A stretch of 64,000 nucleotides of DNA from Tetmemena sp. SeJ-2015 (lineage: Eukaryota > Ciliophora > Spirotrichea > Sporadotrichida > Oxytrichidae): the NCBI GenBank assembly GCA_027382625.1, contig JAJKFJ010022255.1, forward strand, positions 124,001-188,000. Direction: 5' to 3'. The notes beneath the pieces were generated by a model. It did not search any database. It had not been told where the DNA came from and saw only the letters and a program-made list of their open reading frames with translations. The translations under genes and the position numbers were made by a program. Numbering within the stretch: the first letter of the stretch is position 1; each line of letters begins with the position of its first letter. Below are positions 1-64,000 of the stretch, piece after piece.

Positions 1-89
1 AAAAATCTAAAAGAAAGGAAAGTGTCTTCAATTTCCTGAAAAGGAAAAACACTGGGGATAGTGATATTGAAAATCTAGAAACGAGATGA
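1..89 (+). CDS. 3' end of an unidentified protein (partial)
   Basis: An open frame runs in from the window edge and stops at TGA 87-89. It encodes about 29 residues, rich in Lys, Arg and Glu. The composition is more coding-like than the AT-rich DNA after it, but there is too little to identify the protein. It could also be a chance open frame. Confidence 0.3.
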   Translation, partial: KSKRKESVFNFLKRKNTGDSDIENLETR

Positions 90-422
90 AGAGCACAAGA
101 ATACATTCAATACAAACAACAGATCAATTATAACACTATCAAGCTTTGGGCATTAATTTAAAGACATATTATTTATTCGATTTTAAAGGGCTTAAGAAAT
201 GCCAGTCCTATATTAGTTTGAAATTAGACTCTAATCAGCAACTTTTTAACAATCTAAAGTTGCCATCATCGAATATATATCAACCTTCACTCTTGTTTGT
301 ACATACTTAAGGGTTGGATTCTAATTAGCTATAAAACTTTATGATTAAGTTAATTTAAGCTTCTATTTCACATAAGTCTTTTAAATAGAATCATATAGTT
401 AGCTCTGTGCCAGTTGGGAAAC
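90..422. other. spacer without recognised gene
   Basis: AT-rich DNA between the first plus-strand stop and the COQ3 stop. No coding segment, RNA gene or repeat was recognised. It probably holds the COQ3 3' flank and DNA lost during macronuclear development. Confidence 0.4.
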
Positions 423-1498
423 TCATCCAACTTAAATAAACAGTAATTTAATTTGTGAATTATCCATTTCCATAGTGATTGGGTTTGTGATCATGGCACC
501 TGATTTTGCGACTGTGCGGTATCCATGCGGTAGGACTATTCTCTGAACATCCTCTGGATTGATGTATTAGTTCCACTCATGAGTTCCCATAGGCACCATC
601 TTCAGGATGTGCTCTGCCACTATAACGAAATTACTTTAAAATTTAAAGTACTTAGAATTGTGAGGAAGTAACTCTCTGGCGTCTTTGCGATCGTGCTTAA
701 AAAGAAATAGCCTGTCTCTGGCTTTACTAAACTTAGGCAAGTTTTAAAGAATTCCTCTTGGTTGCTAGCATGCTCTATCACTTCAGAGAGACAAACCAAG
801 TCGTACTGTGAATATAAATACAACATTTGACTGCTAATCGGAGTTGAGATTGTGCTGATTTTAATTCAAGGATGATGCTTGCTTATCTTTAATGAGCTAT
901 TCTACTGTTTAATTTTTGTATTCCACTCTCTTCTAAAGTTCAGAGTCTTGTTTTAGATGAGTTTCAGCTAGTTATAATTTATAAGAGAGATTAAATTATG
1001 ATGATCAATATAAATGCACTTGTCAGTAGGGTCTACTCCTGTTACTTTCCCAAATCCGAGTCTGCCCAAACTTTCACTTAAAATACCAGCTCCACACCCA
1101 ATATCAAGAGCTCTCATTTATTTAAGTGGCTATTACAATAATGCATTATGAATTTTGGAGAAGAGTTATTCTTATGGAACTGATGACTTAATGTCAGATA
1201 GGATGTGGTTTCTGATGAAGTTGGCTCTGACTTTATTGAATTTGTGAAGCATAGCCTGTGGTCCTGTGGGAGACCACCAGTCATCAAGTTGCCTGTAGAA
1301 TTCCACCTCCTTCTATCTTACACTTCCCTGCTGCTCACTATATATCGTATTAGGTATGAAATGAAGAGAATGAATAAGAGTCTATAACAATCCTTACTTG
1401 CTTGAAAAGATCCTTCTTGGATTTTAGACCGCTTAAATTAGAGCGAGGGAAGATCTATGCTTTAGATAATTCCTGAGAGTGAGGGAGCTTTGATGCAT
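423..1498 (-). CDS. COQ3: COQ3-like ubiquinone biosynthesis O-methyltransferase
   Basis: Class I SAM-dependent methyltransferase. COQ3 enzymes catalyse the O-methylation steps of ubiquinone synthesis in mitochondria. The start at 1498 gives an Arg/Ser/Leu-rich presequence beginning MHQSSLTLRNYLKHR, typical of mitochondrial import. Family landmarks follow in order: DDWWSPTG, the SAM-binding motif ALDIGCGAGILSESLGRLG, a VDPT segment, YDLVCLSEVIEHA and PMGTHEWNQYINPED. The stop is TGA 423-425, and in-frame TAA/TAG are read as Gln. The frame is continuous only after removing three inserts: 59 bp with CTGA repeats, 19 bp with TCA repeats, and 32 bp that fits either a GT-AG intron or a TA-bounded IES. 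It starts head to head with the thioredoxin-fold gene at 1667, 168 bp away. Confidence 0.88.
620..651 (-). other. 32-nt intron or TA-bounded IES in COQ3
   Basis: Begins GTACTT and ends TTATAG on the minus strand. Splicing yields ILMAEHILKMVPMGTH; excision between TA repeats yields ILVAEHIL. Both keep the frame. Several genes in this window have GT-AG introns of about 30-35 nt, so an intron is slightly favoured. Confidence 0.5.
809..827. other. 19-bp IES (or tiny intron) in COQ3
   Basis: Only 19 bp, bounded by the minus-strand repeat TCA (plus-strand TGA at 809-811 and 828-830). Removal restores SQYDLVCLSE. The same bases can be read as a 19-nt GT-AG intron with an equally open result, so the two readings cannot be separated from this sequence. 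Confidence 0.55.
968..1026. other. IES in COQ3 with CTGA pointer
   Basis: A 59-bp AT-rich insert. The minus-strand tetranucleotide CTGA occurs at both ends (plus-strand TCAG at 964-967 and 1023-1026). Keeping one copy turns the frame into DPTETHLKQDSEL, which matches the expected continuation of the methyltransferase. No GT-AG pair gives an open frame here, so an eliminated sequence fits better than an intron. Confidence 0.7.
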
Positions 1499-1666
1499 TA
1501 AAGCCACAAATTATATTTATAAGTTTAAAGGGTACCCAAATTTCTAACCCAAAATTCTTATCTATAAATTCTTATGGCAAATATTTAAGGTATTTAAAAG
1601 TATCCCAGTTTTGATTATAAGAGTGATAAATTATAATTACATTAGATAAATTACGAACTAAAAGAA
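1499..1666. promoter_or_regulatory. bidirectional 5' flank of COQ3 and the nucleoredoxin-like gene
   Basis: A 168-bp AT-rich spacer between divergent start codons. It must carry the 5' ends of both genes if they share a macronuclear chromosome. No specific motif was recognised. Confidence 0.35.
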
Positions 1667-2273
1667 ATGAGTCAGTCTTTGGAAGAAATTATTGGCAAGC
1701 AAGTTAGATACGATGCTGCAACTGTAGAGCTCTCAACGCTACTTTAATCAGGAGCTGAGTTTATTGGCATCTATTTCGGTGCTCACTGGGCCCCTCCTTG
1801 CCGTTTATTCACAGGAGCACTTGAGGAATTCTACAATAACATTAACTTCCAGGGCCAGAAAAAGAATGAAGGTAAGTTTTGGATGGAACTACCATTTCAC
1901 TAACTTAATTCTGTTATGCGAACATGTTATTGGAGTTGAATAATTAGCTTTATCTTTGAGTATAGAGGAGGAAAAGTCTACTGATAGATTGAATGCGAAC
2001 AAGCGCTTTGAGATATTCTTCTGCTCAATAGATGGAAACGAAGCAGCATTTGAGCGTCACTACAAGCAGATGAGTTTCGCAGCCATTCCCTACCAGAACG
2101 ATTAGAAGATTCAAAACCTAAAGCAGCGCTTCGGCATTAATGGCATCCCTACTCTCGTCGTACTAGATAGAAAAGGAGAACTAGTCAGCCTTGAGGGAAG
2201 GACTGACATCCAAAATCACTAAGAAGGAGCCATTGAGGTATGGCAGAAGAAGGCTCAGGCTAATGCTCAGTGA
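1667..2273 (+). CDS. nucleoredoxin/tryparedoxin-like thioredoxin-fold protein
   Basis: A small thioredoxin-fold oxidoreductase of the nucleoredoxin/tryparedoxin group. About residue 45 carries HWAPPCRLF, the WCPPC-type redox site with Ala in place of the first Cys, so only the resolving-side Cys is present. Later landmarks are FEIFFCSIDGNEAAFERHY and GINGIPTLVVLD, which contains the cis-Pro loop. A 94-nt GT-AG insert (1872-1965, GTAAGT...TATAG) splits the frame and its removal gives an acidic EEEEK junction. In-frame TAG/TAA are Gln and TGA 2271-2273 is the stop. The missing first active-site Cys suggests altered or reduced disulfide chemistry. Confidence 0.8.
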
Positions 2274-2509
2274 AAGATAGTTGAGAATAATTTATCAGAT
2301 TGTGTTATCCTAACCCTATAATTGAAATAGAAAATTTTAACATCTGCATTACTCTAATCTTACTTTTAACAAATGTAATCAATTTCATTCAAAGAATCAT
2401 CAAATATTATATCTTAATATCTTGAAGAGAAGAGAGAGAATATTAAATTGATAAATTGAGATAAAAATATTGCTAAATTAACTTGAACCGAATATCTTAG
2501 AATATATAA
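2274..2509. other. spacer between the redox gene and UBA1
   Basis: AT-rich DNA between the plus-strand TGA at 2273 and the UBA1 TGA at 2510. Nothing coding was recognised. It is likely 3' flank plus eliminated spacer. Confidence 0.4.
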
Positions 2510-3063
2510 TCATTCCCTGTAGAAGTACTGGACGGTGGGCATCTGGAAATCGCATCCCTCACCAATGCACTCACCTCCCACTTCCATGGCGATGTAGTTC
2601 CTTGTAGCAGGTTGTTTATCCTCTGAGATCTCATTAAATATATCCTCAATGTTTCTGTCAAGTCTAACTGCGTGCTTGTTTCCTGGGAGGTATCCGTTGA
2701 AAAGTGCAGACTTTCCAGAGGACACAAGGGTAATGTCGACTGAGTAGGTGTCCTTCATGTGCTGGAAGAACTGTCTGAAGGTCATTGGACCGCGAACCAC
2801 AACCTTGTCGTAGATGGTGTATCCCTCAGGGATAGACTTGACCTTTCCCATGAGGATGGGATCGTACTCTTTGGAGGAGATCTTGTTGACGGGAGTGGGC
2901 TCTGAGAACAAGAACAGAGGGAGGGCGAGGTTGATGAAGCCGTTCTTGTAAACTTCGATGTCAGTCATGCCCTGCACGAACTTGTAGATTTCGGCAGTTA
3001 CGCAGCCAGTGATCATAGCAGTGGTGGTTGCGATGGCGGGGATGATCTTACCAGCAATCATCT
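2510..3063 (-). other. UBA1: UBA1 MDS F (C-terminal, ubiquitin-fold end)
   Basis: Encodes [19 protein letters not shown], the [18 protein letters not shown] segment and the C-terminal ubiquitin-fold domain, ending FYRE then TGA (2510-2512). It starts at the pointer shared with block E, on the opposite strand to E. It is one uninterrupted block of about 180 codons. Confidence 0.92.
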
Positions 3064-6000
3064 CCTTACTATAAGTGAGAGCAGAGTTATTTATAGGTGT
3101 CTAACTTGAACAGACAGTTCTTGTTCAGAGCTAACAATGTCGGCCACTCCAAGTCTAAGGTTGCTTGCGAAATCGCTCACGACATGAACAAGGCTCTTCA
3201 CGTGATGGACTACTAGACCAGAGTAGGATCAGACACTGAGGAAGTCTTTAACGACAAGTTCTGGGAGACCCTTGACTTCGTTGTGAACGCAGTGACAACA
3301 TCAAAGCAAGACTCTATGTGGACTCCAGATGCGTCTGGTACGGAAAGCCTCTCCTCGAGTCAGGAACTCTTGGAACCAAAGCCAACTCCCAAATGATCAT
3401 CCCCCACAAGACTCAGTGCTATGGAGACTCTCAGGATCCCCCTGAAGAAGGTATCCCTATGTGCACATTTATAAAGAAATAATTGTTTTATTTAACATTG
3501 AGAAACTTCCCCAACCAGATCGAGCACTCATTAATAATTTAAAATTAGAGCTAAAGAATAATTTAAATTTCTTTATGAATTTTTAAGATACATCAAAGCT
3601 GTTTTAGCAATGGCACTTTTTCTATCATATCTTTAAGTCATTGTATGATAAAAGGACAAATTCAACTTCTTGAGTGCAAATAGAGAATTTCATTTCAAAA
3701 TTTATCTGAATTAGCTCTTAATAAATTTAGCACATTTGGAATATATTTAAAGCTTTATTATGCATTTTATTTTTTAGACTGTATCGAGTGGGGCAGAGAC
3801 TTGTTCAGCAAGCTCTTCTACGATATCCCTAACGACACCTCTTCCTACATCGCAAAGCCCCAGCAGTACTTGTTCATGCTCAGGCAAAACACCACCGTCT
3901 CAGGAGTCAAGAGCGCCATGGAGGAGATCAAGAAGATTGTTGACCTCAAGAAGTCAGCTGACTTCTCTCAGTGCGTTGACGTTGCCAGAAAACACTTCGA
4001 GGAACTCTTCAATCATCAAATCGCAAACCTCATCCACATGTTCCCTCATGATCACTTGGACAAGGACGGCCAGCCATTCTGGTCAGGCCCCAAGAGAGCT
4101 CCCTCTCCTATCGCTTTCGACCCCAACGAACCACTCCATGTTACCTTCGTGACTGCCGCTGCCAACCTCATCGCTTACACTCTTGGCATCACTCAGAACA
4201 GAGATGAGTAGCAAATTGCAGCCAAAGCTGCAAGTGTTGAAGTCCCAGCCTTCGTTCCCAAAACTATGAGAGTTGAGCTTCCAGGCCAAGCTCCTGATCA
4301 AAACCAGCCACCTGCCGAGGCTGCCCCAGAGGACGAGGCAGTTCTTGCTCAGCTTCTTGAGGAACTGAAAGTCGAGAACATCGGAGTGCAGTCAGCTGAC
4401 TTCTTCGCTGCTGAGTTTGAGAAGGATGATGACACTAACTTCCACATCGACTTCATACACGCAGCTGCTAACCTAAGAGCCCTCAACTACAAAATCCCAG
4501 TCTGCACTCACCAGAAGACTAAGATGATTGCTAGATATATAGACAAGGTAACGAAGAATTGATATTATTCTGTTCAAGTTGGAAACTTCGATGTTGTCGT
4601 TATCAGTAACTGCACTCTGCCCTCAGCTGAGCAACCAATTCCCATAAGAGCAAAGGCCTTGATCAACTCGCATCCAAGAGCTCCAGCTCCACCATGAAAG
4701 TATTAACCTTCAAGAGTTTCTCCTGAATCTCCTGGCCATATACTGCGATCTAATCATCGTAAACTTGGTGTAGTAGTTTGTAGACTTTATAAGATCTTTA
4801 TAATTTATCTTCCACCCTGGGGAGCTCTGTTTACGTTTGTCTCTTCCTTTGGTAGAGTCTCAAAGATATCATAGTGAAGCCACTGCTTGAGGGGAGAGTA
4901 CTTGCCAGTGTACTTGACAATTTCCTGAGCAATAATACCTCCGAAGAAAGCTGCCATTGGTGAAATTCCTGAAGCTGAGAATCTTGCCACGTTCGTAACA
5001 ACCTTCTCATCAAGTTCCTCAACAATCAATAAGAATATAGCATGAACGATATTTCTCATTTTATTGATTCTAAGTGATGCCCTCTGTCTTTGAGTTCTCT
5101 TCATTGATTCTCTTGGCATGAGCGATCACAGCTGCGATATCCTCTTCATTGTTTGCTGGCTTTCTGCCAGTTGCTTTTTGGAACTCCCACAAAGCGACGA
5201 AGCCAAGGTGGAGTTGCTCTGAGCGTCCCCAGAATCTCAAGTCAGGAGTCTCGAGCATACCATACTGAGAAGAAGCAATGGGGTTGTGCAGAGATTGCTT
5301 CAAGCTGTGGTAAGATACCTTCTTTGGCACCTTGATGTTGAAATATTCTACATTATATAAATAGTTCTCAACAAGTCCTTGTCTGACATAAGGTGAGAAT
5401 CCAGTGCCGTCTACCTTCACCTTGAAGCTGAATCCATCGATGATTTCTACTTCAGTAGGAGGGAGGTCGTTGAGTTGAGTCATACCTTCAACCTCTTTGA
5501 ATGCAACATAGTCGCCATCTTGGAATTTGTGTCTCTTATCTTCATGGACAGTCACGATTACTGGATTTGTCTGAGTAGCATTCACCACAATGAAAGACTT
5601 AGTCTCTTCTCCATCAGGGTCAGAGATAATGAACTCATTGCCGAAATCAGAGAATGCAAAGCCAGATGGGCCATGATTGCCTGTGAAGAGGAATCCAACA
5701 TTGCGAGCGCGGCAGAACTCATCAGCTTCGATGATCTTGTCGATGTTTTCGAAGACTTCAGTGTAGACAACGACGCTGTAGTTTGCGTGATCGTTCAATT
5801 CAAGAGAGTTAAGAGAATTAACGCGCACATACTGGTTTAGCTCTTGGAGCTTGCCGATGGAAGCTGCAGCTCTGGTGGTGGCACCGACATCGCTCTCTCT
5901 AAGATAGAAGTTGGCAGAGAGATCTCCCCATTGCACAGTGGTTGGGTCATAGATGTCAACGAGAGCAGGTCCTGCCAAGATCAAGTTCTTAGCGATTTCA

Positions 6001-6131
6001 ACTCCGAGTCCTCTGCAACCAACGATCAAGACTCTGAGCTTGATCAGCTTGCCCATGGTCTCCATGCCAAAGGTTCCGATTTGTCTGGAATACAAGTTAG
6101 TATCGATCTGTACGTCAGATTGTTCAACCAT
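2510..6131. CDS. UBA1: scrambled germline UBA1, ubiquitin-activating enzyme E1
   Basis: E1 activates ubiquitin with ATP and passes it to E2 enzymes through a catalytic Cys thioester. Every part of the roughly 1,000-residue protein is present but not colinear. The N-terminal pieces A, B and C run down the minus strand from 6131 to 4569; the middle pieces D, D2 and E run up the plus strand from 3103 to 4532; the C-terminal piece F returns to the minus strand from 3063 to 2510. The joins C-D and E-F share 12- and 11-bp pointers and restore the frame exactly. Landmarks are [35 protein letters not shown] followed by [10 protein letters not shown] (catalytic Cys), FWSGPKRAP and the [12 protein letters not shown] segment. 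Single-base breaks in C and D look like sequencing deletions of G. Confidence 0.93.
3103..3469 (+). other. UBA1: UBA1 MDS D (inverted; ends beside the catalytic Cys)
   Basis: Starts with pointer AACTTGAACAGA (3103-3114) and encodes [19 protein letters not shown] through [20 protein letters not shown] and [11 protein letters not shown]. One missing G after GCAGTG is required for frame. It ends in pointer ACATT (3465-3469). The catalytic Cys codon TGC (3462-3464) abuts this pointer. Confidence 0.9.
3495..3528 (+). other. UBA1: UBA1 micro-MDS D2 (34 bp)
   Basis: A 34-bp coding island encoding [10 protein letters not shown], the conserved residues right after the E1 catalytic Cys. It is bounded by ACATT (3495-3499, matching 3465-3469) and ACT (3526-3528, matching 3778-3780). 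Joining gives [19 protein letters not shown] in frame. The flanking IESs are about 25 bp and 250 bp. Confidence 0.88.
3778..4532 (+). other. UBA1: UBA1 MDS E (catalytic Cys domain)
   Basis: Encodes [31 protein letters not shown], the [14 protein letters not shown] segment, [20 protein letters not shown] and THQKTKMIA. It ends in pointer AGATGATTGCT (4522-4532), whose reverse complement is at 3053-3063 at the start of block F. The codons after the pointer drop out of family similarity, as expected for IES. Confidence 0.9.
4569..4761 (-). other. UBA1: UBA1 MDS C
   Basis: Encodes [18 protein letters not shown], the second nucleotide-binding glycine motif [20 protein letters not shown], and [13 protein letters not shown]. 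Two one-base deletions are needed to keep the frame, both resolved by adding one G to a G run. The block ends in pointer AACTTGAACAGA (plus-strand complement at 4569-4580), from which the gene continues on the opposite strand. Confidence 0.85.
4806..5026 (-). other. UBA1: UBA1 MDS B
   Basis: Encodes [18 protein letters not shown] through [15 protein letters not shown] and [14 protein letters not shown] to NRAPQGGR. It follows block A in protein order on the same strand. A TA pointer (4806-4807 and 4760-4761) joins it to block C, giving GGRYDDQIAVYG across a 46-bp IES. Confidence 0.85.
5077..6131 (-). other. UBA1: UBA1 MDS A (N-terminal adenylation half)
   Basis: Encodes about the first 350 residues from the start Met at 6131 ([10 protein letters not shown]). 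It includes the first Rossmann segment [19 protein letters not shown] and the domain up to [12 protein letters not shown]. This is one uninterrupted block with no IES. Its join to block B is not certain; an AT repeat near 5077 and 5024 would give [11 protein letters not shown]. Confidence 0.9.
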
Positions 6132-6298
6132 TTTAGATGTTGTTTGTGTGTTTGTTGGAAAGAAATGAAAGTAGTATCTTTTTAGAAATTAATAAGTTAT
6201 ATCTTTCTGAGTAATCCTGCCTTTAAAAGTCTGAAGAAGTTGGTTAAGGACCAATATAATTAATAGTCGACGACAACTCAACTGTTCTCAGCAGCAAA

Positions 6299-8332
6299 TC
6301 ACCGAATATCGCTTAAATTATTCATTTTCCTCATAAGCCATTTGAAGAAGAATGAAGAAGAAGAAGGAATGAAAGATAGTAAATTGCTTCTGCGAAACGA
6401 ATCAAAATTTAATAAGATTGAAAATTGACTTGGGGCTTCCTCTGGTTGCTCCAGCTGTTTAGGATTCTGGCTAGCTCCCTCCTATTATGAGTCCCCTGTT
6501 TATAAAAATAGCATGTAAAGCATATTTATCTCATCGTGATGAGCTCTGAATATCTTTCCACCCACATTTACAGACAGTTTGCATGGGCCATCAAAAGTAA
6601 AATAAATCTGCTCCCACAAACAAGAAGAATTTACCATTTCCTAATAGACTATTACTCATTCTTTTAAAATCTTACTGTCGATCTTAACTTTGTCTTTGTC
6701 GAGTTATTCAGTTGAGGAGACAACCATACCATCTTTGAACATTAAGACTCTGATCTAGTCTGTAAGTCCCATGTCCCTTTTGAATTGAGCAACAAGCAGC
6801 TCCTTCTTTTTCTTTGAACCTTTGTTTTCAATTTCATCGTCAGCTATTTCCAAGGCTACGTCATCTGCTGTTTGATAGTGAAGGCAAACACCAACAGAGT
6901 CTCCCATTTGTTTCATGGTGAGAGCACTCTGAATTTTACGACCCACCTCTCCAAAGTAATAAGATCCCTCAGTTCCATTCACGATAAGCCTGTATAGTTT
7001 AAACCTCTGAAGATAAACTTACGTCTATTTTCCAGTCAGCTTCTCTATAGAATCAACCTGATTCATGAAGAGATCTCTCTCCTCAATTATTCCAAAGTAA
7101 ATGCCTGAATTGTCTTTGTTCTCCACCACGTCAACTTCGAAGTAGCGGAAAAATGTGCATGGAGGAATCGGTACATCTGATTTCAGCATATAAATTTGCT
7201 TTCTGCCAGAGTCTTCCCTGGAGCCATTATAAATTCTATCTCGATTTCATGATCATGCTTAGTCTCGATAACTTGAGATCTCACAACGTTTTCCATTCTG
7301 AGAGGGACAGAGAATTTCCATTTCTATAATAGTTAGTCAATAACTTTTCATTCATACCTTTAAATTTGATTTCTCAGTCGAATTCAACTCAGCTTTGTCG
7401 AAAACGTTGTATGATCTGTCCTTATTTGCTTGATAGTCCAGCCACCTCTTCCTCGCATACTTGTAAATGAAATAAGATAGAATGACAGCTACGACAGCGC
7501 CAGTCCACATGCAAGCCTTTACCCAAGCTGGGGTAGGCTAGAGCAAGGTCAGATATGAGAAATCTTACTGGTCTGTATTTAATTTCATAGATTTCAGCCA
7601 AGGTTTCATTAAAGACACACTCGTTTTCTGTAGTATCGATAGAGTAGGGAGGATAGCAATCGATGCACTGAGTGATCTCCGGGCCAAAGCAACTTTTGCA
7701 GTACTTATTGCAAGCTAAATAAAGTTCACATTAGCAATTATACTTACGCATGCAAGTAGTCTTATTAACCAGATACGAGTTTTCAGGATAGCATTCTGTG
7801 TCGCAAGTGTATTTATCGACCTAGACAAAGCCTTCATTGCATTCGAAGCACTATTCATTTTCAGAGCCAAAGCAAGTAGAGCAGGCTGGATGGCAACCAA
7901 CGCACATATTGTTGATTTAGTCATAGAATAACCCTACAGACTCGCAGTTTCCCACACAGACGTTACCATCACGAGAATTCTTGACGTGAAACATTCTTGC
8001 TTAGCAAGATGTACAATCTCCCTTTCCAGTCCCAGAACAAGTCTTGCAAGAACTGTGACAAGCTATATTTTAATCTTAAAGCGCAAATGAAACTTACTAT
8101 AGCATTTATTGTCTTTTGAACTGTAATACTGATTAACCTTGCAAGATGAAGCGACACTGCTTTAGTTTGTAGATTGAGTCTAGTTAGTAGGGATTGATGA
8201 GTTCTGAGCAGTATTGTTAGTTTGACTATCGCTTGCTGCAGAGGTACTAGAGCCATCAGCAGAGGCGTTTTAAGTAGATTGAGTAGTTTGCAGATATCGC
8301 TGGATGTCGATCCTTCCTCCTGTAGAAGACAT
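6299..8332 (-). CDS. Cys-rich single-pass membrane protein with SPRY-like cytoplasmic domain
   Basis: Start Met at 8332 (MSSTGGRIDIQRY), then a Ser/Thr/Gln/Asn-rich stretch. Furin-like Cys pairs follow (SCHSSCKTCSGTGKGDCTSC, CHPACSTCFGSENEQCFEC and CNKYCKSCFG). One membrane helix, about WVKACMWTGAVVAVILSYFIY, precedes a basic stop. The inside carries a SPRY/B30.2-like domain: FRYFEVDVVENKDNSGIYFG, TLIVNGTEGSYYFGEVG, MGDSVGVCLHYQ and YFTFDGPCKLSVNVGG. At least six GT-AG introns of 27-34 nt were spliced by eye; the last one hides a TGA at 6656-6658. One G-run deletion near MAPGEDSGRK is needed. No cleavable N-terminal signal is obvious. The exact C-terminus is uncertain. Confidence 0.72.
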
Positions 8333-8476
8333 TATGAAGCTAATTATTTAATTTAAATTTCCTCTTAACTTAAATTACTAACCTCTGCGCTAAGAGAATA
8401 AAATTTAACGAATAGTTTTTGAACTAAATCTTTGAGAGTGCGTATCAGAGTTAGTAAATTTTATTTTAATCTGAAA
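8333..8476. promoter_or_regulatory. spacer between divergent genes
   Basis: A 144-bp AT-rich interval between start codons pointing away from each other, so it holds the 5' flanks of both. No defined motif was found. Confidence 0.3.
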
Positions 8477-9459
8477 ATGTCGGTAGCCCGCGAGCTAAAG
8501 TAAAAAGAATGGTCGTGCAACATCTTCACGGGGAGTGGCTCCAGCCAAAATGAATCCTAAATATTTGCGAGGAAGCGCAGATCGGATGCTGGAAACTCTA
8601 GCTTGGAGAATTCCTTTGTGTTTGGGTCTAATACGAACCATAATAGGTCATCATCCAGGCAAAACTTAAAATATATAATAGAATTCCCTTTATACTTTGA
8701 TAGGTCTTTCGATAGCAACCTAAGTCAGGGCAATTAGTATTTCAAAAAGAAGGATGAGGGAGTTTTCTTATATGAAGGAGCTAAAGGAAGCTTAACTCCT
8801 GGCTTCAGTTCATCCAAGAAATTCAAAGAAGGACTCTCCATGCAAAATATTCTGCAACCTTATCTGGCATTAGATGTTATCAGAAAGACTGAGGGTGGTC
8901 TCGTTTCATAAATTATCATTTTATTTTAAAGTTCCCAATATGAATCAAGCAGAGTCAAAATAAAACCAGGAAAGGAGTAAGTACTCTAAACTTGCTCAGA
9001 GCAAGAGTAGTGGCAAGTTAGTAGCTCCAAAGGAACATCCACCATCGGGAAAGTATAATAAAATTGGGTTAGAAACCAAACTTAAGCTAGAAATGGCTTC
9101 AATCAAGGAGGAAGATAATTCTCTCTTCAAGGGACTTGGAAAGAACCACGATCGATCTTTCAACAAATAACTCAACATCGAAAATTAATCAGTCTCAGTA
9201 GAACAGTACATATTAAATATTGTTTTGATAGAACCGAAATTTAAAAATGAGCAAGACAATATTAAGCAATTCAAACCTGTTCTCAAATCAAAGTTTTATT
9301 TGTCTTTTAATCTAAGCAAGCTTTTCCAACAGATCAGAGCCAAAATAATAGGAAGGATCAAAGCTTCTCTCCTTACTTCGTAAGTAAAAAATCCTCTTTT
9401 GATATATTTTCAAATTAATAAGGAGCACTAATGGTTAAGAATTTGTAAGAAAGCTTTGA
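8477..9459 (+). CDS. unidentified Lys/Ser/Gln-rich protein
   Basis: A frame from ATG 8477 to TGA 9457-9459 with two probable GT-AG introns (near 8902-8938 and 9379-9422). The product is rich in Ser, Lys, Asn and Gln, with stretches such as EWSCNIFTGSGSSQNES and KIGLETKLKLEMASIKEED. There is no membrane segment or recognised domain. Coding status rests on a long frame broken only by TAA/TAG (Gln), codon composition unlike the AT-rich spacers, and the plausible introns. Confidence 0.55.
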
Positions 9460-9517
9460 TTAAAATAGCTCTTATGCTTGTTTATGAGATTATCTCTTAT
9501 AATACGTAAAATTTAAA

Positions 9518-11964
9518 TCACTAAGCGATTAGCTGAACTGTCTCGGCAATGGATACTTTTCCATCCTTGCCATCTCTTAGAATACTGGTAAGCTCCTTGA
9601 TGTCTCCCAAATGAATGTTAGCATTTAACTTGCTGATGCCAATAAGAAGCTCGTCTTCAGAAATCTGGTCCTTGTTATCTCTGGCAAATCTTCGCAGAAC
9701 ATCCTCCAAACCTGATCCTGAAAGTTGTGCCCTTAGTCTTGATACAACATCTTTTTGTTGAGGCTTGAGTCTTTAAACAAGGGTTTCTCTGAGTTTATGC
9801 ATAACTTCAGCATTAGCGCCTGCAGAAGCCAGATCTTGAGGCTTTGAGGAAAGCATAGCCTCCTAATTCAGATTGAGAGATTGCATGTGCTGCTGTAAAG
9901 GTGAGAAGTCCTAACCCATATTACCACTGATGTAGTTGGAGTTGAAAGAAGCTCCTTAAAGAGGTGGTTGTTGGAAGGGCATGTCACCAAATTTGTAAAG
10001 TACTTTGAGGAAATCATCATAGTTAACCACATCATCAAAGCTCGTGGTGAACAGATTCATGAACTACATAAGCTCACTAGCTTAAATGCTTCTCACATTC
10101 TCAAAGATCACATTCACGAAATCTGCTTTCTTAATGATACCAGTGTTATTGGGATCGTGAACTCTAAACTTGGAGTCAAGGTCAATTTTCATATGGTGAT
10201 CCATTTCATAAATCTTCTTCAAAACTGCAGCTGCTTCAAGGTTTTGAAGAATTACTTCCTCTTTCAGTAGACTGGCTGTCTGAGTACGGAAGGGATTTTG
10301 CTTGTAGCCCTTGAGAGAAGGTTTTCCAAAGTGATGACGCTTGTTTCCAATGTTCTCAGCTGGAGGATCGTCATCGGTGTAGTAAAGAACCTATGATCTG
10401 TCTGTGTTTGGAATTTGAGGTTGCTGTTACTGATAAATTCCTCCTCTGGTTGAAGATGATAGACCAGCTGGCTTTCCTGAAAGCATGTTTTCCAAGCAAT
10501 CAGTATTAACATTAGAGTCAGCTAAGTGCTGTCCGCAGAAAGCGCATACCATCTCATACTTCTTAAGTTCTCCAGCATACCTATCAACTAGTCTAGCCCA
10601 CTCATTCATTTCATGTCTAGTTTCCTTGTCGAACTCATCTTGGAAGTAGTCATACTTCTTCTTAAGTTCTTGAGAGAGTTTCCAGATCACATCGTCCTTA
10701 AACTTTAAGAGCTTTCTCTGTTCTTCGTAGTGCTCCATCAAGACTCTTCTCTCGGCCAACTCTCTTGGAAGGTCATTTGGATAGACATCGATTTCTACTT
10801 TAAACTGCTTAGTGACTGAGTACTCAATGTTCTCATTCAGTTACCTGTACTTGTGCAAGAAGCTCATCACATCAGGAGCAGGAGGTTAAATTTAACTGAG
10901 TGGAGATATAACTAATCGGATTAATGAAGCAAGTTTATCCACTTTGAATTTAGTGGTTAGCTATTTCTTCCATAGTCATGAGGATCTCATCAATTCTAGT
11001 GATGTCCTTTTGCACCTCAGCAATGTCATGCTAGAGAACAGCCATCTTAACTCCCTCACTGCTTCTCAGTCTTTCCATGATAGCTCCATACTCGTTTCTA
11101 ATATCCTTTTCAATTATGCCCTTTACAGTTTTGACTTCATCAATTCTATGATCTAGTCTCACTATCTAGGCTATCAACTGAGCTCTCTTGGGCACAAGAG
11201 AGTGATGAATATTCCTGTTGAGGAAATCAAACCTTGATCTGAAAGATTCTTCAACTGAGGAAATGCGATGCAGCTGGGTATTGTGAGGACCCATAACTGT
11301 GCAGTCATAGCAGATTAACTCCTCACAAGAATCACAGAAGTAAACTATCATCTCAATGGATGACTGAACAATTTTTAAGATTGAAGCTATAAAAAGAGTT
11401 CCTTTATCTGAGAACCTGATTGTGAAGGAAAGCAACTCTTTTTAGCCTCAGGGTCTAAGTGATGCATAGATCCTCCCATAGCTCCTAGAAATCCTCCATA
11501 GTGCGACATATTAGGACCTAGGCCACCCATAGCTCCAGATCCAAGGCCTGCCATTCCTGGAAAAGCTCCTCCTGGCTATCCAGTAGGAGGTTAGTTTCCT
11601 CCAAGGGCAGGTTAGGAAGCATTACCTCCAACGTTGCTAGTCAAGTCTGGCTGACTCTACAGTTCAGATTGAATATCTGCTCTTGAAACTGTATTGATAG
11701 ATTAGCAATGATAATTTTAAGAAAGAATTCGAAACCTACCTGAGGGAGATGCTTCAGCTCCTTTGGATTTGCTTTTGGTGGACTTCTTATCGCTCACCTT
11801 TCTTTGGAGTGCCTTTATCAGCTCCTTTCTTTTCCTTCTCTTTGCTGGTTGACTTCTTCTTCTCAGCTATAGTTTATTTAGCTTCACCTTTAAAATCACA
11901 GAAGCATTTGGATTAAAGCAATGATAGATAGATGGAACTTACTCTTCTTGCTCTTCTCAGACAT
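9518..11964 (-). CDS. B-box zinc-finger, coiled-coil, EF-hand-like protein
   Basis: Start Met at 11964 (MSEKSKK), then a Lys-rich head and a Gly/Pro/Met-rich linker (GAFPGMAGLGSGAMGGLG). A B-box zinc finger is visible as VYFCDSCEELICYDC with His residues in GPHNTQLHRI. A long helical region follows (RIDEVKTVKGIIEKDIRNEY to DEILMTMEE), then a second Cys pair (VCAFCGQH). The C-terminal half has EF-hand-like helices (KIDLDSKFRVHDPNNTGII and SEDELLIGISKLNANI) and ends TVQLIAQ at TGA 9518-9520. This is a TRIM-like order without a visible RING. Two one-base breaks near homopolymers and about three introns or IESs interrupt it. Function is unknown; a scaffold or cytoskeletal role is a guess. Confidence 0.7.
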
Positions 11965-12059
11965 TTAAATTCTTGCTTATGAAAATCAACTGTTTAAATT
12001 AAATTATAACTTTCCTCCTTCAATTAAATTATTTGAAAAATTATGCAATATAAGTTGCA

Positions 12060-14038
12060 AAGAGTGAATAGAATCTCCAGATAGCTCTGATATTACTCGA
12101 GGCCCTTACTTTGGAGTTCTTAAATGGGAAGTCCTATGATCTTTGAACCTATCCTCTTGATTATCTTTTTGAAAGTTCTCTCTAGCTATTGAAGAACTTG
12201 CTATATAGCTTCACCTCGTATGTCAGTTCTCTAGTTCTCCACTGGGTCTGAGAATGGATTATCATTTTGGCCCTCTGGCTTAGACTTGGTTTATTTGCTT
12301 GAATTCTTATATCTCAATTCAGCTTGTGCTCTGTTGATAACTGCACGGGAGTTCTGAATGACAAAGTAAAATTAGAAGAATGATATCAATTCCTTTATGG
12401 ATTTTATCTTCCTCCATCACTGCCATGTGAATATCTCTATTGATCTTTAGCAGTTCCATAATTTGCTTTACTGCTTGTTGAGTAAGGACACAGTCGTTGA
12501 TCTTTTCTAGATGTTCCATCAGTGGCCTCATTTTTAACTGAGCCTTTACTCTCAGCGACTTCATGGCCTCTTCTAAGTCATTCAGTAACTCTTTGGATTC
12601 TTAAGTGGATAGGAATTTCTTATTAATGTCGTCCAGTGTCATCTTTGCAGCCAAGAACTGCCCATAGTTGTTAATCACTAAATCTTTCTTGGTTGCTAAG
12701 GAGGTTTGATCTTTCAGCCTATTAAAGAAAGAAAAAAGATATAATTATAATTCAATCAATAGGCTTAAATCAATAGCTCTAACATTATTAATTCCCTGAT
12801 AGAAGGTACTTGAGTCAGTGTCCTTGTGTACCATTAAAAGGTACTGAGAGGGATCAAACATCGGAGACTAAATATGAATAACCTCCAGTTGTTGAGTTGT
12901 CTCTACTAATGAATTCAGATTCTTCACTGCCTGCTGAGTAATTGGGTCTATGATCTCTATGCTAGAATAATCATTCAAGTTTATATTGCTAATATAACTT
13001 TTAGCCTAAATATTTTTTAAAAGATTTTTATAGCATTATAGTTTTATCCTCATTAAGTGAAGCTACTCCAGTCTCATCCCCTATCACGTTGAAGTACTAA
13101 AGCCAAATTTAAAACCACGACTTATAATTTACTTACTCGCTTATCTGCTTCGAAGTTGACATCCAGCCATTTGGCTGGCTCCTTGGATCTAAATTTGCCT
13201 TTCTTCTTCTTTTTACCTTTGCCCTTTGTATTTCCCTTTGAGTCTTCTTCAAAATCTGCTTCCACAGAGAACTATGACTCGCTCTCTTGCCTACTATCCA
13301 ATCCACCCCCTTTCTTGCCCTTCTTTTTCTTTCCCTTTCTAGCTCTTGAGGGCTCAGTGGAAAGATCAACGTCATCTTCAGATCTCTCCTCGATTATTTT
13401 CTCTAGCTTTGAGAGTATATCTTCCTTGGGCACTAGTTGCTTGAGAGGTAGGTTCTTTCGCTTATTCTAAAATCATATGATGATTAGCTAGATTTTACTT
13501 TTATAAAGCTTAAAATATCGAGAGCATGATTTTAATTAAAAATTATTAAGATTATCTTTTTTCTTTATTGATTGACTTTGTCCTTCTTCTTCAATGAGTT
13601 TTTGAAATGTGGTCCGAGGTCCATAGTTATAAAGACTTAAGCCTCCAGCCCCCTAAACTCATCTTATATTGCTTCCTTGAAAGAGTATTCAGAGTCAAAT
13701 AAAAGCGAGTGGATTAGCAGCAAAGCACCTGACGAACTCCTCTTTATTCTCTTAATCACTCCTTTCGACTTCTACCCACACATTTATTCCAATCTTAAAC
13801 TATAAATTAAACTCAATCAAGATTTTAAATGTAAGTGATAGCATAACCCGATTATTCCTTCAGTCTCGTCTCCAATCAGCAGGTAATCAATTTAGTCAAG
13901 ATTCAAATAAGGCTGTGGCTCCTTCAACAAGAACTTCTTGAATTCCTCCAAAAGCTTAAACCTATTTTTAGTCTTAGGATCAGAGAACTTAAGCATGAAT
14001 GCCTCCAAAGCTTCCTATATCTCATCAAACTTTGCCAT
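12060..14038 (-). CDS. EXOC2: SEC5/EXOC2-like exocyst subunit, 5' part (minus-strand MDSs)
   Basis: Start Met at 14038 (MAKFDEIQEALEAFMLKF). A Lys-rich low-complexity stretch (GKKKKGKKGG) follows, then FDPSQYLLMVHKDTDSSTFY, the pattern shared by SEC5 N-termini. Next come LVINNYGQFLAAKMTLDDIN and the helical HLEKINDCVLTQQAVKQIM, typical of exocyst rods. SEC5 helps tether secretory vesicles to the plasma membrane. Several GT-AG introns were seen (for example one ending before NKRKNLPLKQLVP), plus an IES with TATC pointers near 12343-12390. The block ends in pointer TATTCACTCTT (plus-strand complement 12060-12070); the remainder lies inverted at 15930. At least one T-run frame break occurs. Confidence 0.7.
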
Positions 14039-14151
14039 TCTCCTTAATTTTGTATTTATTTTTATCGATTAAGATTTCAGTAATCATCACTTGCTTTGAG
14101 ATTATAGTATGTAGATATATTTTGAATGGCCCTTATAATCTGTTTGTATAG

Positions 14152-15839
14152 ATGCATGTGCTGAATCAAAATAAGAACGTCAATCAGCTGTCGACCAGAA
14201 GCCCAGTGCCTACTAAATCAAACGAACTCTCACGATCAGTAATTGAGCCCAAGAATGTGTCAGGCTCTGCACTCCCAACGAATATGATTAACTCTTCAAA
14301 GGTCTAGGGAATAACCACTAAAAGCAGGTAGAGAAGCAAGGCACGCCATCAGGTCAATAAGAACAACAAACGGAGAGATTTTAGATTTCAAGTGTCCATG
14401 ATTGGAAGACTGAAATCTACAGACCTCCTCAAGACAAAGTGGATCCAAAGCAAATGGCAAAGATGCAAATGAGAACTACTTCTGCCTTGGAGTCTAAGGA
14501 TCTATCCACTAGTATTCAATATGCTGAGATTCTGAGCAGGTCATTTGCACCTGCTCAAGGCTAGAGCACAAAGCAGGAACATTCCTACAGCAAGCTTCCA
14601 ACTTATTTGCATTTATTTTTTGGAGACTCAGCATGAGAAATACAACAAGTATGACAACATATCCGATGACAGAGTGGAAGTGCTTAACATTAATGTTAAG
14701 AGCTTACCAGCTGGAGATGAACAAGAGCTCCTGCAGAAGCTGTTCAAGAACCAACATGTGATATAGATAAAGAGCAAACTGACAACATCAGTGGACTATC
14801 GAATGGTGCTGCCAATGTCAAGATAAGATGCTTGGACAAGCTCTAAGGCTCTGAAATAATCAAGAGTCTGAGGGATAAAGGAGTGAAGGTTGAGGTAGAG
14901 TCTAGAGATCACTTGAAGGATGCTAAACTTGCCAAGGTTCACGGATTGAAGATGAAGTAGAGTGAGGAAATCTCCAAGAATTAATGGCTCAACCAAATGA
15001 GAAAGGATAATTTAAGACTAGCAAGCGGCTAATAATCTCACTAGATAAGTAGCAGATCTGTCTCTCCCAATTTCAACATGAACTTAAACATGAACACGAG
15101 CATCTCTCACATTAGTGAGTCACTCTTTCACTCTCAGTATGAGAAGTACGAACGCAATCATCCCAAATCAAGACAGTGCGATTTAACTCACTATTCAGCC
15201 ACTACTCACAACACCTCGCAAATCAACAAGTCGCATGCGGATTACTTGAGTACTAAGAGTATCAATCAAGCTCTTAACTAATTTAATCAGAGACAAGACA
15301 ATCAACAGCAGTATAACACAAGTGTAGATGACTTTACTGCTGTCAACCATCGATCAGTAGACAGGCCTGGCACTTCCTTAAAGAATGCGCAAAAGATGTT
15401 CTCTACTCATTAGCAATTGGAAACCTCCTCAGTTTAAATTAAAGGAGATGACTTATCAGCAAAGAGTGCTGCAATTGATGCTAAGACTCATATGTCAGTC
15501 ACACCCACTAAATAAAACCTTCAGATCAATAAAGAAAATGGCCTCACTAAGAATAAGAGTTAGCTTCTTGCATGTGAGACTTAATCAGCCAAGGAAAATA
15601 ATTCCTCAGCCATCAAGCCCTCTTTTAAGCAGTAGTAAGATTTCATAAATAGGCTTGTAAATGAAAAGCTTAAGAACAATGCACCTCTGCAAACATCAAA
15701 GGCAGCAAACTTGAATTAAGAGTCACTCCTAAATTAGAAATAGCCTTCAAGTCTTTAGAAGTAGCCTAAAGACCTCAATATTAGCAGTTCTCTTATGAAA
15801 CCTACTTAATCCAGCAAGAGCAAGAGAACTTTTGTCTGA
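14152..15839 (+). CDS. unidentified Ser/Gln/Asn-rich protein lying inside the split SEC5 locus
   Basis: A frame from ATG 14152 (MHVLNQNKNVNQLSTRSP) to TGA 15837-15839, rich in Ser, Gln, Asn and Lys with many TAA/TAG Gln codons. Recognisable stretches are YNKYDNISDDRVEVLNIN, EVESRDHLKDAKLAKVHGL and FNMNLNMNTSISHISESLF. Two or three one-base breaks near 14470, 14630 and 14765 are needed to keep it open. No catalytic domain, signal or membrane segment is visible; a long disordered protein seems likely. It is complete and intact between the two opposite-facing halves of the SEC5-like gene. Confidence 0.6.
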
Positions 15840-15929
15840 CAATTATTAGCAAATGAATTATTAAATGTGAAATAAAGCATTCAATGATCAAATTTAACTT
15901 TTAATATGGTTCTGAGAGTATATTCTACA

Positions 15930-18718
15930 TATTCACTCTTCTTTCTAGAGACGGGGGCTCCTAGAAATTGAGAAAGACAGCTGTGGATTTTATGGTGCAG
16001 TCTCTCCAAGATCGTGTGAGTGATTTGATAGAGTAAAGCACCAAGGTGCAAACTCAAGATGGGATGAACACTGGCATCAATTTTCAGAACACTTTCAAGC
16101 GCATGAAGTCGATGAATGAAGTTCATAAACATTAGATAAGATATGGAACAGTTGATTGATGATGATGACGAGGATGAAGAACTTGAGAAATAGAAAAAGG
16201 GGAAATCGAAGGGATAAGGTTTTCTAGAAGACTCAGATGATCAGGAGGATAGGTTATTATTTTAAGGTTAATTTTAATAACTCAGTGTCTGCAAATGAAT
16301 AGGGACAAAAGTACTCTGAGAAGGATGTCAAGGATGTTTTGTTCCCCAGAGATTACTCTCGCCTCTATCTAGAAAACAAACCACTCAAGGGTCCAAAGGG
16401 GAAGTAAACCAAGCAAGGCTAACCCAAGCCGTCAATTCTAGAAGAGCTTGCTTACTTTTAGAGATAGATTCTTAGGCGAGCTAACAGTGATCCACTCTTT
16501 TATCCAAACAAACTTTTTCTTCCTATAAATTTAAGTAAACTCGGAGATGATCTTGTAAGAACAGAGAGACAGAATAACATATGAGGTGGTTCAAAAGCTC
16601 AAAGATGATTTGTAAAAGCTTCTCTTCATTAAGCTAAGGCCATCCCACACTTACAAGGAGAATATAACTATCGGGTAGATCTAGGAGATCACTAAGCTTG
16701 AGAGTTTCATAAACGATAATCTTCAAGTAGAACAAGTGGTATCGATTAGTGACTTCATCAGGGCCATCATTCAGTTAGAAAGCTTAATTATTGATTACTA
16801 TAAGCCTTTACTAGCAGCCATTTCAAACAGGATAGAAAGATAACAAGGCAGCCAAGCAGCTATCAATTAAGCTGCTTGAAGATTTGATCGATCAACTCTA
16901 GCAATCAGTAATCAATAACCTCATCAAAGTATAATAAGTTTGAGTGTATGAATTTATTACCTAGTTTGCAACTGTCTGATAGAAATTGACCAACTTAAGA
17001 TAAACCCTTTTGAGATGCAAGATGAGGCTTTAGAAGAGTAGGAAGAAGGTTAAAGATTCAATAGATTCTAGTCTGGAGAGGAGGATTAGTCTAACTTTCT
17101 GTCTTTTACAACTCTGGGAGACTTGAGTTAATTCTTCACTAAAACTTGGCATAAAGGTAGATGGATTCAGCTACCAATCTAAAATTGAATATCTTATTAT
17201 AAAATCTTCATTTATGGTTTCTTCAATTCTTTGAGTATGGAGCTGAATCGACTTCTTCAAATACTGTAAGGGAAGTTGCAAATAGATTTCAAGCAGGTGG
17301 GTCTGTTGATGAGTGAATGCTGTTCGCTTTTAGTGAAGGAGCTAATTGCTAAGCTAAATGAAAAAATGCATGCACACAGGGATGAGTTGGAGAGGCAGTG
17401 GCATGACTACGATCAGAATTTTGAGCGTATTTACTTGACTGAGAGTGTTAAAAGCAACAGAGACAAAGAGATAGAGGAGTTGGAGCAAAAGGAGCAGGAG
17501 CTAATTATGATGACTCAATCTGCCTGCAGTGAGGTGCTTATCATGGTAAATGGGTTGGAGCAGATCTAAAAGTATGGGATGCTGCTCATTAAAGAGCAGA
17601 TCAATAGATTCCCCAGAGATAATACTTAACCTGATAAAAAGTTATCTAAGAATCAAAATTCTAAAGGGTAGTAGTTGGGTCAGGAACTGAACTCTCAAGA
17701 TCTACTTTTCATGAGTATTGAATCGTTAGCCAACTCTGAAATTGAGAAAGCTGTATCGGAGGTTTATCAATTTCTTAAGGAGATCCTGATGGACCATCTT
17801 ATTAAAAAGACTCTGGCTGATAAAGGTGAATTCAAAATTTATCTTGATACATTTATATATGAAAAAGAGAAGATAGAAATTGAACTTGAAGGGCAAGAGC
17901 AGTTGTTTGATCTGGATCTGCTAGAGTAGATTTATAATGAAAGCAGTATGCAGCCTTTCAAAGAGGCAAGAGGATATGTATGGGAGCTAATATCTTTCCT
18001 ACAGTATTCTTGTCTTGAAGTGCACTCAGTCTTTCCCTCTTTAAACTATAGAGAAGATTAAACTCAATTAATCAGCATCTCGCAACTAGTGTATTTGATT
18101 AAAGTTTACGGTGACTCTTTGCAGCATCTGTAAACTTACCAGATGATTCTACAGAGTTTGTATGTGCGTGCACTGGAGACTGTGAGCAACTAGTTTTCAA
18201 TAGACTTGCAAGACTAGCGAATGACTTTGATAGCTTAGCAAAACAACTCCTCCAATCACAGTTCAGGAGGCAATGGGGGCTTCAAATCTAAGGACAACTG
18301 GAGTAACTAGGTGATTGTTAGTGAGTTGAAACAAAGACTCTTTGAATTAGAACTTTTGAGTGATGTTTTGATGAGTAATGTTGAGTTTGCAGCTTAGCTG
18401 GAGCCAGTGCTGGAAGATGCGAGAAATGTACTGTTTGCACAGCTCAAGAACCACATCATGCTAGTTTTTAGAGTATTTATCATTGGTAAAAATGGAATTA
18501 CTGAGGCGATTGATGAAGATGAAGAAGATGTGATGAATGATAATCCCGACTTGGATGAGGATGAAGTCCGCTAGAAGACAATCAAGCAGAGAAAGACCAT
18601 GGGCATGGTTTAAGAAAGAGACCTACTTTCTCAAGAAGAGATAGAGTGCAAAAAGAAAGCCATTAGAGATATCAAGTTCAAAAGTGAGTTCAATTTGGGA
18701 GGCATACTCAGCTTTTGA
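15930..18718 (+). CDS. EXOC2: SEC5/EXOC2-like exocyst subunit, 3' part (plus-strand MDSs)
   Basis: Begins with pointer TATTCACTCTT (15930-15940), identical to the end of the minus-strand part. Joining gives SYLEILFTLLSRDGGSQKL in frame. It then encodes a long helical protein: TAVDFMVQSLQDRVSDLIE, an acidic/Lys patch (DDDDEDEELEKQKKGK), VSISDFIRAIIQLESLIIDY, LGDLSQFFTKTWHK, GLLMSECCSLLVKELIAKL and EARGYVWELISFLQYSCLEV, ending GGILSF then TGA 18716-18718. The order and the helix-rich C-terminal domain fit the conserved C-terminal two thirds of SEC5. Introns or IESs interrupt it near 16260, 16930 and 17160-17220, and there are several one-base breaks. Assignment rests mainly on the N-terminal motif and the pointer join. 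Confidence 0.68.
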
Positions 18719-18777
18719 TTACATTTTAAACTTTCCACAACTCTAAACATCTTCTCAGCTCTTCTTTATTTGGTATG

Positions 18778-19141
18778 TCCTAGATCCTTGCCTCTAGGGT
18801 CTTGAGTTCCTGGAGTCTTGCCTCATGCTGATATTCCTTGACTTGCTTATCCTCTTCGATGTACTTGAGGAACTCGTTTATCCTGTCTCTGAAGAGAGCG
18901 AACTTTCTTGGAGTTGCCTTCGTTCCAGTCTACTATCTTGTCATCCACCTACTCCAATTTTTAGTCCACGCTCTCTAGTTTGAGGAACTTCTCCTGCTCT
19001 ATGTTAAGATGGAGGTCGTTGAGTCTCTCAGTGATCTTAGTGACTCTGTCGATGTACTTGGAGGCGAAAGGCAGAGGACATCTTCTACGTGAGTGGGTTG
19101 AGTTAGTGGAGGTTGGCGGCGTATTATGAAGAACTAGCCAT
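18778..19141 (-). CDS. SF-assemblin, MDS 1 (N-terminal)
   Basis: SF-assemblin forms the striated microtubule-associated (rootlet) fibres at basal bodies. This block begins near Met 19141 and has a Pro/Ser/Thr/Arg head (TPPTSTNSTHSRRRCPLP). The rod follows as FASKYIDRVTKITERLNDL, QEKFLKLESVDQKLEQVDD and LFRDRINEFLKYIEE, ending KTLEARI. Two one-base breaks (after the start region and in an A run before FALFRDR) look like sequencing errors. It ends in a 12-bp pointer (AAGGATCTAGGA; complement 18778-18789) shared with MDS 2 at 21015-21026. The next part of the protein is therefore 2.2 kb away, upstream on the same strand. Confidence 0.87.
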
Positions 19142-19268
19142 TGTTAAGGGATGGAATTTAAAATATATTATCTCCACCTATTTGAAATTTACTGTTAAAC
19201 CAACTACCAACTTATCTATTGAGTGGCATTTGGAACGAGAAATAATAATTTGAAATAAATTAAAGAGA

Positions 19269-19830
19269 ATGGCCGACAACGAAAACGACGCAGCAGCTGC
19301 AGGTGAAGAGGGAGAAGACAAGACCGAGTACAAGATGCTGGACGAGGACATAAAGTACGAGATCAACGACTGCTTCGACATCTTCGATAAGGACAAGGAC
19401 AACTAGATTTCGTATGTGGAGTTGGGCACCTTGCTCAGGTGGCTGAAGTTCAATCCAACTGAGAAGGAGATGAAAGAGTTCGCTTAGGAGTTTGACTAGA
19501 ACTCCTCCAACCTCATCAACAGGTTCAATAGAGTTGAATGAATATTTGTTTGCTTGTGTTTAAGGAAGACAGTGATGAAGATTGTGGACAGGAAGCTGCA
19601 AGACACTGACACCATAGATGAACTGATTGAAGCCATGAAGCTGTTTGACAACGACAAGGATGGGAAGCTGTTAGTACCAGAGCTGAGGTGGGCTATGACC
19701 AAGCTGGGAGACCCCATGGACGAGGGCATGGTGGACGAGATGATAAAGGAAGTAGACGCTGATAACGATGGACTGGTAGACATAATTGAATTTGCTAAGG
19801 TGTGCTTCAACATCAAAGGAGAAATGAATT
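19269..19830 (+). CDS. calmodulin-like EF-hand protein (3' end uncertain)
   Basis: Start ATG 19269 (MADNENDAAAAGEEGED), then EF-hand loops DKDKDNQISYVE (Q encoded by TAG), an apparently degenerate second site, DNDKDGKLLVPE and DADNDGLVDIIE. About 170 residues, a calcium-sensor size. A 42-nt GT-AG intron (about 19519-19560) restores frame into RKTVMKIVDRKLQDTDTID. Similarity ends around VCFNIKGE near 19825. The continuing frame is AT-rich and not family-like, so the true last codons may lie in another segment. The coding sequence just downstream belongs to V-ATPase subunit G, not to this gene. Confidence 0.8.
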
Positions 19831-19990
19831 TCTACCCCTCCTTCTTAAGAACAACTATGATAATTTTTAGGCTTATTTTGTGGAATGAAAGAGTATTATT
19901 CATCTTTAAGGAAGTAGTTGGTGTATTTTATAAATTCATAACTGACTAAATGTTTAGTGATGCTGCTATGGTATGGATGGATATTGTGTG

Positions 19991-20097
19991 AATAGGACTT
20001 TGAGCAAAACAAGAGACAGGTGATTAAGATGTTGTTGGACCAGATCTTGGTGGTCGACTTGTCAGTGCCCAAGGTGGTGAAGCAGCAGTACGATTGA
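19991..20097 (+). CDS. VMA10: V-ATPase subunit G, MDS 2 (C-terminal)
   Basis: Starts with pointer AATAGGACTT (19991-20000), identical to the end of MDS 1. Joining gives IKLIKQDFEQNKRQVIKM in frame, then LLDQILVVDLSVPKVVKQQ and YD, TGA 20095-20097. The total is about 115 residues, the normal length for subunit G. The second segment precedes the first on the chromosome, a simple permutation on one strand. Confidence 0.86.
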
Positions 20098-20245
20098 GCT
20101 GCTGAGTTAACTTGCGTGTGGTAGAGAGGGAATGATATTGAATGTTTATAGGAATGCCATAGCATAAGTTAAAGGATTAAATATCTATAATTTATTTGTT
20201 CTCAAACTTAATATAGGATGAATACGAAAGGATGATCGTCGATTG
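20098..20245. other. spacer
   Basis: AT-rich DNA after the V-ATPase G stop. No coding or RNA signal was recognised. Confidence 0.3.
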
Positions 20246-20665
20246 TAAAAAAAAAGAGATTAAAATAACTTCTAAGACCTTATTAATTATTACTTTTCTT
20301 TAAATCTGATTATTAATACTATTTCTTTAATTTCGATTCTGTAATGGAGGTCTTACAGTTATATTTGACGATCAGTCCTTTGACTTTTCCACCACCTCGG
20401 CGGGCGTCCGTTCTATCGATCCATGCCATTTTCATTCCCATTTCAGATTCCCATGTTCAATTTAGTTTCGGGATAATTTAAGATTTTCGGGTATCTTATA
20501 GATGAATTTTAGGATATCGCACAGGACTTATTGGATTATTATCTAATTGCGTAATTTATTTTAATTTATGATTTCGAAGGGATTCGAACCCAATTCCGAT
20601 TATTCTAATTCCCGACCGTTGCCAGTAGGCCACCCGGACTCCTCCAACGCCCTCCCTCTCCACTT
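20246..20665 (-). repeat. tRNA-derived SINE-like sequence (Pol III type promoter)
   Basis: On the minus strand, near 20645-20565, there is an A-box-like TGGCCTACTGG and a perfect B-box GGTTCGAATCC at a tRNA-like spacing. A D-stem can pair (GGCC with GGTC), but acceptor and anticodon stems do not, so this is not a functional tRNA. About 330 bp downstream a run of nine T (20247-20255 as A on the plus strand) could terminate Pol III. The interior contains an unusually GC-rich patch for this region (around 20395-20430). A SINE or Pol III noncoding RNA fits; a decayed tRNA is the alternative. Confidence 0.4.
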
Positions 20666-20834
20666 TATTTTATACTTCTTCCCCCCGATTTTCCATTCGT
20701 ATTTTAGCCATAATAAAATTACAATATTTTATCTATCATTCCCACAACTCTCTCTTTTAATCGCTTATTAAATTATCAATTATACTTATGCACAGATCTA
20801 ATAATTAGTTTATCTCCTTGGATTATATGGGCAC

Positions 20835-20850
20835 TCACTGCACTTGAGTG
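20835..20850 (-). CDS. SF-assemblin, MDS 4 (last codons and stop)
   Basis: Pointer CACTCAAGTGCA (complement 20839-20850) is followed by G then TGA (20835-20837). Joining to MDS 3 gives LNSTQVQ and stop, the expected C-terminal position. Only the last codons, the stop and the 3' flank come from this segment. The protein order is 1-2-3-4, while minus-strand order from high to low coordinate is 3-2-4-1. Confidence 0.8.
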
Positions 20851-20890
20851 TGTAAATAGATAAATGAGATTTGTATGATATTTTTGTTTG

Positions 20891-21026
20891 ACTCTCAAAT
20901 CTGTTGCGAGACTCTTTGAGCACATCCCCCTTGAGGCCTGCGAATCTGTCCTCCACAATTGCAATTAGTCTTTTCTCCATATCTCTCCTTGCTGCATTCT
21001 CCTGTTCAAATCTCTCCTAGATCCTT
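20891..21026 (-). CDS. SF-assemblin, MDS 2
   Basis: Bounded by pointers AAGGATCTAGGA (complement 21015-21026) and TTTGAGAGT (complement 20891-20899). It encodes RIQERFEQENAARRDMEKR then LIAIVEDRFAGLKGDVLKES, the coiled-coil rod centre. Joining to MDS 1 gives TLEARIQERFEQEN in frame. On the minus strand it precedes MDS 1 although it comes later in the protein. Confidence 0.9.
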
Positions 21027-21156
21027 CAAGGCAATAAAAGCACTTCAGATACACTCTCAGTAGGATATTGCATGTGGAGTGTCAGAATAAATTAATAAGA
21101 AAAGAGAGAGAGGTAAAGAGCGCATTAATATATTTACTATAAATTATTAGCAAGAA

Positions 21157-21407
21157 ATGGAAGGAAGCGTCAAGAATCTCCTCGAAGCCGAAAAGGAGTC
21201 CCAAGCTATCATTGAAGCTGCTATGAAGCAGAAGACCCAGAGAGTCGCAGACGCCAAACTCTACGCAGAACAAGAAATCAACAAACACAGAAAGGAATAC
21301 GAAGAGAGATTCATCGTGGAGTCTGCTAGAAAGCAGGCTGAAAATGCTGCCCTCACTGAGTACGATGAAAAGGCTGAGGAAGATATCAAATTGATTAAAT
21401 AGGACTT
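21157..21407 (+). CDS. VMA10: V-ATPase subunit G, MDS 1 (N-terminal)
   Basis: Subunit G is part of the peripheral stalk of the proton-pumping V-ATPase. This block starts at ATG 21157 (MEGSVKNLLEAEKESQ) and has the family's charged single helix: IIEAAMKQKTQRVADAKLYA, EQEINKHRKEYEERF and DIKLIK. After pointer AATAGGACTT (21398-21407) the frame runs antisense through SF-assemblin and no longer resembles subunit G. The remainder is found 1.3 kb upstream. Confidence 0.88.
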
Positions 21408-21442
21408 ACCTACATTTCATTCTCAGTCGATCTATTGTTGCA

Positions 21443-21774
21443 TGCACTTGAGTGGAGTTAAGTTTATTGCAGGTATCTTCCAGAAGGGAGAGTAGGGTTT
21501 CTTCATTCTCCTCTCTGTCTCTCTTTTCAGTCTCGATTTCAGTCTTGATTTTATTGACCATGTCCTTCAGCATTTCAAGAATTGCTTCTTCAGTTTCCTC
21601 TCTTGCCCTGCGTTCGTTGGCCACCAATTCCGAAAGTCTCTCCGCCTCTTCATCAATTTTAGCCTTGACCTAAACATCACTCTCTTCTCTCTCGACTGTC
21701 TCTGACTTAATCACATCTTGCAGTTTGGGGAAGTCATTTTCAAGGCATTATTTCAAGTGTTCCACACTCTCAAA
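21443..21774 (-). CDS. SF-assemblin, MDS 3
   Basis: Starts at pointer TTTGAGAGT (complement 21766-21774); joining to MDS 2 gives NRFESVEHLKQCLENDFPKL in frame. The block encodes the rest of the rod, including ERRAREETEEAILEMLKDMV and REENEETLLSLLEDTCNKLN, the classic SF-assemblin/giardin end. It stops at a 12-bp pointer (CACTCAAGTGCA; complement 21443-21454) shared with MDS 4. It lies between V-ATPase G MDS 1 and PEX1. Confidence 0.9.
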
Positions 21775-21843
21775 CTCTACTTATAATAAGTGAATTAAAA
21801 GTATAAGTGAGGAGAGAGAAGTGATAGTGATAATTTATTAAAA

Positions 21844-24800
21844 ATGAGATACAGGCTTAAACTTATGAAGAGTATAAAGAACAACTTCATCAATCTGCCC
21901 AAGCAGTCTCCATTACGTCAGTCAGTTTCAACTCGACTGTTCTCTCACGACACTAACAACTGTACTCCCATAAAAGTTCAAATCTTCTCCTCAGATTACT
22001 CTAATGTACTTACTTGTATTCTTTTTTAATTTATCTTAGGCCACATTTTACTTTGGATTTGCGAATGGTACGTCAGAAGACAACAACACAGTAGAAATAA
22101 GTGAAGAAGTAGGTAATCTGCTCAATCTCTAGGATGGAGATTTAGTGCAGTGCAGCATTGAGTACAGTTATTAGAAGCTGAAGGAGGTGGAGCTAGAGCC
22201 TCTAACGCCTGAAGACTTTGAAATAATAGAGAGGAACAGTGAGTGGGTGGAGGACTCACTTCTCAACCAAATAGGAGTGTTCTACCATAACTAACTATTC
22301 GTCATCTTCGTCACCTACTAGCCCAACTAGGTCACCACTATCAATCTCAGATGCAAGATTTAGAGTCAAGTCAGCCAAAGAAACCAGGACAGCAATGAAT
22401 AAACTGACAGTGCTAAGTGCTTCTATCTCACTGTCGACAGTGAACTCCACATCTAGCCTAAAGTAAGGACTCCATAAAAGCTGGATGGAAAGGGGAAAGA
22501 AGAGGATAAAAAAGAAGAGGAGTTTGCAAAGTAGCAGAACAATAAATTGCCTTAATAAAGAGAGATTCTCTTATCAAGATTCAAGCATGATCCTACTATC
22601 AAGAACTTTGATGAGATATTTATAGACCAGAGCTATGTGCAGCATTTCAAAGAAGACCAAATAGTTAAGGTAGAAATTCAAAGAGCAAGCAAAATTACAA
22701 GTCTAGAACTGTCTGACTATCAAGTCTTGAAGTAGCAGAAGCAAGCAGATATTCTTCGACAGACTTAATATTCAGAGCTATTCTTAAAAGTAAAGTTTAG
22801 AGAGAGTGAGAGTTCAGGCTTTTGCTCTATAAATCAAACCCTATTTGAGACTCAATACTAGGATTTTGGAAAAATGAAACTATAAATGGCTAATTCCTCA
22901 GCCTCATTGAATAATGATCAAGAAACTCTACTTGCAATAATCAAGACAAATATTGATATACTTAAAAGTGGAATCAGACTTTATGGAGAAACTTAGAAAA
23001 ATGCTACATTCAAACTTATGAAAGACCTAATCTGCAATTACCTAGCTGAGGAGTCACGGAAGAGAAAATTCTTATTGATTAACGATAACCAGACACTCCT
23101 TTTGAATGCAGCTAATCTCAGACAAGGATTGAAGATTGTTAAATCAGCGGGAGGATAGGACGATGAAAATCTAGTTTATAATGACTTGTAAAGTAAGTTA
23201 ACTTTCTTATAGTTTAAAGAAATTTTTAGACCAACTTAAGTAAATTTTGAAGAAAGACAGAAGTTTATATCTCCATGTCAAGTTCTAAATCGATAGAGCA
23301 AGTAGACAACTTATTCAGAATCTTAGAGCAGAGAAATATATCAAGATCCTTGAGAATTTAGACTGCAGTACTAAGATTTAATTAGCATTAGATCCAATAT
23401 AAAGTGATGAAAACTAAGTTGATTAAAGTTCAAATTTGGACTCTCTAGAAAAACTGATATCCAAGAAACTATTCTCATCAATCACTGAACAAATTGAAAA
23501 TAGAATGTTCAGAGATAGAGGAGCCAACAAATCTTGCTTAATATATGGGCCATAGTCAGTTGGAAAGACTTATCTCTGCAAGAATCTACTTAAGGAATTT
23601 TCTAAGCTACTTTAAAATGTTCACGTCTAGTATATTGATTGCAATAAGCTTCAAGTAAATATATCCTCAACAGAAGGAATCGATATAGCTCTGGAATTTC
23701 TAAAATTGAAGTTGAATTTCTCAAGTCAGTTGCAACCAAGCTTAGTAATCCTAGATAACTTAAACGCCATCTGCCAAGTAATTAGCAATGATGAATAGCA
23801 AAATCCTGTTGATTAAGTCAAATCCTTGAAGTTCAGCAAGCTCATTCTAGATTTCATTAAGCAGAGCTTAGGGGTTAAGGTAATTGGAATAGCAAGGCAT
23901 TTCTCTTCTTTGAATAGCAAACTACTAGACGTTGGTTACTTTGATAATATGATAGAGATGAAGCCTCCCACCAAAGAGTAGAGATATTCCTTAATCTAGG
24001 AAGTTTTAGCTCCACCAGAATGCTAAACCAAGGAAATATTGCTACAAAAGCAAGCTTAAATGACAGAATACTTTGTAGCCAAAGACATTTCACATGTCTT
24101 TGCACGAATAAGCCACCTCCTAATTGGAATAAATCATTAGGAGTACGAGAAAATATTTGAAGAGCAAGTTAATCAATACAAGAAAGCTTGTTTCCCGTAA
24201 ACTTAGAGTATCTCTGAAGGTGTTCCAGATTGGGATTTAGAAATAGGAGGCTTGAAAGAAATTAAAGAGCAAGTAGAGGAAATATTTGGAGTTACTCAAA
24301 GATACTCAATTTACTTTAAAGGTCAAAAGATAAATCAAGGGTTGCTGCTCTATGGCCCACCAGGCTGTGGAAAAACTTACTTAGCCGGAGCAATTGCTAA
24401 AAAATTCAACATTAACTTTATAAGTGTAAAGGGACCAGAGCTTTTGGATAAGTACATAGGAGCTAGTGAATAAAATGTGAGGGATTTATTTGACAGAGCG
24501 AATGCTTCAAAGCCTTCAATCTTGTTCTTTGACGAATTTGATTCACTCGTACCTAGAAGAGGTTCAGGAACTACTTCAGTCACTGACAGGATAGTAAATC
24601 AGTTTCTCTGCTATCTCGATGGAGTAGAAGGCAGAGATGGAATATTTGTTATGGCGGCAACCTCTCGACCAGACTTAGTTGATGTGGCACTTTTGAGGCC
24701 AGGGAGAATAGATAAGTCAGTATATTTTTTAATATATTGTGGCTTCCCCAATTTTGAAGAACGCTCGGAGATAATAAAAGTCTATCTGTCCAAATTCCAA

Positions 24801-25198
24801 TTCAAATCCTTATACAGCGATAGGGCCTAGCATGAGGAATTTATTTCGACACTAGCCAGAAAGAGTGAAAATTTCACCTCCGCTGATATCAAAGGTCTCA
24901 TTCAAAATGCTTTTTACTATATTTTTGAAAGCTTAACTTGCCAAAATGAGTAGGGTTCTTGATGAGTGCCATAGTTCAAACACTGAACCTGACTTTAGCA
25001 TAAATGAGGATGATATCATGGAGAATCTGAGACAAAAATATATTTGCTATAAATTATAAGGTTTCAATGAGACTATTTGTTAAAGGCATCAATGACTAGG
25101 AAAGAATGAGATTCGAATCGATATATAGGAAATATCAAGACAAGGGAGGTAATCCACAGAAAGAGGACTTAAAGAAATAAAAGCAAATACTTTAATGA
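21844..25198 (+). CDS. PEX1: PEX1-like peroxisomal AAA ATPase
   Basis: PEX1 with PEX6 extracts the import receptor PEX5 from the peroxisome membrane. The N-domain matches: [16 protein letters not shown], a [20 protein letters not shown] segment and LLNQIGVF. The first AAA module is degenerate ([19 protein letters not shown]). The second is canonical: [55 protein letters not shown] and [20 protein letters not shown]. The C-terminal helix [16 protein letters not shown] ends at TGA 25196-25198. Short introns (for example near 22006-22039 and 25054-25078) and some one-base breaks interrupt it. It is colinear, unlike its neighbours. It converges with the tetraspanin-like gene, 62 bp away. Confidence 0.9.
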
Positions 25199-25260
25199 AT
25201 ACATACTTAATTTTTAATAAATAAAGCACGAAGCAGAATACTCGTTGGTAGAAATTAAAT

Positions 25261-26727
25261 TCATCTTGAAGTTTTTGCCTTTTTATTTGATGGAGTATGA
25301 TTTTAGCTGTTTGTTTTGCTTTCTGAAGAGTAGTGGCCTTTATGAAGATCTTATGGGTCTTGATATAGATCATGCTTACTCTGTACCTTCCCTTCTACAA
25401 GCTATTTCTTTTCTGAGTAGTAAAAATAAAATTTAAAGTAGTCTTTACCCTGTGTATTCAAAGTAGCATGCTGCAGATTCTCAGTCGTTTGATGTTTGTT
25501 AACAGGCGAGTACTTCTTACTTTAACCCTTAGCTGAGTTGAGATACTTGGCTTCAGGATCAATTTTACTTCCCTCCTTTCTCTCTTCATCATTCCGATGT
25601 GAGTTATTTTTAGACTTTCGTTTTCCTTTTTTGCCAGTTCTCTAAGGACCATTAGCTTCTTCTTCTTCCTCTTACTCATTTTCATCTTCAGGCGGCTCAA
25701 GAACGTACTTTCTAAGCCTTATCTGTTCTCTAAGTGCTTTTGCATCTTTATCTCTGAAACACAAGCCGAATGAGCAGAACCAAGCGCAGAAAACAAAAGT
25801 ACCGCAAGTTAAGAACACGTAGCCCATATTGCCCATGTCTCTCTCTAAGTCTTTGCTAATGTGGGATTGGCAAGATCTAAAATTAGGCCCTGATGTGAAG
25901 TCAGTGAACAAAAGCTAATAAATAATTAATAGCAGAGTTTGAGAGTTGCACAAGCCAGAGCAAGAGTAGGTTCTTTCAAGCTCACTCATATAGTTTATGA
26001 GATCATAGTCCCACTTGTAGGAGTAATCTTACGCCTGAAGACACCCGGTCAAGTTTAAATTCGTGCCTGTAAAGTTCTTACCAGTAAATTGATAGGAAGC
26101 GTACGCAGTTTTATTGTAAGAAGGACTGCAAGGGCAAATGTCTGTGCACATAAGCTGCTTGTAAAGTTCTACATAAGTATAAAGCTTATTATTTAAATAA
26201 AAATTTAATGTGAGTATCATCAATTGAGGTGACAAATTCATTGAGGGCGAATCCATTCCAATAGTCAGTATTTTTAGATTAGCAGTGATCTGATAAAGCC
26301 TCAGACCCATAGAATCCAGCGGCTAAACAAAGTACTCCAAGTAGATAGTAAACCGCAAAAATAGAGAAGGTCAGAACCCCAAACTATAAATACTTAGAAG
26401 ATATCGCAAATTTTACATGACAAGATATTATGCAGTGCTTTATTCGGGTAACAAGGAGAATTCCCAAGAAGCAAAGAAAGACAAGCAGCACTCCCATTAC
26501 AATTCCAATATAGAAAGTCATCTCAGAGAGATTTTAAGGCAAGTATTTCCCGTAAGCAAGCCAAATATACTGCCTTTTAGCTTTGATAGCCCAGTAGAGA
26601 GATATAGCTCCACAGCCCTAAAATGATACTGATATGATGTAATTCTTACAATTAGTCCGACGGAGAACAGCGCCACAAAAGCCTTGACTAACCTAAGTGG
26701 AAAATAACTTATAGTCAAACAACACAT
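25261..26727 (-). CDS. tetraspanin-like four-pass membrane protein with long charged tail
   Basis: Start Met at 26727 (MCCLTISYFPLRLVKAF) with a hydrophobic first segment, and more membrane segments after introns or IESs. A large Cys-containing extracellular loop includes MCTDICPCSPSYNKTAYASY, an N-linked-type NFTGTNLNLTGC, and a later TYSCSGLC/FRSCQSH region. The final membrane helix is YVFLTCGTFVFCAWFCSFGL. The cytoplasmic tail is very acidic then basic (EDENEQEEEEEANG, GKKGKRKSKNNS) and ends at TGA 25261-25263. The layout fits a tetraspanin, but the CCG signature was not seen intact. In-frame TAA/TAG are Gln. Confidence 0.6.
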
Positions 26728-26853
26728 TTATAATCATTTTTAATTGGATAAAAAGTTCAAATATTGAGAATAGATGATCGGGATTTTATTTTTAAAAGGA
26801 AATTAACATAAAGTTGATTAAAAACGAATTATCTAAATGAGTTATCTTATTCT

Positions 26854-28500
26854 TCAATCTTAATCTCCTTAGTGAGTTGACAATATTTCTTGAATCATTT
26901 TGTCTTCTTCTAAATCCTAATGGTCTTGATTTTGTTAATACTCATTTAAGATATCACTTTCGCTAAGTGCTTAGCTCTATTTACTTTTTCTCATCCTATC
27001 ATCAACTGTTATCTTAAAATATGTAGTGAATTTATTTATCTCTGGATATATATTTTACTAAGTCCCTGTATTTTACCTGGTTATCACTTCCACTGCTGGT
27101 ATCATATAAATAAAAATTTGATCTAGGTATATCCTTACTTTGTAATACTGAGGATTTCAAAGATTTCTTTTTGTTTAGGATGCTACTTGCTTTCGTGGCC
27201 ACTTCTTTTAATAAAATTAAAGCAAGTTCTTAGTTACTTAAGCCTGTAAAATTACTTTTAGATTGCCTTTTGCCATCTTTTGAGATAAAGAAGGCGGATT
27301 TAGTTTGGTGGCTATTTCCAATTTCATTTTAAGATTTTAAGTTTGCCTTATCAATCAGACTTTTGTGTGAGGTATCACTTGCTTGACTCATGTTTATCAT
27401 ATATCGAGGATTGGTGCTCACCACTTGGCTTAATAAAGAAATACATAAAGTGATATTTATAGCTCTGTAGGTTGTGGGTGATTAAGGTTTCTGGGGCTGG
27501 CATGTCATGATCTTGTTTTTCTAATTCGTGGATTAATTCCTGCAGGTATCTGCCTAGTTTCTAGTCCTTCTTGAGGTTGGATAAAATCTTCTACTGCTTG
27601 GTAGCATCCTCCTCATTAACACAAATAACTATTAGACATCTTCAGATTGAGTATTCTTATCATTCATTTCATCTTATTCATCTTAAAGAAAGAGAATAAT
27701 ATTCAGCAACTGGCTCATCAATTGCCTTAGTAGGATGTATTTTTGCTTTTGGCTTCTTTTGAAGTTCTTGAGTTTAGTCTTCTTTATTAAAAAGTAAATA
27801 CAATGCTTTCATGAAGTTGTGCTACCCATGCTCGCTCTCCTCACCTAAGTCTGTGTCCACCTTCAATTACACAAGCAGGTTTCTCTTAAAATTAAATGAC
27901 ACTTTGAATCTATCATACTATCATTCTCATTGAATTAAAAAGCAATTATACTTTTAGAAGTTAAATTATTTTTAGATTAAAAAAATTTCCTAAATTAAGT
28001 TCTATAAATTTCTTCCCTTCTTATTAAAAAAAGAGGGTCACGTATTTACTGCTTAAATATAAATAAAATTATTTTAAACTATTCTAATACTACTAGAAAT
28101 TAAATTAATTGAACTTTAGTAAAATGGTTAACAATAAATTTTTTTGTAATTGAACATAATATGAAAGAAATTTGTTCACCAACGCCTATAGTCCAATAAA
28201 GACTACTATAAAAATAGTATTGATTTAGAACTCTGAAATGACAGTTGTAGATCTCTATTTTGGCCCTTTTATTTGAGCATAATTATCAAATATAATTTTT
28301 TATAATATTTTAAGTTTGAATATCTTCCTAAAGAGTGTCTCTGATTTGGCTCTTGTTTTTCTGGAACCCTCTTTTTCTTTTTCATCTTGAGTTTACTCTT
28401 GAATTAAGTCTTTCTTCATGCCAGCTTGTCTGAGAATTTTATCTCTGCGCAGATAGAACTGCAGTTTCTCAACGTTCTTATTCCCTATTCTTCAAATTTA
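26854..28500 (-). other. cytoplasmic tail blocks of the giant gene
   Basis: Charged, Gln-rich coding blocks, for example ILSNLKKDQKLGRYLQELIH near 27500-27600 and DILNEYQQNQDHQDLEEDKM near 26880-26945, ending at TGA 26854-26856. Matching blocks are present in the paralogue (near 59230-59390 and 58453-58570). Confidence 0.65.
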
Positions 28501-31500
28501 TAACCTTTTTATAAGGATTAAATATACATTAGAAGAAATGCTAAACACTATACTTCAATAAACCTTATTTAAGATTTTAAGATTTTTGTTGTTGATTTTG
28601 TTGGACAAAATTAATTAGTAGCAAACATTACTACGGAGAGTTGTAAGGCAAAAGAAATATTTTTTCTAATAATTCTATATCAAATTATGAATAGTTTTTA
28701 GAAGAGTAAGATTATCAAAAGAGCAAATCAATGAAAATTAGCTTAATTTAAAATTTTATAGAGTATAAAAATAGCTATTAAGTTTATTCAGATGATCATT
28801 TTAAGTCTTACTAAAAATAGTTTGTTCATTCATTTTCGTAACATTAAGAAAAATACCCATTAAAGAAAAATTGTCATCGAGAAGCTTTAAAATATGTTTC
28901 TTGCAAGCTCAAAAGTAAAACTTAAAAAATAAAGTTTTCAATTTAATTGTTTCTTATGCTTTAAATGCCAGGGGATTATTGAGAACAAGTTCCCCTTTGG
29001 AGCAAAGAACGTCTATCTGTCTCAAACTTTCCTACAACTTAATAAAGATTATTTATCTTTTCTCTGAGCATGTTATTGTCTTCATTGATTTCTGCCTCTT
29101 TAAGTAGGATCTCATACTTGTGACTGTTGCCACAGAGACATAGAGTAGTGTAGAGCTTAGGAATGGCTTTTATCAACACATTTTTCAGTTAAAAGTACAT
29201 CTTAAATGCAAAAGTCGCAAAGAAAATTATGTTGCTCATCAGGATAATCACGAAAAGAAAGTTTTTAAAAGTCAAATTGATTTTATCTATCTGTAAAATG
29301 TTAAAATTGTATCCTAGTGGATTATAAGACTATTATATTAATTTAATATCATAGGGACTGGGCTTATTTTAAAAAAAATTACGTATTTTCTTAAAGCAAA
29401 TAATTTTTAACTCTCATATAAATCTTTTGTTTTTAAAAGAAGGAATTTAGTATTTTCAGTTAGATCCACACCTGACGAATTTGAAGTAGTGCCAGATGAT
29501 GTGTCTGTGGAGTCAACCGATACTATAAAGAAGATACCACAGAATATAGTCATCAAAGAACATATTATAGAAAGTGTCTCAAGCTAGTTTAGAGTTAATT
29601 AATTTAACATGATTATAATTTCTTTAGAGTGATTGTGATAAATGGGTTCTTTGTAACATTTATACTCATGAAGAATATAAGCATAAGCAGCACCAAAAGA
29701 GCTTAAATAAAATAATAAATTCTCATAATAAGCTTAGGTGATGACTCCATATTAGACGAGGAACACTTGCACAAAGATAAGGAAGATCTTGCGATACATT
29801 ATTACAGTTTCCCAGTAATAAAATCTCAGTTTGTAACCTCTAAACAAGAACCCATATTTCTGCTTAACGTCCAAAGTATCTAACTTTGTCTAGTTTCTCA
29901 TCAGTAGTATGAAGGAGAAGAGTGGGATACCCATTCCCCAAACTATCAAGGCAGGTGCTCCTACTCCCAACGCCCACAAAGAGTGCTAACCTTAATAGCA
30001 AACTACTTCTAGGTCATTCTTGAGTCTCTTGTCTCCGTCTATATCCACACAGCTATAAAATTTTAATAAACAACAAGAGATAATTTACTTGAAGGTGTTG
30101 AAGACATATTTCACTATATTTGGGTGGACTAGAAATAGAAGAATAACCACTGAGGATGTTGAACTTGCTTTGAAAGATGGACTTTTAATATTCTTTCTGT
30201 AAATGACTGCCCAAACCACGTAACTGATTATCGTTAATAAAAGTGGGAGGATTCCAAACAAGACAAGTTTGAAATAGAAGATCAAAATATTTATTAGATT
30301 CTGAAAGGGATAAGTGAATCCTTGCTTGTATCACTCGAACTAGATGAATCTACAAAGTCGTCAGTGTAGATACTTAATTTTATATTTATTTATTTAGCCT
30401 GGGTCTTTATTCAAAAAGCAATCTCTTTAACAATAAATTTCTTATTTTTGATCTACTGAGAATATCTAGTTTGAAGCTTCTCCGACTGTTTGATTAGCTT
30501 GGAAGTATGATAGTACAATCTGAGGCCAATTAAAGTCGAAAGAAGCAGTCAGTACCACTAGTTGAATGTGATTTAGCAGAATCTTTTAGAACACACTTGT
30601 CACATTTTTAACGTTAGCGGCTCCTTTAAGCGTTGATCTAATCATCAAGCTCAATATCAAAATAAAATATTAACATCATTAAAATAGAATACTTAATACT
30701 GTTAAAGAAACATATTTAAGGCAGTGACAAATAGAATTTATTATTTTTCAATACAGAATTAAGATTTTTGTTTATTTCAGAAACTTCTTAATTTTTATGT
30801 TTGCTTATTAAATATTTGTACGATGTAAAAATTTTAAAGTTGTAATCTAATTTATTAAAAGTTTTAAGATATGTGTTATATTTAAAACATCTTTCATTTA
30901 TAAATTGAAATACGACTATGGCTGCAACAAAGATAAATTAAGATTGCGGATATTCTGAAAACATTGGTCGCAAATTCAGGGCATTTATTGCATTTAAACT
31001 AGGAGTTAGTAGAATAGCCTGGTCTACAGTCAGCGCATAGTATACCCTAGTAACCAGTCTAGCAGGTTCCTTATGGGTTATTGTATGGAGCAATCATTCC
31101 CCTAAAATTTTAATGATATCATAAGCTTACAAGCATGCTTGAGTATTTATGCACTTAATGAAAACTGAAGTTAGATTATTCTTCCTCCAGTAAAAAAGTA
31201 ATCTAAATATATTTGTAGCCTGGCTGAGGTCCAATATTAGCACCACCGTTACACACTGCTTAAGTAGTAGGGCACTTTGTGCAATCTCCGGGTTGCGTCA
31301 TTTTAACTAGAGAGTAAGTGCTTCCTTCAGTGCAAGGATCGCATCTACATTTATTTTAAGACTTTTAAGTATTCTTACTATCCTGATTCAGTAAAACTCT
31401 CTCCTAATTCGCATTCTCTTAAACTGACATCCACAGTGAATTCACTAGTGCTAGTAGTCGATACAGAAGAAGAGGATGATGAACCTGATGCAAGAGAAAT

Positions 31501-34500
31501 GAAGCTATTCTTTAAAGAGAGAAATTCTTGATTAGCAGGCTTTGTGGTGTCTACTCCTTCAGATGTGTATGAAAGAGTATAGTTGAACCCTGGAGAAGCT
31601 GTGAAAGTCACTCCTTCTAACTTATAAACTCCACTGGCTGAGTAAAATGTGGTAGTGAACATTAAATAAAAGAATAATGCCAGTCAAAATAGCTTGGTAC
31701 TTTCCTGTAATCTTCTCATCAGTTTGCTTAGTCTTTATAGAGATGTCCAACTTTTAGCTATTTGAGGTTCCCACAAATTAACCATATGTGTCTGCTAGGG
31801 CCAGGTACATAGTAGGTAAAGTGCCGCCGCTTCTCTGATCCTTAGTATTTGAGGAAGTCTGATTAGAAGTATAGTCAGATGTATCACTTAGCTCTCTTTA
31901 TTCTTATAGAACTCTCCTTTCTTAAACTGCATTGGTAGGGTTAGCTCTTTAAATTTGCTTTTCATAACTATAAAGCAATTTAAGTTGCTCATAATATCTT
32001 ACATAGTCTACAATTTAGCTTATAATTTTTCAAAATTTTTATTTAAATAAGAGTCTAATTGATGGCAACAATCATTTATGGGTAGCTGCCTATGTTATCT
32101 GCATATACGTTTGCTAAGTTATTTAAGAAATAATTTGTGAAACTGAACTTGTTAGAGGATAGCAGTATTGGCCTCTCATCATTCCAATAGATGGCTCCTC
32201 CAGACTTGTTAGCAAAATTATTGGTGAAGATGTTGGCTCCTGTATAGTTGAAGTAGCATTTGTATCCTGAATTACATGAGAGATACATTCCTCCTCCTGT
32301 CACTGCCCAATTATATTATAGAATGATGCGAAATTTAGAATTTTTAAAAACTAGTAGACCTTTATAAATAATCAAACTAAAATACCTTAGAAATATTCCT
32401 CAACTCCATTATTTTTTTAAAAAAGTTATTTCTTTCTTAATAATTAAATCCCATTATATAAACACATAATGGAGTATAAATTATTTTAAAGTATTCATTT
32501 TATGGTTGAAGATAACTTCATAGCTACTCCAAAATTAATATCCTTGGCTGAAAATTTTTCAGGTTTACACTTATTTATTGTGATAATTAATTGTTGATGA
32601 ATTTAAGATTTTAAAACAGATTTGTTACTACACTTTGAGATGCTAAAATAATTAATCTATTCCGCCTCCTTATCCGGTTTTCGCTATGCAATCTTGAAAT
32701 GTGCTGTTTATCACCTTATACCAATTTTAAAATATCATATTTCCTTTTGTAGATATATTTTGAGAATAAAATCTATTATTTAAATTACAAAAATATTAAA
32801 AAAAACATATTTTTAAAATTATAATGAAGTTTCAGTACCATTTATTTAATAGGATACATTAGCTCTAAAAATATTGGCTCGAAGTTTTATAATTCTGAGA
32901 TTTCTCTAAATTATCCAAAGATTATTAAGATAAAGAGCAGCACAATGATTTAATTGGTAAAAATAATTATAAACAAATTTAATACTTTTAAAAAAATTCA
33001 AATAAAGTCTCTTAATGTGTTTTTAAAATAATTTTGTTTCATAATTTATAAACCTTAAAGATGTAGTAGTTAACTGATTAGAATGCTTCTTGAGTTTATG
33101 TAGAGAACAAAAATGCAATAGCTCCTCCCGAAAGTGCAGACGAATTCTTCACAGTGATGTTGTACAGCCACAAAATTCCACAGTCTTTAAATTTAATTAT
33201 AAAGTCAAAGCAATATATTGCACCTCCTTTTCATTTTATTATTGTGAAAATCAGTGATAAAGACAATTAATTCAAAAAACATAAATTAACTACTGATAAT
33301 TTAATAATTTCCTAATTAAAAATTGGGGTTTCTTTACTATCGCAACAATGGCAGATCTTGAATAACAGTGCATTGAGCAGAGGTGGCTATTTATCGACAA
33401 GTTCTCGAAGCAGCAGCTATTCAAATGCGAGAAGGATCCCTCTAATAGATTCATGGCGATGAGGCATAAAGTACATGGACAATCATATTACAGAATCCAT
33501 TCAGGATAAAGTTGGCTGCATGAATGGGAGCGCACGAATAAAATGTAGGGCTCATCGCATAATCTTTTGAGCTTAGGTGAGAGAAATAGTTAAGCTCAAG
33601 AGGTAAAAACATTGGCATGGATTATAATGCATACTTCAAGCAAGGAATATCTAAGAGTCAGATGAGACGTATATTTGGCAAGGGGAGATTCAAACTACTA
33701 GAGAAATGAGTAAGTATGCTAGAAGTTCAATTAGCTGGTGCGAATTGGGGTGGTCATTGGTGGTGCGAATTTGGGTGGTCATTGGTGCGAATTGGGGTGA
33801 TCCAGGAATTTCTTTCTTGCTTATCATATTTCAGTCTCTTACATATTCTAGTCTAGAGATTACAGAGAAAATTGTTAGAGAGAAGTCGCCAGCCTCTCAG
33901 ACATTTCTTTATTGCATATGCGAAATTCCAAAAAGCATTTGCTTCCTTCTCCCAAAAACAATGCGTACAAATTCAGAGTAAGATCTAAAAACTGAAGAAA
34001 GCAGGATAAAAATAGCAGATAGAGTCCTGTGCAGTTGAGAACTAATTGGCTATTAAAAATGAGTAATTATTACAACGTCTCAACTATTCAATTGTATTTT
34101 TAAAACGCTAAATCAAACCCCGATTACTAAAAGGGGTAATAATTGTCAGTTATTCTATGCATTTTGAATTAATTGTCTTTATCACTGATTTTCACAATAT
34201 CGATAAATTGAAATATCTTGAATTTATTTTAGATCATAAAACGAAAAGCATTTTTAATATTGTAATTTAATTATAATATTTCAGGGCATAATTGTTGATT
34301 CATTCAATAAAAGAAAGTTGAATTTACTAAAAGATAGTAGGCTATACATTTTTTTATTTCAGAAATGTGATTTGTTTGCATAGTAGATTAAAGTATAGTG
34401 ATCAAACTTAATCATTAAATCAAGTAGATAAACATTTGAATTTAAGAACAAAAGAAGGAGAAGAATTAAGATGCGATATTTTAACTAAAAACTTAGAGAT

Positions 34501-37500
34501 ATTTGGAAAATTTTAAATGCAATGTATTTGTTCCATTAAAATTAAATAGCTTAAACAATGTATATTTACTCCTTATTCTTAGTAAGAGCTTAATTTATTC
34601 TTTCCTATACCATAAATTAGGTTAAGGTATTTTCTTACTCTAAATGACAGTGTCTTTTGAGAAAAAGTTAACCTGATCGAGATATAGAGAGTTGGGTCCC
34701 ACTAGATTATTTATCACTGAACTATTCAGGCTCACAGATAAACTACGAAAACGTAAAAATATTGCAAAATAATATTTTAATTATTTAGTGAAGAATCTGA
34801 AGCATAAATATCTGAACCATATTTATAAAATATATTAGCCAGCATAGTTCTGCAACAAAGAGCAGTTCACAATATTTACACAATAATATATATAAAACGA
34901 TTAAAAATATTGACTTATCTGAAGCTTTGAGAGTAAAGAGCACCTCCAATGAACGAAGCGTAGCTATACTGAATAGTAGAGGATAGTAAACTTAAAATTG
35001 ATTCCCCTGAAAGATAGATCGCTCCTCCGAATCTTGCGTAGCCGTTAGAGAAAGTAGACATATTCACAGTCAGATTTTTAATTTTTTCAAATTTAAAAGA
35101 TAGAGAAAAGATATTTTAAATCAGATTTTTAAATGGAGCTTAAAAGAATTAAATTAATTATATGTAAGATTCTTATATTTCTTTAGAAGAAAAAAAATTA
35201 ATAAATTTGTCAAGTGAAACTATAAATACACTATTTTTTAAAGTCTCTTTGATAATCTTAATTTTTTTAAATTAGCAGATTTGAGTTCATTATAAGATGA
35301 ATGAAAGCACCTTTGTTCTAGTATAAAATAGATCATTTATAAATTCAGAAAAAATAATGTAAAGATTATCTATCTTACTTGAAATATTTTTAAAATCATT
35401 TATTTACAAAAGCTTTAATAAGTCATTTAAATCAAACCTCTTTCAAAATAGATTAATTTAAAAACTTACGCCTTATTAAAATTCAGGAGCTCAATTGGAT
35501 TATGAATTTTTTAATTACCAATTGCTTAATTATACCAGATATTTTTTTTGGAAAAAAAATCTGTCAAATGTGATTTTAATTTTTAAACAAATGCATGCAT
35601 TATTTAGCAGCTTCATTAGCTTAAGAGCCCACCCCTCTAAAAGTAAATCACATGAGAATTATTATATTATTACCTAGTGTCATCAGTGAACTTGCAGTTT
35701 AAAATTAAAATTATTCAAGGTGATATTTGAAAATCCTATAAACAAGTTTTTGGACTCCTCATTCGCAGTATTCATTTCAAATGAAGAGTTTTCAATCACG
35801 GCCGCAGATAAACTAAATAAAAAGCAACTCCAATTCTTTCACTTCATAAAATAGTCGAAGTTAAAATTTAAATACTTATACTATCATTTATTGAATATTT
35901 TATTAAAAAAAAGAATTTAAATAAATGTTGATCACTACTAAGTTTACATACATAAGTTGGAATGCATTCTTTTGAGCAGAATTGTAAAGAATTCTAGTAT
36001 TTTAAATGCTAATCGGATTAGCCTAAATATAGAAATGTCACAAACCATTAAATATCTTACTTGACTTGATTCCAAAACATTTTATTTTATTAAGTACCGA
36101 AACCTCGAATGCGCTGTTACTATTCTAGATAAGTTTCAAATTAAAATTTTATAAAAGAGTATCTGAATTTGAGAATAGTAATGAGTGAATCTTGAATTTT
36201 AATTGAGGAGCTAGTGAGTGAATTGATGACTCCTGCTTTAGATGTTGCTACATTTTGTTAGAATGTAGTAGAATAGGCTTCAAGGAAAGCATAATTATCT
36301 ATTAAAAATATTTAATAACAATACTTGTTTCTTACCTAATTGCATAACTCCAGCAGATAACAATTATTTTTGAATTATTTTTTAGTGTTGGCATAGTTGT
36401 ATTTCAGAATACTTCCTTTTAAAACCAAAGTGGAACCTGTTGCTTGGAATACACCTCCAATTATAGCTGAGTTATCTAAACAATAATCTATAAGGAACAA
36501 TCTCTTACATTGATAATTATTTAATAATTTGCCTAGTAATTAAATTGATAAGTAGAGCCTTCATCCCTCATCTTAGTTCCATAAAGGAAATAAACTCCAC
36601 CTTGATAGGAGTTAGAACAATATTTGTAATCTTAAATTTAAGATTATTTTTGTTTTATTTGTAATCGTTTGATGTTGAGTTTAATTAAACAGCATTAAGG
36701 ATATGAAAACCTGATTTAAAATAATAACTATTTCAACTAAATAGCTATGATTAAACAAACTTAATGGCTAGTATATAAGATCTCAAATTATGTATAGGTT
36801 AAATCTATTTTAATAAGAACTAAATAGCTAAAGTCTATAAAACAATTTTTTTTAGTTTTCTTGATCTTTACAGATAACTTCAGAATATAGAAAATAAAAA
36901 TAAACTTAATAAATTAAAATACAAAATTTAGATTGAATTTAATACTTCATTAAGGAGAAATTAAAAATATATAATGAAGTCGCTCAATTAAATATAAATT
37001 TAAATAATTTATTAAACGATTTATTTGATTAGTAGGTGAAGACCCAAGAATTAAGGTTGGTGACGATGTCAATTAAAAATACTTTCTATTTTGCTAAAAG
37101 AAAGCGAGCATTGAAACTTGTTATTGGATAATTAATTATGCCAATAATTAATTATATTGGTGAGAACGATTTAAACAGTGGAAGAAATTGAGGACATGAT
37201 AGAGCCTATGGAGCTAGTTGAGTTAATTATGTTTGAATGTGTAAAAGTGAGTTTCTTGAGTGCGTTTATGTAAAATGTTCCACCCGAAGAATCTTTTTTA
37301 CTCAAAGAACAACTTGACCCCTTAATTGTATATTAAATAATTCATATTATAATGATAAATAACACAAAAAAATCAAATATCTTGCAAGAATAAATTACAT
37401 TCTTTTTCAATAATTCATAAATTATACTTTGAGTATTTTACTAAAATCAACTATAAATGATTTAAAATAAAATATATTGTAGCTTTATTGATGTCCAACA

Positions 37501-40500
37501 ATAGATACTATTACAATATCAGAAAATTAAAAAACAACGTAAATTGGTTTTAAAATTTAAATAATCATCGGCGTAAAACACTCCTCCCTTTTCTCCAGCG
37601 TAATTAATAAATTATTGGTGAACACACAGTTATTTATGGTGACCTGAGATAATGAAGCACTACAATTATAATTAAATATAACACTAGTAGCTACTGTTCT
37701 AGTGAAATACATTACTCCTCCTCCTTGAAAATGAAATAAAACTTTTTGTCATATTTTATCTTGAAAAGCTTTGTTATTCTTGAAAGTGCAATTATCGAAT
37801 GTGATCTCTGAGTCGTCTGATATTTAATAAGCTCCTCCGTTGTTTGCCACATTAAATTTAAAATATAGTTTCATTAGAGTCAAAGACTAAATTTGTTAGA
37901 GTTCCAGTACCAATTGTCATAAATTAATAAACACCTCCGTAAGTTGAAACTATGTTACTGTAGGAGGAATCACTGTCATAGAATTCGGTCACATACTTCA
38001 GATAAAACATTCCAAAATTAGAGATAATGAAGACAAATTTTAAAGGAAGGAAAATAATTTAATTTAAATGTTTTAGAACATTCCGTTAAGATAAATAAAT
38101 TTTAAGCATGTAGGCTAAATTCATAACTTTAATTCTTTCTACGGTAAACACAGGAATGTTTTAGAAATAGCCCAGACCGTAAAATGTGTACTGAGTAGAA
38201 TACTGTGACTTTAAAAGCTTCAGGTCTGAAGTGATATTTAATTTTACCTTCAAAATTAATAATTTTAGATAAATACGTATTTTATTATTTCTTAAAAACT
38301 TAATATTAATCATTTATTAATTAAGTTTATTAAGTTTGACGGATTTAATTATATTTTGGGTAGATGAACCGACAAAATTGTCATCAGTTATAGTAATCTC
38401 GTTGGCCCTGACAACATAAAATACGAGATAAAGATTGATGGTGCTATAAAAATACTTGAAGTAGTAATCTTGAATCGTATAATTGTTGCTCGATAAGGTC
38501 AGTGTCTTTAAGTAAGCTAAATTAAGAAGACCTCCTCTAGCTCCAGCCTCGCGAGCTAGCAAAGAAAAAATTCAAATTATATAATAATATGGAGGAAAAT
38601 CCTTATGTAAAAACAATTTTAACAATTACAATAATAATTACTTATGTTAATGAGCTTGAAGAAAAACCTTTTAAATTATATAGTGCAGCTAGTATATTAA
38701 AAGCTAAAATAAAGCCTTAACTAGATGCTAGTATTCAATTTTATAGAATTAACAAGACAGTTAAAATAAGGTATTTTCATAAACTTAATTCTCATTGGCA
38801 CTTTTAATTTAGAGTTGTTTAAATACTTTTTGAAACAAAGAAATTGAAGTGTAATCATTCAAGTCTGAATAAACTCTGGCATTGATGGTAATTTATGAAT
38901 TGGTTATAGAGATAGTTGAAGAAATTGATTTAGTGAGGACTGCTGATATGAGAGATCCTGATAATCCTGCTGTGCAATTTATGAAAGTAATTTGATCGAT
39001 TTCTATTGATGAATACGAAGTAGTTCAAAAACTAATTGTATCATAATTTAATCATAAATTATCATATAAAATCAGTTACACGTTTTCTAAATGTTCTTGA
39101 AGAGATCATTTTAATTCCTCATTTTAAAATTTAGAAAATAAAGATTTTAATTTTTTTGTGTAGTGTAAATGATGCATCCTTCTTGGCAGTAATTATTTAT
39201 GTATTATGTCTATTTAAAGTATTTTACAATATATTCAATAAAGAAATAAAAGGATTATATTCTTTAAAAAATAAAAAAGAAGATTGATAATAAAATATAT
39301 ATTTTTTTAAATAAATAAATATATACTCACAAGAGAAAAACTTCGCATAGATTAATGTGGTCAGAAAAAGAAGTTTATTTTAGTGCGAGAATTATAAATT
39401 AATGATAATTCCTAAAATTTGCAGAAGTTTTATATTAGCTTTTATCTTTATTCCTGTATTTAGATTATGGATATAAGAAATATTTGATCAAACATGAATA
39501 AATTTTAATCTTTGATAACTTGATTGCACAGTTTTTGCAGTTATAAACTGCTCCATAATTTGCACCGACATTTGTGTATATGCTATTTTAATCTTAAATT
39601 ACCATATTTCCTTCAGTGTAAAACACTCCTCCTCCAAGCATCTCATCTTTATTTAATATATTGCTTCAGTGTTGTGTTTAATTCAAGATAAAATAAGTTT
39701 AAATGTAATAAGAAAGAGAAGAATAAACTATTGATTTAAGCTCATTGCAATTTAAAATAATTATATTACGAGCATCTTATTGAGGGAAAATAAGTAAGTT
39801 TTTAATTATAATGATACTTAATAATTCTTAGAAATAAACGCAATGGCACTTTTCGAAGTCTGCGATATTTGATTTTCAGTTATATAATTCTCATGAAACA
39901 GTGGTAAATTTATCAATCGAAAAATAATTACGACTAAATAATGATGTTAATAGTTATTAATTTAATGAAAACTTATTTTCTTCTTGTAAGTCAAAAAACA
40001 AGCAGATATTTTCAAATGTCTTCTAATTTGATATTTTATTCTTCCCAAAATTTAAAAAGTTCAAGAATTTTCAGTGACAAGTTTTATTTTTGCATTTTTT
40101 TATCTTTACACTCTAATTGTTGTAAAATTTGCGGAATATTTCAATTTATAATTTTCAAATGATTTATAATCTGGTCGATAATAGTCTGTATTCGAACTGT
40201 AGAACTCAGGCACGCAGTTTTTTATGTTATCAATAAATATAATTATATTTTTATTAAACTTTTTTATGTTGTTTGAATCTAAAAATATTCCCTAAGGCGA
40301 ACTCTAACCCACACCGCCAGTTACCATGTAAAAGTTATGTCTATATCATCCATATTATAATTATTAATTCATATCTTAGGTCATAGATAATATATATAAA
40401 AAAAAGAATATATAGTCTGCTTTTAAAATTATAGTTACTTTATTTTTAAATTTGAGATGAGATTAGTTATAATTGTTCAAATTAAAATGAATTTTAATTT

Positions 40501-43500
40501 AAACCCACTTAATTTCCCAATATTGTTTTTTCATTTAAAATATTCAAAAAATAATCATGAATTTTTGTTTGAATTTGACTAATTTATTCATAGCAAGTAA
40601 ATTAAATTTGAAGATGGAGATCAAAGATTTAATTATAGCATAATTCAAGAGATTTGCAATTTAAAAAAATAGAAAATACCTTAGTTTCTAAATTTTAACC
40701 ATTATTTACAGTTTTAAAGTATGAAAGAATATATCTGGATATGTCCAAATTTTATTCGAAGCAATAGTATGATTTTTACCCTTTAATAGAAATTTTAATT
40801 TTAAAATGAGTTAAATCCTTCATATTTTAGGACATACAAATATTTCTTTGAGTTATATAAATCTATATTTAATTTTATTTACTTTATTAAGGAATGTCAA
40901 CGAAATATTTTAATGTCTGTTCTCTTGATCAATGAAATTTGGATAAAATTAATTTATCTAATTCAAATTTAATAAATATTTTTATCAAAATTATTGCTAA
41001 TTTAATTTTTTCATAAAAGAATTAGGATTAAAATAGAAATCATGCTTTAAATAAAATTGAAGACAAATTTATAGGCGGTTCTTATCATTAAAGTATTATA
41101 AACTATCAAAGATCAATAAAACAAAAGATTTTTTATCTAAAATATATCAAATTTCATTAAGGCTAAGATTAGATTTCATTTTTATTTTATTAAGATTTAT
41201 TCGCATAAGAGGTACAAGAATTTTGAGAAAGTTTATTACTTCATAGGAATGAAATTATTAATTTACTTAATCTGATTTAAAGTAGAGAATAAAAATATGA
41301 TTGGAGAGTAGTAGAGGTATTCTTCTAGATTGGTTTCCTTCATTACAAAATTAATTTAACAGGAGGAGCTTCATCTGAAATGCAATCTATACAATTATAA
41401 TTACAAATAATTATTGTTAAAGATGCTAATATGGTTGAAAAGATCAAATAAAAACTGTTTAAGCTAAATATATTTATTTTATATTTTAAATTAAGTTTAA
41501 GCTTAAGAATATTGCACAGTTTTTATTACTAAATAAAGTAAAGTAAAATATTAGGAATGTAAAATAAATAATCTTTTTTTCAAAACCAGCACTTATCGTA
41601 CTAATTCAGAAAACGAATTACCATCCTATGTAAGTTTTTATTACTAAATGCTTCTCATTAAATATTTTTGGGTGAAGGATATATATCTTCATAATTAAGA
41701 AAAATGATGAGATCTTATTTAAGCCAAATTTATCTTACAATTAAAGTATAGAGGCTATCCGAAAATGATTTATGACTAAACTTATAGAAAATTTAATGAT
41801 TTTTAGAGTGGTTTATCATTATGATTGAATATAACTTAGTTATGGAAAGTCTTAATACACTTAATGAAATGCAGAATTCCCAATCCGATCATTAAAAGTT
41901 TATAATATTTATGAACAATCTACATTACAACTGGTAAGGTGGACCCTTAGTTCTCCATTTTGAGATATGAGATAAACAATGCTGCCTGCTGCTCCTCCAG
42001 AAATAATGTCAGTAAAGTTAGAAAAAGTGAAATCAATAGTCACGTCTTTTGTGCAGTCTATTAAAAATGCTCCACCTTTGCCTTCAGTAGACACACCTGT
42101 GAAAAAATAAAAATCTAAATGAAACTACTGTTATCTGCTTTTATTACTTTATAAATATAGTGATTATATTTCATATTACAGTTTTTTAGCTAGAGATAGA
42201 AAATACACTTTTAACATTTAAGTGTGAAGTTTATTTTTGAACACCACCTCCTGAGTTTCCCTTTGTAGTGGAAAAATACCAATCATAGTCTGAAGTTTAG
42301 AAGCCAGCTGTGCCTGAGCTTATACTCTTAAAATCTGTGAGTTCAATAGTTAAATACAATGTGCAAGTGCTTCCAAGAAAGTACAGAAACCCTCCGTTGT
42401 CAAAAGATCTAATTAAAAATGAAATCAAGTTTAGATTTTAAAATAAATTTAAATAGGAATAATCTGCTATATTTAAGTTGAAAATAAAAAACTAAATGAT
42501 AATCTATGCTATTGGTTTATTGGCAAAAAAGAAAAAGTGTTAATTAAGACTAATTTTATAAACAAAATAAATATCTATAAATTTATCTGGCTTTTAAAAA
42601 GAAGGTGATATATAAAAAAAACTCTATAATATTTTAATCTATAGTATTATTGTAGTATTCTTCATCAAAAAGTATATAATATTTGCTTTTTATAATCCTA
42701 TGAGTAAAAATTATTGAAAATAATGACTACTTTAATTAAAAAGAGTGAATGTCTTAGATAGTGAATTTCTTGATATCTAGAGATAAGTCTTGTAGAGATG
42801 AAGAGCTGGTTGAAAGTTCTAAGTAAAAGACACCTCCTTAGAATGCTTGAGTGTTCATGAATATTAAAATTATATTGGCATATCAAAGAGCAATGTCTTA
42901 CAGTTTTTGCAATAGACTGCTCCTCCGAAATATGCGAAGTTCTTGTTGAATGTTGATAAGGATTCGTTGAAAGTTGAAGTGCCAGCTACTGAGTTAATGT
43001 AGAATACACTTCCTTTTAATCCAAATCTGCATCCTATATATTACAAATAATAATTATAAGCTATACATTTAATTATTCGTTATCATAAGAGTCAACTTGT
43101 GCGTTTTCAGTCACAATTAGAACAATATAAAATTTGTAAGACTATCGCTGATCCAAAATTTGAGTATTCTGAGTACTCATCATTGTGCTCTGAGATACTT
43201 GAGACTTCCGATTCAACAATTATAAAAAGAAACATAGTTGCTATCAAAAATTGATATGTCAAAAGCAGTGCTTGGGTCAAGATATAAATAGCATATTTAA
43301 AATATAGAGGATTGTTTCCAGCTTATGTAATGTTGCTATTTTCAACTGCAATACGCAAATACTTGAATTGATTTACAAAAACCAGATATCCTGAAGTAGT
43401 TTGATAGAATTATATTTAAAAAATTTTCAAAATTTATAACTAATTACCTTAGAAATTTTGTAAGAAGAATTTCATAAACAAAATTTTAAAGAAATATTAT

Positions 43501-46500
43501 CCTATATTACATTAACCTTTCTTATTCATGAGTAATTTTATATAATGATAGAATGACTTGTCAATCCCAGTTTACGAATCAATTGATGGATAATCAATAT
43601 AGTTTTTATAAAAGATTTAAGTTTGTTGTAAATATGCATTCCAAAATTTAAATCTCCGAAGCGTAAAATATAAAATAATGAATTAGAATTTTAAAAACAA
43701 TATTTAGATTTAAGAGTCTTGAGATAATTTGGTTCTTGCATAGCTCCAAAAAGGGTTAACTGAGATTACTCCTCCGAGACCATAGTTTGAAGTGTTCGTA
43801 AATACCATCTTATTGAGTATGAGTGTAGCCCCATTTCCATAAATTAGATTTATAAGTCCTCCATTTAGAGAGACTGCATTCATAATAAATAATACTTCAT
43901 TCTTTATCTCACTTTATTTGAACTAGAAGATATTTCATTTAAAATATTAAATAAGATGATCTGATAGGAGGCAATAAAATATTTATTCAGAGCAGGATAT
44001 ATTGAATAGAGCTCCTGCATTACCCACTATGTTGTCTACTTTTCCCTCTTATAAATCAATAATACTTAATAATTAAATATATCTCAAAGCTATTTCTTTA
44101 GTATGATTAAAAATTTAAGAGTTAGATTTTATCTGATCTTTTTTAGAGATATTTAATTCATGATAATCAATATTCTCCCAATTAAAAAAATAGCACAAAC
44201 ATTCTTTAATAAAAGAGTACTTTATCATTATCTAAATCAATTTAAAACAAACTTATATAAAATTAATTTTGTACAATTCTTTTTTATCAGTATACATAAA
44301 ATGCAGACTTAAATACATTTAAGCAGATTTAATAGTTTTTTAATTATATAAAATAAATTTTTATAATCTTGAAAAAAACCCCATAGAAGACCCCTTTTTG
44401 GATTTAGAATATTTGCCCATATAAAGTTGGATCGAAAAACTCTCTGTAAAATATTACTAATATGCTAAAAAAAAAATATCTTTTAATTTTTGGGTAACTT
44501 TAACTTATTTTTTCGTTAATATAAAATTTGCAAATTATTATATCCTTTTAACTTTGAAAATAATTGCACTTAAAATAGGTTAGCATATAAATTATGAGTG
44601 GTATTTATGTTTATAATTCAATATATTTAAAGAGAAGTACATGTATGCATAATTTAGCACGTTGTAATTTCCAATTCGTGTGTTGATATTTGAGATTGCC
44701 ATTCTCCAGGTTTTCATTTAAAATATTAGATTCATTTATTTAGCATTAATGGCTATCAGTGAGTGGTTTTAATTGCAAAGGCAGTCTATGTTCTTTAGTG
44801 TCAGAGAGTCAGAATAAAACAAACCAGTAGAATTATAAGATATTCACACATTTAAATTTAAAAGAGTTTTAATTTTTATTCATTTTACCAGATTATTATT
44901 TGATGTTAAACAAAATTCAATTTTACAATAATCAATACATAAAATTAATTAAAAATAATTTATTAATAACAGCTTAAATATTTTTAGATTGAAACTGAAC
45001 ACTTTTTTCTGGCTAATTTATAAGCAAATTTAATTTATAATTTTCATTTATTAATAAAGATTCATTTTAGCAAAACAAATCTACATTATTTTAACACAAA
45101 GAATCGCATATTTTATAAGTAGTGCTTCCACTAAGTAAAAATTAAAGCGACAAATTCTTACATATAATCGATAATCATACCAGCTCTATTATCTTTTACA
45201 TTTGAAAAAATATAGACTTAAATTTTTTGAAAAATTTGTTTTTTTTGAGGAATTTTTTTTTTTGTAAAAAATTAAAAATACTTTGATCCTTCAATAAATT
45301 AATAGAATATAATCTAATTAAGATAAAATAAGATAAAATATCCCTCTTTAAATATACTTATTATTTTATAAATTATGTAAATTAATAATCTTCTGCATTA
45401 GCAAATATAATTTCTTGAAATATGGTGCTTGTAAAGTTGATAGTCAAAATATAAGTTTATATCTATGCATTAAATACTTCTTAAATTTATTAAAAACATT
45501 ATCCTTAAATCTAAGAGTACTTGTTTAATTTTATCTTTTTTGAATCAAAATATATACTCTCCTTCTTTATTAAAACAAATTTTATACTCTGTTTATTTTT
45601 TAAAATTGGTATTTAACTAGCCAAAATTAAATCTTTTTATAAACTACAAATCTCATTTAAATTTCTTTAAAAATAAAATGAATTATTTAGAAATAATTGC
45701 GAAGATAGTTCCTAAGACTTGGTTGGAATCATCTATACCTATAAGTGGGGCTCTCTCAAATTAAAATCGTAAATCTGTCCACGAATCATTGGTAGAACCT
45801 TGGATGTTCAATTTCTTCATTAAAATTATAATCTTTCTGGGTTTTAAGTTTTTTGCAATTATTTTCTAAAAAATTAATTTTATTTTTATTTTTAAATTAA
45901 AAAAATTTAGTAAAAATAGAGAGAATTTGAGGGTAATAAAAAGTTTAATCAATCCTCGCTCGTCTTATTATTTCTCAATTGAATTTATTATTTGATATTT
46001 AAAACATAAACTTTCGAAATTTACATCGCATGAACAAAGAAAAACAATCGACGATAGTACTTTAATGATGTAAGTTATCTATGAATACAATAACAATAAA
46101 TAGGTTTCAAATAATATTTTGAAAAAGTATCTGCTCATCTATTTCTCATCTTCATATATAAATAATTATTTCTTCTATTACTAACAATGTTAATTTTCAA
46201 GTACAAAGTACTTTCATTTCGTTTAATTTCATTTACCTTAATTGAAGTTAATAGTTTTTGATATCAATAATTCTTTCGTTTTTTACTTCAAATATAAACT
46301 AAAATTACTTTGAGAGTTTTATATGATGATGAAGATGAGAAAAGGCTTAATAAATATTTTATCTCAAAGTATCATTATTTTCAATATTTCTTACTTATAT
46401 CCTAAAAGTAATATTTTAATCATTCATAAATTTCTTTAAGTTACCGCGCGGAAATTCCGCGCGCGCGGAATTTCCGCGCGGTAGGCTTTAATATTTTCAA

Positions 46501-49500
46501 TTGCTTAAATCATGAATATAGAAATAATATTATTCTTTGGCTACAATGAAAATCATACTTATGCTTTAAGTAGAAATGAAAACGAAATTTTTGTAAAATT
46601 TTTTATTTTTGATTTGCTTATTAGATCTACAAATTAGTTCAAACTAACCTTTGGTCATAGAATGTATCATTACTCGAAGGTAGTGAAAAAGAAATTTACT
46701 ACTTGCTCATAAGCTTTAGAGACATAGAAATTCTTTTTGAGTTTTTATAGCAGCTCTTGAAATATTCAACATCAAAACTTTACCATACATACTAAGTTCA
46801 GAGTCCATCGTATCAAATGATAAAAGAAATTTTGCAAGAATGCCTTATGAATTTACATAACTTGCACTGTCTTACTCCCAATCCTTTAGATTAGTTTAAA
46901 TCTACTTCTCAATTAGCAAAATAAAAAAAGAGGAAAAAAGTAAGATCATCAGAATCGAACGAAAAATAAATCACAGAAACTTATCGCAAAATTATTTGCT
47001 AATGTTATTTATAAGAGAGTTATTATTAAGTGTGAATAAACTTATTAAGCTTGGATTATCTCTTAAGAGATTTTTAATCAAAAGTTAAAATTCATTCACA
47101 GTGATATTGTAGAAGTCATTCTTTGTTCGGAATTATGAGGATGCTAGCAGAGGTATCAATCATAAGAACGTTTGATTGTGAAGGATGCTTCTGAGCTTAA
47201 TCATGATTTTCAAACTTCGTGAATATATTTAGCGATGCAACTGGAGGAGGGTCCTGCTTCTGTCCTCTGAATTTGAGCTAATTAGCTGATAGCTTCATGA
47301 GGTTGAGGGCACCACAGTTTTCTCTCTGAAAATAAGTTTGAAAGAAATCACAAAATTTTTTACTCGATATACAAATCTCTAAAGTTATTTGCTTGATTAT
47401 ATATTTGAGTGAAGTGTATGAAATGAACTTACTTGAACCTGAAGTGAAGAGAGAGATTTGAAGATTCCAATCTTTTTATACTCTTATCAATGCTGCCCTC
47501 ATGTGAATGCTCGAAATTTGTTAACACCTTTTATAGAATTCCATTTCATTATTCTGAAGTCTATTAGTGGAAGGAAGTTATTAAAATTTTAACCCAGCTA
47601 AATTTCATATAGTAAATAGCTTTGATTTACTGAATTCCTAAATAGGGCTCATAGACTTTCATTTACTAACTTGAAAATTAAGAAATTTGAGCTTGTGATT
47701 TTTTATTTGGGCTTTGTGATTTTTTTTTAGACTTTGTGATTTTTTTATCAAATTTTGTGATTTTTTGTGATTATTTGTGATTTTTTGTGATTTTTTCTGA
47801 TCTGGGAGGCATTTCTGTTCTCTATTTCTGATCTTGGAGAATTGATAAAATAGTCTCTGTGATTATTTAATCATAGTTAATTTTTGGTTGTGATCATTTT
47901 ATTTTTTGCAAGGAGGAAACCAAAAATGTTTTTTATTTGAGTCAATCGACTTTTCATAAATATAGAAGTGTTCTCACCCTTTTAGCATAGGACTACTGTC
48001 AATGACTACCAAACTTTATTTAGCATATAATCTAATCTTGGGGAACAGCATTTTCATTTTTTATTTTAAAGTCTAATTTGAGTCTTGTTGATACCTTAAG
48101 CAAAAATGAGTTCTCATAAATAACTTTCATTTTTTTATGATATGACTTTTTAATCGCCAATCACATTTGTGATTTTCGTAGTCTTATGATTTTACTTCAG
48201 TTTCTTTAATTGCGAATCGGGAGAAAAACAGAATAAGTTTTAAAGAATTATTTTGATAAGCCCATGTGAGAGAAGAAAGTGATATGATATAATCTGTGAA
48301 TTTTTTTATGGAATGATATCCGGTACTCAATTTAACTCATCCACATCATTTAAACAAAGTTTCTTGAGAAACTTTTGATTTACTTAATGTGAGATCATAA
48401 ATTTATTTCTTGCAACAAAAAAGTGCTTGATCATAGTTTGAGAGAAAAATATCAAATTTATGAATGAGTTCTGAAAGCACTTTTAAATAGTTGAAAAGGT
48501 TTTCTGAATTAATTGATATCAGTTTGTGAGTAAAAAAAAGAGAAGCTAATAAGAAAATATGCTCATTCATAAAAAGTGCTTTTTTAAAATTTTTTTTCAC
48601 ATCTATAAATTAGTTTACAGAAAAGAATTAGTCTAGTTTAAAAAGTTATAATGTCTTTTAATTAAATTATTTTTGGAAGCGTATCGATAGTATTATCTTC
48701 CTTTGCTAATTATCTCATTTGAATATAAATATTAACACCGCGCGGAAATTCCGCGCGATGATTACTAAAATTATTTCGATGCAATCATATAACTTTTCTT
48801 GGATTGAATAAATATTGAATTCAATAAAAAATTTTTATTTTGTTTTATATTCACTAAAGCAACCTATTTTTGCTTTAATCTGTATTATCAATAAAATAGA
48901 TCAGAACTCTTATTTAAAGTTGTTAATGACTAAGCATTATTTTCAGATTAAATTATATGAAAGAGTTTATTAAAATTTCTAGAAATAATATGTTCAGGTT
49001 GAATGAATTAAGAAGTTTGTATATGAAGCATTGATGCCTTAATGAATTTAGAAAATAAGCAAAAACTATTTAAAAACATATTACTTTAAGATAAATATTA
49101 AATTCAATTACTAAATTGCAGTCTTAGATTTCTTACTTGTTTACGGAAGATAGGATATATAGTTCCTTATTTCCTGCATGGTGCATCTCGTTAGTTTATG
49201 TTTTATAAATGAAATAATAGATTACTAATTGAGCAATAATAAGATCGAGCGAGGATTGATTAAACTTTATATTACCCTCCAAATTCTCTCTATTTTTACT
49301 AATTTAAATAGATGTGGTCTAAAATAAAAAGAGGTCTATAAAGGGTTGGCTGTTGACGTAACTTTATAAATTAAATTTATTAACCTGACATGTTTGTGAA
49401 TATGGAGTTGACAATCCCTAAAATAATTTAAACATTTTAAAATTTAAAATTTTAATCCCTAGATCGCCCTTGTGGTATTTGAGAGTCAAGATAGCTCCTC

Positions 49501-52500
49501 TGGTGATGTTAGGAGCATAGTCAAATATGAAATTGTTGTTGAAGTCAATCCATCAAGAGTCACATTCACTGCACTTTCAGCATCAAATAATAATATATAG
49601 AACATAGATGCAGCCTAAAGAAAGCTAATCTAGCAATGGATCAAATTCATAGTCATAATCTTAAAACAAAAAGATGCTCATTTCAGTGTTCGCTAAGTAA
49701 TCATCCCAACCAATACTGTAAAGCTAAATCTTCAAACCAGCTGTAGTTGTGTAATTTACAATCTATAAATAGATCATCATGCTTTAATTGATTTTTAATA
49801 GATAAATAAAAATGAGCTTAAGAATTAAAGATATGGTATAATTATAATTTCTAAGATTCCAATAAAACTCTCTAAGTGTCTCTCCGTTATTTGAGAAACT
49901 TTCCTCAACCAGATGAATGTATGATACTCCTCTTATATCTAGTATGCCTTCATTAAAATTATGAATCAATATTTTAAATTGTTAGCACCAAAGTTATAGT
50001 CATACTAATTCTAACTGAACTCAATCTTGTTAGCACTTATTATCTTATCCTTGAATGTAATGGCTCTTGCGAAACTTATTGGTACCTCCGAATCATAGGC
50101 TCCATCTGGTTGCGTCTAAGGCTAAGGTCTGTCAAGAGCATCTGAGTTAGGTTCCTTCTCACAAGACATCTGAACAACACCACCTCCATAGAAAGGACAT
50201 CCAAAATTACAATAAACTATTAATGTAACAACTTAATTATGGGAGAAGGTGTTTAGGGATACAATAACTCCTCCACAAGGCACAAATGAAGTATCTGTGT
50301 TATAAGACCAATCGCCATAACTGCTGTAGTATCGTTTTATGTTAATGGCGCTACTCCCCAAATAAGCAAAATTTTGATAGAATGTATTCAAATAATAGTG
50401 AGAAGATATCTAATTCAAAAGATAAAAGGATTTTTAATTGCCAGTAACTAAAATATTTTAAACTAAGACTCCTGTTTTAACATAATCAGTGTACTCTTTC
50501 TTTCCTTCTATGTAGATAACTCCCTTGAATACTGAATTTCCCTTGAACCTATTGTTTTAGCAAATAATTAAAAGTTAATTTAAGTTTTTGATAGTTATAG
50601 TGTCTTTGTTATATTGAATGGATATTAAGTGCTTGTGCTAGACATATGATCTCGTTTTTCCATCATTCGATTGGAAAATTAAATAAATTTCTTTATAAAT
50701 AAAATCATAAAATCATTTGAAATAATTTGGTAGATTCTAATAATCAAATAAAAATTAGTATTATTTACTCTTTGTAAATACAAATGAGAGAACTTTTGAA
50801 TGATGATCATAAAAATAGAATTTAATTTATTGGTTATAATTTAACTTTTTAAATAAATTAATTTCTAAAATGAGATACTCATCACTATCTTTGTCGTACT
50901 CAAACAAGTAATCTTTTTCGAAAAAGATGTTGCAACCAGTGTCAAATCCCAGTATGTTGATAATTATACACATTTAATTTATTTATTTTTGCCCTCAAAC
51001 AAACTATCCTGAATCACAAAATAAAATTACAACTGGGCCATTGAAATTTTGGAGCTGAACAATTTTTCCATGATGATGCATCCCATAGAAGGGATTGACC
51101 ATGGCTACTGAATTTTATTATCTTAAAAAGTAACCGAAGTTTAAGAAACTGCTAATAATATTAATATGATAGATATTTGCTATCTTATATAGTAAGACTG
51201 AAGCAATCTGAGCTACAAGTTAGGGTAGCCTTGGTTTCATCGTCATAGATTCTATTATAGACCGTCATCTACAACTAATTATAGACATTAAGCTTTCTCT
51301 ATTTTAATAACAAAATGCGAAAATAAAAAAACAATTATTTTGGCCTTTAACAAATATTTTTGAGATCCAAATCAATATTTTTTACATTTTTTGAATAGAT
51401 TGATGGTTAAATGTCTATAAGTCTGAACTGATAAAAATAACAGATAGTTTTCTTAAGGATTAGTCATATTTATTGCTTTAGGCTCAAATTAAATCTTAAA
51501 TTTATATTAAATTTAATTAAAAATAATTAACCAAAAGTTTAATTTAAAAATTCCTTATATTTCAAGGAATTATTTTGAAATATTAAGAGCATTTAAGTTA
51601 ATTAAAATTGAGTGTAGTAATTTCGAATAACAGATCCATCTATTAAATATATAATTATAGGTATATAAATGAGATCCACAAGTAGAGAACTTATCAAATA
51701 AGCTGTTCTTAAAATATTTAAATCAATGGCCTTAATTTTTTAATTTACTGAGTCCTTAATGATTATATGGCTTCCATAGTCGTTTGTCTCTATCATAGAG
51801 CTGAAATCCAGCAAGAAGTTCCTGAATTCGCAACCCTATTAACTGTATAATAAATTAAAGACCTACATCAATAGTTAGAGTTGCAGGAGCAGTCAACTTT
51901 GACTCTGAAGAATAAAATAAATATAGACCGAATAAGTTTAAGTGACATCAAAATCCGTATTTAAGATAAAATATCGTAGAGCCATTTAGCTTTATACCAA
52001 GATTGGTATCGTTTATTATTTCAAATAATTTTTCATTTAAGTTTATAAAGCTCCTTCTTACATAGAGAAACTATGGCTTTTGAAGATTAAAAGCATTTTA
52101 CTGTTCCCTTTGTTCCATTAAATATATTTTTTCTTAAGAGAGAAGCAGATAGGCAAGCAAGTTTTTAAGTCAACTTAATTGCCTCGTTTAATTTTTATTC
52201 TATAAATTTGAATTGTAAAAGCTATTATAAATCTATATATTTCATAATAAGATAAGTCAAACTTAATGAAGTAGCCGCCATCTGCAATGTTACATATCTC
52301 TGATCTACCAATTTATCAAATATGAGAAGAATAAACTATACGGCTGTTTATAGTCAAACATGCAATAATTTTGATAAGTTTTTCCAAAGTCAACAAGAAC
52401 AAAATTCATTCAAATATTATTCATTAAAATTAAACTACTATCGTAAAATGATAAAGAAATTTTTGATTAAATAACTTAAAGCTTAAATTGTAAATAGTAA

Positions 52501-55500
52501 AATTATTCTATGTAAAATTAAGAGTAAAAGTATCTTCTTTGATCTCACAGCATCTCGCAAATGAAGTTAAGCACTCGGGAATACTGTCCTCAGCATTTGA
52601 ATCTAATGAATAAGTAAAGCTAGAATACTTACAGACGACAGAATCTAGACTATCTATGATGAGATTTTTCATAGTAAGGCCAGCTCCTACTAGGATCTTA
52701 AACTTAGTTCCTATCTTATTATAGATAGTTAGCTTGTTTCCATCAGTTACGCAAAGACTGTCGGAGGAGTCTAATGAACAGAAGTATGGCTGAATATTGA
52801 GGACTATATTTTGGACGGGTATTGAAGTTCTGAATGGACTGAAAGTAATAGCATAGGATCTGAGAATGAAGTGATCTCCCTTCAGAAGGTAAATGTTCAC
52901 TGAGCAAGTATTTATTACTTGAGCGCAAACTTCATTCACTCGAATCAAAGCATCCATTATTTAACTTAAATGTTAGAATAAAATGATAACAAAAATAGAT
53001 TACATTTAATCTAAAGAAAATTTTAAAAAAAGATTTGTAATCATAAATTTTATGATCTTCAATTTAGTAACTAGCTTTTAATCAATTTAATAATTCTGCC
53101 TTTATTTATGATTTAATTTGAAGTATTTATTCCTATTTTTAAAATTTATTGAGCTAAAGGGATTTGCTCTGGATCCATCCTAACCGCTAACATCGTACTG
53201 TGGATCAGTTTCTGCTTTGACAAAGATATTTTATTGTTGACTATTGGTGTCTTTAGCATAACATCTTCCAAATGTTTCAGCAATAGTATCAGTCTAAATT
53301 TACTTGTTAGAGTATATATTACCAGCAAGTAGAAGTCTCCTGGGCATTTAGTGCACTAATCTGCATCTGGACCCATACATTAAACCTAATTTATTCATTT
53401 TTGGATTTTTATATCCTTTTAATATATAGTGATATACATTTTAGGTAAAGCTAATTTCAAAGCTATTATCTATAATTTGTTCCTAATAGATCTGAAAGAA
53501 TATTTTTTACTTTTTAAATGGACCTAATAATTCTCAAGTTCTATAAATCAAACTTTTGTAAAGATAGCAATTACATTTAAAGAATGACAACAGACATTAA
53601 ATTTGATAATAAGTTATAGAGGAGCATTCAACAATTCTATTAAAAATAATTTTGTCTTATTAATCTACTATTAAAAAATAGCTTCACTTAAACGGTTTCC
53701 CAAAGTTAACTAAATGTTATTTATTACATTCTTCAGTAAAAGATTTAAAATTTAGCAATCGACAAATTTAAATTTTAAAATTTAAAAAATTTTAAATTTA
53801 AAAAATTAAAAAAATTTTATATTTCTTTTAAAAGGGCCCATTAAAAATTAAATTTTTAAAAAACAAAAGTTTTAAAAAAAAAAAAAATTTTTCAATTTTT
53901 TAATTTTCTTTTTAAAAAAAATTTTGTTTTTTTTTTAAATCCAAAAATTTAAAAAATAAAAAAAAATTTAAAATTTAAAAAGAATTTAAAATTTAAAAAA
54001 AAAAATAAAGTTTTTTAAAATAAAGATAAAAACAAAATTCTTTTTAACAAAAATAAAATTTTTTAAAAATAACAAAATTTTTTTTAAAAAATTTACCTTT
54101 ATTTTTTTTTAGGAGAGAGAAAATTTTTTTATTTAAGAATAAAAATATTTATAAATTTTTTAAATTTCAAAAATTTGATTTTTAAATCTTAAGAAATTTT
54201 TAAAATTTTAAAAAATAAAAATATTTTTTAAATTCAAATTCAATATTTTAATTAATTAAGTTTCCCTATGTTTAAATCCTTTTTGAGCATCCTATGCAAT
54301 TTTAAATTAATTTTCTTTTTTTCCATACCTTTTGTGTTTCCAGCTTTGTTTTTAAAAAATTTTTTTTTCCAATTAATTTTGGAATTAAAAAAGCTTTTAT
54401 TTTATTAATTTAAAAAAATTTGTTTTTAAATTTTTTAAAAAATTAAAAAAACTTTTTTTATTTTAAAAAGAAAAACCATGTGTTTTTTATAAAATTAAAA
54501 AATTTGAAAAAGTTTTTAATTTTATCAAAATTAATTTCCCAAATTTATTTTTTTTTCCTAATGCCCCTTTTTAAAAAATTTTTATATGTTACTTAAATAT
54601 GTAGAAAAAGTTCCCAAACCCAATTTAAAATAAATAAATGTTGAAAAAAATAAAATTTTTAAATTTAACAAAAAATTTTTAAGCTGCGGGTGTTTTAAAG
54701 TATTTCAAGTCATTAGAAAACCCCAAAAAAAAAAACAAACAAAAAACCACAAAAAAAAACAAAACACACAAAAAACAAAAAAAAACCCCCAACCCAACCC
54801 ACAAAAAAAAACAAAAAAAAAAAAAAAAACCCCAAACAAAAAAAAAAAAAAAACAACACCAAAACAAACAAAAAAAACCCAACCCAAAAAAACCAAAAAA
54901 AAAAAACAAAAAAAAAAACAAAACAAAAAAAAAAACACACAAAAAAACATTAAAAAATTTAGTTTTAAAATTTTTGAAAAGAAAGCACCCCTTTGTTTTT
55001 GCAAAATTTAATTAAAAAAAACTAAATTAATTAAAAATTTTCCAAAAATATAAAATTTTAAAAAGGAAAAAAAATTTTAATATTAAAAAAATTTTAAAAG
55101 AATTTTTAATAAATTACCCAAAGCATTTGTTGCTCCACCCCCAAAATCTTATAAAAATAACTTTCAACGCACATTTTAAACCCTTAATAAATTATTTAAA
55201 TCCTATAATAGATCATATTAAAGTTTGGATCAATATTATTAGATAAAGAAAGGCATATGAAGACGGATATATAAGTTTTTCAGAACTTTACTTTTACTAT
55301 AAAATCCGCTTTTGATGTATTGTTGAATTTTTAAAAGATAGATTAATTTAGTGCTTCAATTTTTAAGAAGAAAAACTGAAATCATAAAGATTTTCATAAA
55401 TCCTATAATCCGAGATGTTTGAGTAAGGTTACTTTAATAATTATCTTATCAATTATAAAATATAATTATTTCTCAATATAATTCTATGTTCTATATATAT

Positions 55501-58072
55501 ATAGTTCAAAATCGTGAAATAAGTTATTTAATTTAATTAAAATGATAATTATATAACAAGTTCTTATACTGATTTAATTAAGAATTAACCTCATTAAAAA
55601 TTTAATCATAGATTACCCAAATGTTCAAATTAATTGTTTCCACTAATTTTAATTTTCCCTGCATAAGAATATTTCTTCTTTAGTTCTTTTCTTTATTTAA
55701 TTGACTCGCATAGTTCTTTAAAAAAGGTAGTTTTTAATTTTAAAAAAAAATAAATAGTTTTGATTGAACATTGGAATTTGTTATCATTGCAAGTGAGACA
55801 ATTATCTGCGGCACATTAAAAACTCTTCTTAACTTTAATTGAATGAATTATAATTCTAAATTATTATTATTGATATATATTATAATCGAAGATTTGTAAA
55901 ATATGGGTTTTGATTTAGTGCAATATCCGTTATTGCTAACTTTGTAGCCAATATCGCAAGCAGTGCAAGTGGAAGAGTCATCTACCTTTCCTTGCAAGCA
56001 ATGATCCAATTCTGGGTCGATAGTATTTATCTTGCAAGTGAAGGAATAGTCAGCCGTTGGTTCACTATAGTCCCTAAATGGTTCTCCACAGTCGTAGCAA
56101 ATGCTAGTATCTTAGTCGTTGCAAACATTACACGCACCCAAATTCTGACACTCTATTATATTCAAAATTAATAGCAAATCAGTTGTTGGCTTAAAATAGA
56201 TAGACAAAAATTTATTCGAAATTACCTTCGCAAACTTTTAAGAATGATCTCTTATAAAAGTATATTATAAATTAATTTTGAAATTAATTTTAAAAAAATC
56301 TGATTATGATTTAATTTGCAAACCAAATCATTCTTCTTTTTAATGATTTTTGTTTTATTTCAAAGTTTGTAGCTCTATGAATAAAAGTTCTACTTATTTT
56401 TTATTATAAACTTAATAAAAATGCATTTATTATATTTTCTTTATAAATTGTACATTTAAAAAACTTTGAAGTTGTAGTCATAGTATTCTGCAAAAATTAA
56501 TTAAGTTAATTCATAATTTGCTGGAGAATCTTTTTATTAATATATTTATTTTCTGGACTAAATTTTTATCATAATTCTTGACTTAAATTTAACCTGATTT
56601 TTTTTAAGTTTTATTATTATTTATTAAAAAAAATCTCCATTATATATATTTCCAACATTTATGATAGGTAAGCTCATTTCTACATCATAGAAATTATTTA
56701 TAAATTAGATTAAATGCAACAAAATATTGAGAAAATTATATCATAATAGATGAATCAAATAAAAAACTAGTTAATTAATCATAGCTATAATTTTAGTTTT
56801 AATAATAAGAATAATTTTTATTTATTTTATTAATTCTGTGATTTAATTGACCCACCCTTGTGTGAAATTATTTGCAGCCACGCAAGATTCACAGCCCCAA
56901 TTTAAATTGCAAGAGGTGCAATATTTTCCACAAGATTTGCATTTCCTTGAGACTGGATCATTAATATATTAGTAGTTTGTTAAACTCATTTCAAATGAAT
57001 TATCTCATAAGCAATTCAATTAAAGTATAGTGAACAATCAGGAACACAAAATATTCAATTAACTTATTTATAAATTTAAAATGCTTTTGAATTTTAAGCA
57101 TTTAATCATTATTTTTATTAAAGCCAAATTACAGCGAAGATATCCTGAAGAAGAATTATATTAAGTCCTTAGATTTACAAAATCTATAACTATAATTAAA
57201 CTTAAAATTAATATAACAAATTAAAAGTTATTGAAAATTTAAATTTTATGAAGTAGATAAAAATGTGTGAATTAGATAGCCTAAAATTAAAGTTTAAGTT
57301 AATCTTAAAGTTATCTCAACATAAATATTAAATCTCTGAAAAATTTAAATTTTCTGTATGCATTTTAAGATAATTTCATATAAAATACCTATTGTAATTT
57401 ATTTTGGAATTTAATTTTAAATAGAGCAAATTTAAAATGTGAGTTCAGAAGGATAATTTTCCTGGCCCACTTCTGTCTTGTTTTAAAGCAAGAAGAAATC
57501 CTCAGAGCACATTAAGCATTCATTTTTAAATCATATTTAATTTTTAAAGCACTTGATATAAGTGAGACCTCCATTTGCTTCTGCTTTACAAGCTGAGCAT
57601 CCATAAACAGCTCCATCACAACCTAAAATATTTCCATTTCAATCAAAATTATTCCCCAAAAAAAGACCTTTTTCTCTCTAGTTTAATAAATAAGAAAACT
57701 TACTTCTACAGTTTCCATAATCATCTCTGTATCCCATGGGCTCGTTGCCTAAAAAGATTAATGACATGCAAAATTTGGACTGATTATAAATGAATTCTAT
57801 TTTCTATAATCTTTGAAAATAGTATGCTTATTTGCAACAACAATTTCCATTAATTTCTAAACCCTTTTTTAATGTACTAAATATTCTAATAGAATACACC
57901 CCTCTAAAATGTGTTACAGCCTGTATCTAGAATCCACTCTAAGTAACCAAACACAGTTATTGCTTAGATAAATTTTATTTTACAAATCAAGATTTAAAGC
58001 AAATTTTAATACTCACATCACACTTAGGATGAATAAAATAGAAACCAAGAAGTTAAATCTGAAGTTCGACAT
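26854..58072 (-). CDS. giant secreted-side beta-helix / multi-pass membrane protein, germline gene in many MDSs
   Basis: The order on the minus strand is: signal peptide at 58072 (MSNFRFNFLVSILFILSVM), furin-like Cys-rich pieces (55.9-57.9 kb), a Cys-containing domain (52.5-53.4 kb), beta-helix repeats with GGAIY-type turns (31.7-51.9 kb), a Ser-rich and EGF/Cys region (30.9-31.7 kb), a multi-pass membrane region (28.9-30.7 kb), and an acidic Gln-rich tail ending LSTHQGDQD at TGA 26854-26856. Coding blocks are about 60-450 bp and alternate with IESs that are nearly all A/T. Such proteins are known in ciliates, probably at the cell surface; the role is unknown. No scrambling was noticed. That all blocks form one gene is inferred from domain order and the paralogue upstream. 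Confidence 0.65.
28950..31662 (-). other. Ser/EGF-like and membrane region of the giant gene
   Basis: Block 31378-31662 encodes VYKLEGVTFTASPGFNYTLS, a Ser run and LRECELGESFTESG. Then come CDPCTEGSTYSLVKMTQPGD, CPTTQAVCNGGANIGP and GTCQTGYQGILCADCRPGYS. Membrane helices follow, including LVLFGILPLLLTIISYVVWA, WGMGIPLFSFILLM and FRGYKLRFYYWETVIMYRKI followed by FLIFVQVFLV. This loop-helix signature is shared with the paralogue at 61.9-62.4 kb almost residue for residue. Confidence 0.75.
33348..33709 (+). CDS. unidentified basic protein encoded in the 0.96-kb element
   Basis: ATG 33348 (MADLEQQCIEQRWLFIDKFS) to TGA 33707-33709, with one one-base break near 33600. It has many charged and aromatic residues: QQLFKCEKDPSNRFMAMRHK, YYRIHSGQSWLHEWERTNKM, YFKQGISKSQMRRIFGKGRF. 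Coding-like sequence continues in another frame up to about 34100 (LLERSRQPLRHFFIAYAKFQ then KAFASFSQKQ), so the full product may be about 240 residues after an intron or sequencing break. It is basic and nucleic-acid-binding in character, but no known transposase motif was recognised. Confidence 0.45.
33736..33800 (+). repeat. three-copy tandem repeat inside the 0.96-kb element
   Basis: Units of about 22-25 bp, GGTGCGAATTGGGGTGGTCA and variants, occur three times in a row just after the ORF stop. The unit is G-rich in an A/T-rich neighbourhood. Confidence 0.8.
45909..45980 (+). repeat. left terminal inverted repeat of the 3.4-kb element
   Basis: Matches the reverse complement of 49227-49300 with only a few single-base differences and gaps. 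The core GTTTAATCAATCCTCGCTCG is identical in both arms. Confidence 0.85.
46443..46482. repeat. perfect 40-bp GC-rich palindrome
   Basis: The left arm ACCGCGCGGAAATTCCGCGC is exactly reverse-complementary to the right arm. It lies 534 bp inside the left end of the 3.4-kb element and is a CpG-rich island in very A/T-rich DNA. It could form a cruciform or hairpin. Confidence 0.95.
47116..47325 (-). CDS. 70-codon coding-like exon inside the 3.4-kb element
   Basis: An open frame preceded by an acceptor-like TTTTCAG and ending at TGA 47116-47118. It reads RENCGALNLMKLSANQLKFR then GQKQDPPPVASLNIFTKFEN and ends NKE. A possible donor (GTAAG) lies at 47432, with coding-like sequence upstream to about 47600 (MRAALIRVQKDWNLQISLF), although the join is one base out of phase. 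No family was recognised. Confidence 0.3.
47690..47800 (+). repeat. TTTGTGATTTTTT short tandem repeats
   Basis: Seven or so imperfect copies of a 12-22 bp unit built on TTTGTGATTTTTT, inside the 3.4-kb element. Confidence 0.8.
48737..48757. repeat. half-copy of the GC-rich palindrome
   Basis: ACCGCGCGGAAATTCCGCGC plus G, the same 20 bases as one arm of the 40-bp palindrome and itself an inverted repeat around one central base. It lies 543 bp inside the right end, mirroring the 534-bp position of the full copy at the left. Confidence 0.95.
49227..49300 (-). repeat. right terminal inverted repeat of the 3.4-kb element
   Basis: Inverse copy of 45909-45980. It is followed by AATTT, the presumed target duplication. 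Confidence 0.85.
52508..52957 (-). other. longest single coding block of the giant gene
   Basis: A 149-codon open block rich in Cys and hydrophobic residues, with stretches such as TCSVNIYLLKGDHFILRSYA and GAGLTMKNLIIDSLDSVVC. The pattern of short beta strands and turns suits the entry to a right-handed beta-helix. A neighbouring block near 53150-53390 encodes CMGPDADQCTKCPGDFYLL and TIAETFGRCYAKDTNSQQQN. Confidence 0.6.
53755..55140. repeat. homopolymer-rich low-complexity tract
   Basis: About 1.4 kb built almost wholly from A and T runs, with scattered CC and GGG. The texture differs from the IESs on both sides. The apparent Phe-rich open frames on its minus strand are composition artefacts. 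It separates two Cys-containing coding regions of the giant gene. It may be natural low-complexity IES or a poorly polished part of the assembly. Confidence 0.6.
54717..54949. repeat. 233-bp tract of only A and C
   Basis: No G or T occurs in this stretch, so the other strand is only G and T. Groups such as ACCCC, AACCCAACCCA and CCCCAAA recall a degraded telomere-type C/A strand, but a clean C4A4 register is absent. Confidence 0.85.
55880..58072 (-). other. N-terminal blocks of the giant gene: signal peptide and Cys-rich region
   Basis: Block 58015-58072 is the signal peptide. Near 57900-57960 FGYLEWILDTGCNTFQRGVF can be read, near 57700-57750 GNEPMGYRDDYGNC, and near 57540-57625 GCDGAVYGCSACKAEANGGL followed by TYIKCF. 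Further Cys-rich blocks lie near 56840-56980 and 55910-56160. The intervening DNA is about 80% A+T with no open frame. Confidence 0.6.
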
Positions 58073-58452
58073 TATTATAATAAAATTACTATTTAAAAAG
58101 GGTCTTCGCTCAAATTGCTCTAGGAAAATATAGGTGAACTTCAAATAGCTGAAAATTTAATATAAAACATTCATGAAACTGTATTTTAGTGATTTTACAA
58201 ATAAATACTAAAAAATAACAGAAATATTAGCCACCATTAATTTTCCTAAGAAAAAATTCATTAAAAAATCATGTCTTAAAATTAAACAAAATAAAATCAA
58301 TATTATCAAATAAGCAGTAAATAATATCTTCTAGAAATGATCATGAAATTAATAAATATTAAAAATAGATATCTAGCTATTAAAGCAATTATTAGCTAAA
58401 TAAAAGAGGCAAATATAAGAGATAAGAAATAAATGCTTTCCTTTTCATGATT
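58073..58452. other. spacer between the two giant paralogues
   Basis: AT-rich DNA between the signal-peptide start of the giant gene at 58072 and the stop of its upstream paralogue at 58453. It must contain the promoter side of the former and the 3' flank of the latter. No motif was recognised. Confidence 0.35.
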
Positions 58453-61400
58453 TCATTAGTCTTGTGCTCCTTATTCTGTTGATAAAACTTACTATAGAAT
58501 TTAGTCTTCTTCATCTAGCTGCATATCTTAATTTGGTTAGCCTTTCTCATACTCATTTAAGATGTCAGTTTCTTTGATGGTGTCACTATTTTTACTTTTC
58601 CTAGTGATATCATTCTCATCAATCTAACAATATATTTAGGAGTATTAATCTGAGGGTAGATTTTAGTATCCTTTCTAGTCTTCTACTTTTTGATTATATC
58701 AACTGCTGGTATTCATCAATTTATTATATTATAAAATATGTCCTTGCTTCGAAGCACAGAAGATTTAGATGATCTTTCTTTGTTCAAGATGCTGCTTTAC
58801 TTTGTAGCCGTCTCTAAATTAATTTTTTTAATTCAAGAGAAAAATCGGTTACACAATTTAATGAATGAGTATTAATATTCTCTTAATCCGTTTAAATTAT
58901 AAAAATGAAGACAACTATGCTTTTATTATAATTTCTAAATACATATCCTTTTATTAATTCATTGAATGAACTTCAAATTTATAAAACTCTTAATTGCTGC
59001 CAGCAGTATGTTTTTTAATTTTCAAAAAGCTTTTACTTTGTTAATCTAATATGGAGCCTGGAATGGTTTGACGGCTGCCGCTTACTTTCATTTACACCTA
59101 ATCAATCATCTGATCTAGCAAGCTCTAATTTGGGTTGTCGCTTCCTTGACTCATATTTACGATATAGTTTGGTGTGGTACTAATGCCTATACTTTAAAAT
59201 TACTATCTCTAATTAATTTGAGGATGGTGAGTGAGTACTGTTTCTTGAGCTTAATTAGGAGGAACCTTGTTCTCGTCAGAATCGTTGCCGATAAGCTCTT
59301 CTAAATATTTCACTAAATTCTTATCCTTTTTCAAATGAGACAGGATTTATTTCTGCTAGGTAGACTCAATTTCGTCATCATCTTAAAAATATTGCTATTG
59401 GTTAATTCGCTGAATCTATAAAATTAACTTTAAAAAAATTTCGTTTTCACTTTTTTTTTTTAAAATTAATCCAGAAGAAAAATTTATAAGCCCTAAAAAT
59501 GTTCCTAATCCGGGAAATATGAGTTCAATCTTCATGAATATCAGTTTATTTATGAAATTTGATAAATTTTTTAAAAGAGACAGTTAATTAGAAAAAATTT
59601 TAAAATTTGGATTGGGATTAAAAATATTTTCGCCATTATTATTTTTTCTTACCTTCCATGATATTATTAAATTCACTTTTTAGAATTAACTCTTCCATAA
59701 GGAAGCTAATCCTTGTTTGATATTTCGTAATAAATCTTCTTTCTATCACTAATAATGCTTACTTTGCTTTAAAATTAATAGTCACCCATTTCTCAATTGA
59801 TAATTTCATATTTAAATTATAGATTTTAATCTTAAAACAATTCTACTACATTTATCTGAATATTATAAATCATTCATTTTAAATATAAGTAAGCTTTTCA
59901 GAGATGTCAAAATTAGTTTTAAGCCTCAATATTATTCTAGGACAAAAATTATTTATTTCCTTTTTAAAATATAGCATTTATACAGATCAATTAATTTAGA
60001 TTTTTATATAAAATATATCATTTAAGTTATATATAATGATATAACTTTTTAAAATTGTATATATTTTGTAATAAAATAATCACATTCATAAATTATTATA
60101 TTATAATGAATCATCCTCCGAGATAATATAGAAGAAAATTAAATAAGATATGTATTAAGAAAGAACATTTACTTAATTAATTCCATCAATTAGTTATTTC
60201 AGCTTCTACAATCTAAATTTCTTTTAGGAATCTTGAAGACCACTCATCATAAAAGTCCAATGTAATTAAAGAACTTAATCTCTTTTTTTATATGACTAAG
60301 AAATAAAAGATACAAGAATTTGTAAGCATAATACTTTATTTATTATTACTCTCAAATATTGAAATTAATTTTGTTCAGCGGTGAAACGCTCATTTTAATT
60401 TTCCATAAATTTTATGCTATATCATTATCTCCCCTGTTCTTAGCTTTTTAAACACTATATTTTTTATAAATTGATTAATGATCTGCTTTATCTTATTGAT
60501 TTTGAGGATGTATCTTCGCTTTTTTATTACCCTTTCTTTTCAGATCTTAGTTTCCATCATCTTCAATAATATATATTTTCTTTAAAATAGACATTAATGA
60601 ATTTTATGATTATTGAATTAAAAATATAACTGAATATTTGTGAGTCAATAATATAAATTATTTCTTCTTTGAATTTGCGTTGATCTACCTCACTATCTTC
60701 ATCTCCATTAGTGACTTGTTTACTGTTTTTCTTTATTAGGATTCTCTTTTATTTAAAAAGATACAATTAATTATTATCTTTGAATCAATCAAGGAATCAT
60801 CATCCTCACCAATATACATTTAATATTTTTGTGCTTTTTAAAATGAAAAGCTTCCTGAAATGTATTACAGACTTGGCCCTGTTCTTCCTAGGAAAGTCTT
60901 TATCTTCTTATTAGATTGTATGTTGCTTGTTGCTCCTGCTCAGTTTGATTGTTTTTCTTCTACATACCAGCCTGTTTAAGAATTTTATTTGTATGGAGGT
61001 AGAACTGCAACTTCTCTACGTTTTTATTGTTTAGGATCAACTCCCCTTTATCACATAGCAAATCCAGCTGTCTAAGAGTTTCCTAGTACTTAAAATATAG
61101 GAGTCATAAAATATATTAAATTCTTTTCTCTGAGCATAGTGTTGTCTTCCATGATTTCGGCTTCTTTTAGCAAAACTTAATACTTGTGCTGATTACCGCA
61201 GAGACAGATACAGTGTAGAGTCTTGGAAGAGACCTGATAAGCACGTTCTTCAGTTGGAAGTACATTTTGTAGGCGAAGGTAGAAAAGAAAATTATGTTGC
61301 TCATCAGAATTATCAGGAAAAGAACAACAAATATTTACTATATTCTATAAATACATATTACAAATTAAAAATACATTTAGAATTTATTGTTGAAAATATA

Positions 61401-64000
61401 TTCTGAAAGATATGAAACGTCTTTAATGCTAAGGATTTTCCAATTTAGTATAAACAGTGATCAAATTTTAACTCATATAAATAAATTTTATATTAAACAT
61501 AAAACCGAAATTACTTTTAAAATAATCAGACTTTCAATTGCCTTTTAAAAAGAGTTTTATATTTAATCTGTTTAACTAAAGAAGGAATTTAGTGGATTCA
61601 GTGAGTTCAACTCCAGCAGAGTTTTCAGTAGCCCCAGTTGATGTGTCAGTAGAGTCCACAGATATAATGAAAAAGATGCCACAAAAGATAGTGAGTAAAG
61701 AGCAAATAATTGACAAGCTTTCTAGTTAGTTTAGAGTAAAATTTTCACTAAAATTTAAATTTTAAATCTGAATGAGTAATGGTTGCGAAAGGATTTTTAG
61801 TTACATTTATGCTCATGAAGAAAATAAGCATCAATAAAACCAACAGCGCTTATAATTTTAATTTTTTTGCTTATGTGATGACTCCATATTAGACGAGGAA
61901 GACTTGCACAAAGATCAGGAAGATTTTGCGATACATGATGACAGTTTCCCAGTAATAGAATCTCAATTTGTAACCTCTGAATAGGAAACCATACTTCTGC
62001 TTTACGACCAGAGTATCAAGTTTAGATTGATTTCTCATTAGCAATATAAGTGAAAAGAGAGGAATGCCCATACCCCACACTATAAGCACAGGGACTCCAA
62101 CCGCTAAAGCCCAAAGTGTGTGCTGACCCTCATAGCAGGTTATTTCTAAGTCGTTCTTGAGTCTATTGTCACCATCAACATCAACGCAACTATAAATCTC
62201 AGTTAAAATTCTAATGCTTACTTGAATGTGTTGAAAACATATTTCACAATGTTAGGATGCACCAGAAATAAAAGAATAACCACAGAGGATGTTGAACTCG
62301 CTTTGAAAGAAGGACTCGATATATTCTTTCGATATATGAAAGCCCAGACTATGTAACTGACTACAGCCAATATTAGAGGAAGTATTCCAAATAAAGCAAG
62401 CTTGAAATAGAAGATTAGCTAAAATTACGATATGAATTTCAAAATTATAACAATTTAAGATTCTGAAAGGAATGAGTGATTCTTATTCATCAGCTTTAGC
62501 TCGTGCTTATGCATCATCTGAGTAGAAAAATAATTACTATTTATTTTAGCCTGGGTCCTTATTTAAGAAGCAATCATTTTTCCAAATGTCCCTACTTTTA
62601 ATTTAAATCGACAGAGAAGATTTAATTAGAAGCCTCTCCAAGAGTTTGATTAGCTTAGAAGTATGAAAGAACAATCTAAGGCCAGTTAAAGTCGAAAGAC
62701 GCAGTTAGGACTACAAGCTAAATATGGTTCAAGAGAATCTTTTAGAAGACACTGGTAAGATTCTTAACATTAGCAGCACCCTTAAGGGTTGATCGTATCA
62801 TGGCGCTTAATAAATAAAGTAATTAATACGATAACAGCAGCCACAAAGATTAATTTAAATTGCTGAAATCCTGAACACGTTAGTAGTAAATTCAGGGCAT
62901 TTGTTGCACTTATAGGCAGAGTTAGTTGAGTATCCAGGCTCACAATCGGCGCATAATATTCCCTAATAGCCTACTAGGCAAGTTCCTTAGGGATCGTTGG
63001 TAGGAGCTATCATACCTCTAATAAAAATTAGTAGACAAAGTTTAAATTTACAAGCACGCGTAAGTATTTAAGCATTTTACGAAAACTGAAGTGGTATTGT
63101 CTTTTCTCCAGTAAAAATAAAATTTGATGCATCCTGGCTACGGACCTATATTAGCTCCTCCGTTGCAAACCGCCTTAGTTTAAGGACAAGTTTGACAACT
63201 GCCTGGCTGAGTCATTTTAACTAAGGAGAAAGAGCTTCCTTAATCACATGGATCGCATCTAAAAAATTAATTTATAAAATGAAATGACTTACGCTCCATC
63301 CTCTGTAAAACTTTCTCCTACCACACATTCTCTCAAGCTAACTTGCATTGTGAAATCACTACTAGCACTTGTTGAATCAGAGGTAGATGTAGAGCTAGAA
63401 CCAGAAGCAAGAGAAATGAAACTGTTCTTTTTAGATAGATACTCTTTATTGGCAGGTTTTGTTTCATCTATCCCCTCAGATGAGTATGAAAGAGTGTAAT
63501 TTAACCCAGGTGATGCTGTAAATGTTATTCCTTCAAGCTTGTATACTCCATTGACAGAGTAAAAGGTAGTAGTGAAAAAAATTATGATAAAAATATAATG
63601 CCAGTCAAAGTAGCTTGATATTTGCCTGCCTTAGAAGGATCTGTTTAGTCTGACTTTAAGCTTATTTCTAGTTTTTAACTGTTTGAAATTCCCACGAATT
63701 ATCCATATGTATCTGCCAAGGCAAAGTACATTGTTGGAAAAATCCCTCCACTTCTCTAATCTGTCATGTTAGTAGATGTTTTGTTTGATGTTAAATCGGA
63801 AGTAGTGCCAGCTAGATCTCTTAACATCCTCAGCATTTTATTGTCATTAGTTGTAACCTTCGGATTGGCTCTAGTGATCTGCAAATCATAGCTAAAATAT
63901 ATGAGCGAAGCAAAATTAATTCTTACAGAGTCTGATTGATGACTACGATATTTTAGGGATAACTGCCTATGTTATCTGCATATACATTTGCTAAGTTATT
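58453..64000 (-). CDS. paralogue of the giant beta-helix/membrane gene (C-terminal part, partial)
   Basis: Close copy of the 26.85-32.3 kb part of the neighbouring gene, in the same block order. The tail ends VLSTEQGAQDQ (TGA 58453-58455). The tail block near 59230-59390 reads ILSHLKKDKNLVKYLEELIG. The membrane region near 61.1-62.8 kb includes FRGYKLRFYYWETVIMYRKI, and a Ser/Thr-rich block lies near 63300-63570. The 5' part runs off the window. Coding blocks are very similar to the neighbour, while the inserts between them sit at corresponding positions but differ in sequence and length. Confidence 0.75.

Follow-up and report, generated by a model that had tools for sequence, protein, structure and literature searches.

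The window analysed in this study is a stretch of 64,000 nucleotides from Tetmemena sp. SeJ-2015 (assembly GCA_027382625.1, contig JAJKFJ010022255.1, positions 124,001-188,000 of the forward strand), and all coordinates given here are positions within it. The locus described below holds the pieces of two genes on opposite strands, encoding an SF-assemblin and the V-ATPase subunit G (V-G), together with an EF-hand gene and a MITE insert (Table 1). Sequences were translated with TAA and TAG read as glutamine and TGA as stop. The gene pieces at this locus are genuinely scrambled, with a non-linear germline order and matching pointers at their boundaries. The four pointers claimed in an earlier, sequence-only reading of this DNA (12, 9 and 12 bp for SF-assemblin and 10 bp for V-G) all proved to be exact repeats. 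These lengths fit the scrambled class of pointers, for which PMC6765146 gives an average of 11 bp, the non-scrambled class averaging 5 bp. Moreover, none of the 12 columns of the p1 copy at 18778-18789 varied among three haplotypes, compared with 7 of 28 columns just outside it.

Table 1. Features of the scrambled locus; letters and numbers in remarks give the place of a piece in the proposed single chromosome.
Feature	Positions	Strand	Remarks
Pointer p1 TCCTAGATCCTT	18778-18789 and 21015-21026		12 bp, exact repeat
Pointer p2 ACTCTCAAA	20891-20899 and 21766-21774		9 bp, exact repeat
Pointer p3 TGCACTTGAGTG	20839-20850 and 21443-21454		12 bp, exact repeat
Pointer q AATAGGACTT	19991-20000 and 21398-21407		10 bp, exact repeat; contains an in-frame TAG (Gln codon)
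SF-assemblin MDS1	18778..19141	-	ATG at 19141, p1 at end; clean ORF in C635 and C4368; E (5) if one chromosome
SF-assemblin MDS2	20891..21026	-	p1 at 21015-21026, p2 at 20891-20899; D (4) if one chromosome
SF-assemblin MDS3	21443..21774	-	p2 at 21766-21774, p3 at 21443-21454; C (3) if one chromosome
SF-assemblin MDS4	20835..20850	-	pointer p3 and TGA stop
V-G MDS1	21157..21407	+	ATG at 21157, q at 21398-21407; upstream end after 21026; A (1) if one chromosome
V-G MDS2	19991..20097	+	pointer q through TGA stop
Proposed single MDS B (2)	19991..20850		would hold the two genes' 3' ends tail to tail, split by the insert 20213-20709; suggested by the joint pointer order
EF-hand (calmodulin-like) gene	19269..19827	+	PF13499, 6.1e-22
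MITE insert	20213..20709		497 bp, TA-flanked, between the two 3' ends; in C3057 and C4368, not in C635

Joining the two V-G pieces at q produced a clean frame of 115 amino acids, which matched PF03179 over residues 3-101 (2.4e-17; 63.8 bits, cut-off 28.6) and aligned end to end and without gaps with all 115 residues of Stylonychia lemnae V-G at 75% identity. Piece 1 alone scored 44.7 bits, and piece 2 alone gave no PF03179 match. The two haplotype differences in MDS2 (20001 and 20055) were both third-position and synonymous, the phase having been counted by hand. For SF-assemblin, the full joined sequence reached 33.1 bits against PF06705 (4.8e-8; cut-off 30.6), a partial sequence remained under the cut-off at 30.4 bits, and none of pieces 1, 2 and 3 attained it when scanned singly. 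In addition, the relative P0001 was colinear across p1 and p2, and SF-assemblin relatives stopped at the same place as MDS4 (e.g., ...NSTQAP and ...NSTQTQ). It had been stated that all four joins restore the frame; every join is indeed in frame, but the window copy of SF-assemblin MDS1 is not itself open, as it carries two frameshifting 1-bp insertions (18903 and 19070), neither of which occurs in the allelic contigs compared with the window (C635 and C4368, which complete the three haplotypes). Variation among these haplotypes points to coding constraint: 8 of the 120 codons of MDS1 varied synonymously and 2 nonsynonymously, in line with the synonymous differences in V-G MDS2.

The earlier view that such joins are unlikely by chance was borne out by dinucleotide shuffles of the 25 bp on either side of each junction, in which a frame-keeping run at least as long as the pointer appeared in 1 (p1), 5 (p2), 0 (p3) and 2 (q) of 2000 shuffles per junction. 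Furthermore, a blind test of 2,488 joins (1,244 per strand) at repeats of at least 7 bp within 18400-22100 was scored with profiles built from 8 of the 18 V-G and 10 of the 25 SF-assemblin proteins found. Ranked by best single-domain score, the q join outscored all others for V-G (180.1 bits, against 139.0 for the runner-up and 127.7 unjoined), as did the p2 join for SF-assemblin (211.9, against 152.8 for the runner-up and 146.1 unjoined by whole-sequence score). The single-domain score was preferred to the whole-sequence score, under which several other joins ranked over these two, since a construct with a repeated piece then scores double. With MDS1 taken from the allelic contig C4368, the p1 join was the best of 63 (134.2; next 100.0; colinear 78.9), and the order 1-2-3-4 was the best of 24 orders of the SF-assemblin pieces (291.9; next 208.8 after 4-1-2-3), the near tie with 4-1-2-3 (291.8) arising because MDS4 contributes little beyond the stop. 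The exact repeats, the domain scores and the ranking of joins thus support the identities of both genes, the order of their pieces and their mutual interleaving on opposite strands.

The whole coding sequence of the EF-hand gene falls between SF-assemblin MDS1 and V-G MDS2, and the gene may form an embedded ('Russian doll') locus, in which an IES of one chromosome encloses every MDS of a second. The coding sequence has a single interruption of 42 bp (19521-19562) with an AGG direct repeat, alternatively a GT..AG intron. In the window it carries one extra base at 19818, and the stop at 19825-19827 belongs to the insertion-free frame. The sequence-only reading had overlooked this gene, the polymorphic MITE and the two frameshifts in SF-assemblin MDS1. 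The insert at 20213-20709 resembles ciliate IESs and MITEs of the TA-flanked Tc1/mariner type. It shares their TA flanks, and copies of its family have TATAG termini and, in some cases, a long inverted repeat. It differs in being polymorphic for presence between haplotypes at a scrambled locus, and its excision is presumed. A search of 20150-20850 against Rfam at E up to 0.1 gave nothing, and DNA relatives sought among viral contigs and genome contigs were not found. ARAGORN detected no tRNA gene in the 64-kb window; with a lowered threshold it listed five low-scoring candidates around the MITE insert.

Colinear mapping elsewhere in the germline, which the sequence-only reading had set against its own proposal, was sought in the 146-Mb germline assembly. 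Of the four V-G matches, two were the window pieces and two were alleles of the second piece, one per allelic contig, and no colinear V-G copy was found. With P0001 as query, 11 SF-assemblin matches were obtained; six were the locus or its alleles, and the five on other contigs (24-55% identity to P0001) are read as paralogues. A DNA search with 20835-21780 gave a full match in the window's own contig only, and five of its six matches were short (80-159 bp, 70-79%) and lay on other contigs. Within the 146-Mb assembly, the locus is the only source seen for V-G and for its own SF-assemblin. A search for a telomere pattern gave weak evidence that the assembly is germline-only, with 21 exact matches in 3 contigs but 28 matches for the reversed control.

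It is highly improbable that the arrangement is an artefact, either a misassembly or a decayed copy with intact genes elsewhere. The right half was found in a single contig, three 1-bp insertions fall within coding sequence of the window copy (the two in SF-assemblin MDS1 and that in the EF-hand gene), both allelic contigs stop at the base aligned to 20834, and the window differs from both in 7 of 20 columns at 20817-20834. However, the matches in 146 Mb include no further V-G copy, and the order SF-assemblin MDS1, EF-hand, V-G MDS2 recurs in the two allelic contigs, where MDS1 is open. From the MITE boundary onwards, the two allelic contigs are identical over exactly their last 127 bp. Such identity would arise by construction if haplotypes were merged by an assembly graph with k=127, so the common end is not necessarily a misjoin. 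For the same reason, the conservation of 20710-20834 was not retained as a sign that the interval is kept in the macronucleus.

Read along the plus strand, the pointers of both genes follow the order 1-q-3-2-1-q-3-2, which is a perfect repeat word (1q32 1q32) of the odd-even kind with a common orientation. Of 72 interleaved placements of both V-G pieces, 4 yield a repeat word with common orientation. A joint repeat word together with one fitting orientation suggests one chromosome rather than two, and one convergent chromosome explains the word at least as well as two chromosomes do. We lean towards a reading in which this genuine scrambled locus, in the micronuclear (germline) genome of a hypotrich-like ciliate, most likely gives one convergent two-gene nanochromosome. 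This would be a tail-to-tail molecule of about 1.55-1.65 kb with five MDSs: V-G piece 1 (A), V-G piece 2 continuous with SF-assemblin piece 4 (B; 19991-20850 minus the MITE), and SF-assemblin pieces 3, 2 and 1 (C, D and E). The germline order would be E-B-D-A-C (5-2-4-1-3) in a single orientation, which would need no further pointer and is odd-even rotated by one, a kind attributed to local duplication and then loss of alternate pieces. During macronuclear development, pieces would be excised and joined at the four shared pointers, with cutting and RNA-template guidance inferred by analogy with Oxytricha. It counts against this reading that the MITE in piece B of two of the three haplotypes would have to be excised. 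Two pairwise swaps suffice to assemble A-B-C-D-E on one linear molecule. With assumed upstream ends, that of E being taken as at or before about 19268, the predicted chromosome measures 1574 bp (maximum 1660 bp), telomeres excluded. Contigs of relatives measure 1576 bp (V-G, P0026), 1562 bp and 1564 bp (SF-assemblin, P0051 and P0052), but these three were picked out of widely differing lengths (the 13 best SF-assemblin fragments, P0044-P0056, cover 508-3920 bp), and the agreement of 1562-1576 bp may be chance. It also counts against one chromosome that the 18 listed V-G proteins have no longest-contig size in common with the 25 and 73 proteins of the two SF-assemblin lists.

The claim of two interleaved genes therefore stands as to scrambling, identities, order and pointers, whereas the independence of two genes or chromosomes is not established, owing to the joint repeat word. 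Two one-gene nanochromosomes (SF-assemblin from four MDSs and V-G from two) with interleaved germline pieces are a less probable, though substantial, alternative, in which the joint word would be chance or the product of one duplication covering two neighbouring loci. The pieces, order and pointers would be as found, and interleaved scrambled chromosomes are documented for Oxytricha in PMC5940158. At 621 bp, the S. lemnae V-G contig has room for V-G alone; it counts against one chromosome and suits one-gene chromosomes, as do the 914-970 bp contigs of several SF-assemblin relatives (e.g., P0047, P0050 and P0053). Unless both loci were duplicated together, however, the 4-in-72 coincidence of placement is needed, and under strictly intramolecular recombination whichever gene was resolved first would strand the pieces of the other on two molecules. 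That one duplication-and-loss process wove two opposite-strand genes, destined for independent chromosomes, into a single word appears rather unlikely. Were it true, and assembly strictly intramolecular, neither gene could be completed without such stranding, and p1 would have to recombine in concert with q.

A head-to-head two-gene chromosome, its two MDS1s joined upstream by a fifth pointer AATAAATTAA (19254-19263 and 21086-21095), is very unlikely. This 10-bp direct repeat occurs in both upstream regions, would give a rotated odd-even order (4-6-1-3-5-2) and was reached in 2 of 100 shuffles; yet a larger run gave a repeat of at least 10 bp in 34 of 600 shuffled pairs, 3 of the 36 pairs formed by flanking stretches of the locus had a 10-bp direct match, and the pointer would stop 5 bp short of the EF-hand ATG. 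It was rejected as unremarkable given the shuffle rates.

Scrambled, interleaved and odd-even loci are already well documented in Oxytricha. Braun et al. (2018; PMC5940158) count 387 MAC contigs as interleaved only and 47 as embedded and interleaved, of 15,811. As in those Oxytricha trifallax loci, the pieces of one gene here lie in the gaps of the other with short direct-repeat pointers; the present locus is smaller (six coding pieces and four pointers), and its pointers, taken over both genes, make up a single repeat word, a pattern suggestive of one chromosome rather than two. The interleaving holds at the level of gene pieces and may not extend to two MAC contigs. Odd-even scrambled genes have been attributed to local duplication and decay, with residual MDS-IES similarity weaker in older loci, according to Feng et al. 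(2022; PMC9797194), who cite Gao et al. (2015). The locus shares with the genes described there a common orientation, alternation of every pointer pair and a doubled word; it differs in that the pattern spans two opposite-strand genes, is rotated and shows no detected duplication relic, MDSs compared with exchanged or neighbouring IES stretches staying at shuffle level in 7 of 7 comparisons (p 0.09 to 0.98). Such similarity is expected of young odd-even loci and not required, and the failure to detect it counts against the proposed chromosome. Feng et al. also report an Oxytricha chromosome in which an 18-bp pointer bridges two genes that in Tetmemena lie on separate one-gene chromosomes. That case shows that related germline loci can give a joint chromosome or two, the same ambiguity as here, whereas the link proposed here is a continuous piece (19991-20850) with a polymorphic MITE. 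A literature search, largely of papers outside subscription, found none on this locus or on SF-assemblin/V-ATPase scrambling.

In conclusion, the locus is a compact, fully mapped case (3 kb, four pointers) in which apparent interleaving can be tested against a simpler scrambled two-gene chromosome. The polymorphic TA-flanked MITE may show eliminated sequence shortly after its origin. If the single convergent chromosome is true, some loci classed as interleaved purely from gene models would turn out to be ordinary odd-even chromosomes.

In this study, all four pointers claimed in a sequence-only reading, namely p1, p2 and p3 of SF-assemblin and q of V-ATPase G (V-G), were found in place as exact direct repeats. 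With TAA and TAG translated as glutamine and TGA as stop, joining the V-G pieces at AATAGGACTT gave a 115-aa protein with a single, terminal stop, which matched PF03179 at 2.4e-17 and aligned without gaps to the closest named V-G, the 115-aa protein of Stylonychia lemnae (75%; Halteria, 49%), which places the organism among the hypotrichs or close to them; piece 1 by itself (44.7 bits) also exceeded the PF03179 cut-off. The pointer contains an in-frame TAG, and the V-G proteins of two relatives, P0028 and P0029, terminate exactly ahead of that glutamine, which is presumably what a standard-code gene caller would produce. The SF-assemblin of the relative P0001 was colinear across joins 1 and 2, and join 3 yielded ...NSTQVQ-stop, where close relatives also terminate (...NSTQAP, ...NATQVQQ, ...NSTQTQ). 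All pieces joined scored above the PF06705 cut-off; pieces 1, 2 and 3 singly fell below it.

Features of the interleaved locus
Feature	Position	Strand	Length	Remark
SF-assemblin piece 1 (MDS1)	19141-18778	-		joined to piece 2 at 12 bp (p1)
SF-assemblin piece 2	21026-20891	-		joined to piece 3 at 9 bp (p2)
SF-assemblin piece 3	21774-21443	-		joined to piece 4 at 12 bp (p3)
SF-assemblin piece 4 (MDS4)	20850-20835	-		joined at p3
V-G piece 1	21157-21407	+		carries pointer AATAGGACTT
V-G piece 2	19991-20097	+		carries same pointer AATAGGACTT
EF-hand gene	19269-19827	+		between SF-assemblin MDS1 and V-G piece 2
MITE insert	20213-20709		497 bp	TA-flanked, TATAG termini

That such frame-keeping joins are improbable by chance, as also claimed, was borne out by shuffled sequences, in which frame-keeping repeats as long as each pointer appeared in 1/2000 (p1), 5/2000 (p2), 0/2000 (p3) and 2/2000 (q). 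Repeats of at least 7 bp within 18400-22100 allow 2,488 joins; ranked blind by best single-domain score, the q join was top for V-G and the p2 join for SF-assemblin, each far above the runner-up. Whole-sequence scores were rejected for this ranking, as they are distorted when a construct contains one piece twice. With MDS1 taken from the allelic contig C4368, the p1 join ranked first of 63, and the order 1-2-3-4 was top of 24 orders, tied by 4-1-2-3 because MDS4 contributes little beyond the stop. The region contains three direct repeats of 12 bp, two of which are p1 and p3.

Along the plus strand, the pointers run p1 q p3 p2 p1 q p3 p2, a single repeat word spanning two genes; the V-G pieces can be interleaved with the SF-assemblin layout in 72 ways, and 4 of these produce the joint word with a common orientation. 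V-G ends at 20097 and SF-assemblin at 20835, with their 3' ends facing each other across 737 bp, or 240 bp without the MITE. If these ends shared one MDS, there would be five MDSs in the order 5-2-4-1-3, all oriented alike, and the four pointers would cover every junction. A swap at p3/p2 and then at p1/q would bring V-G piece 1 (A), V-G piece 2 with SF-assemblin piece 4 (B) and SF-assemblin pieces 3, 2 and 1 (C, D, E) into line as A-B-C-D-E on one molecule. By contrast, with recombination confined to single molecules, resolving q alone would strand the SF-assemblin pieces on two molecules, and finishing SF-assemblin first would strand those of V-G.

The predicted single chromosome measures about 1574 bp (upstream ends assumed) and at most 1660 bp, telomeres excluded. 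Relatives' contigs of 1576 bp (V-G) and of 1562 and 1564 bp (SF-assemblin) lie near this size, although they were chosen from a wide length range and none is known to carry both genes. Against this likeness stand the S. lemnae V-G contig of only 621 bp and contigs of 914-970 bp in several SF-assemblin relatives, sizes that would fit one gene per chromosome. We therefore lean towards one chromosome carrying both genes and regard two as a somewhat less probable arrangement.

The basis observed here comprises pointers, piece order, restored frames and colinear relatives. By analogy with Oxytricha, where maternal RNA templates are reported to direct excision and joining in macronuclear development (PMC6765146; PMC5940158), the pieces would be excised and joined under similar guidance. 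The pointer lengths (12, 9, 12 and 10 bp) suit the scrambled class, reported to average 11 bp (PMC6765146). Local duplication followed by alternate loss, a proposed origin of such patterns (PMC9797194), is plausible here from the pattern; residual similarity left by duplication was sought at the locus and none was found. Among 15,811 Oxytricha macronuclear contigs, 1,847 were described as embedded only, 387 as interleaved only and 47 as both (PMC5940158), and a two-gene Oxytricha chromosome corresponds to two in Tetmemena (PMC9797194). The kind of locus is thus already known, and this is a small new example with a neat joint pointer pattern.

The assembly comprises 146 Mb in 5,213 contigs (window, C3057:124001-188000). 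We take it as germline because its long contigs carry genes split into pieces and the assembly matches of V-G and SF-assemblin included no small chromosome capped by telomeres; the exact C4A4 pattern (21 matches, 3 contigs) did not exceed its reversed control (28) and so says little on assembly type. A colinear germline copy of V-G, which would count against scrambling, was absent from its four assembly matches (two here, one each in the allelic contigs C635 and C4368). The SF-assemblin query P0001 gave 11: four at the locus, two allelic and five on other contigs (24-55% identity to P0001), which we take to be probable paralogues.

Both allelic contigs carry the left part of the locus in the same order, up to the base aligned with 20834; the right part was matched in C3057 only. 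MDS1 is open in both. The window copy carries three 1-bp insertions, two in MDS1 (18903 and 19070) and one in the EF-hand gene (19818), all of which we take as putative assembly errors of C3057. Of 120 codons in MDS1, 8 varied synonymously and 2 nonsynonymously among alleles; in the EF-hand gene the variable codons (3/84 and 14/89) were synonymous throughout. Within p1, 0/12 columns varied versus 7/28 in the highly divergent sequence just outside. The terminal 127 bases of C635 and C4368, beginning at the MITE boundary, are identical, pointing to a graph assembly with k=127. At 20817-20834 the window departs from both, which agree, in 7/20 columns; C3057 may be poorly resolved here.

Elsewhere in the window, ubiquitin-activating enzyme E1 domains lie on opposite strands (SCCH, 3579-4562, plus; ThiF, FCCH and four-helix bundle, 5022-6287, minus), so the window likely holds another scrambled gene, E1, in which part is inverted. 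A PEX1-like gene with PEX-1N and AAA domains (21869-24959, plus) starts just right of SF-assemblin piece 3 and, being read in two overlapping frames, is probably interrupted. GC per kb is about 32-47% over the first 28 kb and about 16-37% at 28000-61000, which would fit a stretch that is mostly germline-limited. The EF-hand gene is broken by 42 bp at 19521-19562, readable as an IES (AGG pointer) or a GT..AG intron and highly divergent across haplotypes (15/49 columns, 19521-19569).

The MITE is missing from C635, where the empty site is clean, and is thus polymorphic, present in two haplotypes and not the third. Related copies (L015-L017) bear a long terminal inverted repeat, and the family has at least 37 more matches beyond the three allelic contigs, a lower bound from 40 scored of 151 candidates. 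This polymorphic insert may be new eliminated sequence.
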